Shown here piece by piece: positions 1 to 64,000 of a stretch of DNA of 64,000 bases. This stretch comes from Promicromonospora sp. MEB111 (GTDB lineage Bacteria > Actinomycetota > Actinomycetes > Actinomycetales > Cellulomonadaceae), in the NCBI RefSeq assembly GCF_030209445.1, contig NZ_JARVSD010000028.1, forward strand, positions 62,001 through 126,000. The letters are read 5' to 3'. The position numbers and the translations under genes were made by a program. The notes beneath the pieces were generated by a model. That model was given only the letters and a program-made list of their open reading frames with translations, did not search any database and was not told the origin of the DNA. Each line of letters opens with the position of its first letter. The first letter of the stretch is position 1.

Positions 1-1095
1 GCGATCATGGCGGTCTCGGTGGCGCTGTCCTGGCTCACCACCAAGCTGGTGGCCGATCCCGCGCAGCGGTTCCGGGAGGCGGTGGGCGGCGCGCGTGCGC
101 TCGTGGCGACCGCGGTCTGCGTGTCGCTGGTGGCGGGCGGCACCGTCGTCGGCATCCGGCTGCTGGAGCGGCAGGACGCCGCCCTGCTCGCCGCCGCCGA
201 GGCCGCCGCGCAGGCGGACGCGCGGGCCTATCCCGGGGCGCTCGCCCTGAGCCCGGCGCACGGCGCGGACGTGCCGGACGACGTCGAGGTGCTGCCGGCG
301 CCCGCCGTCGCCGCGCTGGACCTGCCCGCCGTCGACGACGACGGCTGCATCCAGGAGAACGTGGTGAACCCGGGCACCGACGTGCCGATGACGTGCACGG
401 TCACCGACTCGCCGGACGCGGACCACCTTGTGGTCATGGTGGGGGACTCCCACATGATCCAGTGGGCGCCGGCCATGGCCGAGGTGGGCAGCAGGGAGAA
501 CTGGGAGGTGCTGCTCCTGGCCCGGCGTGGCTGCCGCCTCGCGGCGCCCGTGGGTCCGGTGGACCCGGCGGACATGTGCTGGTCGTGGCGGATCAACGCG
601 CTGGAGCGGCTCGAGGAGCTGCGGCCCGACGCCGTGGTGGTGATCGGCAGCCGCACGTCGACCACGGAGCCGGGCGACACGGTGATCCCGGCGGAGGCCC
701 GGGCCTGGCGGCAGCTCGCGAACGCGGGCATCCGGGTGGTCACCCTGCGCGACAACCCCCGGTTCGGGTTCCAGGTGCCCGCGTGCGTGGAGCAGCACGC
801 CGACAGCGTGAGCTGCGCCCGGGCCCGCGCGGACGTGTACTCGCCGGTCAACCCCGTCGAGGACGCCGAGGGCGTGCCGGACTCGGCCGTGCACCTCGAC
901 CTGACCCGGTACATCTGCGGGGACCAGCTCTGCCAGGGCGTGGTGGGCAACGTGCTGATCTACCGCGACGACAACCACATGACCGCCACCTACGCGGGGA
1001 CCCTCGCCCGCCCGCTGCACAACGCGCTGCGGGCCAAGGCGCAGTGGCTGTTCGTGGACCCGATGAAGCCCCCGGCGGTGCGCACCCGCTTCTGA
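1..1095 (+). CDS. Membrane acyltransferase with SGNH domain, 3' part only
   Basis: The reading frame is open from the first base, so the gene begins upstream of the window. The first residues look like the last transmembrane stretch of an acyltransferase-3 (OafA/YrhL) domain, followed by one more hydrophobic segment (about residues 30-50 counted from the ATG at base 7) and an extracytoplasmic SGNH domain. The SGNH block is VMVGDSHMIQW, with the nucleophile at Ser148 in that numbering, and the C-terminal Asp-x-x-His block is YRDDNHMT. Such proteins move acetyl or other acyl groups across the membrane onto cell-wall or extracellular polysaccharide. The C-terminal domain resembles those of the genes at 2855-4966 and 7381-9717, for example the shared stretch LRDNPRF/VRDNPRF, so the three are probably paralogues. 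The true start and most of the membrane domain cannot be seen. Confidence 0.85.
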   Translation, partial: AIMAVSVALSWLTTKLVADPAQRFREAVGGARALVATAVCVSLVAGGTVVGIRLLERQDAALLAAAEAAAQADARAYPGALALSPAHGADVPDDVEVLPAPAVAALDLPAVDDDGCIQENVVNPGTDVPMTCTVTDSPDADHLVVMVGDSHMIQWAPAMAEVGSRENWEVLLLARRGCRLAAPVGPVDPADMCWSWRINALERLEELRPDAVVVIGSRTSTTEPGDTVIPAEARAWRQLANAGIRVVTLRDNPRFGFQVPACVEQHADSVSCARARADVYSPVNPVEDAEGVPDSAVHLDLTRYICGDQLCQGVVGNVLIYRDDNHMTATYAGTLARPLHNALRAKAQWLFVDPMKPPAVRTRF

Positions 1096-1100
1096 CCCCC

Positions 1101-1152
1101 GAACGTGTCAGACCCTCAGATCCCCGGAGGGATCTGAGGGTCTGACACGTTC
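1101..1152. terminator. Perfect 24-bp inverted repeat between convergent genes
   Basis: Bases 1101-1124 and 1129-1152 are perfect reverse complements around a 4-base loop. The element lies between the acyltransferase ending at 1095 and the protease ending at 1164, so it can act as a two-way terminator. It lacks a T-tract. The arm contains CGTGTCAGACCC, which recurs in a similar hairpin at 30649-30702, so it is also a member of a dispersed palindrome family. Confidence 0.8.
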
Positions 1153-1163
1153 AGGGCGCGGCG

Positions 1164-2663
<1,500 letters not shown>

Positions 2664-2854
2664 GCTTCACTCTCCAGTGGCTGAAAGTTCGAGTCCCCCT
2701 GCGGGACCCCGTAGGGCAACCTACGCGTCCTGACCAGGATCGCCATCGCATCCGCACATCTGAGACGGACGCGAAACACGAAATTCTTCACCCCACTGTT
2801 TCTGTGGGACACTCGGCCCCGTCCTTGCCCCCGAAGCGAAGAGTCTGACACTCC

Positions 2855-4966
2855 ATGACGGCAACGACGACGGCACCCGCCGCCACTGAGGACCGCGCCT
2901 CCACGACGTCCGAGGCCCCCGTCCGCACCCGCAAGTTCCGTCCCGAGGTCCAGGCACTGCGAGCCCTCGCGGTGCTGCTCGTGGTCGTCTACCACATCGA
3001 TCCCGCGGTCCTCCCGGGCGGCTACATCGGTGTCGACGTCTTCTTCGTGATCTCCGGGTTCCTCATCACGGGCCACCTGTGGCGCGAGGTCTCGACCACG
3101 GGATCCGTGAGCCTCAAGAAGTTCTGGGCCGCCCGCGCCCGGCGCATCCTGCCCGCCTCGGTGGTCACCACCGTCGGCGTCATCGTGCTCTCGCTCGTGC
3201 TGCTGCCGCCCTCCCTCGTGGAGTCGTGGTGGCGGCAGGCGCTCGCCTCCGTGCTCTACGTCGAGAACTGGGCGCTCGCGGCCGAGGCCGTGGACTACCA
3301 GGCGGCCAGCAACGACCCGACCGCGTTCCAGCACTTCTGGTCGCTGGGCGTCGAGGAGCAGTTCTACCTGGTCTGGCCGCTGCTCGTGCTGCTGGCCGTC
3401 GGGATCTGGGGCGGCGCGCGCCGCGGCGTCGTGGTCAAGGACCCCGAGTCGCTGCGCCGCGTCCTGCTGGTGATCTTCGGCGTGGTGGGTGTCGCCTCCC
3501 TGGTCTGGGGCGTCCGGCAGTCGCTCGCCGACGACCCGGTGGCCTACTACTCGACGCTGACCCGCGTCTGGGAGCTCGCCGCGGGCGGCATCCTGGCGCT
3601 GCTGATCCGGGACACGCAGCGGTTCGCGCCGCTGCGCAGCACGATGGCCGTGTTCGGCGCCGCGACCATCGTGGCGGCCGCGTGCCTGTTCGACGACGGC
3701 ACCCCGTTCCCCGGCTTCGCCGCCCTCGCGCCCGTGCTGGGCGCGTGCGCCGTGATCCTGGCGGGCCGCACCACGGGCCCGGGCTCGCTGCGCACGGTCA
3801 CCGAGTCGTGGGGCGTGCAGCGCATCGGCGACATCTCCTACTCGCTGTACCTGTGGCACTTCCCGGTGATCGTGTTCTTCGGCGTCTACACCGGCCGCGA
3901 CCCCCGGTTCACCGACATCATGGTGATCCTCCTGGCCTCGTTCTCGATGGCCATCGCCAGCTACGCCCTCGTGGAGCAGCCGGTGCGCGCGTCGCGCTGG
4001 TTCCGGGCCGACGGGCGCATGCTCGTGACCGCCCTCGTCGCGATGCTCGTCGTGGCCGGGCTCACCCTGACCCTGCCGTGGCGGGTGCAGGGCATCATCG
4101 AGCGCTGGGACCACAACGCCCAGGAGGCCGCGGGCGAGGCGGACCAGACCATCCCCGAGGGGATCCAGCGGGACTTCGCGCCGTTCGTCGACGGCAGCAC
4201 CGCGATCTCGCCCAACCCGATCAAGGCCGCACAGGACAAGAGCCCCGAGGTCGACGCCTGCCAGGCGGGACAGCGGGACTCCGTCACGACCCCGTGCGAG
4301 TTCGGCGCGACGGAGGACCCGACGGCGACCGTGGCCGTGGTGGGCGACTCGCACGCGGCGATGTTCACCGAGCCGCTCGTCCAGGTCGCCACGGAGCGCA
4401 ACTGGCGCGTGGTCACGTACCTGCACTCCGCCTGCCCGTACAGCGCCGACTCGCGCAACGGCGCGAGCCCGGAGATCGACGCCTGCAACGCGGCCAACGC
4501 GCAGACCCGGGCCGAGCTGCGCGAGCTCGCGCCCGACATGGTGGTCACCACCTTCCAGGAGTCGTACTCGCTCGCCCCGCGCGACGGCGAGGAGCACTCC
4601 GGCGCCGCGGGCCTCGCCGAGGTCTGGAACGAGCTCGCCGACCTGGGCTCGCAGGTCGTGGTGCTGCGGGACACCCCGCACGCCCGGGACGACGTGATCG
4701 AGTGCGTCACCGAGAACTACACGGACCCGACGCAGTGCGACCAGCCGAGGAGCGACGCCCTGGGCGGCCGGGACACCGTGCCCGGCGCGCTGGAGGAGGC
4801 GCCGCGGGTCACGTCCGTGGACGTTCTCGACTACTTCTGCGACGAGGAGACCTGCCCCGCCGTGATCGGGAACGTGCTGGTCTACCGCGACCCGAACCAC
4901 GTGACACGCACCTACATGACCGAGCTCACCGACCGGCTGCGCGAGGCGCTGCCCGCGCGGCTCTGA
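2855..4966 (+). CDS. OafA/YrhL-type membrane acyltransferase with SGNH domain
   Basis: The protein has 703 residues: a cytoplasmic N-terminal tail of about 30 residues, an acyltransferase-3 domain of about ten membrane segments (roughly residues 30-410), and a C-terminal extracytoplasmic SGNH domain (roughly 420-700). Visible motifs are LRALAVLLVVVYHI in the first membrane helix with its conserved His, the SGNH block VVGDSHAAMF with the nucleophile at Ser499, and YRDPNHVT near the C-terminus supplying Asp and His. The family O-acetylates peptidoglycan, teichoic-type polymers or exopolysaccharides; the acceptor cannot be told here. It appears to be transcribed alone, with a divergent protease upstream and a secreted hydrolase 57 bases downstream. 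Confidence 0.92.
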   Translation: MTATTTAPAATEDRASTTSEAPVRTRKFRPEVQALRALAVLLVVVYHIDPAVLPGGYIGVDVFFVISGFLITGHLWREVSTTGSVSLKKFWAARARRILPASVVTTVGVIVLSLVLLPPSLVESWWRQALASVLYVENWALAAEAVDYQAASNDPTAFQHFWSLGVEEQFYLVWPLLVLLAVGIWGGARRGVVVKDPESLRRVLLVIFGVVGVASLVWGVRQSLADDPVAYYSTLTRVWELAAGGILALLIRDTQRFAPLRSTMAVFGAATIVAAACLFDDGTPFPGFAALAPVLGACAVILAGRTTGPGSLRTVTESWGVQRIGDISYSLYLWHFPVIVFFGVYTGRDPRFTDIMVILLASFSMAIASYALVEQPVRASRWFRADGRMLVTALVAMLVVAGLTLTLPWRVQGIIERWDHNAQEAAGEADQTIPEGIQRDFAPFVDGSTAISPNPIKAAQDKSPEVDACQAGQRDSVTTPCEFGATEDPTATVAVVGDSHAAMFTEPLVQVATERNWRVVTYLHSACPYSADSRNGASPEIDACNAANAQTRAELRELAPDMVVTTFQESYSLAPRDGEEHSGAAGLAEVWNELADLGSQVVVLRDTPHARDDVIECVTENYTDPTQCDQPRSDALGGRDTVPGALEEAPRVTSVDVLDYFCDEETCPAVIGNVLVYRDPNHVTRTYMTELTDRLREALPARL

Positions 4967-5010
4967 CCGGCCGGGTGCGCGTTCGTCCTGCGCGTTCCGC
5001 GGGTCGGACG

Positions 5011-5016
5011 TAGCCT
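5011..5016 (+). promoter_or_regulatory. Candidate -10 hexamer TAGCCT, leaderless start
   Basis: TAGCCT ends 7 bases before the ATG at 5024, so transcription would begin at or next to the start codon. No Shine-Dalgarno sequence is visible. The same arrangement recurs before other genes in the window. Confidence 0.45.
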
Positions 5017-5023
5017 GCCGGAC

Positions 5024-6385
5024 ATGTGGCGATCTTTCGCTCGGCAGCCCGGTGCGGGGACGGACCGGGTCGCCAGGGGCGCGCGGACGACGCCACGGCA
5101 CGCGGGGCGGACCGGCCCGCGCCGGCCGCGCCGCTGGGTCGGCACGGCGCTGGCGGTCGCGCTGCTCGTGCCCACCACGGGTGTCGCGGCGAGCACGACC
5201 GCGGCCGGAACGCCTGCCGGCGGGACCGGGGCCGGAGCGGCGCGCGCCGCGGCGCCGGGCACCACGGTCGACGCCGTCGCCACCGCCGCGCGGTCGAGCG
5301 CCCTGACCGGCGCCGTCACCGAGCGGCGGCTGCGCAAGGGCGAGACGTTCTGGATGTTCGGCCGGCTCACGGTGAGCGGCTCACCGGCGCGGGGCCGCGC
5401 CGTCGTCGTGCAGAAGAAGCGGATGGACGAGTCCGGCTGGCGCACGGTGGGCACGGACACCACGAACCGGTCCGGGCGGTACAGCGTGCGCGTGCGTGCG
5501 GGCGCCGTCTACGAGTACCGGGCGATCTACCGCGGCTCGTCGAGCGCGCGGTCGTCATGGACGGCGCGGATCGGCGTCGGGTTCACCACGGCGGACCGGA
5601 CCATGACCTCCCGCGAGCGACAGATGGGTGCCGCGATCGGCAGGCCGACGTCGGGCCACCGGCAGGTGACCCGCACCGTGGTGTCCCGCTCCTACGAGAA
5701 GGGGATCCTCGTCAAGGTGACCCGCTCGGGGCGCGACCGCACCTGGTGGGTGCACGGCGGCATCCTCGGCGAGTACCGGCACCTGGGCGGCGCCACGGGC
5801 CGCATGGGCGCCCCGGTGATGGACCCGCTGTGCGGCCTGGCCCGCGGCGGCTGCGTGCAGCGGTTCGAGGGCGGCGTGCTGTACTCCAACGGCGACGGCG
5901 CCGAGGCGGCGACCGGGCTGAAGGGTGCACTGGGCGAGGTGGTGGCGGCGGCCCGGTCCCAGGTGGGCTACCGGGTGCGGTACGACGGCGACAACGGCTC
6001 GCGCTACGACTGGTACAGCAAGTACAACGTGTGGGCGCGCACGAACGCGCCGTGGTGCGGCCTGTTCCAGTCCTGGATCTTCAAGGCCTCCGGCCACGCG
6101 GGGCTCGTGCCGCAGTCCACCACGTGGGGCGCCTACAAGGACTCCGTCCGGCGCAAGCTGCCCACCGGGTCGACCCCGCGGGTCGGAGCACTGGCCTTCG
6201 TCTCCTACATCGCCTCCGGTGCGGCGTCGCACACGATGTTCGTGGTGCAGGTGGACGGCTCGCGGATCAAGGTGATCGACGGCAACACGGGGGGCGGCGG
6301 CGCGCTCCCGTCGGGCGTCCGCGGCGTCGTCGAGCACTGGGTGCCCGAGTCCCAGGTGCTCTACTACGCGTACCCGCGGTACTGA
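5024..6385 (+). CDS. Secreted LGFP-repeat / CHAP-like amidase
   Basis: This 453-residue protein has a basic N-terminus and a hydrophobic signal segment around residues 40-62, then an immunoglobulin-like stretch (about 95-185), a region resembling LGFP repeats (GATGRMGAP, then a CG..GGCVQRFEGGVLY pattern), and a C-terminal papain-like NlpC/CHAP-type domain (about 305-453). Candidate catalytic residues are Cys345 in APWCGLF, His403 in AASHTMF and Asn421 in DGNTGGG. LGFP repeats are thought to bind cell-wall polymer, so the enzyme probably cleaves peptidoglycan peptides at the wall. It sits in a cluster of envelope acyltransferases and ends directly against the convergent gene at 6386. Exact substrate bond is unknown. 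Confidence 0.8.
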   Translation: MWRSFARQPGAGTDRVARGARTTPRHAGRTGPRRPRRWVGTALAVALLVPTTGVAASTTAAGTPAGGTGAGAARAAAPGTTVDAVATAARSSALTGAVTERRLRKGETFWMFGRLTVSGSPARGRAVVVQKKRMDESGWRTVGTDTTNRSGRYSVRVRAGAVYEYRAIYRGSSSARSSWTARIGVGFTTADRTMTSRERQMGAAIGRPTSGHRQVTRTVVSRSYEKGILVKVTRSGRDRTWWVHGGILGEYRHLGGATGRMGAPVMDPLCGLARGGCVQRFEGGVLYSNGDGAEAATGLKGALGEVVAAARSQVGYRVRYDGDNGSRYDWYSKYNVWARTNAPWCGLFQSWIFKASGHAGLVPQSTTWGAYKDSVRRKLPTGSTPRVGALAFVSYIASGAASHTMFVVQVDGSRIKVIDGNTGGGGALPSGVRGVVEHWVPESQVLYYAYPRY

Positions 6386-7369
6386 CTAGCCGAGTCTGCG
6401 TGGCCGACGGCGCCACACGCCGACCCGCTCCAGGACGCCCGCCACGACGCAGCTCGCCACCAGGATCGCGACGGTCACGGCGGCGCCGAGCGCCATCGAG
6501 CGCGCCCAGCCGATCTCGGGGGTCTGCAGCGCGTCCGTGACGAACGGGTGCAGCAGGTACACGTACAGCGAGTACTGGCCGACCGTGCGCAGGCCCTCGC
6601 CGACGATCGGCAGGGGTGTGCGCAGGGCGTCGCGGAGCGCCGGCACGCACAGGGACGCGCCGATCGACAGCACGGTGAACGCGGCGACGCTCCACCACGG
6701 CCCGGCGGCGTCCGAGGTGTAGACCCAGCTCCGGGCCACGAGGCCGACCGCGACCACGGGCAGCACCCACGCCAGGGCGAGGCGCGGGAACCACCCGTTG
6801 CGCACCGCCACACCGAGCAGGATCCAGACGAAGTACCCGGCGTACCGGGCGTCCACGTTGTCCAGGACGACCTGCGGGACCAGCTCCTTCAGCGGCGTCT
6901 GGAACAGCAGCGCACCCGCGACGGCGGCCAGGCCGAGCGCCGCCCGGGCGGCGACGGAGCGGTTGAGTGCCGGGCCGAGCAGGCGCAGCAGCAGCACGCT
7001 CAGGAACAGCATCGGCACGTACCAGAGGTGGAACGACGGGCGCAGCAGCAGCACCTCGACGAACGACCGCACCGAGTCGAAGGCGTCGGGCTCCTGCACC
7101 GCCAGCCACAGCACGCTGACCACGAGCCAGGCCGCGATCATGCGCTTCCAGTAGTGACGCAGCAGCTCGCCCCACGGCCGGGTGCCGAACCGTGCCATCG
7201 AGATCATGTACCCGGACAGGAACAGGAACATCGGCATGTGGAAGCCGTAGATCATCCACTTGGCCCACGACTCGCCGACGCCCTGCCAGAAGGTGTGCCC
7301 GAAGATCACGAGCACCATGAGGATGCCCTTGAGCTGGTCCGGTCCCGGGTCGTGCTGCGTGCTGCTCAT
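6386..7369 (-). CDS. Short membrane acyltransferase (acyltransferase-3 family)
   Basis: The 327-residue protein is almost entirely membrane helices, about ten, and starts with QLKGILMVLVIFGHTFW, which carries the helix-1 His of acyltransferase-3 enzymes. It has no SGNH domain, unlike its neighbours, and resembles the fucose/hexose O-acetyltransferase branch (YcfT/WecH-like). The ATG at 7369 was chosen because the protein begins with the family's usual short leader there; the longer open frame upstream belongs to another gene's shadow. It begins 11 bases after the stop of the acyltransferase at 7381-9717 and is probably cotranscribed with it. Confidence 0.85.
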   Translation of the reverse strand: MSSTQHDPGPDQLKGILMVLVIFGHTFWQGVGESWAKWMIYGFHMPMFLFLSGYMISMARFGTRPWGELLRHYWKRMIAAWLVVSVLWLAVQEPDAFDSVRSFVEVLLLRPSFHLWYVPMLFLSVLLLRLLGPALNRSVAARAALGLAAVAGALLFQTPLKELVPQVVLDNVDARYAGYFVWILLGVAVRNGWFPRLALAWVLPVVAVGLVARSWVYTSDAAGPWWSVAAFTVLSIGASLCVPALRDALRTPLPIVGEGLRTVGQYSLYVYLLHPFVTDALQTPEIGWARSMALGAAVTVAILVASCVVAGVLERVGVWRRRPRRLG

Positions 7370-7380
7370 CGCCGCAGAGG

Positions 7381-9717
7381 TTACCCCGGTCCGGTGCTCC
7401 GCCCGTCCTCGAACAGCCAGGGCGCGCCCGACCGGAGCTGCCGCCCCACGGCGGGCGTGAGGGTGCGCACGTACGTGTCGGTCAGGTGGTCGTCGTCGCG
7501 GTAGACCAGCACGTTGCCCACCACGGCCGCGCACACCTCGGGCCCGCAGATCGAGTCGGTGAGGTCCAGGTGGACCGCGGACGCGGGCACGCCGGGCGCC
7601 GTCGGCGCGGGCGAGACGGCGGCGAGCTGCTCGGCACGGGGACGCCCGCAGGCCTCCGGGAAGGTCGTGGTGTCGAGGCACTCGGGCACGAACCACTCGA
7701 AGCGGGGGTTGTCGCGGACGGTCACGACGCGGATCCCGGCGTCGTCCAGCGTGCGCCACGCGCCCACCTGGCCGGGCAGCACCTGCTCGGGCGAGCCGTC
7801 CTCGTACGTGCGCGTGCCGATCACCACGACGGCGTCCGGGCGGGCCGCCACCAGCGCGGCCAGCGCCCGCTCGTTCCACGTGGCGCACGACGGCGGGGGC
7901 ACCGGCCCGGCCGACCCCTCACCGCCGCCCGACGTCGCGAGGCGGCACCCGTGCTTGAGCATCTCGCGCAGCTCCCAGCCGTGCGCCCGGGCCAGCGCGG
8001 CGAACGCCTCCTCGTACTGCTGCTCGTGCGACGCCCCCGCGAGGTAGAGGACGGCCGCCGGGTCGGCCTGCGCCACGATCGTGCACTCCAGCAGCTCGGA
8101 CCGGTCGCCGCCCTGCGCGCAGTCCGGCCGGTCGGGATGGTCGTCGTAGGCCACCCACGTGGCGGGCCGGAACGGGACGGCGTCCAGGCCCCGGGGAGGG
8201 TCCGCGTCGGGCGCGCCCGGGGCGAGCACCGCGGCGCCCGGATGGTCCGGCGAGGGCGCCAGCAGGTCGTCGACGCTCTGCCGCACCGTCACGTCGTGCG
8301 CGGTGGCCGCGGCCTGGGCACCGCCCAGCATCAGCACGGCGGCGCCCGCCAGCACGGCGAGCGTCCGCCTGCCCGACGGCGGCGCGGCGGCCCGGGAGGT
8401 CACGTCGCCCGCCAGGTCGGCGGGGCCGGGTCGATGGGCCGGGTCGGCGGGGCCGACGGCGCTCGCGGGCCGGCGTGCGGCCAGGCGTGCCGTGACGTGG
8501 GCGAGCAGCGGCTCGGCGACGTACCGCGTGGTGAGCCAGGCGAGCCCGGCCGAGACCACGAGCACCCCGGCCGCGGTCAGAGGGCTCGCGCGGTGCGCCC
8601 CCGTCGTCAGGAGCCAGAACACCAGGACCGGCCAGTGCCACAGGTACAGCGCGTACGAGACGCGCGCGCCGAGGCGCAGCGGGGCGCTGTCCAGGAGCCG
8701 CTCGACGCCGTGGGACGGATGCCCGGCGGGGCGGGCTCCCGCCGTCGGCCCCGGGGCGGTCGCGATCAGCACCAGCGCCGCGCCGCCGACGGGCACGAGG
8801 GCCCAGGCCCCGGGGAACACGTCGGCGCCGTCGACCAGGAAGCCCGACCCCACGACCAGGGCGAGGCCCGCCCACCCGAGCAGACTCCGCACGCCACCGA
8901 AGCGGGCGGCGGCCTGCACGGACGGTGCCGGGGCGACGCGCCCGGCCCGGGCCATGGCGCGGCCGGGGTGCGGGAGGAGCAGGGCGAGCAGCGCGCCCAC
9001 GCCGATCTCCCAGAACCGCGTGAAGGTGCTGAGGTAGGCGACCTGCTGGTCCGCGTGGACGAGCCACAGCGCGTGGGCGAACGACGTGGCGGTGGCCGCA
9101 GCCGTCACCGCGGTGACCAGGCGGCGGGGCGGCAGCGGGGTGCGGCCGGCCCACGCGCGGCGTCGGGCGACGGCCACCAGGCCCAGCACCACCAGCGGCC
9201 AGACGGCGAAGAACTGGCCCTGCACGGAGAGCGACCAGAAGTGCTGCAGCGGGCTGGCGTCGGGTCCGGCCGCGCCGTACGCGAGCGCGGAGTGCACCAG
9301 CTCCCAGTTCTCCCAGAAGGTCGCGGCCGCGCCGACCTCGCGCAGCCCCGCCGACCAGCGCAGCCGGGGCGCGAGCGTGAGCAGGGCGACCGTGACGGCG
9401 GCCAGCACCACGAGCGCCGCCGGGAGCAGGCGCGCGAGCGTGCGGGCGTAGTGCGCCGCGAGCCGGAGGGTGCCGGCCTCGGCGCGTCGTAGCAGGGCGG
9501 CGGTCGCGAAGTACCCGGACAGCACCAGGAACACGTCGACGCCGCCCGAGACCCGGCCCTGGCCGAAGAGGTGGAACGCGACAACGAGGAGCAGGGCGAG
9601 ACCGCGCAACCCGTCGAGGGCGCCGACCCGCCCGGTGGCGCCGACCTGCCCGGTGGTACTGACCTGCTCGGTGGCGCCGGCTCGTGGTGCTGCGCCGGCG
9701 GGGTGAGGTAGGGGCAC
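7381..9717 (-). CDS. Large membrane acyltransferase with atypical SGNH domain
   Basis: The 778-residue protein starts at a GTG. After a low-complexity tail built on an 18-bp tandem repeat (residues about 10-33) comes an acyltransferase-3 domain starting at LDGLRGLALLLVVAFHLF and running to about residue 420, one more membrane segment near 455, and an extracytoplasmic SGNH domain. The first SGNH block reads LAGASHEQQ: the nucleophile is Ser563, but Ala562 replaces the usual Asp of GDSH. The C-terminal block YRDDDHLT is intact. Many membrane loops are long and Pro/Ala/Gly-rich. The product should modify an envelope polysaccharide, possibly with a different acyl group or acceptor from its two paralogues. 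Confidence 0.9.
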   Translation of the reverse strand: MPLPHPAGAAPRAGATEQVSTTGQVGATGRVGALDGLRGLALLLVVAFHLFGQGRVSGGVDVFLVLSGYFATAALLRRAEAGTLRLAAHYARTLARLLPAALVVLAAVTVALLTLAPRLRWSAGLREVGAAATFWENWELVHSALAYGAAGPDASPLQHFWSLSVQGQFFAVWPLVVLGLVAVARRRAWAGRTPLPPRRLVTAVTAAATATSFAHALWLVHADQQVAYLSTFTRFWEIGVGALLALLLPHPGRAMARAGRVAPAPSVQAAARFGGVRSLLGWAGLALVVGSGFLVDGADVFPGAWALVPVGGAALVLIATAPGPTAGARPAGHPSHGVERLLDSAPLRLGARVSYALYLWHWPVLVFWLLTTGAHRASPLTAAGVLVVSAGLAWLTTRYVAEPLLAHVTARLAARRPASAVGPADPAHRPGPADLAGDVTSRAAAPPSGRRTLAVLAGAAVLMLGGAQAAATAHDVTVRQSVDDLLAPSPDHPGAAVLAPGAPDADPPRGLDAVPFRPATWVAYDDHPDRPDCAQGGDRSELLECTIVAQADPAAVLYLAGASHEQQYEEAFAALARAHGWELREMLKHGCRLATSGGGEGSAGPVPPPSCATWNERALAALVAARPDAVVVIGTRTYEDGSPEQVLPGQVGAWRTLDDAGIRVVTVRDNPRFEWFVPECLDTTTFPEACGRPRAEQLAAVSPAPTAPGVPASAVHLDLTDSICGPEVCAAVVGNVLVYRDDDHLTDTYVRTLTPAVGRQLRSGAPWLFEDGRSTGPG
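9620..9679. repeat. 18-bp tandem repeat in acyltransferase N-terminus
   Basis: About 3.3 copies of an 18-bp unit (9620-9637, 9638-9655, 9656-9673, partial to 9679) encode a six-residue Gly/Gln/Val/Ala/Thr repeat in the cytoplasmic tail. The unit length keeps the reading frame. Confidence 0.75.
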
Positions 9718-9723
9718 GGCGGC

Positions 9724-9729
9724 ACGCTA
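9724..9729 (-). promoter_or_regulatory. Candidate -10 hexamer TAGCGT, leaderless start
   Basis: On the minus strand TAGCGT lies 6 bases before the GTG at 9717, matching the hexamer-to-start spacing seen at several other genes here. No ribosome binding site is visible between them. Confidence 0.4.
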
Positions 9730-9796
9730 GGGCCCGCGCCTTACGACGGGGTTGACCGCAGGTCACGGCCGGATCTCGGCTGCCGGTACCGGCCCC

Positions 9797-9859
9797 GGTT
9801 CAGCAGGCGGTCCGCGACCGTCAGCGGGGTGCACGCGGTCGTGGACCGCCTGCTGAACC
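9797..9859. terminator. 24-bp hairpin after the peptide operon
   Basis: Bases 9797-9820 pair with 9836-9859, with one mismatch, around a 15-base loop. It lies 3' of the minus-strand ABC operon that ends at 9924 and 5' of the acyltransferase starting at 9717, the right place for a terminator of the operon. There is no T-tract. Confidence 0.7.
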
Positions 9860-9864
9860 TCCGT

Positions 9865-9939
9865 CAGCCCACGGCCGCTCAGCCCACGGCCGCTCAGCCC
9901 ACGGCCGCTCAGCCCACCGCCGCTTAGCCCACGGCCGCT
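9865..9939. repeat. Five tandem 15-bp repeats across a stop codon
   Basis: Units start at 9865, 9880, 9895, 9910 and 9925; consensus CAGCCCACGGCCGCT on the plus strand. They span the end of the ABC ATPase gene and its 3' flank. On the minus strand the array gives that gene's frame a stop in each unit (one TAA, the rest TGA). Confidence 0.85.
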
Positions 9940-11636
9940 CGGCGGGCCGCCTGTTCGGCCGGGTCCGGGACCGGGGCCGCCGCCAGGAGGCGTCTCGTGT
10001 AGTCCTGCTCCGGGCGGCCGAGCACCTGGGCGCGCGCGCCCGTCTCCACGAGGCGGCCCCGGTGCATGACGGCGACGCGGTCGGCGAGCTCGTCCACCAC
10101 CGCGAGGTCGTGGCTGATGAACAGGCAGGCGAAGCCTAGGGACTGCTGCACCTGGCGGAACAGGTCGAGCACGGTGGCCTGCACGGACACGTCCAGGGCC
10201 GACGTCGGCTCGTCGGCGATGAGCAGGTCCGGGCCCAGCGAGATGGCCCGGGCGATCGAGACGCGCTGGAGCTGGCCGCCCGAGAGCTCGTGCGGGTACC
10301 GGGACACCCACGACGCCGGGAGCTCCACGCTCTCCAGCAGCTCGGCGGTGCGCCGTTCGAGCTCGGGTCCGCGCAGGCCCGCGTGGACCCGCAGCGGCTC
10401 GGCCACGGACTCGCCGATCGAGTAGCGCGGGTTGAGCGACGCGGCGGGGTTCTGGAACACGACCCCGATCCGGGCCCGGGCGGCGCGCACCGTCCGCGGG
10501 GTGTCCTGGCCCGGGCGGGTGCCCACCACCTCGACCGAGCCGGAGGTGACGGGCGCCAGCCCGAGCGCGCAGCGGCCCATCGACGACTTCCCGGAGCCGG
10601 ACTCGCCCACCAGCGCGACGATCTCGCCGGGCTGCACGCTGAGGGTCACGCCGTCCACGGCACGCACGGCGCGGCCCCGCCGGTCGCGGTACTCCACCAC
10701 CAGGTCGTCGAACGCGAGGGCGGGCCGGCCCGCGCCGTCGGCCCCGCTCGGGCGGTCCGGCGTGCCCACGCGGGGCACGGCCGCCAGCAGCTCCCGGGTG
10801 TACGCCGCGCGCGGCGCCTCGAAGAGCCGCCGCACCGGCGCGGTCTCGACCACCTCGCCGCCGCGCATCACGACCACGCGGTCCGCGAGGTCCGCGACCA
10901 CGCCCATGTCGTGCGTGATCAGCACGATCGACGTGGCGACCCGCTCGCGCAGCCGGCGCAGCACGTCGAGCACCTCGCGCTGCACGGTGACGTCGAGCGC
11001 CGTCGTCGGCTCGTCCGCGAGCAGCACCTCGGGGTCGCAGGCGAGCGCCATCGCGATCATCACGCGCTGGGCCTGGCCCCCGGAGAACTGGTGCGGGTAG
11101 AACTTCAGGCGCTCTGCCGGGTCGGGCAGCTCGACCAGGCGCAGCAGCTCCACGGACCGTTCCCGGCGCTGGGCACGCGTGAGGTCCGGCGCGTGCCGCC
11201 GCAGCATCTCGTCGAGCTGGTAGCCCACGGTGAACACGGGGTCCAGCGCACCCGACGAGTCCTGGAAGACCATCGCGACGCGGCGCCCCCGCACGTCCTG
11301 CAGCGCGCGCCGGTCGAGGCCGATCAGCTCGACCCGCTCCTGCCCGGCCCCGCCGAGGAGGGCGCTGCCGCCCACTTCCGCGTGCCGGCCGAGCAGCCCG
11401 AGCAGGGCGAGCGACGTGACGCTCTTGCCCGAGCCGGACTCGCCGACGACGGCGAGCACCTCGCCCGGCAGCACGTCGAACGACACGCCGCGCACGGCGT
11501 GGACGTCGGGGGCGTGCCCGTCGTCGACGCGGAACGTGACGGTCAGGTCGCGGACCTCCAGCACCGGGGAGGTGCCGGACGACGGGCTGGGCTCGGTCTC
11601 GGGCGAGGGGCCGGAAGCGGTGGCGACGTCGGTCAC
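9924..11636 (-). CDS. Peptide ABC transporter, fused double ATPase
   Basis: This 570-residue protein contains two complete ABC ATPase domains, equivalent to DppD and DppF joined. The first domain has Walker A GESGSGKSVTSLA, signature FSGGQAQRV and Walker B LLADEPTTALD; the second has GESGSGKSSMGRC, LSGGQLQRV and LIADEPTSALD. It energises peptide or nickel-type uptake through the permeases encoded at 12216-14082. The GTG at 11636 was chosen because it overlaps the regulator's TGA by four bases (GTGA), which implies translational coupling. It is the last gene of the operon, followed by the 15-bp repeat array and a hairpin. Confidence 0.93.
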   Translation of the reverse strand: MTDVATASGPSPETEPSPSSGTSPVLEVRDLTVTFRVDDGHAPDVHAVRGVSFDVLPGEVLAVVGESGSGKSVTSLALLGLLGRHAEVGGSALLGGAGQERVELIGLDRRALQDVRGRRVAMVFQDSSGALDPVFTVGYQLDEMLRRHAPDLTRAQRRERSVELLRLVELPDPAERLKFYPHQFSGGQAQRVMIAMALACDPEVLLADEPTTALDVTVQREVLDVLRRLRERVATSIVLITHDMGVVADLADRVVVMRGGEVVETAPVRRLFEAPRAAYTRELLAAVPRVGTPDRPSGADGAGRPALAFDDLVVEYRDRRGRAVRAVDGVTLSVQPGEIVALVGESGSGKSSMGRCALGLAPVTSGSVEVVGTRPGQDTPRTVRAARARIGVVFQNPAASLNPRYSIGESVAEPLRVHAGLRGPELERRTAELLESVELPASWVSRYPHELSGGQLQRVSIARAISLGPDLLIADEPTSALDVSVQATVLDLFRQVQQSLGFACLFISHDLAVVDELADRVAVMHRGRLVETGARAQVLGRPEQDYTRRLLAAAPVPDPAEQAARRAAVG

Positions 11637-12193
11637 GGTTCTCCTGTTCCGTCCGCCGGCTGGGCGTCGCGGTACGCCTCCCAGTCGGCGAGCATCTTGC
11701 GGTGGTACCCGGCAAGCCATTCCATGTAGTTGCGCGCGTTGACGAGGCGCTTGTGGGGACCGTCGGCGTCGCCCGCGATGGCGAGCCCGTCGTCGATCAC
11801 GTTCCGCAGGTGGGACAGGTAGTTCCGCTCGCCCGCGAGGAAGCTGCCCCAGATGTCGTCCTCCACGCGGAAGTAGTGCTGGCGGTCGCCGAGCACGGAG
11901 TGGCGCTTGATGAACCCGGCCTCGGCCAGCCGGCGGGTGCCGGTGGACACGGCCCCGGCGCTGGCCTTGAGCAGCCTCGCGATCTGCTGCGCGGACAGGT
12001 ACGGCCGGTCCATGATCATGAGGAGCGCGATGATCCGGCCCTCCATCCGTGGGCTCCACGTCAGGGCGAACTGCTCCACGAAGTGCTCCGCGGCGGTATC
12101 GAGCAGGGGCTCGTCGGCGCCATCGGCGGGCAGGTCGGCGGGCAGGTCGGTGGGCTGGTCCGCGGGCTGGTCAGCGGGGGTGTGGCTGCTCAT
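11633..12193 (-). CDS. GbsR/MarR-family transcriptional regulator
   Basis: The 186-residue protein has a winged helix-turn-helix: helix SAQQIARLLKASAGAVSTG, then RRLAEAGFIKR and a wing containing DRQHYFRVED. This layout, with a long C-terminal helical region, is that of GbsR-type members of the MarR superfamily. The N-terminal 26 residues are a low-complexity Asp/Pro/Ala tail made by a 12-bp tandem repeat. It is inserted between the permease and ATPase genes of the peptide operon and overlaps the ATPase start by four bases, so it is made with the transporter and probably controls it. The effector is unknown. Confidence 0.85.
   Translation of the reverse strand: MSSHTPADQPADQPTDLPADLPADGADEPLLDTAAEHFVEQFALTWSPRMEGRIIALLMIMDRPYLSAQQIARLLKASAGAVSTGTRRLAEAGFIKRHSVLGDRQHYFRVEDDIWGSFLAGERNYLSHLRNVIDDGLAIAGDADGPHKRLVNARNYMEWLAGYHRKMLADWEAYRDAQPADGTGEP
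12131..12178. repeat. Four 12-bp tandem repeats in regulator N-terminus
   Basis: Units start at 12131, 12143, 12155 and 12167 with a few substitutions. They encode repeats of the type DxPA in the tail of the GbsR/MarR regulator and keep the frame. Confidence 0.7.
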
Positions 12194-12215
12194 GCGCCCA
12201 CCCTAGGAGCCGGGC

Positions 12216-13163
12216 TCACGAGCGACCCCTCGGGTCGAGCACGTCGCGCAGCACATCACCCAGCGTGATCATGGCCAGCACCGTGATCGTGAGCACCACG
12301 GCGGGCGCCACCAGCATGTGCGGCGACGTCTGGAAGAACGACTGCGCGCTGGAGAGCTGCAGTCCCCACGAGATCGACGGCGCGTTGAGGCCCAGCCCGA
12401 GGAACGTGAGGGTGGACTCCGCCACGATCACGCTGCCCACCATGATCGTCGCGACGGCCAGCACGGGTCCCAGCGCGTTCGGGAGCACGTAGCGCGCGAT
12501 GATCCGCCGGTCGGGCAGGCCCATGGCGCGCGCCGCCTCCACGTAGGGCGCGTCCCGCACCGTGCGTACCGAGCCGCGCACCAGCCGGGCCATCGTGGGC
12601 CACGAGAACAGGGCCAGCACCAGGGCCACGGACACGGCGGACCGCGAGCCCACCGACGTCAGCACCACCACGGCGCCGAGCAGGAACGGGAACCCGAGGA
12701 ACACGTCGGTCAGCCGGGCCACGACCCGGTCGAGCCAGCCGCCGTAGTACCCGGCCAGTGTGCCGACCACCAGCGCGACGGCCAGCGCCACCGCGGTGCA
12801 CAGCAGCCCCACGGTGAGCGACGCGCGCGTGCCGAACACGACGTTGGCCCACACGTCGCAGCCCTGCACGTCGGTGCCCAGCACGTGCCCGCCGCCGGGC
12901 GGCAGGGCACTGGAGGCAAGGTCGCAGGCCCGCGGGTCGGGGTGGCCGAACCAGCCGGCGAACGCCGACGGGACGAGCGCGACCAGGCCGAGCACGGCCA
13001 GCACGGCCGCCGACACCCAGAACAGCGGACGACGGCGCAGCGTGCGCCACACGCCGCGCCGGGCGACGGCCGGTGCGGTGGCGGGGGCCGCGGCGGTGGG
13101 TCCGGTGGTGGGTCCGGTGGTGGGTCCCGCGGCGACGGGGGCGGCGGGCAGGGGTTCACTCAT
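12216..13163 (-). CDS. Peptide ABC transporter permease (DppC/OppC type)
   Basis: The 315-residue protein has a proline/threonine-rich N-terminal tail, then about six membrane helices and the BPD_transp_1 domain. The coupling-helix region EAARAMGLPDRRIIARYVLPN is seen at its expected place (split here across residues about 210-230). It forms the transmembrane channel with the permease encoded just upstream in the operon, overlapping that gene's 3' end by eight bases. The GPTT repeats in the tail come from three copies of a 12-bp unit at 13095-13130. Confidence 0.92.
   Translation of the reverse strand: MSEPLPAAPVAAGPTTGPTTGPTAAAPATAPAVARRGVWRTLRRRPLFWVSAAVLAVLGLVALVPSAFAGWFGHPDPRACDLASSALPPGGGHVLGTDVQGCDVWANVVFGTRASLTVGLLCTAVALAVALVVGTLAGYYGGWLDRVVARLTDVFLGFPFLLGAVVVLTSVGSRSAVSVALVLALFSWPTMARLVRGSVRTVRDAPYVEAARAMGLPDRRIIARYVLPNALGPVLAVATIMVGSVIVAESTLTFLGLGLNAPSISWGLQLSSAQSFFQTSPHMLVAPAVVLTITVLAMITLGDVLRDVLDPRGRS
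13095..13130. repeat. Three 12-bp tandem repeats in permease N-terminus
   Basis: Units at 13095, 13107 and 13119 (GGTGGGTCCGGT, last one diverged) encode Gly-Pro-Thr-Thr repeats in the cytoplasmic tail of the permease. Confidence 0.7.
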
Positions 13164-14082
13164 GGCGGATCCTCGGGTCGAGGACGGAGGCGAGCAGGTC
13201 GACGAGCAGGTTGGTCAGCAGGAACACGAGGATGAGCGCGGTGGACACGCCCACGATCGTGGGTCCCTCGTGGGCCCGGATCGCCTGGAACAGCAGCTGT
13301 CCGACGCCGGGCAGGTTGAACACGCCCTCGACCACGACGGTCCCGCCGAGCAGGTACCCGAGGTCGATCGCGAGGTAGGTCAGCACCGGGATCGCGGAGC
13401 TGCGCATCACGTGCACCCCGACCACCTGGCGCTCGCGGAGGCCCTTGGCCCGCAGGGTCCGCACGAAGTCGGTGCGCAGCGTGTCCACCACGGAGCCGCG
13501 CATCAGCCGGGCCACCGAGGCGAGCCCGAACACGGCGATGACCGCGGCGGGCAGCAGGTACGCCGTCGGCCAGCCCGCGCCCGTGCCCGCCACGGGGAAC
13601 CAGGCGAGCTCCACGCCCAGCCAGAGCTGGGCGGAGACGGCGAGGACGAACACAGGGATCGACGTCGCCACGACGGTGCCGGCCAGGACCAGGCGGTCGC
13701 TGACGGCGCCGGCGCGCAGCCCGGCGACCAGGCCGAGCAGCACCCCGAGAAGCACCTCGATGCCCCAGGCCGTCAGCGCCAGGGTGATGGTCACGGGCCA
13801 GCGCAGGGCCATCCGGTCGGCCACGGACTGGCCCTGGAACGTGGTGCCGAGGTCGCCCTGGAGCAGCCCGCCGAGGTAGCGCAGGTACTGCTGCAGCACG
13901 GGCTCGTCCAGGTGGTACCGCTCGCGCAGCTCGGCCACCACGTTCGGGGCCAGGGGCCGGTCGCCGCCGAGGGCGGCGATCGGGTCCCCGGGCAGCGCGA
14001 AGACCATGAGGTAGATGATCAGCGTGACGCCGAGGAAGACCACGAGGAGGTCCACCAGGCGCCGGGTGACGCGCCGGGTCAT
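13156..14082 (-). CDS. Peptide ABC transporter permease (DppB/OppB type)
   Basis: The 308-residue protein begins with the family's N-terminal helix (RRLVDLLVVFLGVTLIIYL), followed by the FALPGDP motif and about five further membrane segments. The coupling loop includes VRTLRAKGLRERQVVGVHV. It pairs with the DppC-type permease downstream. The ATG at 14082 overlaps the stop of the M14 peptidase gene by four bases, and the gene's own end overlaps the next permease by eight, so expression is tightly coupled. Confidence 0.93.
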   Translation of the reverse strand: MTRRVTRRLVDLLVVFLGVTLIIYLMVFALPGDPIAALGGDRPLAPNVVAELRERYHLDEPVLQQYLRYLGGLLQGDLGTTFQGQSVADRMALRWPVTITLALTAWGIEVLLGVLLGLVAGLRAGAVSDRLVLAGTVVATSIPVFVLAVSAQLWLGVELAWFPVAGTGAGWPTAYLLPAAVIAVFGLASVARLMRGSVVDTLRTDFVRTLRAKGLRERQVVGVHVMRSSAIPVLTYLAIDLGYLLGGTVVVEGVFNLPGVGQLLFQAIRAHEGPTIVGVSTALILVFLLTNLLVDLLASVLDPRIRHE

Positions 14083-15500
14083 CGCCGTCCGCCCCCTCCG
14101 CCGGAGCCGGACCCGCGCGCCGCGAGCACGTGCGACACGGCCAGCGTGGCGCCGTACTGCACGCCCACGAGCCGCTCCACCGGCAGCACCTCCAGGCCGG
14201 CCACGGACCGGGCGTCGGCCAGCCAGCCGTCGTACAGGTCCCGGGCCCGCGCGTGCACGCGGTGCAGCCGGGCCGTGGCCAGCCCGGCCGTGGCCTCGGC
14301 CTCCAGCGCGCGGACCAGCATGCCGCCGAACCGCAGCCGGAACATCCGCACGACCTCCTCGTTGCTGAACACCTCGGCGCCGGTGGCGGGCCGCGACGGC
14401 AGCCGCCCGGCCCGCACGAGCTCGCTGGTGCCCGCGTCCGTCATCATCGGCACGAAGGACTCGCTGGCCCGCAGGAACGGGCTGCGCAGCGTCAGGTCGC
14501 CCCGGACCTCCTCCAGCAGGCCGGTCAGGGTGCCCCCGAGCTCGACGAGCGCCTCGGCCTTGGTCCGGACGACGTCCGCGTAGTCGGCGTCGCTCTCGGC
14601 CGTGTCGTCCGCGGCCGGGTGCGACCAGTACGGCAGCTCGGCGATCAGGCTGACCGTCCCGTGCCGCCGGGCGTAGGCCGCCGACCCCTCGCCGCCCACC
14701 AGCGACGGGGCGTCGAGACCGAGGGACTCCAGGTAGTCGTACTCGTCCCGGGTCGAGCCGGCCCGGTAGATCGCGGGCGCCAGCCGCTCCAGGGCGGGGG
14801 ACTCGGGCTCGCCCGTGTCGAGCGGCAGGCCCAGCGCCGCGGGCACGGCGTGCAGCGGCGCGACGGCGTCGGGCAGGTCCTCGCTGAGGTAGTAGTACAC
14901 GCCGCCCAGCTCGGCGTTGTGCAGGCTGACCATCAGCTCGGGCCGCAGCTCGTCGATCAGGCGCATGAGCGCCTGGGTCTCCGGGATCACGTCGTCGAAG
15001 TACGCGTCCTTGTACGCGAAGGGGAACGTCCACTCCACCTGCTCCGACGGCGCCGGACGGTAGAAGCCCCGGGCGTAGGCGGCGCGGTCGGCGGGGTTGC
15101 CGAACCAGGACTCGTTGAGCCGGGTGCCGTCCGGGTCGATGCACGGCACGAGGTGCCACGTGGCGCCGGTCGAGGCGCGCAGCCCGGGGTCGGCCACCAG
15201 CTCGGCGGCCAGGTGCTGCAGCGTGCGGAACCCGATGGGCTCGTTGGGGTGCACGCCCGCGAAGAGCAGGTGCGGCCGCGGCCCGTCGCCCACCGAGAAC
15301 ATCTCGATGGGCTCCCCGAGCCGCGACGTCCCCACCCGCCGCCGGCGCACCAGCGACGGGTGGTCGTCGGCCAGGGCCGAGAACCAGTCCAGGAGCGCGT
15401 CGACGGTGGGGAAGTCGCTGATCGGGGGGACGGCGCGGGCCCGGTCGAGCACGTCGTCGAGCAGGCCCGCGTCGAGCCCCCCGGTGGTCACGCCGCTCAT
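14079..15500 (-). CDS. Cytoplasmic M14-type zinc carboxypeptidase
   Basis: The 473-residue protein shows M14 zinc ligands His84 and Glu87 in GVHPNEPIG and His194 in SLHNAELGG; Glu288 in IAELPYW is the likely catalytic residue, and DPDGTRLNESWF matches the substrate-binding loop. No signal peptide is visible, so it probably works on peptides after import. It lies between the binding protein and permease genes, overlapping both by four bases. The family includes carboxypeptidases, gamma-glutamyl-amino acid peptidases and succinylglutamate-type deacylases, so the cleaved bond is uncertain. A long C-terminal extension beyond the catalytic Glu (about 185 residues) looks mostly helical. Confidence 0.85.
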   Translation of the reverse strand: MSGVTTGGLDAGLLDDVLDRARAVPPISDFPTVDALLDWFSALADDHPSLVRRRRVGTSRLGEPIEMFSVGDGPRPHLLFAGVHPNEPIGFRTLQHLAAELVADPGLRASTGATWHLVPCIDPDGTRLNESWFGNPADRAAYARGFYRPAPSEQVEWTFPFAYKDAYFDDVIPETQALMRLIDELRPELMVSLHNAELGGVYYYLSEDLPDAVAPLHAVPAALGLPLDTGEPESPALERLAPAIYRAGSTRDEYDYLESLGLDAPSLVGGEGSAAYARRHGTVSLIAELPYWSHPAADDTAESDADYADVVRTKAEALVELGGTLTGLLEEVRGDLTLRSPFLRASESFVPMMTDAGTSELVRAGRLPSRPATGAEVFSNEEVVRMFRLRFGGMLVRALEAEATAGLATARLHRVHARARDLYDGWLADARSVAGLEVLPVERLVGVQYGATLAVSHVLAARGSGSGGGGGRR

Positions 15501-17104
15501 GCGCCCTCGGCGAGCACGACGGCGGAGAAGGTCGGGTTGCCCACCGCGGACGTGGGCAGCTCCGCGACGCGCTCCGAGGTGACGTAGGAGTACGTCTCGA
15601 AGAACAGCGGCGGCGCCGGGAAGTCCTCCAGGATCCGCTCCTGCACCGCGGCGTAGGCCTCGCCGGCCGCGTCGGGGTCGGCCTCGGCGTCGGCCGCCGC
15701 GATCAGCTCGGCGACGTCGTCCTCGTAGTAGGGGATGCAGTTGGGGCAGCCGCCGTTCTCCACGAAGAACGAGCGCAGCGTGTTCTGCTGGCTGGGGTAC
15801 AGGGCGCCCCAGCGGGAGAAGAACGGGCCGTCGATGTCCCCGTTGGTGCGGTTCTCGGAGAACTCGGCCCAGTCGGCGCTCGGCGTGGCGACGGCCTCGA
15901 CGCCCAGGTTCTGGCGGAGCTGGTTGGCGATGGCCTTGTACAGCTCGTCGAGCCCGATGCCGCCCGGGAAGTAGATGTCGATGGTGCCGTCGAACCCGCC
16001 GGCCTCGTCCAGCAGGGCCTTGGCCGCCTCCGGGTCGTACGCGCAGAACTCGCCGCAGATGCCCTCGGGCGTGCCCGCCTCGACGGCCGGGGTGAACGCG
16101 GTGGCCGGCGTGTAGAGGCCGCCGTAGACCACGTCGGAGATGGTCTCGCGGTCGATGGCCATCGAGATGGCCTGGCGCACCCGCACGTCCTCGTACCGCT
16201 CGTCCCACAGCGGGAGCCCGAGGAACGAGATGCCGGGCGCCTCGAAGGTGTGGAGGCGCTCGCCGAAGTCGCCGGAGGCCTGCGGCAGCCGGGCCGCCGG
16301 CACGCTCGCGACGTCGATGTTGCCGGCCTGCACGTCGGTGTAGGCGGTGGTGGCGTCGGCGTACGGCACGAACGAGATGGCGTCGACCGTGGGGGCGGTG
16401 CCCTGGTAGTCGGCGTACGCCTCGGTCTCGATCGGCTCGTTCTCCACGTAGTCGCCGACCACGGCGAACGGGCCGTTGCCCACGGGGTGGGCGTTGTAGG
16501 CGTCCATGTCCTCCAGGGCGGAGGCGGGCATCGGGTACATGGCGGTCTGGGCCTGGCTGACCTGCATCGGGAACTGCCCGTCGGGACCGTCCAGCGTCAC
16601 GGTGAACGTCAGGTCGTCCGTGACCGCCAGGCCCGACATCTCGGTGGTCTTCGGCTCGCCCTCCGCCGGGTTCAGGTCGTCGTACCCGGCGATGCCGGCG
16701 AGCTGGCCGGAGTTCTCGAACGCGTCGGGGCCGTAGGCCACCGCGTTCCAGGAGTCGACGTACGACTGGGCGGTCACGGGGGTGCCGTCGTGGAACGTCC
16801 AGCCGTCCCGCAGCGTGACCGTCCAGGTGGTGGCGTCGTCCGACTCGATCGACTCGGCGGCCACGTAGGTGAGCTCGCCGTCGGCGTCGATCCAGGTCAG
16901 CGGCGACCACACGGCCATGTTCAGGTCGTAGGCGACGGTCTGGCGGCCGGGGATCGTCTGGATCGGGTCGGTGACGGCCACGCTGATGGAGCCGCCGCCG
17001 GCGTCACCGGCCGCGTCGTCGGCGCCGGCCGAACCGCAGGCGGACAGGGCGAGGGTCAGCGCGAGGGCGGTCGCGACAGGGAGCGGCCGGAGTCTCGGGT
17101 TCAT
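15497..17104 (-). CDS. Peptide-binding lipoprotein of ABC transporter (SBP family 5)
   Basis: The 535-residue protein has a lipoprotein signal peptide with lipobox LSAC (Cys23) and the family-5 binding fold, including the region FHDGTPVTAQSYVDSW and the segment VRQAISMAIDRETI. It captures the substrate outside the membrane and passes it to the permeases encoded downstream. It is the first gene of the operon 17104-9924. Family 5 proteins bind oligopeptides, dipeptides or nickel; coupling with an M14 peptidase favours peptides. Confidence 0.93.
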   Translation of the reverse strand: MNPRLRPLPVATALALTLALSACGSAGADDAAGDAGGGSISVAVTDPIQTIPGRQTVAYDLNMAVWSPLTWIDADGELTYVAAESIESDDATTWTVTLRDGWTFHDGTPVTAQSYVDSWNAVAYGPDAFENSGQLAGIAGYDDLNPAEGEPKTTEMSGLAVTDDLTFTVTLDGPDGQFPMQVSQAQTAMYPMPASALEDMDAYNAHPVGNGPFAVVGDYVENEPIETEAYADYQGTAPTVDAISFVPYADATTAYTDVQAGNIDVASVPAARLPQASGDFGERLHTFEAPGISFLGLPLWDERYEDVRVRQAISMAIDRETISDVVYGGLYTPATAFTPAVEAGTPEGICGEFCAYDPEAAKALLDEAGGFDGTIDIYFPGGIGLDELYKAIANQLRQNLGVEAVATPSADWAEFSENRTNGDIDGPFFSRWGALYPSQQNTLRSFFVENGGCPNCIPYYEDDVAELIAAADAEADPDAAGEAYAAVQERILEDFPAPPLFFETYSYVTSERVAELPTSAVGNPTFSAVVLAEGA

Positions 17105-17195
17105 GGTTCCTCCACGGGTAGCGCGCTCTCGCGCACCGGGGTCCTGCTCGGGTGGCGAACAGTTGAGCGCACACCGTCGATCAAGGTCAATGAAG

Positions 17196-17213
17196 TTTCA
17201 GAAGGAAATGAAA
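17196..17213. promoter_or_regulatory. Possible operator TTTCA-N8-TGAAA
   Basis: An inverted repeat TTTCA (17196-17200) and TGAAA (17209-17213) lies in an unusually AT-rich stretch between the divergent binding-protein and PaiB-like genes. A minus-strand TTGACC at 17190-17185 could be a -35 element beside it. Short half-sites make this weak; the GbsR/MarR protein at 11633-12193 is a plausible binder. Confidence 0.25.
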
Positions 17214-17277
17214 GTTTTACGCGGCGGTCACACGGGACGGGTCCCGGACAGGCCCGTCCTGATGGTTCGATGACCCT

Positions 17278-17922
17278 GTGATCCACACGACCGACTACGA
17301 GATCCAGGACGAGGCCCGCGTGCGCGACCTGGTCCGCACCCACGGCTGGGCCACCTTGGTCTCGGTGGCCGACGACGGCGCGCCCGTCGCCTCCCACCTG
17401 CCCGTGCTGCTGGAGGACACGCAGCCGGGCGAGCCCATGAGCCTGCTCAGCCACGTCGGCCGGCCGGACGAGGTGCTGCACGCCCTGGACAGCGGCCGCG
17501 AGTCCCTGCTGATCGTGCAGGGCCCGCACGGCTACGTCTCGCCCGGCTGGTACGACATGACGCCCGCCGTGCCGACGTGGAACTACCTCGCCGTCCACCT
17601 GTGGTGCACGGTCGAGCTGCTCGGGCCGGAGGAGTCGTACGCGGTCCTGTCCGACACCGTCGACCGGTACGAGTCGGTCATGCCCGAGCCCGTGCGGCTC
17701 CCCGGTGTCGAGGAGTACGCCCACCGCATCGCCAAGGGCGCCGCCGGCTTCCGCCTGCGCGTGATCCGCTGGCAGGGCAAGGCGAAGCTGAGCCAGGACA
17801 AGCCGCGCGCCGTCGTGGAGCGCGTCGTGACGGCGCTCGGGTCCGACCCGCACTACGCGCAGCCGGCGCTCGCGGCCGAGGTGCGCGCCGAGCTCGACCG
17901 CCGCCCGGACGGCGCGGCATGA
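17278..17922 (+). CDS. PaiB-like FMN-binding protein
   Basis: The 214-residue protein matches the PaiB family throughout: SHLPVLLE near residue 40, a QGPHGYVSPGWY block near 80 and VPTWNYLAVHLWC near 100, the last two being the flavin-site signatures of this split-barrel family. PaiB was named as a negative regulator in Bacillus, but the fold suggests flavin or heme-linked redox chemistry. The GTG at 17278 follows TTCGAT by 6 bases, suggesting a leaderless message. The stop overlaps the amidohydrolase start (ATGA), so the two are cotranslated. Confidence 0.9.
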   Translation: MIHTTDYEIQDEARVRDLVRTHGWATLVSVADDGAPVASHLPVLLEDTQPGEPMSLLSHVGRPDEVLHALDSGRESLLIVQGPHGYVSPGWYDMTPAVPTWNYLAVHLWCTVELLGPEESYAVLSDTVDRYESVMPEPVRLPGVEEYAHRIAKGAAGFRLRVIRWQGKAKLSQDKPRAVVERVVTALGSDPHYAQPALAAEVRAELDRRPDGAA

Positions 17923-19526
17923 CCGCCCTGCTCCTGACGAACGCCCGCCTGGTCGGCGCGTCGCCGTCGAACGTAGGGAACGTCGGCGCAACAGGGGGTG
18001 TTGCGCCGACCGGTCCTACGTTCGACGGGTCCGTCGGCGAGTCGGGCGGGCTCGTCGACGTGCTGGTGCGGGACGGGCTGGTCGAGGTCGTCGGGGCGGC
18101 CGGGCTCGTCGGCGACGGCGGTGTCGAGCGGGTGGACCTGGGTGGGCGCATCCTCATGCCCGGGCTCTGGGACGCGCACGTGCACCTCACGCAGTGGGCG
18201 CTGGTGCGGCGCCGGCTGGACCTGTCGGGCGCGCGCTCCGCCGCCGAGGCCGTCGCGCTCGTGCGCGACCGCCTCGCCGAGGGGCCGCCCGAGCCCGGCA
18301 CGGCGCTGGTCGGCTACGGGTTCCGGGACGGGCTGTGGCCCGACGTCCCCACGGCAGAGCTGCTGGACGCCGGCGCGGGCGAGGTGCCCGTGGTGCTCGT
18401 CTCCGGCGACCTGCACTGCGCGTGGCTCAGCACCGCCGGCCTGCGGTTCGTCGGCGTCGGCGCGCACCCCACGGGCGTGCTCCGGGAGGCCGACTGGCTG
18501 CCGCTGGCCGCCGCCGTCGATCGGGCGCCGGACCACCTGGCCGACGCCTGGGTGGCCGACGCCGCCGCGGCCGCCGCGGCGCGGGGCGTGGTCGGCGTCG
18601 TCGACCTGGAGATCACGGACAACCTCACGGCCTGGCGCCGCCGGTTCGCCGGCGGGTTCGGCGCGCTGCGGGTCCGGGCGGGGGTGTGGACCCCCTGGCT
18701 GGACGATGTCCTGGCCGAGGGGTTGCGCAGCGGCGACGTGCTGCCGGGCACGGGCGGCCTGCTGGAGCAGGGGCCGTTCAAGGTGGTCACGGACGGCTCG
18801 CTCAACACGCGCACCGCCTACTGCCACGACCCGTACCCGGGGCTGACCGGGCCCGAGGCGCACGGGATCCTGTCGGTGCCGCCGGCCGAGCTGGTCCCGC
18901 TCATGGCCCGTGCGCACGCCGGCGGGCTGCGGTGCGCGATCCACGCGATCGGTGACCACGCCAACACGCTCGCGCTGGACGCGTTCGCCGCGACCGGGGC
19001 GCGCGGCTCGGTCGAGCACGCGCAGCTCCTCGACCCCGCCGACCTCGCCCGCTTCGCCGAGCTCGGCGTGATCGCGTCCGTCCAGCCCGAGCACGCCATG
19101 GACGACCGCGACATCGCCGACCGGCACTGGTCGGGGCGCACCGGGCGGGCGTTCGCGTTCGGCGCGCTGGACGACGCCGGGGCCGTGCTCGCTCTGGGCT
19201 CGGACGCGCCGGTCGCGCCGCTCGACCCCTGGTTCGCGGTCGCGGCGGCGGTCAGCCGGTCGCGGGACGGCCGCGCGCCCTGGCACCCGGAGCAGCGGAT
19301 CGGCCTGCGCACGGCCCTGGAGGCCTCGACCGACGGCCGCGGCCTGGTCCCGACGGCGGGGGCGCCGGCCGACCTGGCGGTCCTGGACGCCGACCCGCTG
19401 GCGCCGGGCTCCGGCTCCGGCTCTGGCTCCGAGGCCGACGACGCGGCCGCCGCCGCGGCAGCCCTGCGCGAGATGCCGGTGGCGGCCACCCTCCTGGCGG
19501 GCGCCTGGACCCACCGCACGTTCTGA
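17919..19526 (+). CDS. YtcJ-like amidohydrolase with in-frame palindromic insertion
   Basis: The 535-residue protein belongs to the metal-dependent amidohydrolase superfamily (amidohydrolase_3, YtcJ-like). Visible motifs are WDAHVHLTQW (first metal site), VTDGSLNTRTAY, HAIGDHANTLALDAF, VEHAQL and LGSDAPVAPLDPW. Near the N-terminus, residues about 16-36 are encoded by a 63-bp imperfect palindrome (17965-18027), splitting the usual first beta-strands LTNARLVGA and GLVDVLVRDG. The C-terminus has a Gly/Ser/Ala-rich loop before the last strand. It probably hydrolyses an amide, imide or similar bond in the cytoplasm; the substrate is unknown. Whether the insertion disturbs activity cannot be told, but the frame is kept. 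Confidence 0.85.
   Translation: MTALLLTNARLVGASPSNVGNVGATGGVAPTGPTFDGSVGESGGLVDVLVRDGLVEVVGAAGLVGDGGVERVDLGGRILMPGLWDAHVHLTQWALVRRRLDLSGARSAAEAVALVRDRLAEGPPEPGTALVGYGFRDGLWPDVPTAELLDAGAGEVPVVLVSGDLHCAWLSTAGLRFVGVGAHPTGVLREADWLPLAAAVDRAPDHLADAWVADAAAAAAARGVVGVVDLEITDNLTAWRRRFAGGFGALRVRAGVWTPWLDDVLAEGLRSGDVLPGTGGLLEQGPFKVVTDGSLNTRTAYCHDPYPGLTGPEAHGILSVPPAELVPLMARAHAGGLRCAIHAIGDHANTLALDAFAATGARGSVEHAQLLDPADLARFAELGVIASVQPEHAMDDRDIADRHWSGRTGRAFAFGALDDAGAVLALGSDAPVAPLDPWFAVAAAVSRSRDGRAPWHPEQRIGLRTALEASTDGRGLVPTAGAPADLAVLDADPLAPGSGSGSGSEADDAAAAAAALREMPVAATLLAGAWTHRTF
17965..18027. repeat. 63-bp palindromic element inside a coding region
   Basis: Outer arms 17965-17977 and 18015-18027 (13 bp) and inner arms 17982-17993 and 17999-18010 (12 bp) pair perfectly, with a 4x4 internal loop and a five-G apical loop. 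The outer arms contain GAACGTAGG/CCTACGTTC, shared with the intergenic hairpin at 19580-19633. It is 21 codons long. Near-identical 12-base direct repeats flank it (17952-17963 and 18033-18044, 11 of 12 matching). Confidence 0.8.
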
Positions 19527-19579
19527 CCCCGGCCCCGGCCCCGACCCTGGCCCCGGCGCTGGCCCCGACCCTGGCAGCC

Positions 19580-19633
19580 GAACGTAGGAGCAGTCGCCGC
19601 ACGAGCGCTCATGCGGCGACTGCTCCTACGTTC
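19580..19633. terminator. Perfect 22-bp hairpin after the amidohydrolase gene
   Basis: Bases 19580-19601 pair perfectly with 19612-19633 around a 10-base loop. It follows the amidohydrolase stop by 53 bases, across a GGCCCC-rich stretch (19527-19578), and precedes the toxin-antitoxin promoter, so it can serve as terminator. Its outer arms match the palindrome inside the amidohydrolase gene. Confidence 0.75.
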
Positions 19634-19656
19634 ACCTGATCAGCGGAGCATGGCCG

Positions 19657-19684
19657 TTGACTGCCACCACTTTACGTATACGAT
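19657..19684 (+). promoter_or_regulatory. Toxin-antitoxin promoter with palindromic operator
   Basis: TTGACT at 19657-19662 and TACGAT at 19679-19684 are 16 bases apart and the ATG follows the -10 by 6 bases. The 8-bp palindrome CGTATACG (19675-19682) overlaps the -10 and is a likely autorepression site for the ribbon-helix-helix antitoxin. Confidence 0.6.
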
Positions 19685-19690
19685 ATTCAC

Positions 19691-19954
19691 ATGAGCGACG
19701 GGAAGATCCGCGGACAGGCGGTGAGCGAGGAACAGATCCAGGCGTGGGCCGACGAGGCCGAGGCCGGCTACGACGTGACCAAGCTGCGTCGCCGCGGTCG
19801 TCCGCCGGCCGGTGACGGGCCGGGCGAGGTGGTGCCGGCTCGGCTGGACGCCGCGACCCTCGCGGCCCTGGACCGGCAGGCCAAGGCAGAGGGGCTGGCG
19901 AACAGGTCCGAGGCGATCCGGGCGGCCGTGCGTGCCTGGGCGCACGTCGCGTGA
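19691..19954 (+). CDS. Ribbon-helix-helix antitoxin
   Basis: The 87-residue protein has a ribbon-helix-helix DNA-binding domain at its C-terminus: strand VVPARLDAATLAALDRQA followed by GLANRSEAIRAAVRAW, the classic CopG/RHH pattern. The N-terminal half (EEQIQAWADEAEAGYD) is likely the disordered or helical toxin-neutralising segment. It overlaps the next gene by four bases (GTGA), the usual arrangement of a toxin-antitoxin pair, and its promoter carries a palindrome suitable for autorepression. The base composition of the upstream region is distinctly AT-rich for this window. Confidence 0.85.
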   Translation: MSDGKIRGQAVSEEQIQAWADEAEAGYDVTKLRRRGRPPAGDGPGEVVPARLDAATLAALDRQAKAEGLANRSEAIRAAVRAWAHVA

Positions 19955-20199
19955 GGCTGCACGACTCCGCCCGTAAGCACTTTCGCCGCGACCGGCTGAC
20001 CGAGGCAGGCGTCCTGCGCGCCGTCGAGCAGCCCGCCTATCCAGCGCCGCTGGACGATGAGGACGACCCGCGCCGCTGGCTCCTGCTCGGGTTCGACGAC
20101 GCCGGACGGCTGCTCGAACTCGTGACCCTCGACTTCGACTCCGGCGAGACGTTGGTCATCCACGCGATGAGGCCCGCGCGCAGTACCGCGACCTGCTGA
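19951..20199 (+). CDS. Putative toxin, 3' end frameshifted
   Basis: The 82-residue product begins with GTG and fits the small toxin-like proteins found next to RHH antitoxins in Actinobacteria (signature LLGFDDAGRLLELV then DFDSGETLVIHAM), a likely RelE/BrnT-like fold; this family assignment is from memory and moderate. The last ten residues (RPARSTATC) do not fit. Adding one G after base 20172 would instead give ARAQYRDLLT and a stop at 20202-20204, a natural helical C-terminus. So there is either a real one-base deletion that alters the toxin's end or a sequencing error. Confidence 0.65.
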   Translation: MRLHDSARKHFRRDRLTEAGVLRAVEQPAYPAPLDDEDDPRRWLLLGFDDAGRLLELVTLDFDSGETLVIHAMRPARSTATC

Positions 20200-20214
20200 C
20201 CTGAACGGCCCCGC

Positions 20215-21240
20215 TCACAGACCCGGGGCGAGGGCCACCGTGCGGAAGCCCGCGTTGCCCATCGACGAGTCCGGCGTGTTCGACGAGCGCGCGGAGTTCC
20301 GATAGCGGTTGCAGTACGAGATGTGGCACAGGTAGCTGCCGCCACGCAGGATCCGCTGGGCGCCCCGGTCGGGGCCCGCCGGGTTGGCCGCGGGGGAGTG
20401 CGCGTAGTAGCCCGGGTCGAACCAGTCCTGGCACCACTCCCAGACGTTCCCCACCGGCTGCCACAGGCCGTACCCGTTGGGCTCGAACGTCCGCACCGGC
20501 GCGGTGGTGAGCCAGCCGTCGTCCAGCGTGTTCGTCCGCGGGAACGAGCCCTGCCAGATGTTGGCGCGCCACCCGCCGTCGTCCACCTCGGCGTCGCCCC
20601 AGGGGTACTTCGCGCCCTCGACGCCGCCGCGGGCGGCGTACTCCCACTCGGCCTCCGTGGGCAGGCGCCGGCCCGCCCAGGCGCAGTAGGCGACGGCGTC
20701 GTTCCAGCTCACGTGGGTTGCGGGGTGGTCGTCGAGGCCGTCGACGACGGAGCGCGGCCCGCCCGGGTGCGCCCAGTCCGCGCCGCGGACGCCGAACCAC
20801 CACGGGGTGCCGTCGGCCTGGCCCATGATGTCGCCGGGGTCGGCCGCGACGGCGAGGTGGAAGACCGCCGAGAAGCCGAACGTCTCCGCCTCGGTGCGGT
20901 AGCCGGTGTCGTCGACGAACCGCGCGAAGTCGGCGTTCGTCACCGAGGTCGCGTCGATCTCGAACGCGTCGAGGGCGACCTCGTGGAGCGGTGCCTCGCC
21001 GTCGCCGGGGTTCCGGTCGCCCGACGAGTCGCCCATCGTGAACCGGCCGGCCGGCACCTGGGCCTGCTCGACGTCGTGCCGGCCCCGGGCGGGTGCCGCG
21101 GCGGCGTCGGCCGGGCGGGAACCGAGCGGGAGGAAAGCCTCCCGCCCCGGGGCGCCGCACCCGCACCCGCAGCCCTCGTGCCCTGCCCCGGTCTGCTCGC
21201 CCCCGGTCTGCGCTGCGCCGGTCTGCTCGTCGCTCGTCAC
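20215..21240 (-). CDS. Formylglycine-generating enzyme
   Basis: The 341-residue protein matches true FGE, not merely the broader FGE-sulfatase fold: the active-site pair Cys305 and Cys310 lies in GGSYLCHISYCNRYR, spaced as in human and Streptomyces enzymes, with HVSWNDAVAYCAWAGRRLP, NIWQGSFP and GNVWEWCQDWF upstream. The enzyme oxidises a Cys in a C-x-P-x-R type motif of target proteins, usually sulfatases, to formylglycine, using oxygen and copper. An extra N-terminal tail contains GCGCGCGAP, three closely spaced Cys. GTG at 21240 overlaps the GntR gene's stop. No sulfatase gene occurs in the window. It is the last gene of a seven-gene operon. Confidence 0.93.
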   Translation of the reverse strand: MTSDEQTGAAQTGGEQTGAGHEGCGCGCGAPGREAFLPLGSRPADAAAAPARGRHDVEQAQVPAGRFTMGDSSGDRNPGDGEAPLHEVALDAFEIDATSVTNADFARFVDDTGYRTEAETFGFSAVFHLAVAADPGDIMGQADGTPWWFGVRGADWAHPGGPRSVVDGLDDHPATHVSWNDAVAYCAWAGRRLPTEAEWEYAARGGVEGAKYPWGDAEVDDGGWRANIWQGSFPRTNTLDDGWLTTAPVRTFEPNGYGLWQPVGNVWEWCQDWFDPGYYAHSPAANPAGPDRGAQRILRGGSYLCHISYCNRYRNSARSSNTPDSSMGNAGFRTVALAPGL

Positions 21241-22031
21241 GCCCCCACGGTATCGGCGCCGGGCCGGGCGCCGTCGGGCGCACCACCCTGCTGCTGCCGC
21301 ACCGCGGCGGCGACCTCGGGGTCCGAGCTGGGCCTCGTGATGCCGTAGCGTGACAGGTAGCCGATCCGCGACTCCCGGACGTGGGCCGCCATCAGGGCGG
21401 CGGCCCGCTCGCCGTCGCCGGCGTCGATCGCCCCGACGATCACCCGGTGGTCGGGCCAGAGCCGCTTGCCGCGCGACTGCATGTCGGCGGCGTAGAGCCA
21501 CTCGATCTTCCAGGAGAGCTGGCGCAGCAGCCGGGTCAGGGTCGCGCTGCCGCTGAGCTCGGCGATCGCGATGTGGATCTGGTCGTTGATGCCCACCAGG
21601 GGGTCCAGGTCGCCGGCGGCGACGTGTGCGTCCCCGGCGTCGAGCAGCCCGGCGATCTGCCGTCGTAGGCGCCACCAGTCCTCGGGGCTCTCGTCGCCCG
21701 AGTAGAGCGCCGCCGCCCGCCGGGCGGCGCTGCGCGCCGTCGACACCTCCAGCGCCTCCCGCACCGCGAACAGGTCGTCGGCGTCGTGCACCGGGATCGC
21801 GGCGACCCGCGAGCCCACGTGCGGCCGGGAGTCGATGAAACCCTCGCTCTCCAGCCCGCGCAGCGCCTCCCGGACCGGCACCCGCGAGACGTCGTACCGC
21901 TGGGCCAGCGAGGCCTCGGTCACGCGGGCGCCGGGCGTCAGGACGCCGGCGATGATGTCGCGCCGGATCGCGTCCTGCACGGTGGGTCGCACCAGAGGGG
22001 GGAGCGCGGGCTCATCGGGCGAAAGCGGCAC
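21237..22031 (-). CDS. GntR-family regulator (FadR/FCD subgroup)
   Basis: The 264-residue protein has an N-terminal winged helix (PTVQDAIRRDIIAGVL, YDVSRVPVREALRGLESEGFI) and an all-helical FCD effector domain with candidate metal-site residues in the segments VGINDQIHIAIAELSG and WPDHRVIVGAIDAGDGERA. FCD regulators usually sense carboxylic acids or amino-acid catabolites. The GTG at 22031 overlaps the end of the ABC ATPase gene by 20 bases, and the stop overlaps the FGE gene by four. It probably controls this operon through the half-sites at 29154-29203. The last 30 residues are a Gly/Ala/Gln-rich tail. Confidence 0.9.
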   Translation of the reverse strand: MPLSPDEPALPPLVRPTVQDAIRRDIIAGVLTPGARVTEASLAQRYDVSRVPVREALRGLESEGFIDSRPHVGSRVAAIPVHDADDLFAVREALEVSTARSAARRAAALYSGDESPEDWWRLRRQIAGLLDAGDAHVAAGDLDPLVGINDQIHIAIAELSGSATLTRLLRQLSWKIEWLYAADMQSRGKRLWPDHRVIVGAIDAGDGERAAALMAAHVRESRIGYLSRYGITRPSSDPEVAAAVRQQQGGAPDGARPGADTVGA

Positions 22032-23700
22032 CGGGGATGGCTCCTAGCAGGTCTCGGGTGTAGTCGGCCCGCGGGGAGTGGAACACGTCGTCGACGGACC
22101 CCTGCTCCTCGACGCGGCCCTGCCGCAGCACCACCACATTATCCGCTATGCCGCGGACCACCGCGAGGTCGTGGCTGATGAAGAGGTACGACACGCCGAG
22201 CCGTTCCTGCAGGTCAGCGAGGAGGTCCAGGATCTGCTCCTGGACCAGCACGTCGAGCGCCGAGACCGCCTCGTCGAGCACCAGCAGCTCCGGCGCGGGA
22301 GCCAGCGCCCGCGCGATGGCGACCCGCTGCCGCTGCCCGCCGGACAGCGCGCCCGGGTGCCGCTGCGCGACGTCCCGGGGGAGCGCCACCTGGTCCAGCA
22401 GCTCCGCGACCCGCGCCCGGCGCGACTCCCGGTCGCCGATGCCGAAGATCCGCAGCGGCTCGTCGACGACCCGCTCCACGGTGTGGGTCGGGTCGAGCGA
22501 CGCGTACGGGTCCTGGAACACCGGCTGCACCCGACGGCGCAGGGCGCGCCGGTCGGCCCGGCCCGCCCCGGCGATGGCCTTCCCGTCCACCAGCGCCTCG
22601 CCGGAGGTGGGCGTCTCCAGGCCGAGCAGGATGCGCGAGACCGTCGTCTTGCCCGAGCCTGACTCGCCCACCAGCGCGGTGGTGCCGCCGCGCGGCACGG
22701 AGAAGGACACGTCGTCGACGGCGCGCAGCAGCCCGCCGCGCCCGCGCACCCGGTACTCCTTGACGAGGTTCCGGACGGTGACGACGTCGCCGGCGGCCGG
22801 GCCGTCACCGCCCGGCGCGCCGGGCGCCCCATCGTCGGCCGGAGCGCCAGGCGCGACGACGACGGCGGCCCGGCCCGCCGGCACCCCCGCCTCGCCCTGC
22901 GCGACGACGGCCGCGGGCGCCGCCGCGACCAGCCGCCGCGTGTACTCGTGCTGCGGGGACCGCAGCACCTGCTCGGGCGAGCCCTGCTCCACGATCCGGC
23001 CGTCGAGCATCACGATCACCCGGTCCGCGCGGTCCGCCGCGAGCCCCAGGTCGTGCGTGACCAGGATCATCGCGGTCCCGTGCGCCTCGGCCAGCGCCAC
23101 CAGGTGGTCCAGGATGCGCCGCTGCACGGTCACGTCCAGGGCCGACGTCGGCTCGTCGGCGAGCAGCAGCTCCGGCTCGCGGGCCAGCGCCGTCGCGATG
23201 AGCACGCGCTGGCGCATGCCACCGGAGAACTCGTGCGGGAACTGCTTCGCACGGCGCTCCGGCTCGGGCACGCCGGCCTCGGCCAGCAGCTCCAGCACCC
23301 GCTGCCGCACCGCCGGACCCCGCAGGCCGCCCGCGCGCAGGGCGTCGGCCACCTGGTCGCCCAGCCGCATGGCCGGGTTGAGGTTGGTGCCCGGGTCCTG
23401 CGGCACCAGCCCGATCCGGCCGCCCCGGACGGCCCGCATCCGGGCCTCGCCCGCGGCGGCCAGGTCCTCGCCGTCGAGCTCGACGGTCCCGCCGGTGATC
23501 CGGCCCGCGCCGGGCAGCAGCCGCAGGAGCGCGGCGATCACCGTCGACTTGCCGGAGCCGGACTGGCCCACGATCGCCACCCGCTCGCCCCGCGCGACGT
23601 CGAGGTCGACGCCGCGCACGACGGGGGTGTCGCCGTACGCGACGTCCAGGCCGCGCACACGCAGCAGCGGCGCGGCGGAGTGGTCAGCGTCCTGCGGCAT
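22012..23700 (-). CDS. Peptide ABC transporter, fused double ATPase
   Basis: The 562-residue protein carries two ABC domains. The first has GQSGSGKSTVIAALL, FSGGMRQRV and LLADEPTSALD; the second has GESGSGKTTVSRILLG, LSGGQRQRV and LVLDEAVSALD, where Ala replaces the usual Pro after Glu. A linker of about 45 residues rich in Ala, Gly and Pro joins them. It powers the permeases encoded at 25618-27455. It overlaps the gamma-glutamyltransferase gene by 17 bases and the GntR gene by 20, so the operon is compact. Confidence 0.93.
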   Translation of the reverse strand: MPQDADHSAAPLLRVRGLDVAYGDTPVVRGVDLDVARGERVAIVGQSGSGKSTVIAALLRLLPGAGRITGGTVELDGEDLAAAGEARMRAVRGGRIGLVPQDPGTNLNPAMRLGDQVADALRAGGLRGPAVRQRVLELLAEAGVPEPERRAKQFPHEFSGGMRQRVLIATALAREPELLLADEPTSALDVTVQRRILDHLVALAEAHGTAMILVTHDLGLAADRADRVIVMLDGRIVEQGSPEQVLRSPQHEYTRRLVAAAPAAVVAQGEAGVPAGRAAVVVAPGAPADDGAPGAPGGDGPAAGDVVTVRNLVKEYRVRGRGGLLRAVDDVSFSVPRGGTTALVGESGSGKTTVSRILLGLETPTSGEALVDGKAIAGAGRADRRALRRRVQPVFQDPYASLDPTHTVERVVDEPLRIFGIGDRESRRARVAELLDQVALPRDVAQRHPGALSGGQRQRVAIARALAPAPELLVLDEAVSALDVLVQEQILDLLADLQERLGVSYLFISHDLAVVRGIADNVVVLRQGRVEEQGSVDDVFHSPRADYTRDLLGAIPGAAFAR

Positions 23701-25621
23701 ATCCCTGCGCTCCTCTCGGGTTGGCGGCCGCGCCCAGCAGGCCCGTGGCCGGGTCGCGGGTCACGGCGGACAGGCGCCCCAGCGCCCAGTCGCCGGCCCG
23801 GGTCACGACGTGGCCGCGGGCCTCCAGCGCGGCGATGACGTCGTCGCCCAGCCGGTCCTCCACGACCGCCCCGCCGGGCGTCCAGGTGCGCGGCCAGAAC
23901 GAGCCGGGGAACGACGTCGTGTGCAGGGCGGGCGCGTCGATCGCCTGCTGCGGGGTGTACCCGCCCACCAGCACCCGCAGCAGGAACAGGAGCTGCCACT
24001 GGTCCTGCTGGTCGCCGCCCGGCGAGCCGAGCGCGATCACGGGCTCGCCGTCGCGCAGCACGAGGGTGGGCGTCAGCGTGGTCCGGGGGCGTCGCCCGGG
24101 CGTCAGGGCCGACGGCGACGCCTCGTCCAGCCACGTCATCTGCAGGCGGGTGCCCAGGCAGAAGCCCAGGCCGGGCACCGTGGGCGAGGACTGCAGCCAG
24201 CCGCCCGACGGCGTGGCCGAGACCATGTTGCCCCAGCGGTCCACGACGTCGATGTGGCACGTGTCGCCGCGGGTGGCGCCGGTGTGCTCGGGGGAGTCGG
24301 GCTCGGTGGTGGGTGCCGGCACGGTCGGCTCGCCCACGCCGGGCGCCGGCACCGTCGGCTCGCCCACACCCGCAGCCGCGCCGCTCCCGGGCGCGCCCGG
24401 CAGCGACCCCGCGGGCGCGCTGGTGGCGTACTCGGTACGCAGCACCGGCAGGGCCGGCGTCGTCCGGCCCGGCACGTCGCCCGCGCGCAGCTCGTGGCTC
24501 GCGGAGTCCGTGATGAGTGCCCGGCGCGCGGCCGCGTACTCCTCGCTCAGCAGGTACGTCAGCGGCACGTCGTCCGCGGCCGGGTCGCCGTACCAGACGT
24601 CGCGGTCGGCCAGCGCCAGCTTCTGCGCCTCGATGACCGTGTGCGCACCGAGCTCGGTGGACGGGTCCAGCGCGGCGTCGTCGAGCCCCTCCAGGATCTT
24701 GAGGGTGGCCAGCAGCGCCGGGCCCTGGCCCCAGGCGCCGGTCTTGGCGATCGTGTACCCGCGGAACGTCACGGTGGTCGCGTCCTCGTACGACGCCGAG
24801 AAGGCCGCGACGTCGGCCGCGGTGATGACGCCGGCGTGGTCGCCGCCGTCGGAGTGCCGGTGCGGCGTGGCCACGAACTCCTCGACGGCCGCGCCCACCC
24901 GCTCGCGCCACGCGGCGCGGGCCAGGTCGATCGCCGCCGCGCGGTCCGGGGCCTGCGCACCCGCGGCGGCGACGGCGTCCAGCAGGTCGGCGTACTCCGG
25001 GTTGGTGACGACCGTGCCCGGGGCCGGCACCTCGCCGTCGGGCAGCCAGCGCGCCGCCGACGTGGGCCAGTGGTCCCGGAACAGGCCCGCGACCGTGCGC
25101 AGGGTGCCGGCGACGCGTTCGAGCAGGGGGTGCCCGTCGCGGGCGTACCCGATCGCGTAGGCCAGCACGTCGCCCAGGTCCCAGGTGCCGTGGTCGCGCA
25201 GGAGCAGCAGCCAGGCGTCGACGCTGCCCGGCACCGCCGCCGCCAGCGCGCCCGAACCGGGCACCAGGTCGAGGCCCTCGGACCGGTAGTGCTCGATGGT
25301 CGCGCCCGCGGGCGCCGGACCCTGGCCCACCAGCACGCGCGGGTGCGCCGGCTCGTCCGCCGTCACGAAGACGCCGGTCATGTCACCGCCCGGCCCGTTG
25401 AGGTGCGGCTCCACGACGTGCAGCACGAACGCGCCGGCGACCGCCGCGTCGAACGCGTTGCCGCCGCGCTCGAGCACGGCCTGGGCGCTCGCGGTGGCGA
25501 TCCAGTGGGTGGAGCCCACCATCCCGAACGTGCCCCGCAGGTCGGGCCGCGTGGCCGGGGTGGTGGGGCGGACGAACGGCGAGGTGTGCCGGGCGGACGG
25601 AGCGGAGGTCATGACACTCAC
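23684..25621 (-). CDS. Gamma-glutamyltransferase-like hydrolase, cytoplasmic
   Basis: The 645-residue protein is a member of the gamma-glutamyltranspeptidase family: GMVGSTHWIATASAQAVLE at the start, LNGPGGDMTGVFV, and the self-cleavage region RGDTCHIDVVDRWGNMV with catalytic Thr454. GSPGGDQQDQW matches the oxyanion-side GSPGG motif. It has no signal peptide, unlike secreted GGTs, so it probably cleaves gamma-glutamyl or similar peptides after import. Just before Thr454 lies an insertion made of a 10-residue tandem repeat (GVGEPTVPAP twice). GTG at 25621 overlaps the permease stop (GTGA); an ATG at 25612 is an alternative. Transferase versus hydrolase or cephalosporin-acylase-like activity cannot be settled. 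Confidence 0.9.
   Translation of the reverse strand: MSVMTSAPSARHTSPFVRPTTPATRPDLRGTFGMVGSTHWIATASAQAVLERGGNAFDAAVAGAFVLHVVEPHLNGPGGDMTGVFVTADEPAHPRVLVGQGPAPAGATIEHYRSEGLDLVPGSGALAAAVPGSVDAWLLLLRDHGTWDLGDVLAYAIGYARDGHPLLERVAGTLRTVAGLFRDHWPTSAARWLPDGEVPAPGTVVTNPEYADLLDAVAAAGAQAPDRAAAIDLARAAWRERVGAAVEEFVATPHRHSDGGDHAGVITAADVAAFSASYEDATTVTFRGYTIAKTGAWGQGPALLATLKILEGLDDAALDPSTELGAHTVIEAQKLALADRDVWYGDPAADDVPLTYLLSEEYAAARRALITDSASHELRAGDVPGRTTPALPVLRTEYATSAPAGSLPGAPGSGAAAGVGEPTVPAPGVGEPTVPAPTTEPDSPEHTGATRGDTCHIDVVDRWGNMVSATPSGGWLQSSPTVPGLGFCLGTRLQMTWLDEASPSALTPGRRPRTTLTPTLVLRDGEPVIALGSPGGDQQDQWQLLFLLRVLVGGYTPQQAIDAPALHTTSFPGSFWPRTWTPGGAVVEDRLGDDVIAALEARGHVVTRAGDWALGRLSAVTRDPATGLLGAAANPRGAQGYAAGR
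24315..24374. repeat. 30-bp tandem duplication before the catalytic Thr
   Basis: Two 30-bp units (24315-24344, 24345-24374) with a few substitutions encode GVGEPTVPAP twice in the large/small subunit junction of the gamma-glutamyltransferase. Confidence 0.8.
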
Positions 25622-26505
25622 TTACGGTCGGTGGACGGGTCGAGGGCGTCGCGCAGGGCGTCCCCGAGGAGGTTGAAGCCGAGGCAGATGGCCACGATGG
25701 CCAGGCCGGGGAACAGCGCGGCGGTGGGCGCGCGGCCCAGGTACTGCTGCGCGTCCGAGAGCATGATGCCCAGAGACGGGGTGGGCGGCTGGATGCCGAG
25801 CCCCAGGAACGAGAGCACGGCCTCGCCCAGGACCGCCGCCGGCATGATGACCGTGGCCTGCACGATGATCGCGGACAGGCAGTTGGGCAGGACGTGCTGG
25901 GCGAGGATCCGGGGACCGGACGCGTCCATCGCGGTCGCGGCCAGCACGAACGGGCTCTCCTTGAGGCGCATCGTCTCGGCGCGCACCACACGCACCATCG
26001 TCGGCACCTGCGCGATGCCGAGCGAGATGGCGGCGCCGGCCAGGCTGGGCCCGTTGATGGCGGCCAGGCCCACCGCGAGGATGAGGAACGGGAACGCGAG
26101 GGTCACGTCGGTCAGGCGCGAGACGGGCGCGTCGAGCAGGCGCCAGTAGCCGGCGGCCAGCCCGAGCGGCGTGCCGACGACGACGGCGAGGCCCACCGCC
26201 ACGATCCCCACCATGAGCGACGCCCGGATGCCGTACATCATCCGGGACAGCACGTCGCGGCCCAGGTCGTCCGTGCCGAGCGCGAAGCCGACGGTGCCGG
26301 GCAGCTGGAACGGGGCGTCGAAGTGCACCTCGGCCGGGCCGTGCGGGGCCAGCAGGGGCGCGAGCAGCCCGGCCAGGACCACCACCGCGAGCATCGCGGC
26401 GCCGGTGATCGCCTGCGGGGTGCGCAGCCGGGACAGCAGCCGCCGGGGGCCGACGACGGCGGGTGCGGCCTCCGGCGCGAGATCGCTGTGCTCGATGACG
26501 GTCAT
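25618..26505 (-). CDS. Peptide ABC transporter permease (DppC/OppC type)
   Basis: The 295-residue protein has an N-terminal cytoplasmic tail and about six membrane helices. Family features include GTDDLGRDVLSRMMYGIRAS, the DVTLAFPFLILAVGL helix, and a coupling loop at ATAMDASGPRILAQHVLPN. It forms a channel with the DppB-type permease from the preceding gene, with which it shares an ATGA overlap. The start at 26505 fits that overlap and the family's normal length. Confidence 0.93.
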   Translation of the reverse strand: MTVIEHSDLAPEAAPAVVGPRRLLSRLRTPQAITGAAMLAVVVLAGLLAPLLAPHGPAEVHFDAPFQLPGTVGFALGTDDLGRDVLSRMMYGIRASLMVGIVAVGLAVVVGTPLGLAAGYWRLLDAPVSRLTDVTLAFPFLILAVGLAAINGPSLAGAAISLGIAQVPTMVRVVRAETMRLKESPFVLAATAMDASGPRILAQHVLPNCLSAIIVQATVIMPAAVLGEAVLSFLGLGIQPPTPSLGIMLSDAQQYLGRAPTAALFPGLAIVAICLGFNLLGDALRDALDPSTDRK

Positions 26506-27455
26506 GAGCGGCCTCCCACTCGGATCCGCGGGTCGATGACGGAGTACAGGACGTCCACGGCGAGGTTGACCAGCACGTAGCCCACCGTGGTGAGCACCAC
26601 GACGGCCTGGATGACCGGGTAGTCGCGCTGGAAGACGGCGTCGAGCGTGAGCTTCCCGAAGCCGGGCAGCGCGAAGATCTGCTCGGTCACCACGGCCCCC
26701 GAGATGAGGCCGCCGAGCTGGAGCCCGGCGATCGTGACCACGACGATCAGGGAGTTGCGCAGCCCGTACCGCAGCAGCACCCGGGTCCGGCCGAGGCCCT
26801 TGGCGCGGGCCGTGCGCACGTAGTCGGTGCGCATGGCCTCGATCATGGAGGCCCGGGTCTGCCGCATGATGACGGCGGCCAGGCCCGTGCCGAGGATCAG
26901 CGCCGGCAGGGTCAGGTGCACCAGCCAGCCCACCGGGTCGTCGGTGAGCGGCACGTAGCCCGACGCCGGGAACAGGCCCAGGCCGATGCACAGGTAGAGG
27001 ATCGCGAGCATGCCGAGCCAGAAGTTCGGCACCGACAGGCTGGTCAGCGCCGCCGCGTTCGCGACCCACTCGGGCCAGCGGCCGCGGTAGCGCTCGGCGA
27101 GCAGGCCGAGCGCCACGCCGGTCACGACGGCCACGACGATCGCATAGAGCGACAGCCAGAGCGTCACCGGCAGGGTGGCGCCGATCATGCTCGCGACGGA
27201 CGCCCCGGTGCGGGTGGACTCGCCGAGGTCGCCCGAGGCGACCTCGGCGAGGAAGCGCCCGTACTGCACCCAGACCGGCTGGTCCAGGCCGAGGTCGGCG
27301 CGGATCATGGCGAGCCGCTCCGGCGTGGCCTCCTCGCCCGCCATCGCGAGCGCGGGGTCGCCGGGCAGCATGCGCACACCCAGGAAGATCACCATCGACG
27401 CCAGCAGCAGCGTGATCGCCGACTGCCCGAGGCGGACGAGGAGGTAACGACGCAT
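26502..27455 (-). CDS. Peptide ABC transporter permease (DppB/OppB type)
   Basis: The 317-residue protein starts MRRYLLVRLGQSAITLLLA and contains the RMLPGDPA motif, a DLGLDQPVWVQYGRFL segment and a coupling loop MRTDYVRTARAKGLGRTRV, all typical of DppB. About six membrane segments are visible. It follows the binding-protein gene by 11 bases and overlaps the next permease by four. Its substrate specificity would be set by the binding protein. Confidence 0.93.
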   Translation of the reverse strand: MRRYLLVRLGQSAITLLLASMVIFLGVRMLPGDPALAMAGEEATPERLAMIRADLGLDQPVWVQYGRFLAEVASGDLGESTRTGASVASMIGATLPVTLWLSLYAIVVAVVTGVALGLLAERYRGRWPEWVANAAALTSLSVPNFWLGMLAILYLCIGLGLFPASGYVPLTDDPVGWLVHLTLPALILGTGLAAVIMRQTRASMIEAMRTDYVRTARAKGLGRTRVLLRYGLRNSLIVVVTIAGLQLGGLISGAVVTEQIFALPGFGKLTLDAVFQRDYPVIQAVVVLTTVGYVLVNLAVDVLYSVIDPRIRVGGRS

Positions 27456-27466
27456 CGGAGGTGCTC

Positions 27467-29122
27467 TCAGCCTTCGTTCGGGTCGACGAACGCGGCGTGG
27501 CTCAGCCGGACCACGCCGTCGGCGTACGTGGAGATGCCCGCCACCTCGTCGGCGTAGCCGGTCAGGCTGCGCGTCCGGTAGAGATAGATGATCGGGTTGT
27601 CCTCCTGGACCTGCGTGACGACCTGGCCGTACAGGTCGGCCCGCTCGGCCGGGTCGATGACGGTGGCCGCCTCGGTGAGCAGGTCGTCGACCTCGGGGTT
27701 GCTGTACCCGGAGTAGTTGTTGCCCGCGCCCGTGGACAGGAAGTTGAACATGTTGCCGTGCGGGTCCACGCGGCCCGACCAGCCGAGCTGGAGCAGGTCG
27801 AAGTCGCCCTGCTCCTGGACCTCCAGCAGCGAGGAGTACTCGACGGGAACGATCGTCAGCTCGAACCCGCCCTCGGCCACCGAGGCCTGGACGGCCTGCG
27901 CCAGGCGCAGGGTGTCGGGCGTGTTGGTCACCTTGATCTCGATCTTGTACGGCACCTCCACGCCGGCCTCCTCCAGGAGCGCCTTGGCGCCCTCGGGGTC
28001 GTACTCCGGGCACGCCTCGCTCGCCGCGGTGCTGAACGTGGACGCGGGGGAGATGGGCGAGCAGGCCGGGTCGAACCGGTCGTTGAAGACGGACTTCACG
28101 AGCTGCTCGCGGTCCACGGCCATCGAGAGGGCCTCGCGGACGCGCGGGTCCGTGGCGATGGGGGTGTCGATCGTCCCGGGCGGGGCGCCGACGCCGTCGG
28201 TGTTGCCCACGTTGACCGTCATGGCCTGGTAGCCCAGGGAGCCGACCTCCAGGAGGCCCACGCCGTCGGCGTCCTCCAGCTCGGCGAGGTCCTGGGTCGA
28301 GAGGGTGTCGGCCACCTGCACGTCGCCGGAGCGCAGGTTGGCGGAGCGGATGCTCGCGTCCGTGATGATCCGGTACGTGATCGTGTCCAGGTGCACGTTC
28401 TCGGCGTCGTAGTACAGCGGGTCGCGCTCGACCGTGATGGACGTCTGGGGCACGCGCTCGACGAACTTGAAGGCACCCACGCAGACGGGGTGCTCACCGA
28501 AGTCGTCGCCGGCCTTCTCGAGCTCGGTCGGCGACATGATCATGCCCGCGCGGTCGGCGAGCACGGCGGTGAGCGGCGCGAACGGCGTCTCGTAGGTGAT
28601 CTCGACCGTGCTGTCGTCGACGGCGGTCACCTTCTCGATCGGGCCCAGCTCGCTGCGGCGGGACGAGTCCTCCTTGGTGAGGTGACGCTCGATCGAGGTC
28701 TTCACGGCCTCGGCGTCGAACGGCGTGCCGTCGGCGAACTGCACGCCCTCCTTGAGCGGGAAGGTGACGGTGAGGCCGTCGTCGGACACCTCGGGCAGCT
28801 CGGTGGCGAGCATCGGGACGATCTCGCCCGCCTCGTCGATGTCGTAGAGCTTCTCGCACATCGTCTGCATGACGTACCGCGTGTAGAGCGACGACGACGT
28901 GGTGGGGTCGAGCACGTCGGGCTCGGCCGACAGGGCCATGACGAGGTCTCCGCCCTCGGAGATCGTCCGGCCGTCCAGGGTGACGCCGGTGACGTCGGCC
29001 GTCTCCTGCGCGGGGGCGGCGGTCTGCACCTCCTGACAGCCGGACAGGACGAGCGCCGCGGCGAGAAGGCCGGCGGCGGGGGCGAGTGGGCCGCGCAGCC
29101 GCGGCGGCAGGGGAGTGCGCAC
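27467..29122 (-). CDS. Peptide-binding lipoprotein of ABC transporter (SBP family 5)
   Basis: The 551-residue protein from the GTG at 29122 has a compact lipoprotein signal with lipobox LSGC (Cys29). The family-5 fold is clear: FPLKEGVQFADGTPFDAEAV, VREALSMAVDREQLV and a C-terminal YLYRTRSLTGYADEV segment. A TTG at 29164 would lengthen the signal peptide but lies inside the palindromic control region, so the GTG is preferred. It is the first gene of the operon running to 20215 and delivers substrate to the permeases. Confidence 0.9.
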   Translation of the reverse strand: MRTPLPPRLRGPLAPAAGLLAAALVLSGCQEVQTAAPAQETADVTGVTLDGRTISEGGDLVMALSAEPDVLDPTTSSSLYTRYVMQTMCEKLYDIDEAGEIVPMLATELPEVSDDGLTVTFPLKEGVQFADGTPFDAEAVKTSIERHLTKEDSSRRSELGPIEKVTAVDDSTVEITYETPFAPLTAVLADRAGMIMSPTELEKAGDDFGEHPVCVGAFKFVERVPQTSITVERDPLYYDAENVHLDTITYRIITDASIRSANLRSGDVQVADTLSTQDLAELEDADGVGLLEVGSLGYQAMTVNVGNTDGVGAPPGTIDTPIATDPRVREALSMAVDREQLVKSVFNDRFDPACSPISPASTFSTAASEACPEYDPEGAKALLEEAGVEVPYKIEIKVTNTPDTLRLAQAVQASVAEGGFELTIVPVEYSSLLEVQEQGDFDLLQLGWSGRVDPHGNMFNFLSTGAGNNYSGYSNPEVDDLLTEAATVIDPAERADLYGQVVTQVQEDNPIIYLYRTRSLTGYADEVAGISTYADGVVRLSHAAFVDPNEG

Positions 29123-29153
29123 TGGAGAATCCAATCCGGGTCTGAGAAGGACG

Positions 29154-29203
29154 ATTGCATACAATCACTCTGGTGAGGTCGAGTGTGTATGCAATGGATT
29201 GCA
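29154..29203. promoter_or_regulatory. Cluster of ATTGCA/TGCAAT half-sites, likely GntR operator
   Basis: ATTGCATACA (29154-29163) is mirrored by TGTATGCAAT (29186-29195), the arms extending to CACTC/GAGTG with a two-base bulge. A second palindrome, TGCAAT-N2-ATTGCA, occupies 29190-29203. The cluster lies between the peptide operon and the divergent Nramp-like gene, upstream of both. FCD-type GntR proteins bind comparable inverted repeats, and one is encoded in this operon. Confidence 0.6.
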
Positions 29204-29250
29204 GTCCTGTTAAACCTCTGTGACACCGGACAGGTGCGGGCGCGTCCCTT

Positions 29251-29278
29251 TTGGGCGGGTGAAACCCGTGGGTACAGT
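29251..29278 (+). promoter_or_regulatory. Candidate promoter TTGGGC-N16-TACAGT, leaderless
   Basis: TTGGGC at 29251-29256 and TACAGT at 29273-29278; the ATG at 29285 follows the -10 by 6 bases. No ribosome binding site is seen. Confidence 0.45.
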
Positions 29279-29284
29279 CACGCC

Positions 29285-30631
29285 ATGGAAAAGGACAATG
29301 AGGTCACTTCGCAGGGGGTTCCAGGAGATCGGCTGACCGAGGACCCACCAGCACCACGCGAAAGGTCAGGCGTGGGGCAGGACCAGTCCTTGGAGAGACC
29401 GCGCTGGCGCATCATCGGCCCGGGCCTCGTCGTCGCGGCCACCGGCATCGGCGCCGGTGACCTGGTCGCCACGATGGTCGCGGGCAGCAACTACGGCTAC
29501 GCGCTGCTGTGGGCGGTGATCCTCGGCGTCGTCGTGAAGATCGCGCTCGTCGAGGGGGCCGGCCGCTGGACGCTCGCGACCGGCCGCACCATCTTCGACG
29601 GCTGGAAGTCGCTCGGCCTGTGGGCCGTCGTCTACTTCGGCGTCTACGTGGTCGTCTGGGGCTTCAGCTACGGCGCCGCCGCCATGTCCGGCGTCGGGCT
29701 CGCGCTGAACGGCCTGTTCCCGGTGCTGGACGTGCGGTACTGGGCGATGCTGTCCGGCGTGGCCGGGCTGGTGCTGGTCTGGTTCGGCAAGTACAAGCCG
29801 TTCGAGAACGTCATGGCCGTGCTCATCGGCGTCATGTTCGTGACCGTGGTGGGCTCGGCGGCGCTGACGACGCCCAACCTCGGCGAGATCCTGGCCGGGC
29901 TGGTGCCAGTCATCCCCGAGGGCGCGGTCCTCAACACGCTCGGCCTGGCGGGCGGCGTCGGCGGCACCATCACCCTGGCCGCCTACGGGTACTGGCTCAC
30001 CGAGAAGGGCTGGGACACGCCCCGCTGGATGCGCGTCATGCGGATCGACAACGCGTGGGCGTACTTCATGTCCGGCGTCTTCGTGATCGCCATGCTGATC
30101 GTGGGCGCCGAGCTGCTGTACTCGGCGGGCCTGGCCGTGGCCGACGGCGAGCAGGGCCTGGTCGACGTCGCCGACGTGCTCGCCCAGCGGTACGGGGCGT
30201 TCATGGCGCCGCTGTTCCTGGTCGGGTTCTTCGCCGCGACGTTCTCGTCGGTGATCGGCGTCTGGCACGGCGTGTCGCTCATGTTCGCCGACTTCGTGGC
30301 CACGATGCGCAACCTGCCCGCCGACGACCGTCGCCGCGGCGCCGGCGGCACCTACTACCGGTGGTACATCCTCTGGCTGACGTTCCCGCCGATGGCGCTG
30401 CTGTTCCTCGACAAGCCGATCCTGCTCGTCGTGGTCTACGGCGCGCTGGGCTCGCTCTTCATGCCGTTCCTCGCGCTGACCCTGCTGTTCCTCATGAACT
30501 CGAGGGCGGTGCCGCAGCAGTGGCGCAACCGCTGGTGGGTCAACGTGATCCTGGTGCTGGTGGCCGCGATGTTCCTGGTGCTCGGCGGCAACGAGCTGGT
30601 CAAGGCGGTGGCGCCGGTCTTCGGCGGCTGA
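29285..30631 (+). CDS. Nramp-like membrane transporter lacking metal motifs
   Basis: The 448-residue protein has about 11 membrane helices and the overall pattern of the Nramp (MntH) family: GPGLVVAATGIGAGDLVA in helix 1, then VEGAGRWTLATGRT and GLAGGVGGTITLAAYGYW in helix 6. The helix-1 metal motif DPGN is replaced by GIGAGD, and the helix-6 Met-Pro-His motif is absent. So it belongs to an Nramp-related branch whose substrate may not be Mn or Fe. The ATG at 29285 leaves a charged N-terminal tail of about 38 residues. It is transcribed away from the peptide operon through a shared control region, hinting at joint regulation. Confidence 0.8.
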   Translation: MEKDNEVTSQGVPGDRLTEDPPAPRERSGVGQDQSLERPRWRIIGPGLVVAATGIGAGDLVATMVAGSNYGYALLWAVILGVVVKIALVEGAGRWTLATGRTIFDGWKSLGLWAVVYFGVYVVVWGFSYGAAAMSGVGLALNGLFPVLDVRYWAMLSGVAGLVLVWFGKYKPFENVMAVLIGVMFVTVVGSAALTTPNLGEILAGLVPVIPEGAVLNTLGLAGGVGGTITLAAYGYWLTEKGWDTPRWMRVMRIDNAWAYFMSGVFVIAMLIVGAELLYSAGLAVADGEQGLVDVADVLAQRYGAFMAPLFLVGFFAATFSSVIGVWHGVSLMFADFVATMRNLPADDRRRGAGGTYYRWYILWLTFPPMALLFLDKPILLVVVYGALGSLFMPFLALTLLFLMNSRAVPQQWRNRWWVNVILVLVAAMFLVLGGNELVKAVAPVFGG

Positions 30632-30648
30632 CCCCGGTCGGACGCGGC

Positions 30649-30702
30649 CGTACGTGTCAGACCCACAGGTCACCCGAGGGACCTGTGGGTCTGACACGTA
30701 CG
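30649..30702. terminator. Perfect 23-bp hairpin between convergent genes
   Basis: Bases 30649-30671 and 30680-30702 are perfect reverse complements around an 8-base loop. It separates the Nramp-like gene and the glycosyltransferase, both ending here. The arm shares CGTGTCAGACCC with the hairpin at 1101-1152. Confidence 0.8.
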
Positions 30703-30717
30703 GGACGTGCTGACAGG

Positions 30718-31902
30718 TCAGGCAGCCGCCGCGGTCGCGCGCATCGCGTGGACCTTCTCGTAGATCTCCGCGAACGCGTCGAGGGTGCCGTCCACGGCGT
30801 GCGCCGCGACGAGCTCGCGGCTCGCGGCGCCCATGCGGTGCCGCAGGCCGGCGTCCGCCAGGAGGTCGCCCAGCCGGTTGGCCAGCTCGCGCACGTCGCC
30901 CGGCGTGTAGAGCCAGCCGTTGACGCCGGGGCGCACCAGGTGGGGCAGTGCCATCGCGTCGGCGGCGACCACCGGCAGGCCCGAGGCCATCGCCTCCAGC
31001 GTGACCAGGCTCTGCAGCTCGGCCACCCCCGGCATGCAGAACAGGTCGGCCTCGGAGTAGGCGGTGAGGAGCTCGTCGTCGGGCACGTACCCGCGGAACC
31101 GGACCCGCCCCGCGACGCCGGACTCGACGGCGAGCGCGGCCCAGTCGTCGGCTTTGGCGCCGGTGCCGACGATCTCCAGCCGGCCCGGGAGGCCGTCGGG
31201 GAGCAGGGCGAAGGCGCGGATGATCTCGTCGACCCGCTTCTCCTGGTCCAGGCGGCCCACGAACAGGACCGTCGGCTCGGTGCGGCCGTCGCGGACGGTG
31301 GTGGTGTACCGGTCGGTGTCGATGCCGTTGGACACGGGGATCGCGTGGCCGAGCCCGGCGTGCTGCGCGAGCAGGTCCACGGCACGCGGCGTGGGGGCGG
31401 TGACGACGTCGGCCTTCGCGTAGACGCGGCCGATGTCCTGCCACAGCCAGCGCCCGACCGTGCGGTGCATCGAGCCGGGGACCAGCAGGTACCCGACGAG
31501 GTTCTCCGGCATCAGGTGGTTGGTCGCCACGATGGGCAGGTGCCGGCGGTGCGCGGCGTCGACCAGGGCGCGGCCGACGATGAAGCTGCCGTTGGTGTGC
31601 ACGACGTCGGGCCGTACCTCGTCGAGGATGTCCGTGATCGCCCGGCGCGTCTCCCAGGGGAGGGAGATCTGCAGGTTGTGGTGCGTGGGGTACCGGCTGG
31701 AACGCAGCCCGTGCAGGACGACGCCGTCGCGCACCTCGCGCACGGGGCGGCCCGTCGGCGACGGGGCGACGACGTGCACCTCGTACCCGCGGCCGGCCAG
31801 GCCGGTGGCCAGGCTGCCGGCGAACCGGGCGGCGCCGTTCACGGCGGGCGGGTAGGTATCGGCGCCGATCAAGATCGTGCGGGGAGTACCAGGCAGGTTC
31901 AC
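30718..31902 (-). CDS. GT4-type glycosyltransferase
   Basis: The 394-residue protein is a GT-B fold retaining glycosyltransferase. The N-terminal domain has the loop DTYPPAVNGAARFAGSLA; the C-terminal domain has VLFVGRLDQEKRVDEIIRAF and the E-x7-E motif in GVAELQSLVTLEAMASGLP that binds the nucleotide sugar. It is closest in pattern to actinobacterial mannosyltransferases acting on phosphatidylinositol mannosides or related glycolipids; the acceptor is inferred only. The GTG at 31902 has GAGAGG about ten bases upstream and overlaps the stop of the DMT gene by four bases. Confidence 0.9.
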   Translation of the reverse strand: MNLPGTPRTILIGADTYPPAVNGAARFAGSLATGLAGRGYEVHVVAPSPTGRPVREVRDGVVLHGLRSSRYPTHHNLQISLPWETRRAITDILDEVRPDVVHTNGSFIVGRALVDAAHRRHLPIVATNHLMPENLVGYLLVPGSMHRTVGRWLWQDIGRVYAKADVVTAPTPRAVDLLAQHAGLGHAIPVSNGIDTDRYTTTVRDGRTEPTVLFVGRLDQEKRVDEIIRAFALLPDGLPGRLEIVGTGAKADDWAALAVESGVAGRVRFRGYVPDDELLTAYSEADLFCMPGVAELQSLVTLEAMASGLPVVAADAMALPHLVRPGVNGWLYTPGDVRELANRLGDLLADAGLRHRMGAASRELVAAHAVDGTLDAFAEIYEKVHAMRATAAAA

Positions 31903-32831
31903 TGTGCTGTACCTCTCGATGGTTCGGGAAGTCTCGAAGGGGTGGTGCGCGCCGCGCGGGCCGCGACGGCGTCGGGGTGAAGCCGGGCAAGGACGAGGAC
32001 CCCGGCGGCCGCGGCGAGCGCCGCGCCACCGAGGAGGAACCAGGTGGCGACGGGCGTGTCGGCGCCCTCGCCGAGGAGCACCGCGCCGAGCAGCACGGCC
32101 ACGATCGGGTCCACGACCGTGAGGCACGCGACCACGACCTCGGGCGGGCCGGACGGGTAGGCCTGCTGCACGAGCCAGCCGCCCAGCACCAGCGCGGCGA
32201 TCGCGGCCGCGGCCGTGCCGAGCACCTGCGGGTCGTGCCAGGGGGTGCCGACCGCGAGCTCCTGGAAGATCACGCGCATGAGCGCGGAGAGCAGGCCGAA
32301 CGCGGTGGCGCCCGCCGTGGCGCAGGCGACGCAGCGCAGCCAGCCGCCGGCCGCCAGGCCCGCGATACCCAGGCCCACCACGACACCCCCGACGACCAGG
32401 ACGGTCGGCAGCGTGGAACCGGGTGGTGGCACGTTGCCCGAGGTGGCGCTCACGGACGCGGCCACGAAGACCGCCACCCCGGCCATGGTCAGGGCGACGC
32501 CGAGCAGCACGTTGCGGCCGGGCACCCGCCGCAGCAGCAGCGAGGAGAGCAGCACCGCCACGGGCACGGCGAGCACGCCGATCGGCTGGACCAGGCGGAG
32601 CGGCGCGAGCGCCAGCGCCACCGCGTGCACGATCGTGCCGCCCGCCGCGAGCCCGAACCCGGCCAGCCAGCCCGGCCGTCGGACGATCCGGCTGAGGCGG
32701 CGCAGGGACAGGACACGCTCGCGGGGGAAGGGCTGCCCGTAGAGGTCGGCCACCTCGCGGTGCTGCAGGACCGCGGCGCCGGCGAACAGGGCGGCGCCGA
32801 GGACGGCGAGGGCGACCGCTATGGCTTGCAT
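31899..32831 (-). CDS. DMT-superfamily membrane protein
   Basis: The 310-residue protein has about nine or ten membrane helices arranged as two similar halves, as in the drug/metabolite transporter superfamily. It begins MQAIAVALAVLGAALFAGAA and has motifs such as RLVQPIGVLAVPVAVLLS and LTVVDPIVAVLLGAVLLGE in corresponding places of each half. Substrate is unknown. It is translationally coupled to the glycosyltransferase downstream, so it might supply or move a lipid-linked or small precursor; that is inference from context. Confidence 0.85.
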   Translation of the reverse strand: MQAIAVALAVLGAALFAGAAVLQHREVADLYGQPFPRERVLSLRRLSRIVRRPGWLAGFGLAAGGTIVHAVALALAPLRLVQPIGVLAVPVAVLLSSLLLRRVPGRNVLLGVALTMAGVAVFVAASVSATSGNVPPPGSTLPTVLVVGGVVVGLGIAGLAAGGWLRCVACATAGATAFGLLSALMRVIFQELAVGTPWHDPQVLGTAAAAIAALVLGGWLVQQAYPSGPPEVVVACLTVVDPIVAVLLGAVLLGEGADTPVATWFLLGGAALAAAAGVLVLARLHPDAVAARAARTTPSRLPEPSRGTAQ

Positions 32832-32887
32832 GGGACAACGGTGACGTAAGGACGCCCTTCTCCGCCACCAGGTTTCCCCCCGTAATG

Positions 32888-32909
32888 AGATGGGGGTTTT
32901 CCCCCATCT
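32888..32909. promoter_or_regulatory. Palindrome with GGGGGTTTTCCCCC core
   Basis: A perfect 9-bp stem (32888-32896 with 32901-32909) around TTTT lies between the divergent DMT and hydrolase genes. The same 14-base core occurs at 47539-47552 upstream of the NarL-type kinase gene. A shared operator is likely. Confidence 0.5.
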
Positions 32910-32958
32910 TTCTCCGACCACTCCCGTGACCGTCCCTCGAGTGCTTAGGGTCAGCGCG

Positions 32959-33933
32959 ATGAACACCGACACGCACCCGCGCGATCTCCAGGCACCGTAC
33001 GCGGGACTCGTCGCGGCCACACCCGCGCGCGACGAGGACCTTCGCCTCCGCGGCGTCCGCGCGCACGTCCGTGTGTACGGGGACGCCGCGGCGCCGCACC
33101 GGCTCGTGTTCCTGCACGGGTTGCGCGGCGACCACCACGGGCTGGAGCCGATCGTGGCGAACCTCGTGGAACAACGTCCTGACCTGCAGGTATGGGTTCC
33201 CGACCTACCCGGTTTCGGGGCGTCGGCACCGCTGCCGGACGGGGTGCACGACGTCGCCGGCTACGCCGCGTGGACCGCCGAGCTGCTGGCCGTCGTCGCG
33301 CCAGGAGGTGACGCGGTGCTGGCCGGGCACTCCTTCGGCTCGATCGTCGCGGCGGCGACGGTGGCTGGCCCGGCCGGCGGCGCGGCTCCGGCCGGACCAC
33401 CCGTGCGGGCGCTCGTGCTGGTCAACCCGATCGCGACGGCGGCGCTGGACGGCCCGCGCCGGGCGATGAGCGCCGTCACCGTGGGGGTGCACCGGCTGGC
33501 CGCGGCGCTGCCGGAGCGGGCCGGGACCGGCCTGCTGCGTCACCCGCTGTTCACCCGCGTGGCGAGCCTCGCGATGGTCACCTCGAACGACCCTGACCTG
33601 CGGCGCTGGATCCACGCGGAGCACGACCGGTACTTCTCCGGCTTCGCCGACCGGCGCACCCTGCTGGAGGCCTTCCACGCGTCGGTGGGCACCGACGTCT
33701 CCGCCTACGCGGGGCGCATCACCGTGCCGACGCTCCTGGTCGCCAGCGAGAACGACGACGTCGCCCCGCTGCCGTCCCAGCGGGTCCTCGCGGCGGCGCT
33801 CGCCGACGCCCGGCTGGCCGTGGTCCCGCGGATCGGCCACCTGGCCCACTACGAGGCGCCGGATGTCGTGGCCCGGGAGACGGCCGGATTCCTGGCCGGT
33901 CTCCAGGCCACCGGCGACCGGGATGAACAGTGA
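32959..33933 (+). CDS. Alpha/beta-fold hydrolase
   Basis: The 324-residue protein has the alpha/beta hydrolase core: oxyanion region FLHGLRGDHHGLEPI, nucleophile elbow AGHSFGS, acid residue in ASENDDVAPLP and the His in RIGHLAHYE. No signal peptide is seen. The ATG at 32959 follows TAGGGT by 7 bases, suggesting a leaderless message. It is followed 11 bases later by a glycosyltransferase gene, and the two are probably cotranscribed. The substrate is unknown; such enzymes range from esterases to lipases. Confidence 0.88.
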   Translation: MNTDTHPRDLQAPYAGLVAATPARDEDLRLRGVRAHVRVYGDAAAPHRLVFLHGLRGDHHGLEPIVANLVEQRPDLQVWVPDLPGFGASAPLPDGVHDVAGYAAWTAELLAVVAPGGDAVLAGHSFGSIVAAATVAGPAGGAAPAGPPVRALVLVNPIATAALDGPRRAMSAVTVGVHRLAAALPERAGTGLLRHPLFTRVASLAMVTSNDPDLRRWIHAEHDRYFSGFADRRTLLEAFHASVGTDVSAYAGRITVPTLLVASENDDVAPLPSQRVLAAALADARLAVVPRIGHLAHYEAPDVVARETAGFLAGLQATGDRDEQ

Positions 33934-33944
33934 GGGAAGATCAG

Positions 33945-34994
33945 ATGAAGATCGTCGTCGACTGCCGCTACCTGCGGGTCGGCCGGCACGACGGGATCAG
34001 CCGGTACACCGCGGGCATCGTCACGGCGCTGGCCCGGCTGCACCCGATCGAGGTGCTGGTGGACGACGAGCGCCAGCTCGCCCACCTGCCGGAGGGGCTG
34101 CCGTGGCACAAGGTGAGCGCCCCGACGAGCTGGCGCGAGCCGTTCGTGGCCCGGCAGGTGCGCCGCACGGGCGCCGACGTCGTGTTCAGCCCGATGCAGA
34201 CCATGGGCACCTGGGGACGGGACTACCGGGTGGTCCTGACCCTGCACGACCTCATCTACTACCGGCACCCCACGCCCCCGCGGAACCTGCCCGCGGCCGT
34301 GCGGCTGCTGTGGCGGGCGTTCCACCTGGCGTGGTGGCCGCAGCGGGTGCTGCTGAACCGGGCCGACGCCGTGGTCACGGTCTCGGAGACCACGCGCGAC
34401 CTGATCGCCCGGCACCGGCTGACCCGGCGTCCGGTCACGGTGGTGCCGAACGCGCCCGACCCCGTGCCGGACCTGACCCGCGCGCCCCGCACCCGGTCGC
34501 TCGTCTACATGGGCTCGTTCATGCCGTACAAGAACGTCGAGCTGCCGGCCCGCGCCATGGCCCGCCTGCCCGGCTGGGAGCTGCACCTCATGAGCCCGGT
34601 CACGGCCGAGCAGCGCACGCGGCTGACGGAGCTGGCCGGCGAGGGCACGCTCGTGTTCCACGACGGTGCGTCCGACGAGGTCTACCGCGACGTGCTGCGC
34701 GGCGCGACGGCGCTGGTCTCGGGCTCCCGCGACGAGGGCTTCGGGCTCCCGCTGGTGGAGGCCATGACGCTCGGCACGCCGCTGGTGGTCAGCGACATCC
34801 CCGTGTTCCGCGAGGTCGGCGGCGCGGCGGGGGCGTACGTCGACCCGGACGACCTGGACGGGTACGTCGCCGCGGTCCGCGAGCTCGACGACCCGCGCAC
34901 CTGGGCCGAGCGGTCGGCCGCCGCGCGGCTCCGCGCCGCAGGGTACGACTGGGACACTTCGGCCAAAACGCTCCTGTCGCTTCTGGTAGGGTGA
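33945..34994 (+). CDS. GT4-type glycosyltransferase
   Basis: The 349-residue protein is a GT-B glycosyltransferase resembling mannosyltransferases of polysaccharide synthesis. It starts MKIVVDCRYLRVGRHDGISRY, a typical GT4 opening, and has YMGSFMPYKNVELPARAM and the E-x7-E motif in SRDEGFGLPLVEAM followed by GTPLVVSDIPVFREVGG. The ATG at 33945 was chosen over a GTG at 33930 because GAGGGAAGA lies 4-6 bases before it. The following acyltransferase has its own promoter, though a joint role in building and acylating a glycopolymer is plausible. Confidence 0.88.
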   Translation: MKIVVDCRYLRVGRHDGISRYTAGIVTALARLHPIEVLVDDERQLAHLPEGLPWHKVSAPTSWREPFVARQVRRTGADVVFSPMQTMGTWGRDYRVVLTLHDLIYYRHPTPPRNLPAAVRLLWRAFHLAWWPQRVLLNRADAVVTVSETTRDLIARHRLTRRPVTVVPNAPDPVPDLTRAPRTRSLVYMGSFMPYKNVELPARAMARLPGWELHLMSPVTAEQRTRLTELAGEGTLVFHDGASDEVYRDVLRGATALVSGSRDEGFGLPLVEAMTLGTPLVVSDIPVFREVGGAAGAYVDPDDLDGYVAAVRELDDPRTWAERSAAARLRAAGYDWDTSAKTLLSLLVG

Positions 34995-34996
34995 TT

Positions 34997-35025
34997 TTGA
35001 CCGTTATCGTTCCGTGATCTAAGGT
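34997..35025 (+). promoter_or_regulatory. Strong promoter TTGACC-N17-TAAGGT, leaderless
   Basis: TTGACC at 34997-35002 and TAAGGT at 35020-35025 are separated by exactly 17 bases. The ATG at 35034 follows the -10 by 8 bases, so the transcript probably starts at or just before the start codon. Confidence 0.65.
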
Positions 35026-35033
35026 CGGCGGCG

Positions 35034-36224
35034 ATGACCCGTCCTGACGAGAGCCTGACCGCATCCGTTCCCGAGGCGAATCCCGAGACCACGGGCAGCC
35101 CGCGCCGGAAGATCACCGGCCGGCTCGTGGCCATGGACGGCCTGCGCTTCGGCGCCGCGGCCGCCGTGCTGCTCTACCACTTCACGGCCACCTCGACGGT
35201 CACCAGCTACTGGGGCGCCGACCCCGACCGGGCGTTCCCGCTGCTCAACGAGGTCACCCGGTACGGCTGGCTGGGCGTCGAGCTGTTCTTCATGATCTCC
35301 GGGTTCGTGATCATGCTCAGCGCCGACGGCCGCGGGATCGCCGGCTTCGTCGCCTCCCGGGTGGGCCGCCTCTTCCCGGCGTACTGGGCGTGCATCGTGC
35401 TGACGGTCGGCCTGCAGCAGTTCTGGTCCGGCGGCCGGCAGACCGACCTCACCGAGACCCTGGTCAACCTCACGATGGTGCAGGACCTCTTCGACGTCAC
35501 CGGTGTCCAGGTCGTGTTCTGGACCCTGCTGGTCGAGCTCAAGTTCTACCTGCTGGTGCTCGTGGTGCTGGCGCTCGGCCCGCTCACCCGCAACCGCGTG
35601 CTGACCTTCGCCACCCTCTGGCCGCTCGCCGGCTGGGCCGCGCAGGAGCTCGGCGCCCACTGGCTCGCCGACTGGCTCGTGCCGGTCTACGCCCCGTACT
35701 TCGCCGTCGGCATGCTGCTCTTCCTCGCCTACCGGGACGGGTTCGACCTGGTCACGAGCGCGCTGCTCGCGGGCGGCCTGGTCCTGTGCGTGATGCGGGT
35801 GCAGGAGGCCGCCGGCCGCGCGTCCGACCTGCAGGGCGTCACCGTGGACCCGGTCATCGCCGTGATGATCATGCTGGCCAGCGTCGTGGCCGTCTGGGCG
35901 ACGACGCTCCGCGGCAGGACGGCACCACCCCGCAGGGTCGCGACCGTGCTCGGCACCGTCGGTGCCCTGACCTATCCCGTGTACCTGGTGCACACCCAGT
36001 TCGGGTACGCCGTCATCGACGTGCTGGCCCACGAGACCACGCGCACGGTCGCCCTCTTCGCCGCGGGCGCGCTGAGCCTCGGCCTGGCGGTCGCGATCCA
36101 CTACGGCATCGAGCGGCCGACGTCGGCCCGGCTGCGCCGGGCAGTGCAGGCCGGTCTGCTGCGCTGCTCGGCGGCGCTGCGCTCACGTGGCCTGATGCGG
36201 GCCTGGGACGACGTCCGCACCTGA
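35034..36224 (+). CDS. Membrane acyltransferase without SGNH domain
   Basis: The 396-residue protein has a short cytoplasmic tail, then MDGLRFGAAAAVLLYHF with the helix-1 His, WLGVELFFMISGFVIMLSADG with the conserved membrane motif, and about ten membrane helices to residue 370. It is a full acyltransferase-3 enzyme lacking the extracytoplasmic SGNH domain present in the paralogues at the window's left end. It lies after two glycosyltransferases, so it may acylate the sugar they assemble. It ends facing the RDD gene; a short CCCGAC/GTCGGG stem at 36244-36265 may mark the end. Confidence 0.9.
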   Translation: MTRPDESLTASVPEANPETTGSPRRKITGRLVAMDGLRFGAAAAVLLYHFTATSTVTSYWGADPDRAFPLLNEVTRYGWLGVELFFMISGFVIMLSADGRGIAGFVASRVGRLFPAYWACIVLTVGLQQFWSGGRQTDLTETLVNLTMVQDLFDVTGVQVVFWTLLVELKFYLLVLVVLALGPLTRNRVLTFATLWPLAGWAAQELGAHWLADWLVPVYAPYFAVGMLLFLAYRDGFDLVTSALLAGGLVLCVMRVQEAAGRASDLQGVTVDPVIAVMIMLASVVAVWATTLRGRTAPPRRVATVLGTVGALTYPVYLVHTQFGYAVIDVLAHETTRTVALFAAGALSLGLAVAIHYGIERPTSARLRRAVQAGLLRCSAALRSRGLMRAWDDVRT

Positions 36225-36281
36225 CCTGACCTGACAGGGCCGGCCCGACCTGGCCGGGTGTCGGGGGCGCCGCGAGCCGGC

Positions 36282-37109
36282 TCAGCGCGGCGGGTCGGCC
36301 ACCGCGAACGGGAGGCGGTGCAGCAGCTCCGCCTGCTCCAGCGCCCGCCGGCGCTCCCGCTGACCCGCGTCGAGCTCGCGCTCGCGGCGCTCGGCGAGCA
36401 CCGCGTGCAGGAACGCCTCGGGGTGCGTTCCCGGCGGCGGACCGGGGGCGACGTACGGCTCGATGCGGCCGGCGAGGTCGTCGGCCAGCCGGGCCCGGGA
36501 CTCGGGCGCGAGCCGGGCGGCGCGGCCCAGCATCTGCCGGGCGGCCAGCGCCAGCCCGTCCGGCAGGCGGCGCATGTCCGCGGTGTGCGCCCACGCGGCC
36601 AGGGACTGCGGCATCACGACCGGGGCCGACGGCGGCTTGCCGCCCCGCACCCGCACCGCGTACGTGCCGGCCGCGAGGTCGCCGAGGCGCTTGCCCTTCG
36701 CGTTGGACAGCGACGCGATCGCCGCGATGCCGCCGAACGTCAGCCACAGCTCGATCACGCCGATCAGCGCCCGCACCAGCGCGTGCCGGAACCGGACCGG
36801 GCCGCCGTCGTCGCGCACCACGCGGATGCCGCAGGCGAGCTTGCCGACCGACCGGCCGCGCGAGAGCGTCTCGACCGTGACCGGGATGCCCACCATGACC
36901 ACGACGTTCGCCAGCACGTAGACGATCGCCGCGATGTCCTCGCCCAGCACGGCGTTCTCCAGGAACCAGACCGCGCCGACGACCAGGACGGCCGTGATCA
37001 CCGCGCCGATCACGAGGAAGTCGAGCATCGCGCCCATGGCGCGCGTGATGAACGACGCCGGGCGTGCGTCCAGCACCACGCCCTCGCCGATGACGATGCC
37101 GTCCTGCAC
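36282..37109 (-). CDS. RDD-family membrane protein
   Basis: The 275-residue protein has an RDD domain with three to four membrane helices in residues 20-140, including SRGRSVGKLACGIRVVRDDGG and KRLGDLAAGTYAVRV, the Arg/Asp signatures. The C-terminal 120 residues are charged and helical, probably cytoplasmic. The GTG at 37109 has GGAGGA five bases upstream. It diverges from the SpoIIM-like gene with 78 bases between them, the same pairing as in the mycobacterial moxR2 locus. RDD proteins have been linked to ion exchange, but the role here is unknown. Confidence 0.88.
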   Translation of the reverse strand: MQDGIVIGEGVVLDARPASFITRAMGAMLDFLVIGAVITAVLVVGAVWFLENAVLGEDIAAIVYVLANVVVMVGIPVTVETLSRGRSVGKLACGIRVVRDDGGPVRFRHALVRALIGVIELWLTFGGIAAIASLSNAKGKRLGDLAAGTYAVRVRGGKPPSAPVVMPQSLAAWAHTADMRRLPDGLALAARQMLGRAARLAPESRARLADDLAGRIEPYVAPGPPPGTHPEAFLHAVLAERRERELDAGQRERRRALEQAELLHRLPFAVADPPR

Positions 37110-37187
37110 GATTCCTCCGGTCCGGGGTGCTGTCGGATGGTGCGGGCCTCGGGACGTGCCGCGGTCCCTGTGCGGCAGACTACCGTC

Positions 37188-38177
37188 GTGGACATCGACG
37201 CCTTCACCGCCGTGCACGCCGCAGAGTGGGACCGCCTCAAGGAGCTCGCCTCCCGACGCCGGCTGGACGGTGCCGAGTCGGACGAGCTGGTGCGCCTGTA
37301 CCAGTCGGTGGCCACGCACCTGTCGACGGTCCGGTCGGCGGCGCCGGACCCCGCGCTGGTGACCCGCCTGTCCGACGTGCTCAACCGGGCGCGCACCCGC
37401 ATCGCCGGGTCGCACGAGCCCGCGTGGCGCGAGGTGGTGCGGTTCGCCGTGGTGTCGCTGCCCGCGGCGTTCTACCGGATCCGGTGGTGGTCGCACGCGG
37501 TGACGGCCGCCTGCGTGCTCGTCGCGGTGGTCGCGGGCGTCTACATCGCGTCCGACGCCGACGCGATGAACTCCCTGATGCCGCCGTCCGCCCAGGAGGA
37601 GTACGTCAACAACGCCTTCGCCTCCTACTACGACCCGGGCATCGGGTTCGCCGCCGTGGTCTGGACCAACAACGCCTGGATCGCGGCGCAGGCCGTCGCC
37701 GGCGGGATCACCGGCTTCTTCACCCTGAACGTGCTGTGGCAGAACGCGGTCCAGATCGGCGCCACCGGCGGCATGATGGCGGCGCACGACGAGCTCGACC
37801 TGTTCCTCACGCTCATCGCACCCCACGGCCTGCTGGAGCTGACCTGCATCTTCGTCGCGGGCGCGGCGGGCCTGCGGCTGTTCTGGACGCTCATCGACCC
37901 CGGGCACCGCAAGCGGTCGGTCGCGATGGCCGCCGAGGGGCGTGCCCTGATCACCACGGTCATCGGGCTCGCGGTGGCCCTGGCGGTCTCGGGCCTCGTG
38001 GAGGGCTTCGTGACCGGCTCCGAGCTGTACTGGTGGCTCAAGATCGTCATCGGCGCGATCGTGCTCGCCGGGTTCTGGGCCTACGTGTACGTGCTGGGCG
38101 GGCGCGCCGTCCGGGCCGGCGCGACCGGCGACCTCGCGGAGCACGAGGCCGGCGCTACGGTGGTCACAGCGGGGTGA
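37188..38177 (+). CDS. SpoIIM-like membrane protein (DUF95)
   Basis: The 329-residue protein has a helical N-terminal region (ending about residue 85) and then five or six membrane helices related to stage II sporulation protein M. Motifs include NNAFASYYDPGIGFAAVVWTN (read with a break) and APHGLLELTCIFVAGAAGL. The organism need not sporulate: homologues accompany moxR in many Actinobacteria. The GTG at 37188 follows CAGACT by 6 bases, consistent with a leaderless start. It is divergent from the RDD gene and precedes the moxR cluster. Confidence 0.88.
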   Translation: MDIDAFTAVHAAEWDRLKELASRRRLDGAESDELVRLYQSVATHLSTVRSAAPDPALVTRLSDVLNRARTRIAGSHEPAWREVVRFAVVSLPAAFYRIRWWSHAVTAACVLVAVVAGVYIASDADAMNSLMPPSAQEEYVNNAFASYYDPGIGFAAVVWTNNAWIAAQAVAGGITGFFTLNVLWQNAVQIGATGGMMAAHDELDLFLTLIAPHGLLELTCIFVAGAAGLRLFWTLIDPGHRKRSVAMAAEGRALITTVIGLAVALAVSGLVEGFVTGSELYWWLKIVIGAIVLAGFWAYVYVLGGRAVRAGATGDLAEHEAGATVVTAG

Positions 38178-38289
38178 CGGTCGCGTGGCGACCCGCCCGC
38201 ACGCTCGAATTACGCCGCCCCCTGTCAGTACCGCGTACTAGGGTTGCGGCGCACAGGCACCACCGCAGACGACACCCGGAGCACGCCCC

Positions 38290-39504
38290 ATGACGACGCC
38301 CGAGAGCGCACCCGACCAGCCGGCGCAGCCGACGCCCCCGCAGCCCGGAGGCTCCCAGCCCACGGGCTGGGGCGAGCCGCCGCGGTACGGGCAGTACGCG
38401 CCCGGGTACGACCCGTCGGCCCCGCAGGCGCCGGAGCAGCCGCAGTACGGGACGCCGCCGGCCGGGCCCGCCGGTCAGTACGGTCAGAACCAGTACGGGC
38501 AGACCCAGTACGGCCAGCACGCGCCCGGCGGCGCCCTCCCGGGCTACCGGCCCGCGGCCGACAAGCCCGGCATCGTCCCGCTGCGCCCGCTCACCCTGGG
38601 CGAGCTGTACGACGGCGCGTTCGGCGCCGTGCGGCACAACCCTGCCGTCACGCTCGGGCTCACGGCCATCATCGTGGTCGTGGCCGTCGCGATCGGCACG
38701 TTGCTCAGCATCCCGCTGACCACCTGGTTCACCGACCTGTGGGGCAGCTTCTTCGCGGAGCTCGAGAACGACCCGGCCATGCAGGACCTCGGGTTCACGC
38801 AGGACATGCTGGGGGTGACCTACGGGTCGCTGCTCGGCACGAGCCTGCTGCTCATGCTCGCCTCGCCCCTCGCCATGGGCGTCATGGCCGTCTCCGTCAG
38901 CGACTCGGTCATCGGCCGCAAGATCTCGGTGTCCGACGCGTGGCGGCGCGTCGCCAAGCGGGCCTGGTTCCTGATCGGCTTCTCGCTGCTGAGCACCCTC
39001 GTCGTGCTCGTGGCCTACGTGCTCGCCGTCGGCATCGTCGTCGGGCTGTTCTCCGTGGACCCGACGCTCGGCGTGGTCGGCCTGCTCGTCGTGCTCGCCG
39101 GGCTCGTGGTGGCCGGCGTCTGGGCGTTCACCCGCGTGATCCTCGTCCCGCCCGCGCTCGCGGTCGAGGGCGGCGGCTTCTGGGCGACGTTCACCCGCGC
39201 CTGGAAGCTCTCGCGCGGCTCGTTCTGGCGGGTGCTCGGCATCTACCTGCTGACCTCGATCATCCTGAGCGTGATCGGTCAGATCGTGTCCCTCCCGATC
39301 GGCGCCGTCCTGGGCCTGGCGATGATGTCCGCCAGCGACGTGGCCGTGGCCGTCAGCTACGGGGTCACCTACGTCATCACGGGCGGCATGAGCGTCCTGT
39401 TCCTCGGTGGCGTCACCGCCCTGCTCTACATCGACACCCGGATGCGTCGCGAGGGACTGGACGTGCAGCTGCAGGCCGCGGCCGCAGCCGCGGCGGACAA
39501 GTGA
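38290..39504 (+). CDS. Membrane protein with GdpD-associated membrane domain
   Basis: The 404-residue protein has an N-terminal tail of about 95 residues rich in Pro, Gln, Tyr and Gly (repeats such as GQYGQNQYGQTQYGQ), then PLRPLTLGELYDGAFGAVRHNP, a signature of the glycerophosphoryl diester phosphodiesterase membrane-domain family, and about six membrane helices. No catalytic GDPD domain is present. It is the first gene of a cluster with DUF4129, DUF4350, MoxR and DUF58 genes; TACTAGGGT at 38236-38244 may be part of its promoter. Function is unknown; it may help localise the MoxR system. Confidence 0.82.
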   Translation: MTTPESAPDQPAQPTPPQPGGSQPTGWGEPPRYGQYAPGYDPSAPQAPEQPQYGTPPAGPAGQYGQNQYGQTQYGQHAPGGALPGYRPAADKPGIVPLRPLTLGELYDGAFGAVRHNPAVTLGLTAIIVVVAVAIGTLLSIPLTTWFTDLWGSFFAELENDPAMQDLGFTQDMLGVTYGSLLGTSLLLMLASPLAMGVMAVSVSDSVIGRKISVSDAWRRVAKRAWFLIGFSLLSTLVVLVAYVLAVGIVVGLFSVDPTLGVVGLLVVLAGLVVAGVWAFTRVILVPPALAVEGGGFWATFTRAWKLSRGSFWRVLGIYLLTSIILSVIGQIVSLPIGAVLGLAMMSASDVAVAVSYGVTYVITGGMSVLFLGGVTALLYIDTRMRREGLDVQLQAAAAAAADK

Positions 39505-39505
39505 C

Positions 39506-40225
39506 ATGAGGGCCGATCTGCCCGTCGTCCCGGACCGGGACACCGCACGCGAGTGGCTGACGAGCGAGCTGCAGCGCCCCGAGTACGCGGAGCGCGAGTC
39601 GCTGCTGTCGCGCGTGATCCGCTGGGTCCTGGACTGGCTGAACGGCATCGACTGGCCCGACACCGCGATGTCGGGGCCCCAGCTCGGGATCGTCCTCGCG
39701 GTCGTCGCCGTGGTCGTCCTGGTGATCGCCTGGCTGATCGCCGGACCGGTGCGGCTCGGCCGCGACCGGACGGGAAAGGCCGAGGTGCTCGACGCCGACG
39801 ACGCGCGGACGGCCGCGCAGATGCGCGCCGCGGCCGACGCCGCGGCGGCGTCGGGCGACTGGCGGACGGCGGCCGTGGAACGCTTCCGCGCCGTCGTCCG
39901 GTCCCTGGAGGAGCGGGTGATCATCGAGCCGCGACCCGGCCGCACGGCGCAGGAGGCGGCGGGCGACGCGGGCGAGCGCCTGCCCGGACAGGCCGCCGGC
40001 CTGCGCTCGGGCGCCGACCTGTTCGACGGCGTCGAGTACGGCGACCGGGTCGCCACGGCGGCGGACGACGCCGCGCTCCGCGAGCTCGACGGCCAGGTCA
40101 CCGCGGCCCGGCCCGCGGCGGTCCCCGCGACCGCTACCGGCACGGGCTCCGGCCCCGATACGCACGACGACGAGCCCGCGGACGCCGCCCGGGGCGCCCA
40201 CGAGAAGCCGGGGGTGTCCGCATGA
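39506..40225 (+). CDS. DUF4129 domain protein
   Basis: The 239-residue protein has a short helical N-terminus, one membrane helix (about residues 55-80: LGIVLAVVAVVVLVIAWLI) and a cytoplasmic DUF4129 domain with AVERFRAVVRSLEERVIIEPRPGRTAQE, the family's core. DUF4129 domains are often found at the C-terminus of transglutaminase-like proteins next to MoxR and DUF58. The ATG follows the previous stop by one base and the gene overlaps the next one (ATGA), so the cluster is an operon. Function is unproven. Confidence 0.82.
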   Translation: MRADLPVVPDRDTAREWLTSELQRPEYAERESLLSRVIRWVLDWLNGIDWPDTAMSGPQLGIVLAVVAVVVLVIAWLIAGPVRLGRDRTGKAEVLDADDARTAAQMRAAADAAAASGDWRTAAVERFRAVVRSLEERVIIEPRPGRTAQEAAGDAGERLPGQAAGLRSGADLFDGVEYGDRVATAADDAALRELDGQVTAARPAAVPATATGTGSGPDTHDDEPADAARGAHEKPGVSA

Positions 40226-41513
40226 CCACGCAGCTGCCCTCCCCGTACGCCCCCGCGCCGCCCGCCCCGACGCCGCCCTCGGCGACGCCGGTCGCGGCCA
40301 CGGGGCCGGTCGACGAGCCGCCGGTGGTCATCGGCGACGACACCACGGGCCGGTCACGCGCCGCGAGCCGGTGGCGCCGGATGCGCTGGCCGCTGACGGT
40401 GCTCGCCGCGGTCGCCCTGTTCGTCCTGTTCCTCGCGGTGGTCCGCACACCGACGTCCGCCGAGCCCAACGCGCCGGACAACCCGGAGCCGGACGGGGCC
40501 ATGGCCGTGGCCGAGGTCCTGAAGGACCAGGGCGTGCGCATCACCCACGTCACCTCGGTGGCCGACGCCGTCGCCGCGGCCGGGCCGGACAGCACGCTCC
40601 TGGTCACGCCGAACCCGTCGTTCTTCGCGGACGACCAGGTCTCCGCGCTCAACCGCACGGGTGCCGACCTCGTCGTGCTCAACCCGGACTACAGCATGGT
40701 CGCGGGCGTGAGCCGCGACAAGCTCGACATCACCTACGGCGAGCGGCCCGACCCGGTCGAGCCGCAGTGCGACGACCCTGCGGCGCAGGCGGCGGGCGCG
40801 GTCACGCTGGCGCCCGGTCTGTACGACGCGTCCGCCGCCGGCGACAACGTGCGCCCGGTCCTGTGCTGGCCGGACGGCGCCGGCGCGTTCGCCTACGCCC
40901 GCCTGGACTTCCCGGACCGGTCGGTGACCGTGGTCAGCGACCCCGCGGTGCTCCGCAACGGCACCGTCCTCGACGAGGGCAACTCGGCGCTCGCGCTGTG
41001 GATGCTCGGCCAGAACGAGGACCTCGTCTGGCTGGTCCCGGACCCGATGGACATCACCACCGGCAGCGACGAGCCCACCCCCGCCGAACGTGGCCAGGTG
41101 AACGCGGTCATGCCGCCCGGTTCCGCGCCGGTCGCCCTGGTGGCCCTGCTGGCCGCGGTGCTGCTCGCGCTCTGGCGCGTGCGCCGCATGGGGCCGCTGG
41201 TCGTCGAGGACCTGCCGGTGCTCGTCCGCTCGGCCGAGGCCACGCGCGGTCGCGCTCGCCTGTACCGGGCCGCCCGCGCCCGCGGGCACGCCGCCGCCGG
41301 CCTGAGGGCGGCGTCCGCCGACCGGATCGCCTCGCGCCTCGGTCTGGCCCGCTCGTCCGACGCCAACACCGTGGTCGACGCCGTCGTGGCCGCCACGAAC
41401 CGCCCGTCGCAGCAGGTGGCAGACCTGCTCTACGGCCCACCGCCCGCTGACGACGCCGCGCTCGCCGAGCTCGTGCGCCGACTCGACACCCTGGAGAGCG
41501 AGGTCCACCGACC

Positions 41514-41517
<4 letters not shown>
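40222..41517 (+). CDS. DUF4350 domain membrane protein
   Basis: The 431-residue protein has a Pro/Thr-rich N-terminal tail, a membrane helix around residues 53-73, an extracytoplasmic DUF4350 domain (DGAMAVAEVLKDQGVRITHV, LLVTPNPSFFADD, GNSALALWMLGQNEDLVWLVP), and a second helix near 295-315 followed by a cytoplasmic tail. It corresponds to the mycobacterial Rv3691-type protein beside moxR2. It overlaps the MoxR gene by four bases (GTGA). Such domains resemble the sensor part of Gldg-like transport systems; the function is not known. Confidence 0.85.
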
Positions 41518-42653
<1,136 letters not shown>

Positions 42654-42660
42654 GGGCCGC

Positions 42661-44013
42661 ATGGTCGTGACGTGGCGGGCCGCCGCCCTGATGGGGCTCG
42701 GCGTGGTGCCCGTGCTGCTCCTGCCGGCCAACGGGACGGTGCTGGTCTGGGCCACGTTCGTGGTCCTGGTGTGCGTGGCCGACGTCGTCCTGGCCGCCTC
42801 GCCGCGCCGCGTGGCGGTGCAGCGGCGTGTGCCGGCGTCGGTCCGGCTGCGCTCCGAGGCGACGAGCGAGCTCGTGGTCCGCAACGCGTCCGGCCGGCGC
42901 CTGCGGGCGGTGGTCCGGGACGCGTGGGGCCCGTCGGCCGGTGCGGGTCCGGGGCGGGGCAGGTCCGACCGCGTGCGCCCGGCGTCGGGCGGGCCGGGGC
43001 GCCACCACGTGGACCTGCCCGACGGCGAGGCCGCGCGCCTGCCGACCGTCCTCGTGCCGACGCGGCGCGGCGACCGGGCGGCGGGCGGCGTGACCGTCCG
43101 CAGCCTCGGGCCGCTGGGCCTGGCCGGCCGCCAGGTGACGCTGCCTGTCCCGGGCCGGCTGCGCGTGCTGCCGGAGTTCGCCAGCCGCAAGCACCTGCCG
43201 TCGCGCCTGGCTCGGCTGCGGGAGATGGACGGCCGCGCCGCCGTGCAGATCCGCGGCGAGGGCACGGAGTTCGACTCGCTGCGGGAGTACGTGGTGGGCG
43301 ACGACGTCCGCTCGATCGACTGGCGGGCCACCGCCCGCCGTCGTGAGGTGGTGGTGCGCACCTGGCGCCCCGAGCGGGACCGGCGCGTGCTGATCGTCCT
43401 AGACACCGGCCGCACGGCCGCGGCCCGCGTGGGCGCGGCCGACTCGACGGGCGCGCCGCGCCTGGACGCCAGCATCGAGGCGGCGCTGCTGCTCTCGGCG
43501 CTGGCCGGGCACGCGGGCGACCGCGTGGAGCTCGTGGCGTTCGACCGCACCGTGCGGGCGCGGGTGGCGGGTGCCGCCGGACCCCGGCTCATGCCGGCCC
43601 TGGCGGAGTCGCTGGCCACCGTGGACCCCGTGCTGCTGGAGACGGACTGGCCGGGCGTGGTGGCGCAGGTGCGCACCCGGATGACGCAGCGCGCGCTGGT
43701 GGTGCTGCTCACCACCCTGGACCCGGCGGCGGTGGAGAACGGCCTGCTGCCCGTGGTGGACCAGCTCGCCCGCGACCACACCGTGGTCGTCGCCTCCGTC
43801 GCGGACGAGGAGGTGGCGGCGCTGCGCGCCGGCCGCGAGACGGTTGCCGACGTGTACGACGCCGCGGCCGCGGCCCGGGGCGACCTGGAGCGCACCGCGG
43901 TCACCACGATGCTGCGCCGCTACGGGGCCGACGTCGTCGAGGCGCTGCCGGACGACCTCGCGCCGCGGCTCGCCGACGAGTACCTGGCCCTCAAGGCCGC
44001 CGGCCGGCTCTGA
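42661..44013 (+). CDS. DUF58 / vWA-like partner of MoxR
   Basis: The 450-residue protein has two N-terminal membrane helices (residues about 5-45), an extracytoplasmic or cytoplasmic beta-rich segment, and the DUF58 core with GEGTEFDSLREYVVGDDVRSI followed by DWRATARRREVVVRTW. The C-terminal part is a vWA-like fold (RRVLIVLDTGRTAAARVG, then LLTTLDPAAVENGLLP). It begins 7 bases after the moxR stop and completes the operon that starts at 38290. These proteins are thought to work with MoxR on metal- or complex-assembly; the target is unknown. Confidence 0.9.
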   Translation: MVVTWRAAALMGLGVVPVLLLPANGTVLVWATFVVLVCVADVVLAASPRRVAVQRRVPASVRLRSEATSELVVRNASGRRLRAVVRDAWGPSAGAGPGRGRSDRVRPASGGPGRHHVDLPDGEAARLPTVLVPTRRGDRAAGGVTVRSLGPLGLAGRQVTLPVPGRLRVLPEFASRKHLPSRLARLREMDGRAAVQIRGEGTEFDSLREYVVGDDVRSIDWRATARRREVVVRTWRPERDRRVLIVLDTGRTAAARVGAADSTGAPRLDASIEAALLLSALAGHAGDRVELVAFDRTVRARVAGAAGPRLMPALAESLATVDPVLLETDWPGVVAQVRTRMTQRALVVLLTTLDPAAVENGLLPVVDQLARDHTVVVASVADEEVAALRAGRETVADVYDAAAAARGDLERTAVTTMLRRYGADVVEALPDDLAPRLADEYLALKAAGRL

Positions 44014-44058
44014 CCGACCGGCTCTCACGGAGCGGCCGCCGGCCGACCCGGACGAGCA

Positions 44059-44091
44059 CAGCGCCCGGCCGCACGAGGCGGCCGGGCGCTG
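44059..44091. terminator. 14-bp GC hairpin between convergent genes
   Basis: Bases 44059-44072 pair with 44078-44091 around a 5-base loop, between the DUF58 gene and the convergent protease. A likely two-way terminator without a T-tract. Confidence 0.75.
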
Positions 44092-44095
44092 CTGC

Positions 44096-45262
44096 TCACC
44101 CGTTGGTCTGGACGGCGAGCCGGTGCACCGCGCTGTCGAAGTGCGGCGCGCCGATGGACCGGTTCTGCGGGGTCCCGTACGAGGTGACCCCGCGGACGTA
44201 CCCCAGGCGCGTGCGGTCGCTGTAGTGCCACACCCACGGGCCGCCGGAGGACCCGGTGCCGAAGTTGCACCCGCTGATCAGCGAGGTGCGGGCCGCGACG
44301 CTGCTCTTGCGGGTCATGCCCTGGCAGCCCCACATCACCTCGCCGTAGTCGCGGTTCGACGGGTACCCGAAGACCTTCACCGGCCAGCGGTAGTACTGGT
44401 CGATCTTCAGCCCGTTGCCGCCGACGGCCGGGACCACGCGCTGCCCCGCCTCGTTCGCGAACGTGGTCATCATCCCGACGTCGCGGTACCAGCCCTGCGC
44501 CGTGCCGCCCTTCTGGATCCAGGTCTTGAAGGTGTGCAGGGTGCGCGCCTGGAACGTCCCGTAGGGCGTCGGGTCGGCCGCGGTGCCGTCGTACCTCGGC
44601 ACGAAGACCAGGTTGCTGTGCCAGGTACCGCCCCGGCCCTCGTGCACGCAGTGCCCGGCGGTGATCACCACCCGCTTCGACCTGGTGTTGATCGTGGCCG
44701 CCGAGCAGTAGCTCCCGCTCCCGTAGCCACCGATGAAGAGCTTGCCGGTGCTGATCGGGAACGTGTTGATCGACTGGGTCTGCGCCCCGCCCGCCGGGGC
44801 GCCCTCGGGTGCCACCGGGCGGGTCACGACCTTGCCGTCCTGGGCGTCGTCGCCCAGCGGGGCCGCCGGCAGGCCGCCCGCGCGGCCCACCGTGGTGCCG
44901 GCCATGAGCTCCGCGGCGACCCCCTTCGCCATCTTCTCGACGAGCGCGGGGTCCCCGGGGGCGTCCAACGGCTTCGCTGCCGCCATCCGCTCCTCCGTCC
45001 AGTACTCCAGCACGGCGGGGTCGCCGCCCTCCGCGTCGACCCGCTGCAGCTCCTGGGCGGAGTAGGTGCGCCGGGAGGCGCCGTCCGCCTTCAGGACCGG
45101 CGCGACCGCCGACACGATCCCGGTGTCGGCGGTCTTGGCCACCCGGGCCGGCGGCGCGCCGGTGGCGGCCGCGCCCCAGGCCGTCGGGACGACGGCCACC
45201 GTCGCCGTGACGGTCACGGCGGCCGCCATGGCCGCGAGGCGCAACCTCTGCGTTCTGCCCAT
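44096..45262 (-). CDS. Secreted trypsin-like serine protease (V8/S1 type)
   Basis: The 388-residue protein starts at the ATG at 45262, which has AGGGGAGA about 5 bases upstream; an upstream ATG at 45301 lacks this. It carries a Sec signal peptide (AAMAAAVTVTATVAVVPTAWG), a propeptide of about 120 residues, and a chymotrypsin-fold domain with His204 in ITAGHCVHE, Asp261 in YRDVGMM and Ser339 in GTGSSGGPWVW. Two Cys pairs are placed for disulfides. It resembles the glutamyl endopeptidase group, but the specificity is not certain. It ends against the DUF58 gene and lies downstream of a two-component regulator gene. Confidence 0.92.
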   Translation of the reverse strand: MGRTQRLRLAAMAAAVTVTATVAVVPTAWGAAATGAPPARVAKTADTGIVSAVAPVLKADGASRRTYSAQELQRVDAEGGDPAVLEYWTEERMAAAKPLDAPGDPALVEKMAKGVAAELMAGTTVGRAGGLPAAPLGDDAQDGKVVTRPVAPEGAPAGGAQTQSINTFPISTGKLFIGGYGSGSYCSAATINTRSKRVVITAGHCVHEGRGGTWHSNLVFVPRYDGTAADPTPYGTFQARTLHTFKTWIQKGGTAQGWYRDVGMMTTFANEAGQRVVPAVGGNGLKIDQYYRWPVKVFGYPSNRDYGEVMWGCQGMTRKSSVAARTSLISGCNFGTGSSGGPWVWHYSDRTRLGYVRGVTSYGTPQNRSIGAPHFDSAVHRLAVQTNG

Positions 45263-45374
45263 AGATCTCCCCTGTCCACTTGTCCGGTTCATCCGGTCCA
45301 TGCCGAATCGGACACATGCTAGACAAGAAACGTTAGGGGGTCTATCGGTTTTCGGTCGTGGGCTCCGCCCGCGG

Positions 45375-46082
45375 TCACACGCCGAGGTGGCGGAGCACGG
45401 CCAGGACCCGGCGGTGGTCGGCGGCGTCCTGCGGCAGGTCCAGCTTGGTGAAGATGGCCGCGACGTTCTTCTCGACCGCCCCGGCCGACAGGTGCAGCAG
45501 GTCCGCGACCGCCTTGTTGGACCGGCCCTGCGCCATCAGACCCAGCACCTCGCGCTCCCGGGCCGACAGGCGGTCCAGGGCGGTGTCCTGCCGAGCGGAG
45601 CCCATGAGCTGCGTGACCACCTCCGGGTCCAGCACCGTGGCGCCCTGCGCCACGCGGCCGAGCGCGTCGACGAAGTCGCGCACGTCGGCCACCCGGTCCT
45701 TGAGCAGGTAGCCGACGCCGCGTGCGTCGCCGGCCAGGAGCCGGCTCGCGTACCGCGTCTCCACGTACTGCGAGAACAGCAGCACGGGCAGGCGCGGGTG
45801 CCGGGCGCGCAGGCTCAGCACGGCCCGCAGGCCCTCGTCGGTGAAGGTGGGCGGCATGCGGATGTCCGCCACGACGACGTCGGGCAGCGACTCCTCCCGG
45901 ACGGCGCGGGCGACCTCGCGCTCCAGCGCGTTCCCGTCGCCGACGCCGGTCACGGTGTGGCCCCGTCGCGTCAGGAGCGCGGCGAGGCCGTCACGCAGGA
46001 TCGCCGAGTCCTCCGCGACGATCACGCGCAGACCGGTGCCGGTGGTGCCGGTGCCGGACGTCGGGTCGGCCGGGCCGGTCAC
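45375..46082 (-). CDS. NarL/LuxR-type response regulator
   Basis: The 235-residue protein has an N-terminal receiver domain (VIVAEDSAILRDGLAALL; phospho-acceptor Asp in VVVADIRMPP; the Lys of YLLKDRV) and a C-terminal LuxR helix-turn-helix, LSAREREVLGLMAQGRSNKA. The GTG at 46082 overlaps the stop of the histidine kinase gene by four bases, so they form a two-component pair. The palindrome GGGGGTTTTCCCCC upstream of the kinase gene and at 32888-32909 is a candidate binding site. A short Gly/Thr-rich tail precedes the receiver. Confidence 0.93.
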   Translation of the reverse strand: MTGPADPTSGTGTTGTGLRVIVAEDSAILRDGLAALLTRRGHTVTGVGDGNALEREVARAVREESLPDVVVADIRMPPTFTDEGLRAVLSLRARHPRLPVLLFSQYVETRYASRLLAGDARGVGYLLKDRVADVRDFVDALGRVAQGATVLDPEVVTQLMGSARQDTALDRLSAREREVLGLMAQGRSNKAVADLLHLSAGAVEKNVAAIFTKLDLPQDAADHRRVLAVLRHLGV

Positions 46083-47479
46083 GGGCGTCCGGACGGGCTG
46101 GGGGTGGGCAGGGTCACGGTGACCACCGTAGGCCCACCGGCGGGGCTGGACAGGTCGAACGTGCCGTCGACGGACCGCACCCGGTCGGCCAGCCCGGCCA
46201 GGCCGGACCGAAGACCCGAGCCGTCGGGCGCGACGACCACGGCGCCGCCGCGGCCGTCGTCGCGCACCCGGATCCGGAGCGCCGCCCCGGCGCCGCCGGC
46301 GCCGGCCGCGGGCTCGACCAGCACGTACACGCCGGAGGCGCGCGCGTGCTTGGCCGCGTTCGTGACGAGCTCGGCGACGCTGAAGTAGGCGATCGACTCC
46401 AGCGCCGGGGCCAGGCGGCCGTCCGCCTCGACGCTCGGGTCCACGTCGACGGTGACGGGCAGGGCCGACCGTGCCGCGAGGGTCTCCAGCGCCACGCCGA
46501 GGCCGCTGTCGAGCGCCGGCGGGTGGATGCCCCGGGCCAGCTCGCGCAGCTCGGTGAGCGCCTCCTTGGTCGACGCGTGCGCGGTGTCGACCAGCTCGGC
46601 GGCCTGGGTGACGTCGCCGCCGTCGGCCAGCTGCTCGCGCGCCTCGCCGAGCTGCATGGCGACGGCGACCAGGCGGGCCTGCGTGCCGTCGTGCAGGTCG
46701 CGCTCGATGCGGCGCAGGCGGGCGTCGGCGTCGTCCACGGTGCCGGTGCGGGACCGCTCCAGCTCGGCGACCCGCAGGCTCGCCCGGGTGGGGCTCAGCA
46801 GGCCGGCGGTGAGCACCCGGAAGAGCAGCGCGAACATCCGCGTGATCCACGGCCAGCAGAGGAGCAGCAGCAGCCCGGCGAGCGCGGCGAGGGCCAGGCG
46901 CGGCGGCGTGTCGAGGAAGTAGGCGTCGCCGAACTGGGCGCCGCGGTGCAGCGCGCCGTCGCTGCCGGTCTGCTCCGGCAGGTACCGGTACCAGAACCAG
47001 TAGGTCAGGCCGCCCAGGCCGGTGGCCAGGAACGTGATGCTCGTGACGAAGGACAGGATGGCGAGGGGGAAGGTGACGAACATGAACAGCAGGGCGCGCC
47101 ACCCGGTGGCGTCGCCGATCAGGGAGCCGATCGTGCGCCAGAAGCCGCGCGGCCGGACGTACGGGGCGGGCACGGCGACGTCGAGGTCGAGCAGGTCGCG
47201 GGCGAGACCGCGGTACATCGCGCCCCAGCCGCGGCCACCGGCCACGACGGCCCCGGCCACGAACAGCCCGACCACCGTGACGGCGATGCCGGCCGTGAAG
47301 CTGACCGCGAAGAGCGTGTAGGTCAGGGCGAACGGGGCCAGCAGGAGCACCAGCGTCAGGTAGCCCTGCTCGCGCCAGGTGCGGGCCGCGAACGGTGCGG
47401 TGAGGAAGCCGGGGCCAGGCCGCGCGGCGCCGCCCGGGACGGCGACGGGTGCGAGCCGGTCGGCGGTCATGGTTGTCAT
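46079..47479 (-). CDS. HisKA_3-type sensor histidine kinase
   Basis: The 466-residue protein has a sensor half with five or six membrane helices (residues about 40-230), followed by a HisKA_3 dimerisation domain (RRIERDLHDGTQARLVAVAM, with the phospho-acceptor His) and an HATPase_c domain with LVTNAAKHARASGV and DDGRGGA. It is the NarL/DesK-type kinase partner of the response regulator encoded downstream. The ATG at 47479 was chosen, with an in-frame ATG three codons later. The stimulus is unknown, but the membrane-embedded sensor suggests an envelope signal. Confidence 0.92.
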   Translation of the reverse strand: MTTMTADRLAPVAVPGGAARPGPGFLTAPFAARTWREQGYLTLVLLLAPFALTYTLFAVSFTAGIAVTVVGLFVAGAVVAGGRGWGAMYRGLARDLLDLDVAVPAPYVRPRGFWRTIGSLIGDATGWRALLFMFVTFPLAILSFVTSITFLATGLGGLTYWFWYRYLPEQTGSDGALHRGAQFGDAYFLDTPPRLALAALAGLLLLLCWPWITRMFALLFRVLTAGLLSPTRASLRVAELERSRTGTVDDADARLRRIERDLHDGTQARLVAVAMQLGEAREQLADGGDVTQAAELVDTAHASTKEALTELRELARGIHPPALDSGLGVALETLAARSALPVTVDVDPSVEADGRLAPALESIAYFSVAELVTNAAKHARASGVYVLVEPAAGAGGAGAALRIRVRDDGRGGAVVVAPDGSGLRSGLAGLADRVRSVDGTFDLSSPAGGPTVVTVTLPTPSPSGRP

Positions 47480-47537
47480 GGTGCCAGGTTCGCCCCTCAC
47501 GGGGCGGCGGCGACATGGGGTCGACCGCCGGGTTGTC

Positions 47538-47553
47538 CGGGGGTTTTCCCCCG
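47538..47553. promoter_or_regulatory. Palindrome CGGGGG-TTTT-CCCCCG
   Basis: A perfect 6-bp stem around TTTT sits 59 bases upstream of the kinase start and 122 bases upstream of mtrA. Its 14-base core equals the palindrome at 32891-32905, making it a candidate site for a shared regulator, perhaps the NarL-type response regulator. Confidence 0.5.
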
Positions 47554-47674
47554 TACCGGGATGCGGTCCACCCGCGGCCCGCGGCATACCCCCACCGGGT
47601 GAACCTGGGCCGAACACGCCAGGTCGGGGCCCACAAGGCCGGGTTTGCTGGACCAGGCTGGCACACTGGAGGGC

Positions 47675-48355
47675 ATGAAGGTACGAGTTCTTGTCGTCGA
47701 CGACGACACAGCACTGGCGGAGATGATCGGCATCGTCCTCAAGGGCGAGGGCATCGAGGCGATCTTCTGCGCCGACGGGGACTCCGCGCTGGGCATGTTC
47801 CGGACCCATCAGCCAGACCTCGTGCTGCTCGATCTCATGCTGCCGGGCAAGGACGGCGTCCAGGTCTGCCGCGAGATCCGCGCCGAGTCGGGCGTGCCGA
47901 TCATCATGCTGACGGCCAAGTCGGACACGCTCGACGTGGTGGTGGGCCTCGAGTCCGGCGCCGACGACTACGTGTCCAAGCCGTTCAAGCCCAAGGAGCT
48001 CGTCGCCCGGATCAAGGCCCGCCTGCGCCGCAGCGAGGACCCGGGCCCGGAGCGGCTGGTCGTCGGCGACGTCGAGATCGACGTCACGGGCCACACCGTG
48101 ACGCGCGACGGCGAGCGCATCGCGCTCACCCCTCTCGAGTTCGACCTGCTCGTCGCGCTGGCGCGCAAGCCGTGGCAGGTCTTCACGCGCGAGGTGCTGC
48201 TGGAGCGCGTGTGGGGCTACCGGCACAGCGCGGACACGCGCCTGGTCAACGTCCACGTGCAGCGCCTGCGCTCCAAGATCGAGCGTGACCCGGAGAACCC
48301 GGAGATCGTCCTGACGGTGCGCGGCGTCGGCTACAAGGCGGGCGCGACACGCTGA
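47675..48355 (+). CDS. mtrA: MtrA response regulator
   Basis: The 226-residue protein is an OmpR-type regulator matching MtrA: receiver domain with acidic cluster VVDDDTALAEMI, phospho-acceptor Asp53 in LVLLDLMLPGKDG, and a winged-helix output domain with LTPLEFDLLVALARKPWQVF and RLRSKIERDPENPEIVLTV. MtrA controls cell-wall metabolism, division and DNA replication in actinobacteria. The ATG at 47675 follows GGAGGG. The stop overlaps the mtrB start (TGATG). The three genes mtrA, mtrB and lpqB form the usual operon. Confidence 0.96.
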   Translation: MKVRVLVVDDDTALAEMIGIVLKGEGIEAIFCADGDSALGMFRTHQPDLVLLDLMLPGKDGVQVCREIRAESGVPIIMLTAKSDTLDVVVGLESGADDYVSKPFKPKELVARIKARLRRSEDPGPERLVVGDVEIDVTGHTVTRDGERIALTPLEFDLLVALARKPWQVFTREVLLERVWGYRHSADTRLVNVHVQRLRSKIERDPENPEIVLTVRGVGYKAGATR

Positions 48356-50241
48356 TGCCGTCCGGCCTGGTCACACGGCTTCGCCGAGTGGTCTCACGGG
48401 TCCGGGTGGTCACGGTCCGGGCCACCCGCCGCGGGGTCGCGCAGTGGCGCTCCTCGCTGCAGCTGCGTGTCGTCACCACCGCGCTCGCGATCGGCCTGGC
48501 GGCGATCGCGGTGCTCGGGCTGTACCTGTCGACGTCGGTGCGGGACGGGATCTACGAGCAGCGGCTCGCGGCGATCGACCGGGAGGCCGCCGCATTGACG
48601 ACGCAGGTCTCGGAGAACTTCTCGAACTCCGCGACGACGTCGAACGGCGACCTGCAGAGCCTGCTCAACGACACGGTCTCGACGCTCACCGCCACCAGCG
48701 GCTCCACCGCGCAGGACTACTTCCTGCTGCAGGAGCCCGGCGGTACCGCGCAGGTGTCCGACGTCGTGTCCCGGGGCGACCTGAGGGACGTGGTCATCAC
48801 CGACGAGCTGCGCCAGGCGAACATCGCCTCCGAGGACGACCAGGTGCTGCAGGCGGTGGGCATCCCGGCGGTCGACGACCCGAGCGTGGTCCGGCCTGGC
48901 GTCATCGTGGGCTCCACGGTCCAGGCGGCGCCCGACGCCCGCTACGAGATCTACTACCTCTACTCCCTGGAGCCCGAGCAGGAGACGCTGTCGTTCGTGC
49001 ACCGCGTGCTGCTCGCGGGCGGGTTCGGGATGCTGGCCCTGCTCGGCGTCGTCACGTGGACGATGGCCCGGCAGACGGTGACGCCGGTGACGAGGGCCGC
49101 GACCGTGGCCGAGCGCCTCGCCGAGGGGCACCTCTCGGAGCGCATGCCCGGCGCGCGGGGCGCCGACGAGATGGCGAGCCTGGCGCGGTCGTTCAACGAG
49201 ATGGCCGAGAGCCTGCAGGACCAGATCCGGCGCATGGAGGAGCTCTCCGCGATGCAGCGGCGGTTCGTCTCCGACGTGTCGCACGAGCTGCGCACACCGC
49301 TGACGACCATCCGGATGGCGAGCGAGATCATCCACGAGTCGCGTGACCAGATGGACGCGGACGCCAGCCGGTCCGCCGAGCTGCTGCTGGGTCAGATCGA
49401 CCGGTTCGAGTCGCTGCTGGCCGACCTGCTGGAGATCAGCCGGTTCGACGCCGGCGCCGCCGTGCTCGACGCCGAGCGCCGCGACCTGGGCGACCTGGTC
49501 ATGTCCGTGGTGGAGCAGGCCGCCCCGCTGGCGGAGACCAAGGACGTCCGGGTCTCGGTGCGCCTGCCCGACGGCGACGCCGCAGCCGACTTCGACCCGC
49601 GCCGGATCGAGCGCATCCTGCGCAACCTCGTGGTCAACGCGATCGAGCACGCGGAGGAGCGCCCCGTCGAGGTGACGGTCGCGGAGAGCGACCGCGCGGT
49701 GGCGGTCGTGGTGCGCGACTACGGCGTCGGCATGACCAAGCAGGAGGTCGAGCACGTGTTCGACCGGTTCTGGCGGGCCGACCCGGCGCGCGCCCGCACC
49801 ACGGGCGGCTCCGGCCTGGGCCTGGCGATCGCCCTGGAGGACGCCCACCTGCACGCGGGCCGCCTCGACGCCTGGGGCCGCCCGGGGCAGGGGGCGAGCT
49901 TCCGCCTCACGCTCCCGCGCAGCGCGGGCATCCAGCTGGGGGAGCCGCCGGTGACCATGGCGCCCGCCTCGCACGGGCTCGGCGCGCGCACGGGTCAGGT
50001 CCCCGCGGTGCACCCGGCCGCCGGTCCGACGCCGACGCAGATCCCGGACCTGTCCGGTCAGGGTCTGTCGGACTCCAGGCCTTCCCGTACCGAGCCCGGC
50101 GAGCCGGAGCTCGCGGAGCCGGAGCTCGCGGAGCCGGAGCTCGCGGAGCCGGAGCTCGCAGGGCTGGATCTCGCGGAGCCGGACGAGCGCGGCGAGCGTG
50201 CCGGATCGAGACCCGCGACGAACGACCTGGAGGTGCACTGA
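48355..50241 (+). CDS. mtrB: MtrB sensor histidine kinase with repeat tail
   Basis: The 628-residue protein has two membrane helices (about residues 40-60 and 215-240) around an extracytoplasmic sensor, then a HAMP domain, HisKA (SDVSHELRTPLTTIR, His310) and HATPase_c (LRNLVVNAIEHA, GVGMTKQEVEHVFDRF, GGSGLGLAIA). It phosphorylates MtrA. After the kinase domain there is a tail of about 100 residues that is Pro/Gly/Ala-rich and includes several copies of ELAEP encoded by a 15-bp tandem repeat. The stop overlaps lpqB. Confidence 0.95.
   Translation: MPSGLVTRLRRVVSRVRVVTVRATRRGVAQWRSSLQLRVVTTALAIGLAAIAVLGLYLSTSVRDGIYEQRLAAIDREAAALTTQVSENFSNSATTSNGDLQSLLNDTVSTLTATSGSTAQDYFLLQEPGGTAQVSDVVSRGDLRDVVITDELRQANIASEDDQVLQAVGIPAVDDPSVVRPGVIVGSTVQAAPDARYEIYYLYSLEPEQETLSFVHRVLLAGGFGMLALLGVVTWTMARQTVTPVTRAATVAERLAEGHLSERMPGARGADEMASLARSFNEMAESLQDQIRRMEELSAMQRRFVSDVSHELRTPLTTIRMASEIIHESRDQMDADASRSAELLLGQIDRFESLLADLLEISRFDAGAAVLDAERRDLGDLVMSVVEQAAPLAETKDVRVSVRLPDGDAAADFDPRRIERILRNLVVNAIEHAEERPVEVTVAESDRAVAVVVRDYGVGMTKQEVEHVFDRFWRADPARARTTGGSGLGLAIALEDAHLHAGRLDAWGRPGQGASFRLTLPRSAGIQLGEPPVTMAPASHGLGARTGQVPAVHPAAGPTPTQIPDLSGQGLSDSRPSRTEPGEPELAEPELAEPELAEPELAGLDLAEPDERGERAGSRPATNDLEVH
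50101..50175. repeat. 15-bp tandem repeats at the 3' end of mtrB
   Basis: Four near-identical units of GAGCCGGAGCTCGCG (50101, 50116, 50131, 50146) are followed by a diverged fifth (50161-50175). They encode EPELA/EPELA-type repeats in the MtrB tail, in frame. Confidence 0.85.
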
Positions 50242-51986
50242 TGCGCAGGGCAGCGAACCGCAGGGCGGCGAACACGGTGGCCGCCGTCGCCGTCGCCCTG
50301 CTCACCGCCGTCGGGCTCGGTGCCTGCGCCCAGATCCCCACCTCCGGCCCCGTCCGGGTGGGCACCGCGCCCGTCGAGCCGCAGGCCGACATCGCGATGC
50401 TGCCGCGCGGACCCATGCCCGGCACGGAGCCGCAGGCGATCGTGTCGGGCTTCCTCGGCGCTGCGGCGGCTGCGGCGACGTCGCCCAAGGAGTTCCAGAC
50501 CGCCCGGGAGTTCCTCACGGCCGATGTCTCGGTCGCCTGGAACCCGGACGAGGCGGTGCGCGTCGTCCGCGAGGCGCCGCTGCCGGAGCCGCTGGAGGAG
50601 GAGATCGACCTCGGGACCACCGACACGGTGGAGATCGTCGTCAAGGCGACGACCATCGCGACCCTGGACAGCACCGGCGCCTACACCGAGGTGGGCAGCC
50701 CGCGCGAGGTCGGCTACCGGTTCACGCTCGTCATGGTGGGCGGCGAGTGGCGCATCTCGGCCCTCGACAACGGTGTGCTCGTGCCCGCCAACCTCTTCGC
50801 CAACCAGTACCGGGCCACGCGGCTGTACTTCCCGAGCGCGAACGAGGTCACGACCCTGGTGCCCGACCTGCGCTGGTTCCCGCGCCGGTTGTGGCAGAAG
50901 GTGGCCGTGGAGCAGATCCTCGCCGGGCCGCCCGAGTGGCTCCAGGGCGCCACGCAGTCCCTGGTGCCGGACGGGACCGGGCTCGTCTCGCCCTCCGTCC
51001 AGAGCAGGGACGACGCCGACGTCGTGCCGATCCGGCTCACCGAGCAGATCAGCGAGGTGCCCGCGGCGCAGCGCGCGGTGATCGCGGCGCAGTTCTCCGC
51101 GACCCTCTCCGAGGGCGCCGGCCGGGTGATTCCCGTCGAGCTGTTCAGCAACCAGAACCGGCTGTCGGTCGACGCGGCCGACGTGGACCTCCCGGCGACG
51201 ATCGCCCAGGCGATCGTGCTCCAGGACGACAGCCTGTTCCGGGTGGACGACGGCCGGCTCGTCGAGCACGACGTGTCCGTCGACCTGTCGGGCATCGACC
51301 CGACCGCGCTCGCCGTCAGCCCCGGGACCACACCCATCGTGGTGCGCGACGGCACGGACCGGATCGTCAACCTCTCCCTCGACGAGGGCGAGGGCCCGGT
51401 TCCGGTCCTGGAGGGGTCCGACCTGGCGGCGCCGTCGGTGGACAAGTTCGGCAGTACCTGGACCAGCGGCGACGCGGGCAAGCTGCGGGTGGCGACGGAC
51501 GCGCTCGACGTGGTCGAGCTGAAGCCCGAGTGGCTCAAGGGCCGCAGGGTGATCAGCGTGTCGGTGTCGCCGGAGGGCTCGCGCGTCGCGGTCGTCAGCG
51601 AGACGCCGTCCGGCCGGCAGGTGCAGGTGGCCGGCATCGTGCGCGACGCCGAGCACGCCCCGGTCAGCCTGGCGCCGGCGCTCTCGGTCGCCGCTCCGGT
51701 GGCCGACGTCGTGGAGGCCCGCTGGGCGGGGCTCACCACGCTCGCCCTCCTGACCCGGAACGGTCAGGGGACGTCCTCCGTCTGGAACGCGGGCGTCGGC
51801 GGCCTGGCCGGCACCGCCGGGCAGTCGCGCCAGCTCCCGGGGCTCACCGACGTCGTGCAGATCGCGGCGGGCGTGAACGACGAGGGGATTCTCGTGCTCA
51901 CCGAGGACGGCAGCCTGGAGCACGAGGAGACCGGCGTCTGGCAGCCGATCGCCGAGGACGTGGACCTCGTCAGCTACCCCGGCTGA
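50241..51986 (+). CDS. lpqB: LpqB lipoprotein
   Basis: The 581-residue protein has a lipoprotein signal with lipobox LGAC, then the LpqB fold: a GerMN-like domain (residues about 200-340, including WFPRRLWQKVAVEQILAGPP) and a C-terminal beta-propeller-like region. LpqB binds the extracellular part of MtrB and tunes its signalling. The gene overlaps mtrB (TGATG) and ends the operon at a strong terminator. Its length fits the family. Confidence 0.95.
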   Translation: MRRAANRRAANTVAAVAVALLTAVGLGACAQIPTSGPVRVGTAPVEPQADIAMLPRGPMPGTEPQAIVSGFLGAAAAAATSPKEFQTAREFLTADVSVAWNPDEAVRVVREAPLPEPLEEEIDLGTTDTVEIVVKATTIATLDSTGAYTEVGSPREVGYRFTLVMVGGEWRISALDNGVLVPANLFANQYRATRLYFPSANEVTTLVPDLRWFPRRLWQKVAVEQILAGPPEWLQGATQSLVPDGTGLVSPSVQSRDDADVVPIRLTEQISEVPAAQRAVIAAQFSATLSEGAGRVIPVELFSNQNRLSVDAADVDLPATIAQAIVLQDDSLFRVDDGRLVEHDVSVDLSGIDPTALAVSPGTTPIVVRDGTDRIVNLSLDEGEGPVPVLEGSDLAAPSVDKFGSTWTSGDAGKLRVATDALDVVELKPEWLKGRRVISVSVSPEGSRVAVVSETPSGRQVQVAGIVRDAEHAPVSLAPALSVAAPVADVVEARWAGLTTLALLTRNGQGTSSVWNAGVGGLAGTAGQSRQLPGLTDVVQIAAGVNDEGILVLTEDGSLEHEETGVWQPIAEDVDLVSYPG

Positions 51987-52022
51987 CCCGGCCGGGTCCG
52001 GCCGGGTCCGGCCGGGAGACAC

Positions 52023-52062
52023 GACGGCGGCGAGGCGGAACCGCATCCGCCTCGCCGCCGTC
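52023..52062. terminator. 16-bp perfect hairpin between lpqB and hpf
   Basis: Bases 52023-52038 pair with 52047-52062 around an 8-base loop, between the convergent lpqB and hpf genes. GGCCGGGTCC repeats precede it. Confidence 0.85.
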
Positions 52063-52098
52063 CTGCTCTGGTCGTGCCCTCTCGGCTACACCGTCTCG

Positions 52099-52764
52099 CT
52101 ACGTCAGGTCGGTGACCGGGGCGCCGCCGCACGGGTTGTCGAGCTGGATCACACCGAACGACCAGCCCTTGCGCTTGTAGAGCACGGACGGACGCGACGT
52201 CTCCTTGTCGATGAAGAGGTAGAAGTCGTGGCCCACCATCTCCATCTCGTAGACCGCGTCGTCGAGGGTCATCGGGTCGGCGTGGTGCAGCTTCTGGCGG
52301 ATCACCACGGGCGAGTCGCCGATCGTGGTCTCCACGGAGTCACCCGGCGCGGCCAGCGCTGCCGGGGTCGAGATCTGGGGCTCGGGTCCACCGGAGCCGC
52401 CGTCGGTCAGGATCTCGTCGAGCGGGCGCACGTCCACGGGGGCGAGCACCTTGTTGTTCCGGTGGTCCTTGCGACGGTCCCGGGCTCGGCGGAGTCGTTC
52501 GTTCAGCTTGTCGATCGCGAGGTCCAGGGCGCCGAAGCGGTCGTCTGCCGCAGCCTCGGCGCGGATCACCGGGCCCTTGGCGCGCAGCGTGAGCTCGACG
52601 CGCTCGCGGTTCTCGGACAGCCTCGGGTTGTTCTCGTGCGTGACCTCCACGTCCACCCGGCGTACGTAGGGGGACAGCAGCTCCACCTTGGCGAGCTTGT
52701 CCTCCACGTGCTGGCGAAAACGGTCTGCCACGTCCGTGTGCCTGCCGACAACGACAATTTCCAT
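52099..52764 (-). CDS. hpf: Ribosome hibernation-promoting factor, long form
   Basis: The 221-residue protein has an N-terminal S30AE/YfiA domain (MEIVVVGRHTDVADRFRQHV, with DDRFGALDLAIDKLNERLRR), a variable linker, and the C-terminal dimerisation domain typical of long HPF (DDAVYEMEMVGHDFYLFID, VLYKRKGWSFGVIQLD). It binds the 30S decoding region and dimerises ribosomes in slow growth. The ATG at 52764 has GGAGA about 8 bases upstream. It lies alone, convergent with lpqB; the 261 bases upstream to the ComF-like gene hold its promoter and nothing else recognisable. Confidence 0.95.
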   Translation of the reverse strand: MEIVVVGRHTDVADRFRQHVEDKLAKVELLSPYVRRVDVEVTHENNPRLSENRERVELTLRAKGPVIRAEAAADDRFGALDLAIDKLNERLRRARDRRKDHRNNKVLAPVDVRPLDEILTDGGSGGPEPQISTPAALAAPGDSVETTIGDSPVVIRQKLHHADPMTLDDAVYEMEMVGHDFYLFIDKETSRPSVLYKRKGWSFGVIQLDNPCGGAPVTDLT

Positions 52765-53025
52765 GTGCGTATCTCCGCTCCGGGAACTCTGGGCCACGCC
52801 GTCCCTTGCCGGCGGCGCGCGCCCGTCTCTACTGGGTCTGGCACCCCCTGCTGGTGCCGGGCACGAACCACCTCCCGTCGCGGCGCCCGACAACTTCGTC
52901 GAGCCTCGGATCTTGCGTGGGAGGTTCAGGCTAACTCCGTCGCCTGGGTAACGACAGTCCCAACCAACGGTGAACAAGACGACACAGATCTGTCACACTT
53001 TCAGGTTCGGATCGGAACGCCGCTT

Positions 53026-53769
53026 TCACCCGACGGTCACGTTTCCGCGATCCGCGGCTCGCGTCCCGGGGGCCGGCGTCGCTGCCAGCACGGTTGCTCC
53101 CAGCACGTCGTGCCCGCAGCCCTCGAGCGCCCGTTCGACGGCGGCGAGGGTCGCGCCGGTCGTGAGCACGTCGTCCACAAGAATGCACATGGATCTTTGT
53201 CCGAGCGCCCGCGCCCCGCGTCTCGTCATGCGGACGGAACTGCTCAGGTTGCGCCCGCGGGCCCGTGCGCCGAGGCCCACCTGGTCACGCCCGCGGCCGG
53301 TCCGGGCGAGGGCGGGCACCACACGCGCGGGCACCCCGCCGTCGTGCAGCCCCAGGGCCACCGACCGGGCCAGGACGGCCACGGGCTCGCGGCCGCGCGC
53401 CCGGCGCGCGGCCCCCGTGGACGGCACGGGCACGACCGCGAGGGGTGCACCGCACGCGGGGGAGAGCACCGGCCCCAGGCGGGCGACGGCCCGGCGCAGC
53501 GCCGGTGCGAGGAGGCGGTCGAGGTCGGCCCGCCCGCGGTCCTTCCAGTGCACGACGACGTCACGCACGGGGCCGGCGTACGGCGTGAGCGCCCACACGG
53601 GCACCGGCGGCACGCCGTCGAGCCGGTCCAGGCGGGGCGCGCCGTGCTCGACCCGCGCGAACGGGCCGGCCAGGAGGGCCGCGCACCCGGCGCACCAGGG
53701 CACGTCGAGCTCGCCGCAGGGGCAGGTGACGGGCAGCAGGAGGCGAGCGAGCTCGCGGACGGGACGCAC
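53026..53769 (-). CDS. ComF-family phosphoribosyltransferase-like protein
   Basis: The 247-residue protein has an N-terminal zinc-ribbon-like Cys cluster (CPCGELDVPWCAGC) and a C-terminal phosphoribosyltransferase fold with the PRPP motif CILVDDVLTTGATL and NLSSSVRMTRRG. ComF proteins take part in DNA uptake machinery in Bacillus, but in actinobacteria the role is unclear. The GTG at 53769 was chosen because the open frame ahead of it offers no better start. It is divergent from the YcaQ-like gene. Confidence 0.85.
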   Translation of the reverse strand: MRPVRELARLLLPVTCPCGELDVPWCAGCAALLAGPFARVEHGAPRLDRLDGVPPVPVWALTPYAGPVRDVVVHWKDRGRADLDRLLAPALRRAVARLGPVLSPACGAPLAVVPVPSTGAARRARGREPVAVLARSVALGLHDGGVPARVVPALARTGRGRDQVGLGARARGRNLSSSVRMTRRGARALGQRSMCILVDDVLTTGATLAAVERALEGCGHDVLGATVLAATPAPGTRAADRGNVTVG

Positions 53770-53877
53770 CCGACCACCCTGCCCGCCCGCGCGCCTTGCC
53801 GCCGGTTGTCCACAGGCCTGTGCGCCCACCCATCCCTCCGGCCGGTCAGTGTCAGTGGTGCGCGGCAGGATGGGGCC

Positions 53878-55140
53878 GTGCAACCGATCCAGATGTCCTT
53901 CGACCAGGCCCGCCGGGTCGCCGTGGCGGCCCAGGGCCTGCATCGCCCGCGCACCGACGGGCCGCGCACCATGCGGCACGTCCAGGGCGTGATCGACCGG
54001 CTCGGCCTGTTCCAGATCGACTCGGTGAACGTCCTGGCCCGTGCGCACCTGCTGCCGCTGTTCTCCCGGCTGGGCCCGTACGACACCGACCTGCTGGACC
54101 GGGCCACGGTGTCGGGCAGGTACGCCCGGCGCTCGACGCGGGGCGCGGTGGCGGACCGCCGGCTCGTGGAGAGCTGGGCGCACGTCGCGGCCTACGTGCC
54201 CCCGCACGCCTGGCCGCTGCTGGCGTTCCGCCGCCGGTGGTTCGCCGAGGAGTACGACTGGCGCGAGCTGGACGGCGTGCGCCTGCCTGACGCGCCGCAG
54301 GTCCGCGAGGTGCACGACCTGGTGGCGTCCGAGGGTCCGCTGTCGGCCTCCCAGATCCACGACCGGTTCGTCTCCGAGGGGCGCTCGGTGCGCCGCAAGC
54401 GCGGCACCTGGTGGGACTGGAGCACCGAGAAGCGCGTGGTCGAGCACCTGTTCTTCACCGGTGAGGTGGTCTCGGCGGGGCGCAACGCGCAGTTCGAGCG
54501 GCTCTACGACCTGCCGGAGCGGGTGCTGCCGCCGTCGGCCCTGGTCGACGTGCCCGAGCTCGAGGCCAAGAAGGCCCTGCTGGAGCTCGGCGCGCGGGCG
54601 CAGGGGATCGGCGACGCACGCAGCATCAAGGACTACTACCGGCTCAAGGGGCCGGTCGCGGACCGGGCCCTGGCCGAGCTCGCGGAGGACGGCGTGCTGC
54701 TGCCCGCGCGTGTGGCCGGCGGGTCGGAGAAGTGGTTCCTGCACCGTGACGCCGCCCGGCCACGGCGCGCGGCGGGGCAGGCCCTGCTCGCCCCGTTCGA
54801 CCCGCTGGTCTGGGAGCGCACCCGCCTGGAGCGCCTGTTCGGCATGCGCTACCGGATCGGTATCTACACCCCCGCCGCCCAGCGCACCGACGGGTACTAC
54901 GTGCTCCCGTTCCTCGAGGACGCGCAGCTCACGGCCCGCGTGGACCTCAAGGCCGACCGGGCGGCCGGCGTGCTGCGGGTCCAGTCGGCGCACGCCGAAC
55001 CGACGCTGACGGACCACACGCCGGCCCGGCTGGCGCACGAGCTGCACGCCATGGCCAGGTGGCTGGGCCTGGAGGGCGTGACCGTCGAGGACAAGGGCAC
55101 CCTTTCACCCGCGCTGCGTGCGGAGGCGGCGGTTTCCTGA
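53878..55140 (+). CDS. YcaQ-like DNA glycosylase (winged-helix)
   Basis: The 420-residue protein belongs to the YcaQ/AlkZ family: the active-site motif QIDSVNV (Gln-Ile-Asp) occurs near residue 45, with three winged-helix modules and a C-terminal beta-barrel region (DGYYVLPFLEDAQLTARVD). Such enzymes unhook interstrand crosslinks or remove alkylated bases. The GTG at 53878 follows CAGGAT by 6 bases, suggesting a leaderless message. The neighbouring Kef-type gene has its own promoter. A DNA-repair role is inferred from the family. Confidence 0.88.
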   Translation: MQPIQMSFDQARRVAVAAQGLHRPRTDGPRTMRHVQGVIDRLGLFQIDSVNVLARAHLLPLFSRLGPYDTDLLDRATVSGRYARRSTRGAVADRRLVESWAHVAAYVPPHAWPLLAFRRRWFAEEYDWRELDGVRLPDAPQVREVHDLVASEGPLSASQIHDRFVSEGRSVRRKRGTWWDWSTEKRVVEHLFFTGEVVSAGRNAQFERLYDLPERVLPPSALVDVPELEAKKALLELGARAQGIGDARSIKDYYRLKGPVADRALAELAEDGVLLPARVAGGSEKWFLHRDAARPRRAAGQALLAPFDPLVWERTRLERLFGMRYRIGIYTPAAQRTDGYYVLPFLEDAQLTARVDLKADRAAGVLRVQSAHAEPTLTDHTPARLAHELHAMARWLGLEGVTVEDKGTLSPALRAEAAVS

Positions 55141-55153
55141 AACACGCGACAAC

Positions 55154-55159
55154 TAAACT
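55154..55159 (+). promoter_or_regulatory. Candidate -10 hexamer TAAACT, leaderless start
   Basis: TAAACT ends 6 bases before the ATG at 55166. It is the best matched -10 among the start-adjacent hexamers seen in the window; no Shine-Dalgarno sequence follows it. Confidence 0.5.
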
Positions 55160-55165
55160 CGGGGC

Positions 55166-56902
55166 ATGGCCACCGCTGCGATCTTCCTGGTAGCCACGGT
55201 CGCGGCCGGGCTGGGCGCGGTGCTGCTCCGGCTGCCGCCCCTGGTCGGGTTCCTGGTGGCCGGGTTCGCGCTCCACGCGGCGGGCGTCCAGGAGCCGGCC
55301 TACCTCGGGACCATCGCCGACCTGGGCGTGACGCTGCTGCTCTTCGGCATCGGCCTCAAGCTCGACGTCAAGACGCTGCTGCGCAGGGACGTCTGGTTCA
55401 CCACCGTCGCGCACCTGCTGGTCAGCGTCGCGATCGCGGTGGGCTTCCTCGGCCTGCTCGGCGTGGTCGGCTTCTCGATGCTCGCAGGCGAGGGCCTGGG
55501 TGTCCTCGCGCTCCTCGGGCTCGCCCTGTCGTTCTCCTCCACGGTGTTCGTGGTCAAGGTGCTCGACGGCCGCTCCGACCAGTCCGCCCTCTACGGCCGG
55601 ATCGCCATCGGCGTGCTCGTCATGCAGGACCTGATCGCCGTCGTCTTCCTGTCGGTTGCTTCCGACCACCCGCCGAGCCCGTGGGCGTTCGCCCTCGTGC
55701 TGCTTGTCCCGGGTGCCTGGCTGCTGCGCAAGGTGTGGTCGCGGGTGGGCCACGGCGAGCTGCAGGCCCTGTTCGGCGTGGCCGTCGCGCTCGGCCCGGG
55801 CTACGCGCTGTTCGAGGCCGTCGGGCTCAAGGGTGACCTCGGCGCGCTCGTGATGGGCATGCTCCTGGCCGGTCACCCCGCCGCGACCGAGCTGTCCCGC
55901 AACCTGTTCACCGTCAAGGAGCTGCTGCTGGTCGGCTTCTTCGTCTCGATCGGCTTCTCCGGCGAGCTCACCTGGCAGGCCGCGGTGGTCGGGTTGCTCC
56001 TGCTGCTCATGCTGCCGCTGCAGGCGATCGTCACGGCCGTGCTGCTGCGCCTGATGCGCCTGCGCAAACGCACGGCGATCCTGTCCGGGCTGGTGCTGGC
56101 CAACTACTCCGAGTTCGGCCTCATCGTCGTCGCGGTCGGCTCCCAGACCGGCCTGCTGCACGACGAGTGGCTCGTCGTGCTCGCCGTCGCCGTCGCCGCC
56201 AGCTTCGTGCTGTCCTCCGCGATCAACACGCGCGGCAACGAGTTCGCCATGTCGCTCGCCAAGCGCTTCCCGTCCAAGCCCAACGAGTGGCTGCACCGCG
56301 AGGAGCGGCTCATCGACGTGTCCGGCGCGGAGGCGCTGGTGCTCGGCATGGGCCGGGTCGGCCGCGGCGCCGTCCGGCAGCTCCGCGACGACTACGGCCT
56401 GGACGTCGTGGGCGTCGAGCACGACCCGACCCGCGTCGCGGCCCTGCGCGGCGAGGGTTTCACCGTGGTGCAGGCCGACGCGACGGACATCGAGTTCTGG
56501 GGCCGGGTGCGCAGTGCCGGCGCCGTCCGCCTCGCGATCCTCGCCATGCCGTTCCACGCCGCCAACCTCATCGCGCTGTCCCAGCTGCGGGCGAGCGGCT
56601 TCGACGGCACGGTCGCCGCCATCGCCCGGTACGACGACGACGCGGCCGAGCTCGAGCGGCACGGCGCCGACGCGGTGTTCCACCTGTACGGCACGGCCGG
56701 CCTGGCCCTCGCCGACGAGGCGGCCGAGGCCGCGCTCGGGTACGACGCCGCCGAGCGGATGCGCGACGCCCAGGCGGAGCGCCGGTCCGCGGCGACGGCC
56801 GGCGACGAGCCTGACGAGCCCGACGAACCCGCCGACCGGCCCGCGGACGAGCCCGCGGACGAGCCCGCGGACGAGCCCGCCACCAGCGGCGGCGCGGCCT
56901 AG
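55166..56902 (+). CDS. Kef-type cation:proton antiporter (CPA2)
   Basis: The 578-residue protein has about 12 membrane helices of the Na+/H+ exchanger fold (residues 1-355) followed by a RCK/TrkA-N domain with the nucleotide-binding GMGRVGRGAV and VVGVEHDPTRVAALRGEGF. It should exchange K+ or Na+ for protons under NAD(H) or c-di-AMP-type control. A C-terminal Glu/Asp/Pro-rich tail (EPDEP, then ADEP repeats, coded by three 12-bp units at 56843-56878) follows. It ends 7 bases before the convergent mnhG; the two ion-transport units face each other. Confidence 0.92.
   Translation: MATAAIFLVATVAAGLGAVLLRLPPLVGFLVAGFALHAAGVQEPAYLGTIADLGVTLLLFGIGLKLDVKTLLRRDVWFTTVAHLLVSVAIAVGFLGLLGVVGFSMLAGEGLGVLALLGLALSFSSTVFVVKVLDGRSDQSALYGRIAIGVLVMQDLIAVVFLSVASDHPPSPWAFALVLLVPGAWLLRKVWSRVGHGELQALFGVAVALGPGYALFEAVGLKGDLGALVMGMLLAGHPAATELSRNLFTVKELLLVGFFVSIGFSGELTWQAAVVGLLLLLMLPLQAIVTAVLLRLMRLRKRTAILSGLVLANYSEFGLIVVAVGSQTGLLHDEWLVVLAVAVAASFVLSSAINTRGNEFAMSLAKRFPSKPNEWLHREERLIDVSGAEALVLGMGRVGRGAVRQLRDDYGLDVVGVEHDPTRVAALRGEGFTVVQADATDIEFWGRVRSAGAVRLAILAMPFHAANLIALSQLRASGFDGTVAAIARYDDDAAELERHGADAVFHLYGTAGLALADEAAEAALGYDAAERMRDAQAERRSAATAGDEPDEPDEPADRPADEPADEPADEPATSGGAA
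56843..56878. repeat. Three 12-bp tandem repeats in antiporter tail
   Basis: Units of GCGGACGAGCCC at 56843, 56855 and 56867 encode ADEP repeats at the C-terminus of the Kef-type antiporter. Confidence 0.8.
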
Positions 56903-56909
56903 CCGGACC

Positions 56910-57269
56910 TCACGCCTGGTCCCCAGGCGTCGAGGAGCGCACCGGGAAGGCGTCGTCCTCGGTGTCCAGGAGCGTCGCGTCCACGCAGCGGGTGCGCAGC
57001 CCGGCCCGGCCCACCATGTAGGCGGCCACCGGGGACGTCATGAGCTGGAAGATGGCGACGAGCAGGAGCATGGTCGCGGAGCCCTTGTCCTGCAGCCGGA
57101 GCGCGACGCCCGCCAGGAGCAGCAGCAGACCCAGGACCTGCGGCTTGGCCACGACGTGCATCCGCGAGAGCAGGTTGTCGAACCGCATCACGCCGACCCC
57201 CGCGGAGAACGAGAAGAAGGCGCCGAGCAGCAGGCAGACGGCGGCGGCGACGTCGGTCACGACGGTCAT
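56910..57269 (-). CDS. mnhG: Mrp antiporter subunit G
   Basis: The 119-residue protein has three membrane helices and the MnhG pattern VMRFDNLLSRMHVVAKPQVLG near residue 30, the family's hallmark. It is the last subunit gene of the Na+/H+ antiporter operon (63534 to 56910) and overlaps mnhF by four bases. The C-terminal 30 residues extend beyond the core domain with acidic character. Confidence 0.92.
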   Translation of the reverse strand: MTVVTDVAAAVCLLLGAFFSFSAGVGVMRFDNLLSRMHVVAKPQVLGLLLLLAGVALRLQDKGSATMLLLVAIFQLMTSPVAAYMVGRAGLRTRCVDATLLDTEDDAFPVRSSTPGDQA

Positions 57270-57667
57270 GACACCTCCCCGCCGGCGTTCGTGGTCCCGG
57301 CGTCCGACGTCGGCTCGGACTCCGAGCCGGCGACCGCACCACTTCCCGGACCCGGGCCGACCGAGCTAGGCCGCGGCCCGGACCGCTGCGCGGCCGTGCC
57401 GTTCTTGGGGGGCTCGACGGCGGCGAAGCGCGCGATCGTCACCGACCCGATGAACCCCACCAGCGAGAGCACCACGAGGATGGGCACGGACTCGGTGCGG
57501 CGGGAGATCGCGGCCTCGACCGCGATGGCGCCCACGAGGGCGGTGGTGAGCACGTCGAACGCCACGGTCCGGTCCAGCATGGTCGGCCCGCGCTCGATCC
57601 GGACCACCGCGAGCAGCGCGCCCACGGCGAGCAGGGTGGTCGCTACCACCCCGACGGCGAGCATCAT
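57266..57667 (-). CDS. mnhF: Mrp antiporter subunit F with C-terminal tail
   Basis: The 133-residue protein has three membrane helices with the MnhF motif RIERGPTMLDRTVAFDVLTT at about residue 25. The last 45 residues form a Ser/Gly/Pro-rich tail not found in shorter homologues. The ATG at 57667 overlaps mnhE's stop. It works as one of the small membrane subunits of the Mrp complex. Confidence 0.92.
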   Translation of the reverse strand: MMLAVGVVATTLLAVGALLAVVRIERGPTMLDRTVAFDVLTTALVGAIAVEAAISRRTESVPILVVLSLVGFIGSVTIARFAAVEPPKNGTAAQRSGPRPSSVGPGPGSGAVAGSESEPTSDAGTTNAGGEVS

Positions 57668-58278
57668 CGGCGTTCCTCCTTGTGCAGGGTGTACGGCGCC
57701 AGCCCGACCCGGGCCAGCTCGGTGCTCGGCGCGAAGGCGCGCAGCAGGCGGGCCTCCAGGTCGAGGGTGGCGTCCCGGACGCCCTCGGGCCCACCGGACG
57801 CCGCGATGTCGAGCACGTGCAGCCGCAGGGTCCGGCTGGGCCGGTCGAGATCGATCACGAGCGTGCCCGGGACCAGGGAGGACAGGCCGGCGGTCGTGGC
57901 GATGAACAGGTCGGAGTCCGAGCGCAGCGGCACCGAGACCAGGGCGCCGTGCGGGGTCGGGCCGCCGCGGGCCGTCCGGCGCGGGACCACCGCGGTCCAC
58001 GCCACCTGGAACGACGCGAGCACCAGGTCCCCGACGAACCGGCCGAGCAGGTGGAGCAGCGGCCCGACCCGCAGGGTCGTGGCCGTGCCGACGGGCGGCA
58101 GCGGGAAGGCCAGCGCCACGAGCGCGCCGAGCAGCACACCGGACAGCACGTTCGCCCAGGACAGGTCGCCCCACAGGAGCACCCAGAGCACGGCGCCCAC
58201 CACCATGGTCGGCCACAGGGTCACGACCCGGCGCGTCCGCCGGCGCCAAGGGCTCTGCGCGGTGTCGGTGTGGTTCAC
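57664..58278 (-). CDS. mnhE: Mrp antiporter subunit E
   Basis: The 204-residue protein has two or three N-terminal membrane helices (VGAVLWVLLWGDLSWANVLSG) and a cytoplasmic domain containing SLVPGTLVIDLDRPSRTLRLHVLD, typical of MnhE. The GTG at 58278 is preceded by a purine-rich GGAGGTGGAG sequence, a strong ribosome binding site, even though the gene overlaps the mnhD stop by four bases. Confidence 0.93.
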   Translation of the reverse strand: MNHTDTAQSPWRRRTRRVVTLWPTMVVGAVLWVLLWGDLSWANVLSGVLLGALVALAFPLPPVGTATTLRVGPLLHLLGRFVGDLVLASFQVAWTAVVPRRTARGGPTPHGALVSVPLRSDSDLFIATTAGLSSLVPGTLVIDLDRPSRTLRLHVLDIAASGGPEGVRDATLDLEARLLRAFAPSTELARVGLAPYTLHKEERR

Positions 58279-59936
58279 GGCTCCACCTCCACGGTGTCGT
58301 CGGTGACCTTGTTCGACTCGCCGGTGCCCCGCTGCGCGCCGTCGGGGAACACGGCCTCGATGTAGGTGTGCCCGTCCATGACGGACTCGGCCGCGCGGTC
58401 GGCGTAGTCGTACAGCGGGCCCGCCGCCACGGTGAGCCCCACCCCGACGGCCACCAGCGCCGCCGTCGGCCCCACCATGCCCCAGGGCAGGGACGTCGGA
58501 TCGGGCAGCTTCTCAGGGCAGGGCTGCCAGAACGCCTTGTTCCAGGCCCGGACCACCGCGTAGAGCGTCAGCAGCGAGGTGACCACCGAGCCCACCACCA
58601 GCACCCAGGCCAGCGCCGAACCGTCCACCACGCCGGCCTCCAGCAGGCCCACCTTGCCCAGGAACCCGGACAGCGGCGGGATGCCCGCCAGGTTCATCGC
58701 CGGCACGAAGAACAGGATCGCGAGCCCGGGCGCCAGGGTGGCGAGGCCGCCCAGACGGTCCAGCGACGTGGTCCCGGTGCGGCGCTCGATGAGCCCCACG
58801 ACCAGGAACAGCGCCGTCTGCACGGTGATGTGGTGCACCACGTAGAAGATGGCCGCCGCGGTGCTCGCCTGGGTGGCGAGCGCGACCCCGAAGATCATGT
58901 AGCCGATGTGGCTCACGAGCGTGAACGACAGGAGGCGTTTCACGTCGTCCTGCGCGACCGCGCCCAGGATGCCGACGATCATGGTGGCGAGCGCCAGCAC
59001 GAGCAGCACGGCCTCCAGGGCCTCGTTCTGCGGGAAGAGCAGGGTCTGGGTGCGCAGGATCGCGTACACGCCGACCTTGGTGAGCAGGCCCGCGAACACG
59101 GCGGTGACCGGCGCGGGGGCCGTCGGGTACGAGTCCGGGAGCCAGGCGGACAGCGGGAAGATGGCCGCCTTGATGCCGAACGCGAGCAGCAGCAGCCCTT
59201 GGATGCCGAGCCGCACGCCGGGGTCGATGTCGGGCAGCCGCTCGGCGAGCTGGGCCATGTTCACGGTGCCGGTGGCGGCGTAGACCAGGCCGACGGCGAC
59301 GAGGAACACGATCGAGCTGAGCAGCGCGACCACCACGTAGATGCTGCCCGCCCGGATGCGCTCGACGGTCCCGCCCAGCGTGAGCAGGACGTACGAGGCG
59401 GCGAGCAGGATCTCGAAGCCGACGTACAGGTTGAACAGGTCGCCGGCGAGGAAGGCGTCCGCCACGCCCGCGGCGAGGATGAGGAACGTCGGGTGGAAGA
59501 TCGCCACGGGCAGCACGTCGCGGCGCACGTCCTCGTCGGCGTCGGGGTCCTGACCCTCCAGGGCCTTGCGCAGGATCTTGGTGTCCTTGGTGGCGGGCGC
59601 CGACCGGTCGGCGCCGTCGGCGATGCCCTGTGCCATCGAGTAGAGCAGGACGCACAGCAGCACCACGCCGCTGACCAGCAGCATGAGCGCCGAGAGCGGG
59701 TCGGCAACGAGGTTGACCCCGACGGGCGCGGCCCACCCGCCGACGTCGATGACGACCGGCCCTTCCTTGGCGGCGACCACGAGGCCCGCGGCGGCGGTCA
59801 CCACCACCGACAGGGCGACCACGGAGATGATCCGCTGCGCCCGCTCGTACCGGTGCAGCGCCAGGGCGAGGCCCGCGGCGAACAGCGGCACCAGCACGGG
59901 CAGGGGGACGAGTGTCGCCGTGCTCCACAGGTTCAT
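58275..59936 (-). CDS. mnhD: Mrp antiporter subunit D
   Basis: The 553-residue protein is a NuoM/NuoN-like membrane subunit with about 14 helices. Family features include GDLFNLYVGFEILLAASYVLL, the Lys-bearing stretch FGIKAAIFPLSAWLPDSYP, and LTKVGVYAILRTQTLLF. It conducts protons in the Mrp complex. The start overlaps mnhC by four bases. A loop of about 30 charged residues (near residue 110-135) is longer than in compact homologues. Confidence 0.95.
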   Translation of the reverse strand: MNLWSTATLVPLPVLVPLFAAGLALALHRYERAQRIISVVALSVVVTAAAGLVVAAKEGPVVIDVGGWAAPVGVNLVADPLSALMLLVSGVVLLCVLLYSMAQGIADGADRSAPATKDTKILRKALEGQDPDADEDVRRDVLPVAIFHPTFLILAAGVADAFLAGDLFNLYVGFEILLAASYVLLTLGGTVERIRAGSIYVVVALLSSIVFLVAVGLVYAATGTVNMAQLAERLPDIDPGVRLGIQGLLLLAFGIKAAIFPLSAWLPDSYPTAPAPVTAVFAGLLTKVGVYAILRTQTLLFPQNEALEAVLLVLALATMIVGILGAVAQDDVKRLLSFTLVSHIGYMIFGVALATQASTAAAIFYVVHHITVQTALFLVVGLIERRTGTTSLDRLGGLATLAPGLAILFFVPAMNLAGIPPLSGFLGKVGLLEAGVVDGSALAWVLVVGSVVTSLLTLYAVVRAWNKAFWQPCPEKLPDPTSLPWGMVGPTAALVAVGVGLTVAAGPLYDYADRAAESVMDGHTYIEAVFPDGAQRGTGESNKVTDDTVEVEP

Positions 59937-60466
59937 GCGCCGTCACCCCCGCGGGCACCGGTGCCGGGCCGGGCGACGCCGTCCGGCTCGGACGCGGGGT
60001 CCGGGAGCGCGACCTCGTCCCGCACGGCCACCGCCTCCTCGTCCAGCGTGGACCCCGATTCCTCGGCGTCGCTGTCGGCGTACGACGGCGCGTCCGCGAC
60101 GGCGAGCCGCGCGATGCGGGTGTCCTCCACGTCGTCCTGCACCTCGTCGTGCCCGTGCAGCTGCCAGGAGCGGTAGGCCATGGCCAGCACGAACGCCACC
60201 AGCGCGAGCGTGATGACGATGGACGTCAGCACCATGGCCTGGGCCAGCGGGTCGCTCATCGGCTCCGAGGTGGCGCCGGTGATGGGCGGCGCCCCCGCGC
60301 GGCCGCCGGCCACGAGGATCGCGAGGTTGGCCCCGTTGCCCATCAGCACGAAGCCGAGCAGGACCCGGGTCAGCGACCGTTCCAGCAGCAGGTAGACGCC
60401 GGAGGCGAACAGCACGCCGACGGTCAGCAGCAGCGCCCCCGAGGGCACGGTGTCGAGCACGATCAT
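59933..60466 (-). CDS. mnhC: Mrp antiporter subunit C with long C-terminal tail
   Basis: The 177-residue protein has three membrane helices of the NuoK-like MnhC fold (ERSLTRVLLGFVLMGNGANL) in its first 110 residues. About 65 extra acidic residues follow, longer than the usual 110-125 residue MnhC. It overlaps mnhA and mnhD by four bases each. Confidence 0.92.
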   Translation of the reverse strand: MIVLDTVPSGALLLTVGVLFASGVYLLLERSLTRVLLGFVLMGNGANLAILVAGGRAGAPPITGATSEPMSDPLAQAMVLTSIVITLALVAFVLAMAYRSWQLHGHDEVQDDVEDTRIARLAVADAPSYADSDAEESGSTLDEEAVAVRDEVALPDPASEPDGVARPGTGARGGDGA

Positions 60467-63400
60467 GCGCGGTCACCTCCCGCGCGCACCTCGACGCGCC
60501 GTCGTTCGCCGATCGACCAGGCGAAGGGTTCCGCCTGCCGGTCCAGCTCCGCGCCGAAGGTGCGCAGGATGTCGATGACCAGGCCGATGACCACGAGGAA
60601 CACTCCGACGTCGAAGAACAGGCTGGTGACCAGGTGGACGTGGCCCAGCACGGGCAGGTGCAGGTCGAGGATCGTGCTCTCGAGCGCCTCCTGCCCGGCG
60701 AGCAGCGCCACGAGGCCCACGCCCGCCGAGAGGAACAGGCCGGTGCCGAGCACGAGCCCCGGGTGCACCGGGGCGGCCTCGCCCAGCTCGAACCGGCCGC
60801 CCGCCAGGTAGCGGACGGTCAGGGCCAGGCCGGCCACGAGGCCCGCCGCGAACCCGCCGCCCGGCGCGTTGTGCCCGCTGAACAGCAGGAACAGCGCGAA
60901 CAGGATCATGGGGTGGAAGATCACGCGGGTGAGCACCTCGAACAGCATCGACCGCTGCACGGGGTCGAGCGTGGGCCCGGCGAGCAGCCACCTGCCCCGG
61001 CGCGCCGGCTGAGCACCGGCACGGGCACCGGCACCAGTACTGGCACCGTCGCCGGGCTGGACCACCTGCGGGTTGGCGGCCCGGTCGAGGCGCAGCACGT
61101 CGCCGCTGCGCTGCCGCAGGAAGACGAGCGACGCGACGCCGGTGGCGGCCACCAGGAGCACCGAGATCTCGCCCACGGTGTCCCACGCGCGGATGTCGAC
61201 GAGCGTGACGTTGACGATGTTGTGCCCGCCGCCGAAGGTCTCGGCCTCGACCGGGAAGTCGACGGACACCGGCATGTGCACCCGCACCAGGGGGGCGGCG
61301 GCCACGAACGCCATGACGACCAGGCCGGTGACCACGCCGATCGCGAGCCGTACCCAGCGGCTGGCCGCGAGCGGGCGGTCGGAGAAGTACGGCGGCAGGC
61401 GGCGGAGCACCAGCACCGTGACCACCAGGGTCAGCGTCTCGCACAGCACCTGGGTCAGGGCCAGGTCGGGCGCGCCGTGCAGCAGGAACAGGGCCGCGTT
61501 GCCGTAACCGGCCACGCCCGCCAGGATCACCGCCTTGAGCCGGCGCCGGGCCCGCGCGGTCAGCACGGCGGCCAGCACGACGACGAGCACGACGACGAGC
61601 TGTGCCGGCCGGTCCCACGGCACCAGGGCGAACGGGCCGAGGTGGAGCACGCCGTCGCGCCCGGCGGCGTCCTGCGCGACCGGGAGGCCGTTCGGCTCGC
61701 CCACCAGGCCGAGGGCGAGCGCGAGCCCGGGCCCCACGGCGAGCGTCACGAGGATGACGCCCAGGTAGAAGGGCAAGGACCCGCGCTGGGTGCCGGCCGT
61801 GACGTCGCTGGCCAGGCGGTCGAGCTTGCGCATGAAGCGGCGGTAGAGCACGTCGGCGCCGTCGGGGGACCACAGCGAGTCCTGCAGCCGCTCGATCCGC
61901 ACGCGCTGCCAGAACGCGAGGCCACCGGCCAGGAACACGGCGACGGTGATGGCGAGGGCGGGCGTGAACCCCTCCCAGAGGGCGAGGTGCCCCGGCTCTC
62001 CGACGGGGTAGGTGTTGGCGTACGGGGCGAGCAGCTCCTGGCCCACCTGGGGCACGAGAGCCACGACGAGGCCGAGCACCGCCAGGACCAGCGGCGGCGC
62101 GACCATCCAGAACGGCTGCGGGTGGATCGTGCCGGGTGCGGCGTCGGGCAGGGCGGCGGGCGTCGTCGTCGGCGTGGTGCCGGGCGGCGCGCCGTGCGCG
62201 GTCGCGACCTCCCGTTCCGGGAGCCCGGCCGTGGCCGGCAGGCGCGGCTTGAACGCGCCCCAGAGGAACCGCAGCCCGTACGCGACGGTGAGGGCCGAGC
62301 CCACGGCGACCAGGACGGTCATGACCCGGCCGAGCACGTCGCCGTCGTGCTCCCAGGCCACCAGCGCGGCCTCCTTGGCGACGTAGCCGGCGAACGGCGG
62401 CAGGCCGATCATCGAGGCGGTCGCGAGCGTGGCGGCCAGGGCGGTGACGGGCAGCCGCCGTCCGACGCCGGCGAGCTTGCGCAGGTCACGGGTGCCCGTC
62501 GCCGCGTCCACCACGCCGACCACGAGGAACAGCGACGCCTTGAACATGGCGTGCGCGCCGAGCAGCGCGAGGCCCGCCAGCGCGGTGGCGCGCGTGCCGT
62601 AGCCGAGCAGGAGGGTGAGCAGGCCGAGCTGGGAGACCGTGCCGAACGCGAGGACCAGCTTGAGGTCGTGCTGGCGCAGCGCGCGGTACCCGCCCAGCAG
62701 GAGCGTGGTGCCGCCCAGCACGAGCACGACCGTGCGCCAGGCCGTGAGGTCCGAGAACGCGGGCGCGAACCGGGCCACCAGGTAGATGCCCGCCTTCACC
62801 ATGGCGGCCGCGTGCAGGTAGGCGGACACGGGCGTGGGCGCGGCCATCGCGGCGGGCAGCCAGAAGTGCGTGGGCACCAGCGCGGACTTGGTGGCCGCGC
62901 CGGCCAGCAGGCAGACGACGGCGACGGTCACCGCGGGCCCGGCCGGCGGGTCGGCGACGACGGCCGACACGCTCCAGGTGCCGGCGGCGACCCCGAGCAC
63001 CACCACGCCGACGAGCATCGCGAGGCCGCCCGCGGTCGTCACGATCAAGGCCTGCATGGCGGCCCGGCGCGACGACGTGCGGTCGGCGTAGTGGCCGATC
63101 AGGAGGTAGGAGAACACCGTGGTGAGCTCCCAGAACACGAACAGCAGGAGCATGTCGTCGGCCGTGACGAGGCCGGCCATCGAGCCCGCGAACGCCACGA
63201 GGAACCCGCCGAACCGGCCCAGGCCGCGCGCGTCCTTCGCGAAGTAGGCGCTGCAGTACAGGAGCACGAGGGTGCCGACCGCGCCGACGATCAGCAGCAT
63301 GAACCAGGACAGCGAGTCGAGCCGCAGGTCGACGGCCAGGCCCAGCGCGGGGATCCACGGCACGTGCTCCGTGGGCGTGCTGCCGGCCAGGACGGCGCCG

Positions 63401-63534
63401 GTCTGGGACAGGGCGTACGCGGCGGCCCCGGCGGGACCGAGGGCGAGCACCCAGAAGGCGCGTCGACCGAGGCGGTCGACGAGGGCAGGCGCGGCGAGCG
63501 CGAGGACGCCGTGAGCGAGGAGTACCGGAAGCAC
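60463..63534 (-). CDS. mnhA: Mrp antiporter subunit A fused to B
   Basis: The 1,023-residue protein combines the MnhA NuoL-like domain (residues about 1-640, with [46 protein letters not shown] in part), a MbhE/DUF-type middle domain ([19 protein letters not shown] near residue 790) and a C-terminal MnhB domain ([41 protein letters not shown]). This A+B fusion is the actinobacterial and group-1 arrangement, explaining the absence of a separate mnhB. It begins at a GTG and is the first gene of the operon A-C-D-E-F-G, all overlapping by four bases. The complex exports Na+ in exchange for protons and aids alkali and salt tolerance. Confidence 0.95.
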   Translation of the reverse strand: [1023 protein letters not shown]

Positions 63535-63842
63535 GTCCGTTCCGTCCTGTCAGGGCTCGTGGACAGGACGTCGTGCCAGGGGTACCGGGTGCGAACCCGG
63601 GGTCGAGCACTGGACGGCTTGCCGCGCGAGCGCGGGCGGGTGGGCGATGTGACCACTCTATCCGGTGTCGGTCTCCGGTTCGTCACGGGAAACCCATGGC
63701 GGGCTCAGGAACCGCATGCTTCCCGTGATCGTTACCCCGAGAGCGAACCCCGTCGGTCCGCGGTCGGCTCTGGGCCACCCGCTCAGGTTTACGGCCTACG
63801 ATGGGCGACGGCGAAACTCGACGACGACCTGGGAGAACCCGC
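63535..63842. other. Divergent control region of mnhA and secA
   Basis: This 308-base intergenic region holds no convincing gene. On the secA side TACGAT at 63797-63802 is a good -10 candidate with a leader of roughly 34 bases, and GGGAGA at 63831-63836 is a ribosome binding site. No clear hairpin or operator was recognised. A tRNA-like T-loop near 63585-63600 was rejected. Confidence 0.6.
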
Positions 63843-64000
63843 GTGTCCATCCTCGACAAGGTCCTTCGCATCGGCGAAGGACGTGTCCTGAAGAAGCTGC
63901 ACAATGTGGCTGAGCAGGTCAATCGCTTGGAGCCCAGCTTCGTCGAGCTCAGCGACACCGAGCTCCGGGAGGAGACGGCCCGGTTCCGGGAGCGTCTCGA
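63843..64000 (+). CDS. secA: SecA preprotein translocase ATPase, 5' end only
   Basis: The first 52 residues, from a GTG at 63843, match the N-terminus of SecA: ILDKVLRIGEGRVLKKLH then LEPSFVELSDTELREETARF. A GGGAGA ribosome binding site lies about 7 bases upstream. SecA drives Sec-dependent protein export. The gene runs out of the window. Its position after hpf and the ComF-like gene matches secA1 of mycobacteria, although the Kef and mnh genes are inserted between. Confidence 0.95.
   Translation, partial: MSILDKVLRIGEGRVLKKLHNVAEQVNRLEPSFVELSDTELREETARFRERL

Follow-up and report, generated by a model that had tools for sequence, protein, structure and literature searches.

The window analyzed here, a 64,000-nt stretch of contig NZ_JARVSD010000028.1, comes from the 6.23 Mb genome of Promicromonospora sp. 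MEB111, a soil actinobacterium. Genes were called with our own script, and the calls are not an annotation. On the forward strand, a gene for an FMN_bind_2 protein (Pfam; 17278–17922) is the upstream neighbor of a gene for a YtcJ-like amidohydrolase (Pfam Amidohydro_3; 17919–19526), which carries a 55-nt palindromic element after codon 16 (17969–18023, forward strand; frame 2 translation SNVGNVGATGGVAPTGPTF). We refer to this element as family A. A further copy of 54 nt lies between genes (19580–19633, forward strand), starting 53 nt past the amidohydrolase stop, and pairs at 26 of its 27 symmetric positions. As an earlier note on this DNA had proposed, the reading frame survives the palindrome: ORF 17919–19526 remains open across it, and our gene finder puts the start upstream. 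The amidohydrolase start overlaps the FMN_bind_2 stop (ATGA), in keeping with translation that begins before the element is reached.

The palindrome, described in that note as 63 bp long, is real, although its unit length needed revision. Its arms (17964–17993 and 17999–18028, 30 nt each) are 87% complementary around a 5-nt spacer, and the 65 nt from 17964 to 18028 are predicted to fold as RNA at −51.3 kcal/mol (z −10.45), with none of 200 shuffles equally stable. The unit itself measures 54–55 nt (17969–18023) and is followed outward by weaker 6-nt extensions, as judged from flank frequencies in 104 listed copies: GCCGTC on the left (17963–17968) and, on the right (18024–18029), GACGGG in place of the consensus GACGGC. 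The motif GAACGTAGG occurs four times in the window (0.10 expected), in both arms of the amidohydrolase palindrome and both arms of 19580–19633, so the outer arms are indeed common to the coding palindrome and the intergenic hairpin. No Rfam 15 covariance model matched positions 17200–19800 at E values up to 1. A two-sequence AlphaFold model reached a mean pLDDT of 35, too low to be informative, and the best solved relative, 3igh, could be aligned only from residue 64, beyond the insert (3icj from residue 67).

Copies and anatomy of family A

The family ends, GAACGTAGG/CCTACGTTC, are present as exact two-ended copies in 11 of 13 Promicromonospora genomes, at 2–48 copies each, and there is no such copy in G064 and G111. 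When 200 genomes of the taxonomic family were sampled, an exact copy turned up in 12, namely 11 of the own genus and one of another genus, with one copy. The arm thus recurs across the genome and the genus, as the earlier note had anticipated. In the source genome, the 9-mer GAACGTAGG lies at 37 places (2 for the reversed control), and the two-ended pattern has 12 exact copies; with up to three mismatches and a length of exactly 54 nt, we found 16 copies (0 in the control), which with the 55-nt amidohydrolase copy makes 17.

A scan of a species-level genome collection returned, among the matches listed (at least 115 stretches, 80 of which carry a taxon name), 49 from Promicromonospora, 29 from Saccharothrix, and 2 from MAGs. 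The Saccharothrix matches (L060 and others), from a distant genus, differ in design: there GAACGTAGG stands at the head of half-units of 22 nt, tandem and inverted (GAACGTAGGACTCTCGCG..). The shared 9-mer may reflect common recognition, common origin, or coincidence. From the matches listed, 44 loci (29 Saccharothrix, 2 MAGs, and 13 judged Saccharothrix-like by their arms) were removed before the set of 104 Promicromonospora-type copies was compiled. The consensus element had no match in phage and plasmid collections. Virus carriage was rejected as well, since the single viral_contigs match, with 10 of 27 positions paired and 42% GC, was taken as chance.

With lengths of 53–56 nt allowed in the search, 96 of the 104 listed copies are 54 nt long and 8 are 55 nt. 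Positions 1–9 and 14–17 from each end are near-invariant, so that each half-site consists of the 9-mer and, further inward and about one helical turn away, a conserved GTCG (centers of GAACGTAGG and GTCG about 10.5 bp apart). Positions 10, 11, 13, and 18–20 vary and pair above expectation, and the interior is free but mostly self-complementary. At positions 10–13, in 48 copies left after near-copies were dropped from 96, 0.677 of cells were paired versus 0.404 in shuffled data (largest of 1,000 shuffles, 0.50), and pairing dropped to 0.12–0.30 when partners were slid. For example, one site shows three fully paired states in three species (GATC/GATC in G000, AGTA/TACT in G105, and GGTG/CACC in G077). 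Outward, the consensus extends by 6 nt (GCCGTC/GACGGC); at the consensus level, the flanks, continuing as GAC or GGC, hold no T-run.

Flanking direct repeats of 12 bases had been put forward as a duplicated target. The repeats exist (17952–17963 and 18033–18044, forward strand; 11 of 12 positions match), but their reading as a target-site duplication is unsupported: the orthologous inserts of G105, G077, and G128 lack them, and of 3,000 random coding positions, 25 had an 11/12 repeat flanking a 65-bp stretch, each member at most 25 bp away. Across the 104 listed copies, direct repeats of 4 to 12 nt, with the boundary shifted 0 to 8 nt outward, likewise showed no consistent excess (largest counts: 5 versus 1.36 expected for 5 nt, and 5 versus 1.68 expected for 4 nt). 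The RAYT domain Y1_Tnp (PF01797) had no match in any of the 13 Promicromonospora genomes, and mobilization by a RAYT was rejected on this ground; the same search found matches in 5 of 14 control genomes.

Most listed copies lie outside genes: 39 are flanked by tandem genes, 29 by convergent genes, and 11 by divergent genes, while 10 fall at the edge of a locus, 6 overlap a gene in part, and only 9 are in genes (4 of them the amidohydrolase), compared with 83% of random 54-mers. Copies have hence spread chiefly into intergenic gaps, those between convergent genes being overrepresented. Two stretches (G000 C11:1-400000, L219-L238; G117 C1:1-400000, L239-L258) contain many further palindrome families of comparable size, examples being GAGTGCTGGATATTCGCCCTT, GGCAGTTGGCATCGAGGTCGG, TGTCAGAC..CAGGTCACC, and GAGGCCTAAGTTTCTTCGC. 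These stretches hold 23 and 26 palindromes, versus 1 and 1 in shuffled sequence.

Coding copies and the amidohydrolase loop

By our own gene calls, 4 of the 17 copies in the source genome lie in frame inside genes, encoding the amidohydrolase, an M20 peptidase, a luciferase-like oxidoreductase, and a dipeptide ABC ATPase, the last with the copy in the linker between its two domains. The M20 and luciferase-like names derive from Pfam matches of relatives' copies (L095 and L100), transferred by matching sequence. A fifth host gene, tilS, is found in relatives; of 13 loci, 7 were readable, with the element in G087, G006, and G031 and without it in G105, G097, G048, and G117. The ABC gene was read in 11 of 13 genomes, with the element present in nine (once decayed) and absent from two. 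In all five genes (own gene calls), the in-frame copies sit in frames that remain open, with conserved protein to either side. The earlier note's likening of the insert to the protein-coding palindromes of Rickettsia, here in an actinobacterium, is thus borne out by a dispersed element that is in frame in several genes. Two reading phases occur, ERR..PTF and NVG..LRS (NVG..PTF in the 55-nt copy), of which the NVG phase becomes readable once a central TGA is lost. The third forward phase, with a TAG in the arm, was not seen among coding copies. Coding copies are also less well paired (15 to 22 of 27).

The amidohydrolase had a match in all 13 Promicromonospora genomes (in pieces in G128). The palindrome had been placed at the junction of the first two strands, and this position held, with a first-strand stretch (LLLTNARL or close) upstream in 13/13 orthologs. 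Family A occupies the loop in four genomes (G000, G105, G077, and G128), and the loop is empty in five, so that the empty sites sought among close amidohydrolases do exist. The remaining four (G117, G087, G031, and G064) carry in the same loop the arms of another palindrome family, B (ACTGCAGA/TCTGCAGT and the like), a finding that the earlier description of a single insert did not include. At this site, the family B arms were read by eye and are degenerate, with a best pairing of 17/24 in G117, 14/24 in G087, and background level in G031 and G064; G117 and G087 each have one B palindrome nested within a second. Family B, too, is dispersed: 5/13 genomes have it, 15 of 18 distinct copies share a 49-nt core, and two more copies lie inside genes (L214 and L217). 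The family B amidohydrolase copies of G117, G087, and G031 (L175, L176, and L181) show nested or interleaved arms in an open frame, although the gene caller puts none of the three inside a called gene.

Conservation of the segment in distant homologs, which would have spoken against an insertion, was not found: among 18 loci from other genera, none had family A ends at the site (at least six mismatches) or a comparable palindrome (no pairing above 18/24), though a few additional residues of another kind occur there in L265 and L270. Because the insert is missing from some relatives and from the outgroups that were read, its gain most likely took place within the genus, at the loop joining the first two strands. 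The gene tree has weak support, and the G128 row is partial, with a very long branch; gains and losses were therefore not counted on it.

Ends and interior at orthologous sites

To compare orthologous places, 14 copies of the source genome with 140 nt of flank on each side were searched against four relatives. Of 48 candidate places fetched, 33 were analyzed, with both flanks aligned, and 15 were dropped because one flank was unaligned; where a target region held several copies, the best was taken. Family A was present at 18 of the 33, another palindrome at 5, and none at 10, and of 300 random stretches, 2 had a palindrome as good as those five. Where family A was present (18 sites), the 9-mer ends differed at 2/324 positions and the interior at 139/648, with aligned flanks 87% identical; the source genome's copies had been picked for good ends (at most one mismatch), but their partners had not. 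Two G105 places scored as empty may be decayed copies (six end mismatches), although an unrelated site (L385) reaches six too. Flanks abut at one site only, in G097, but there 20 nt of flank are also missing, and no insertion with a clean boundary was caught at orthologous sites. The site of the intergenic copy 19580–19633 holds a different palindrome in G105. Quite different palindromes were observed at orthologous intergenic sites in G105 C2:569250-570000 (L356), G105 C2:484600-485300 (L362), and G097 C3:129400-130000 (L395).

In the reverse direction, a set of 37 orthologous pairs was picked for good ends and is hence biased, and its members are non-independent (six are the amidohydrolase). 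Its 31 equal-length pairs showed 15/558 end differences versus 274/1,123 in the interior; 155 interior changes were one-sided and 28 two-sided with pairing kept, so compensation is the minority. The insert in the ABC linker, compared pairwise over nine species, likewise gave 78/648 end differences versus 518/1,008 in the free interior. Within this insert, codon 1 is GAA in eight of nine species (4.1% of Glu codons in the source genome) and codon 2 is CGT in eight of nine (4.8% among its synonyms), while codon 16 is CCT, TCT, or ACT, so that Pro, Ser, and Thr alternate, CT is kept in 9/9, and the rare last base stays. Because rare codons are kept while residues change, the constraint on the ends is, judging from these alignments, one on nucleic acid (DNA or RNA) and not on peptide.

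Hence, the insert does not appear to be merely inert, and here too the earlier picture was incomplete: the ends are nearly fixed at orthologous sites while the stretch between them drifts. Site-by-site selection may keep the ends, as may re-insertion at these sites or the copying of one element from another. That the interior has diverged further than the flanks is compatible with renewal, hairpin-templated rewriting, and relaxed constraint alike.

Known elements and possible explanations

Rickettsiales are the best-known source of protein-coding palindromes, as RAYT-bearing bacteria are of REPINs. As described in the cited parts of Bertels and Rainey (2011, PMC3116915), REPINs have inverted conserved ends and a spacer constrained by length and hairpin, with compensatory changes common, and accompany RAYT transposases. 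Family A resembles them in its conserved inverted ends, length-constrained spacer, and hairpin with compensatory changes; unlike them, it occurs in a genus in which no RAYT was found (no PF01797 match in 13/13 genomes). RPEs, according to the passages cited, are in-frame palindromes in conserved genes of several functions, some orthologs of which lack them, and are 100–150 bp long and found in Rickettsiales (PMC3767692, PMC2229807); RPE-4, -6, and -7 are described as distinct families that occupy a single site within one gene (PMC3767692). Family A is similarly in frame inside several protein genes and missing from other orthologs, and different palindrome families likewise share one gene site, the amidohydrolase loop. 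It differs from RPEs in length (54–55 nt), phylum (Actinomycetota), and sequence, and near-invariant ends at orthologous sites are shown for family A.

The GTAG/CGTC-tagged REPs, in the cited portion of Di Nocera (2013, PMC3733652), carry an unpaired tetramer tag at one end of a 20–40 bp repeat and are known inside ORFs in several species. As far as that account goes, family A shares with them short palindromes near 3' ends, some inside ORFs, with several families in some genomes, but its GTAG is paired within the arm and its unit is 54 nt. The main text of the paper nowhere uses the terms Actinobacteria, Streptomyces, Mycobacter, or Frankia, and the cited portion names no actinobacterium. Bacterial MITEs such as RUP and Correia/NEMIS, which have target-site duplications according to the cited part of PMC2229807, are comparably small and dispersed with inverted ends, whereas no such duplication is evident in the 104 listed family A copies. 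The element also forms a GC-rich hairpin like that of an intrinsic terminator, but the T-run is absent from its flank consensus. Similar elements are thus known from other phyla, and the moving enzyme was not found for the Promicromonospora family. Among the literature matches listed, which left most subscription papers uncovered, no such elements appeared for Promicromonospora or other actinobacteria.

On balance, we think that family A is probably a REPIN-like Promicromonospora palindromic family, coding like the Rickettsia RPEs and recognized by a putative non-RAYT protein. A trans-acting protein, not of the Y1/RAYT type, would recognize two inverted half-sites at a fixed outer distance of 54 nt, either in DNA or in the hairpin. 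Counting against this, neither a recognizing protein nor an autonomous relative of the element was found, and PF01797 was without a match in the 13 genomes. Such recognition would hold the ends constant, and copies could be spread and re-perfected by that machinery or, from time to time, by hairpin-templated copying. Intergenic hairpins would probably act on transcript 3' ends. Inside proteins, the peptide would be a passenger, tolerated because 54 nt make 18 codons and two of the three forward phases are readable; in the 55-nt amidohydrolase copy, the frame would be balanced by its flanks. A more far-reaching form of this proposal is tentative, and we hold it to be rather doubtful: a RAYT-free actinobacterial system in which a putative protein recognizes the 54-nt hairpin ends, which stay fixed genus-deep through coding regions and in spite of codon bias; the interior undergoes repeated rewriting, sometimes of both arms together; and unrelated families vie for the same positions, one enzyme loop among them, and displace each other there.

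Three other explanations appear considerably less probable. An inert selfish insert, that is, an RPE-like element that jumped in with a 12-bp target duplication and for which only protein tolerance matters, would account for in-frame copies in several genes, empty sites, and dispersal. We nonetheless consider it unlikely, as neither a 12-bp nor a consistent shorter duplication was found in the 104 listed copies at nine boundary positions, the orthologous inserts have no 12-bp duplication, and the even decay to be expected is at odds with ends that are kept (2/324) while the interior is not. A comparably low probability attaches to host 3' hairpins, palindromes selected for their fold at terminators or transcript ends, with coding copies as rare strays. 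Palindromes of many families do lie mostly not wholly in a gene (20/23 and 24/26), with a convergent excess, and one family can replace another at a site (5/33 comparisons versus 2/300 random stretches), but terminators need neither an invariant 9-mer nor a fixed 54 nt, the flank consensus is without a T-run, and in-frame copies with kept rare codons would go unexplained. Least probable, in our estimate, are immobile, scattered sites to which a chromosomal or regulatory protein of the host binds, their length being fixed by inverted half-sites on the same face of the DNA. Binding to a duplex would not call for covariation at positions 10–13, and exact copies range from 0 to 48 per genome, with sites differing between species, even though the nearly invariant GAACGTAGG and GTCG, with centers about 10.5 bp apart, and the ends kept at orthologous sites speak for such binding.

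Family A offers a clean comparative system: five genes carry it in frame, empty sites exist, several species are available, and no RAYT was matched. It opens the questions of what fixes palindrome ends, what rewrites their arms, and by what route DNA elements donate peptides to proteins. Where rare codons persist although the amino acids change, DNA-level and protein-level constraint can be tested directly against each other.

Two minor observations concern the surroundings of copies. Clusters of short-spaced copies (L133, L371, L373, L374, and L376) occur in the genome with the highest copy number (48), with five exact copies within about 2.1 kb at L133 and two side by side at the M20 peptidase site at L373. 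In the window, positions 19691–20199 hold a small ribbon-helix-helix protein (RHH_1) overlapped by an 83-codon ORF, a toxin-antitoxin-like arrangement.
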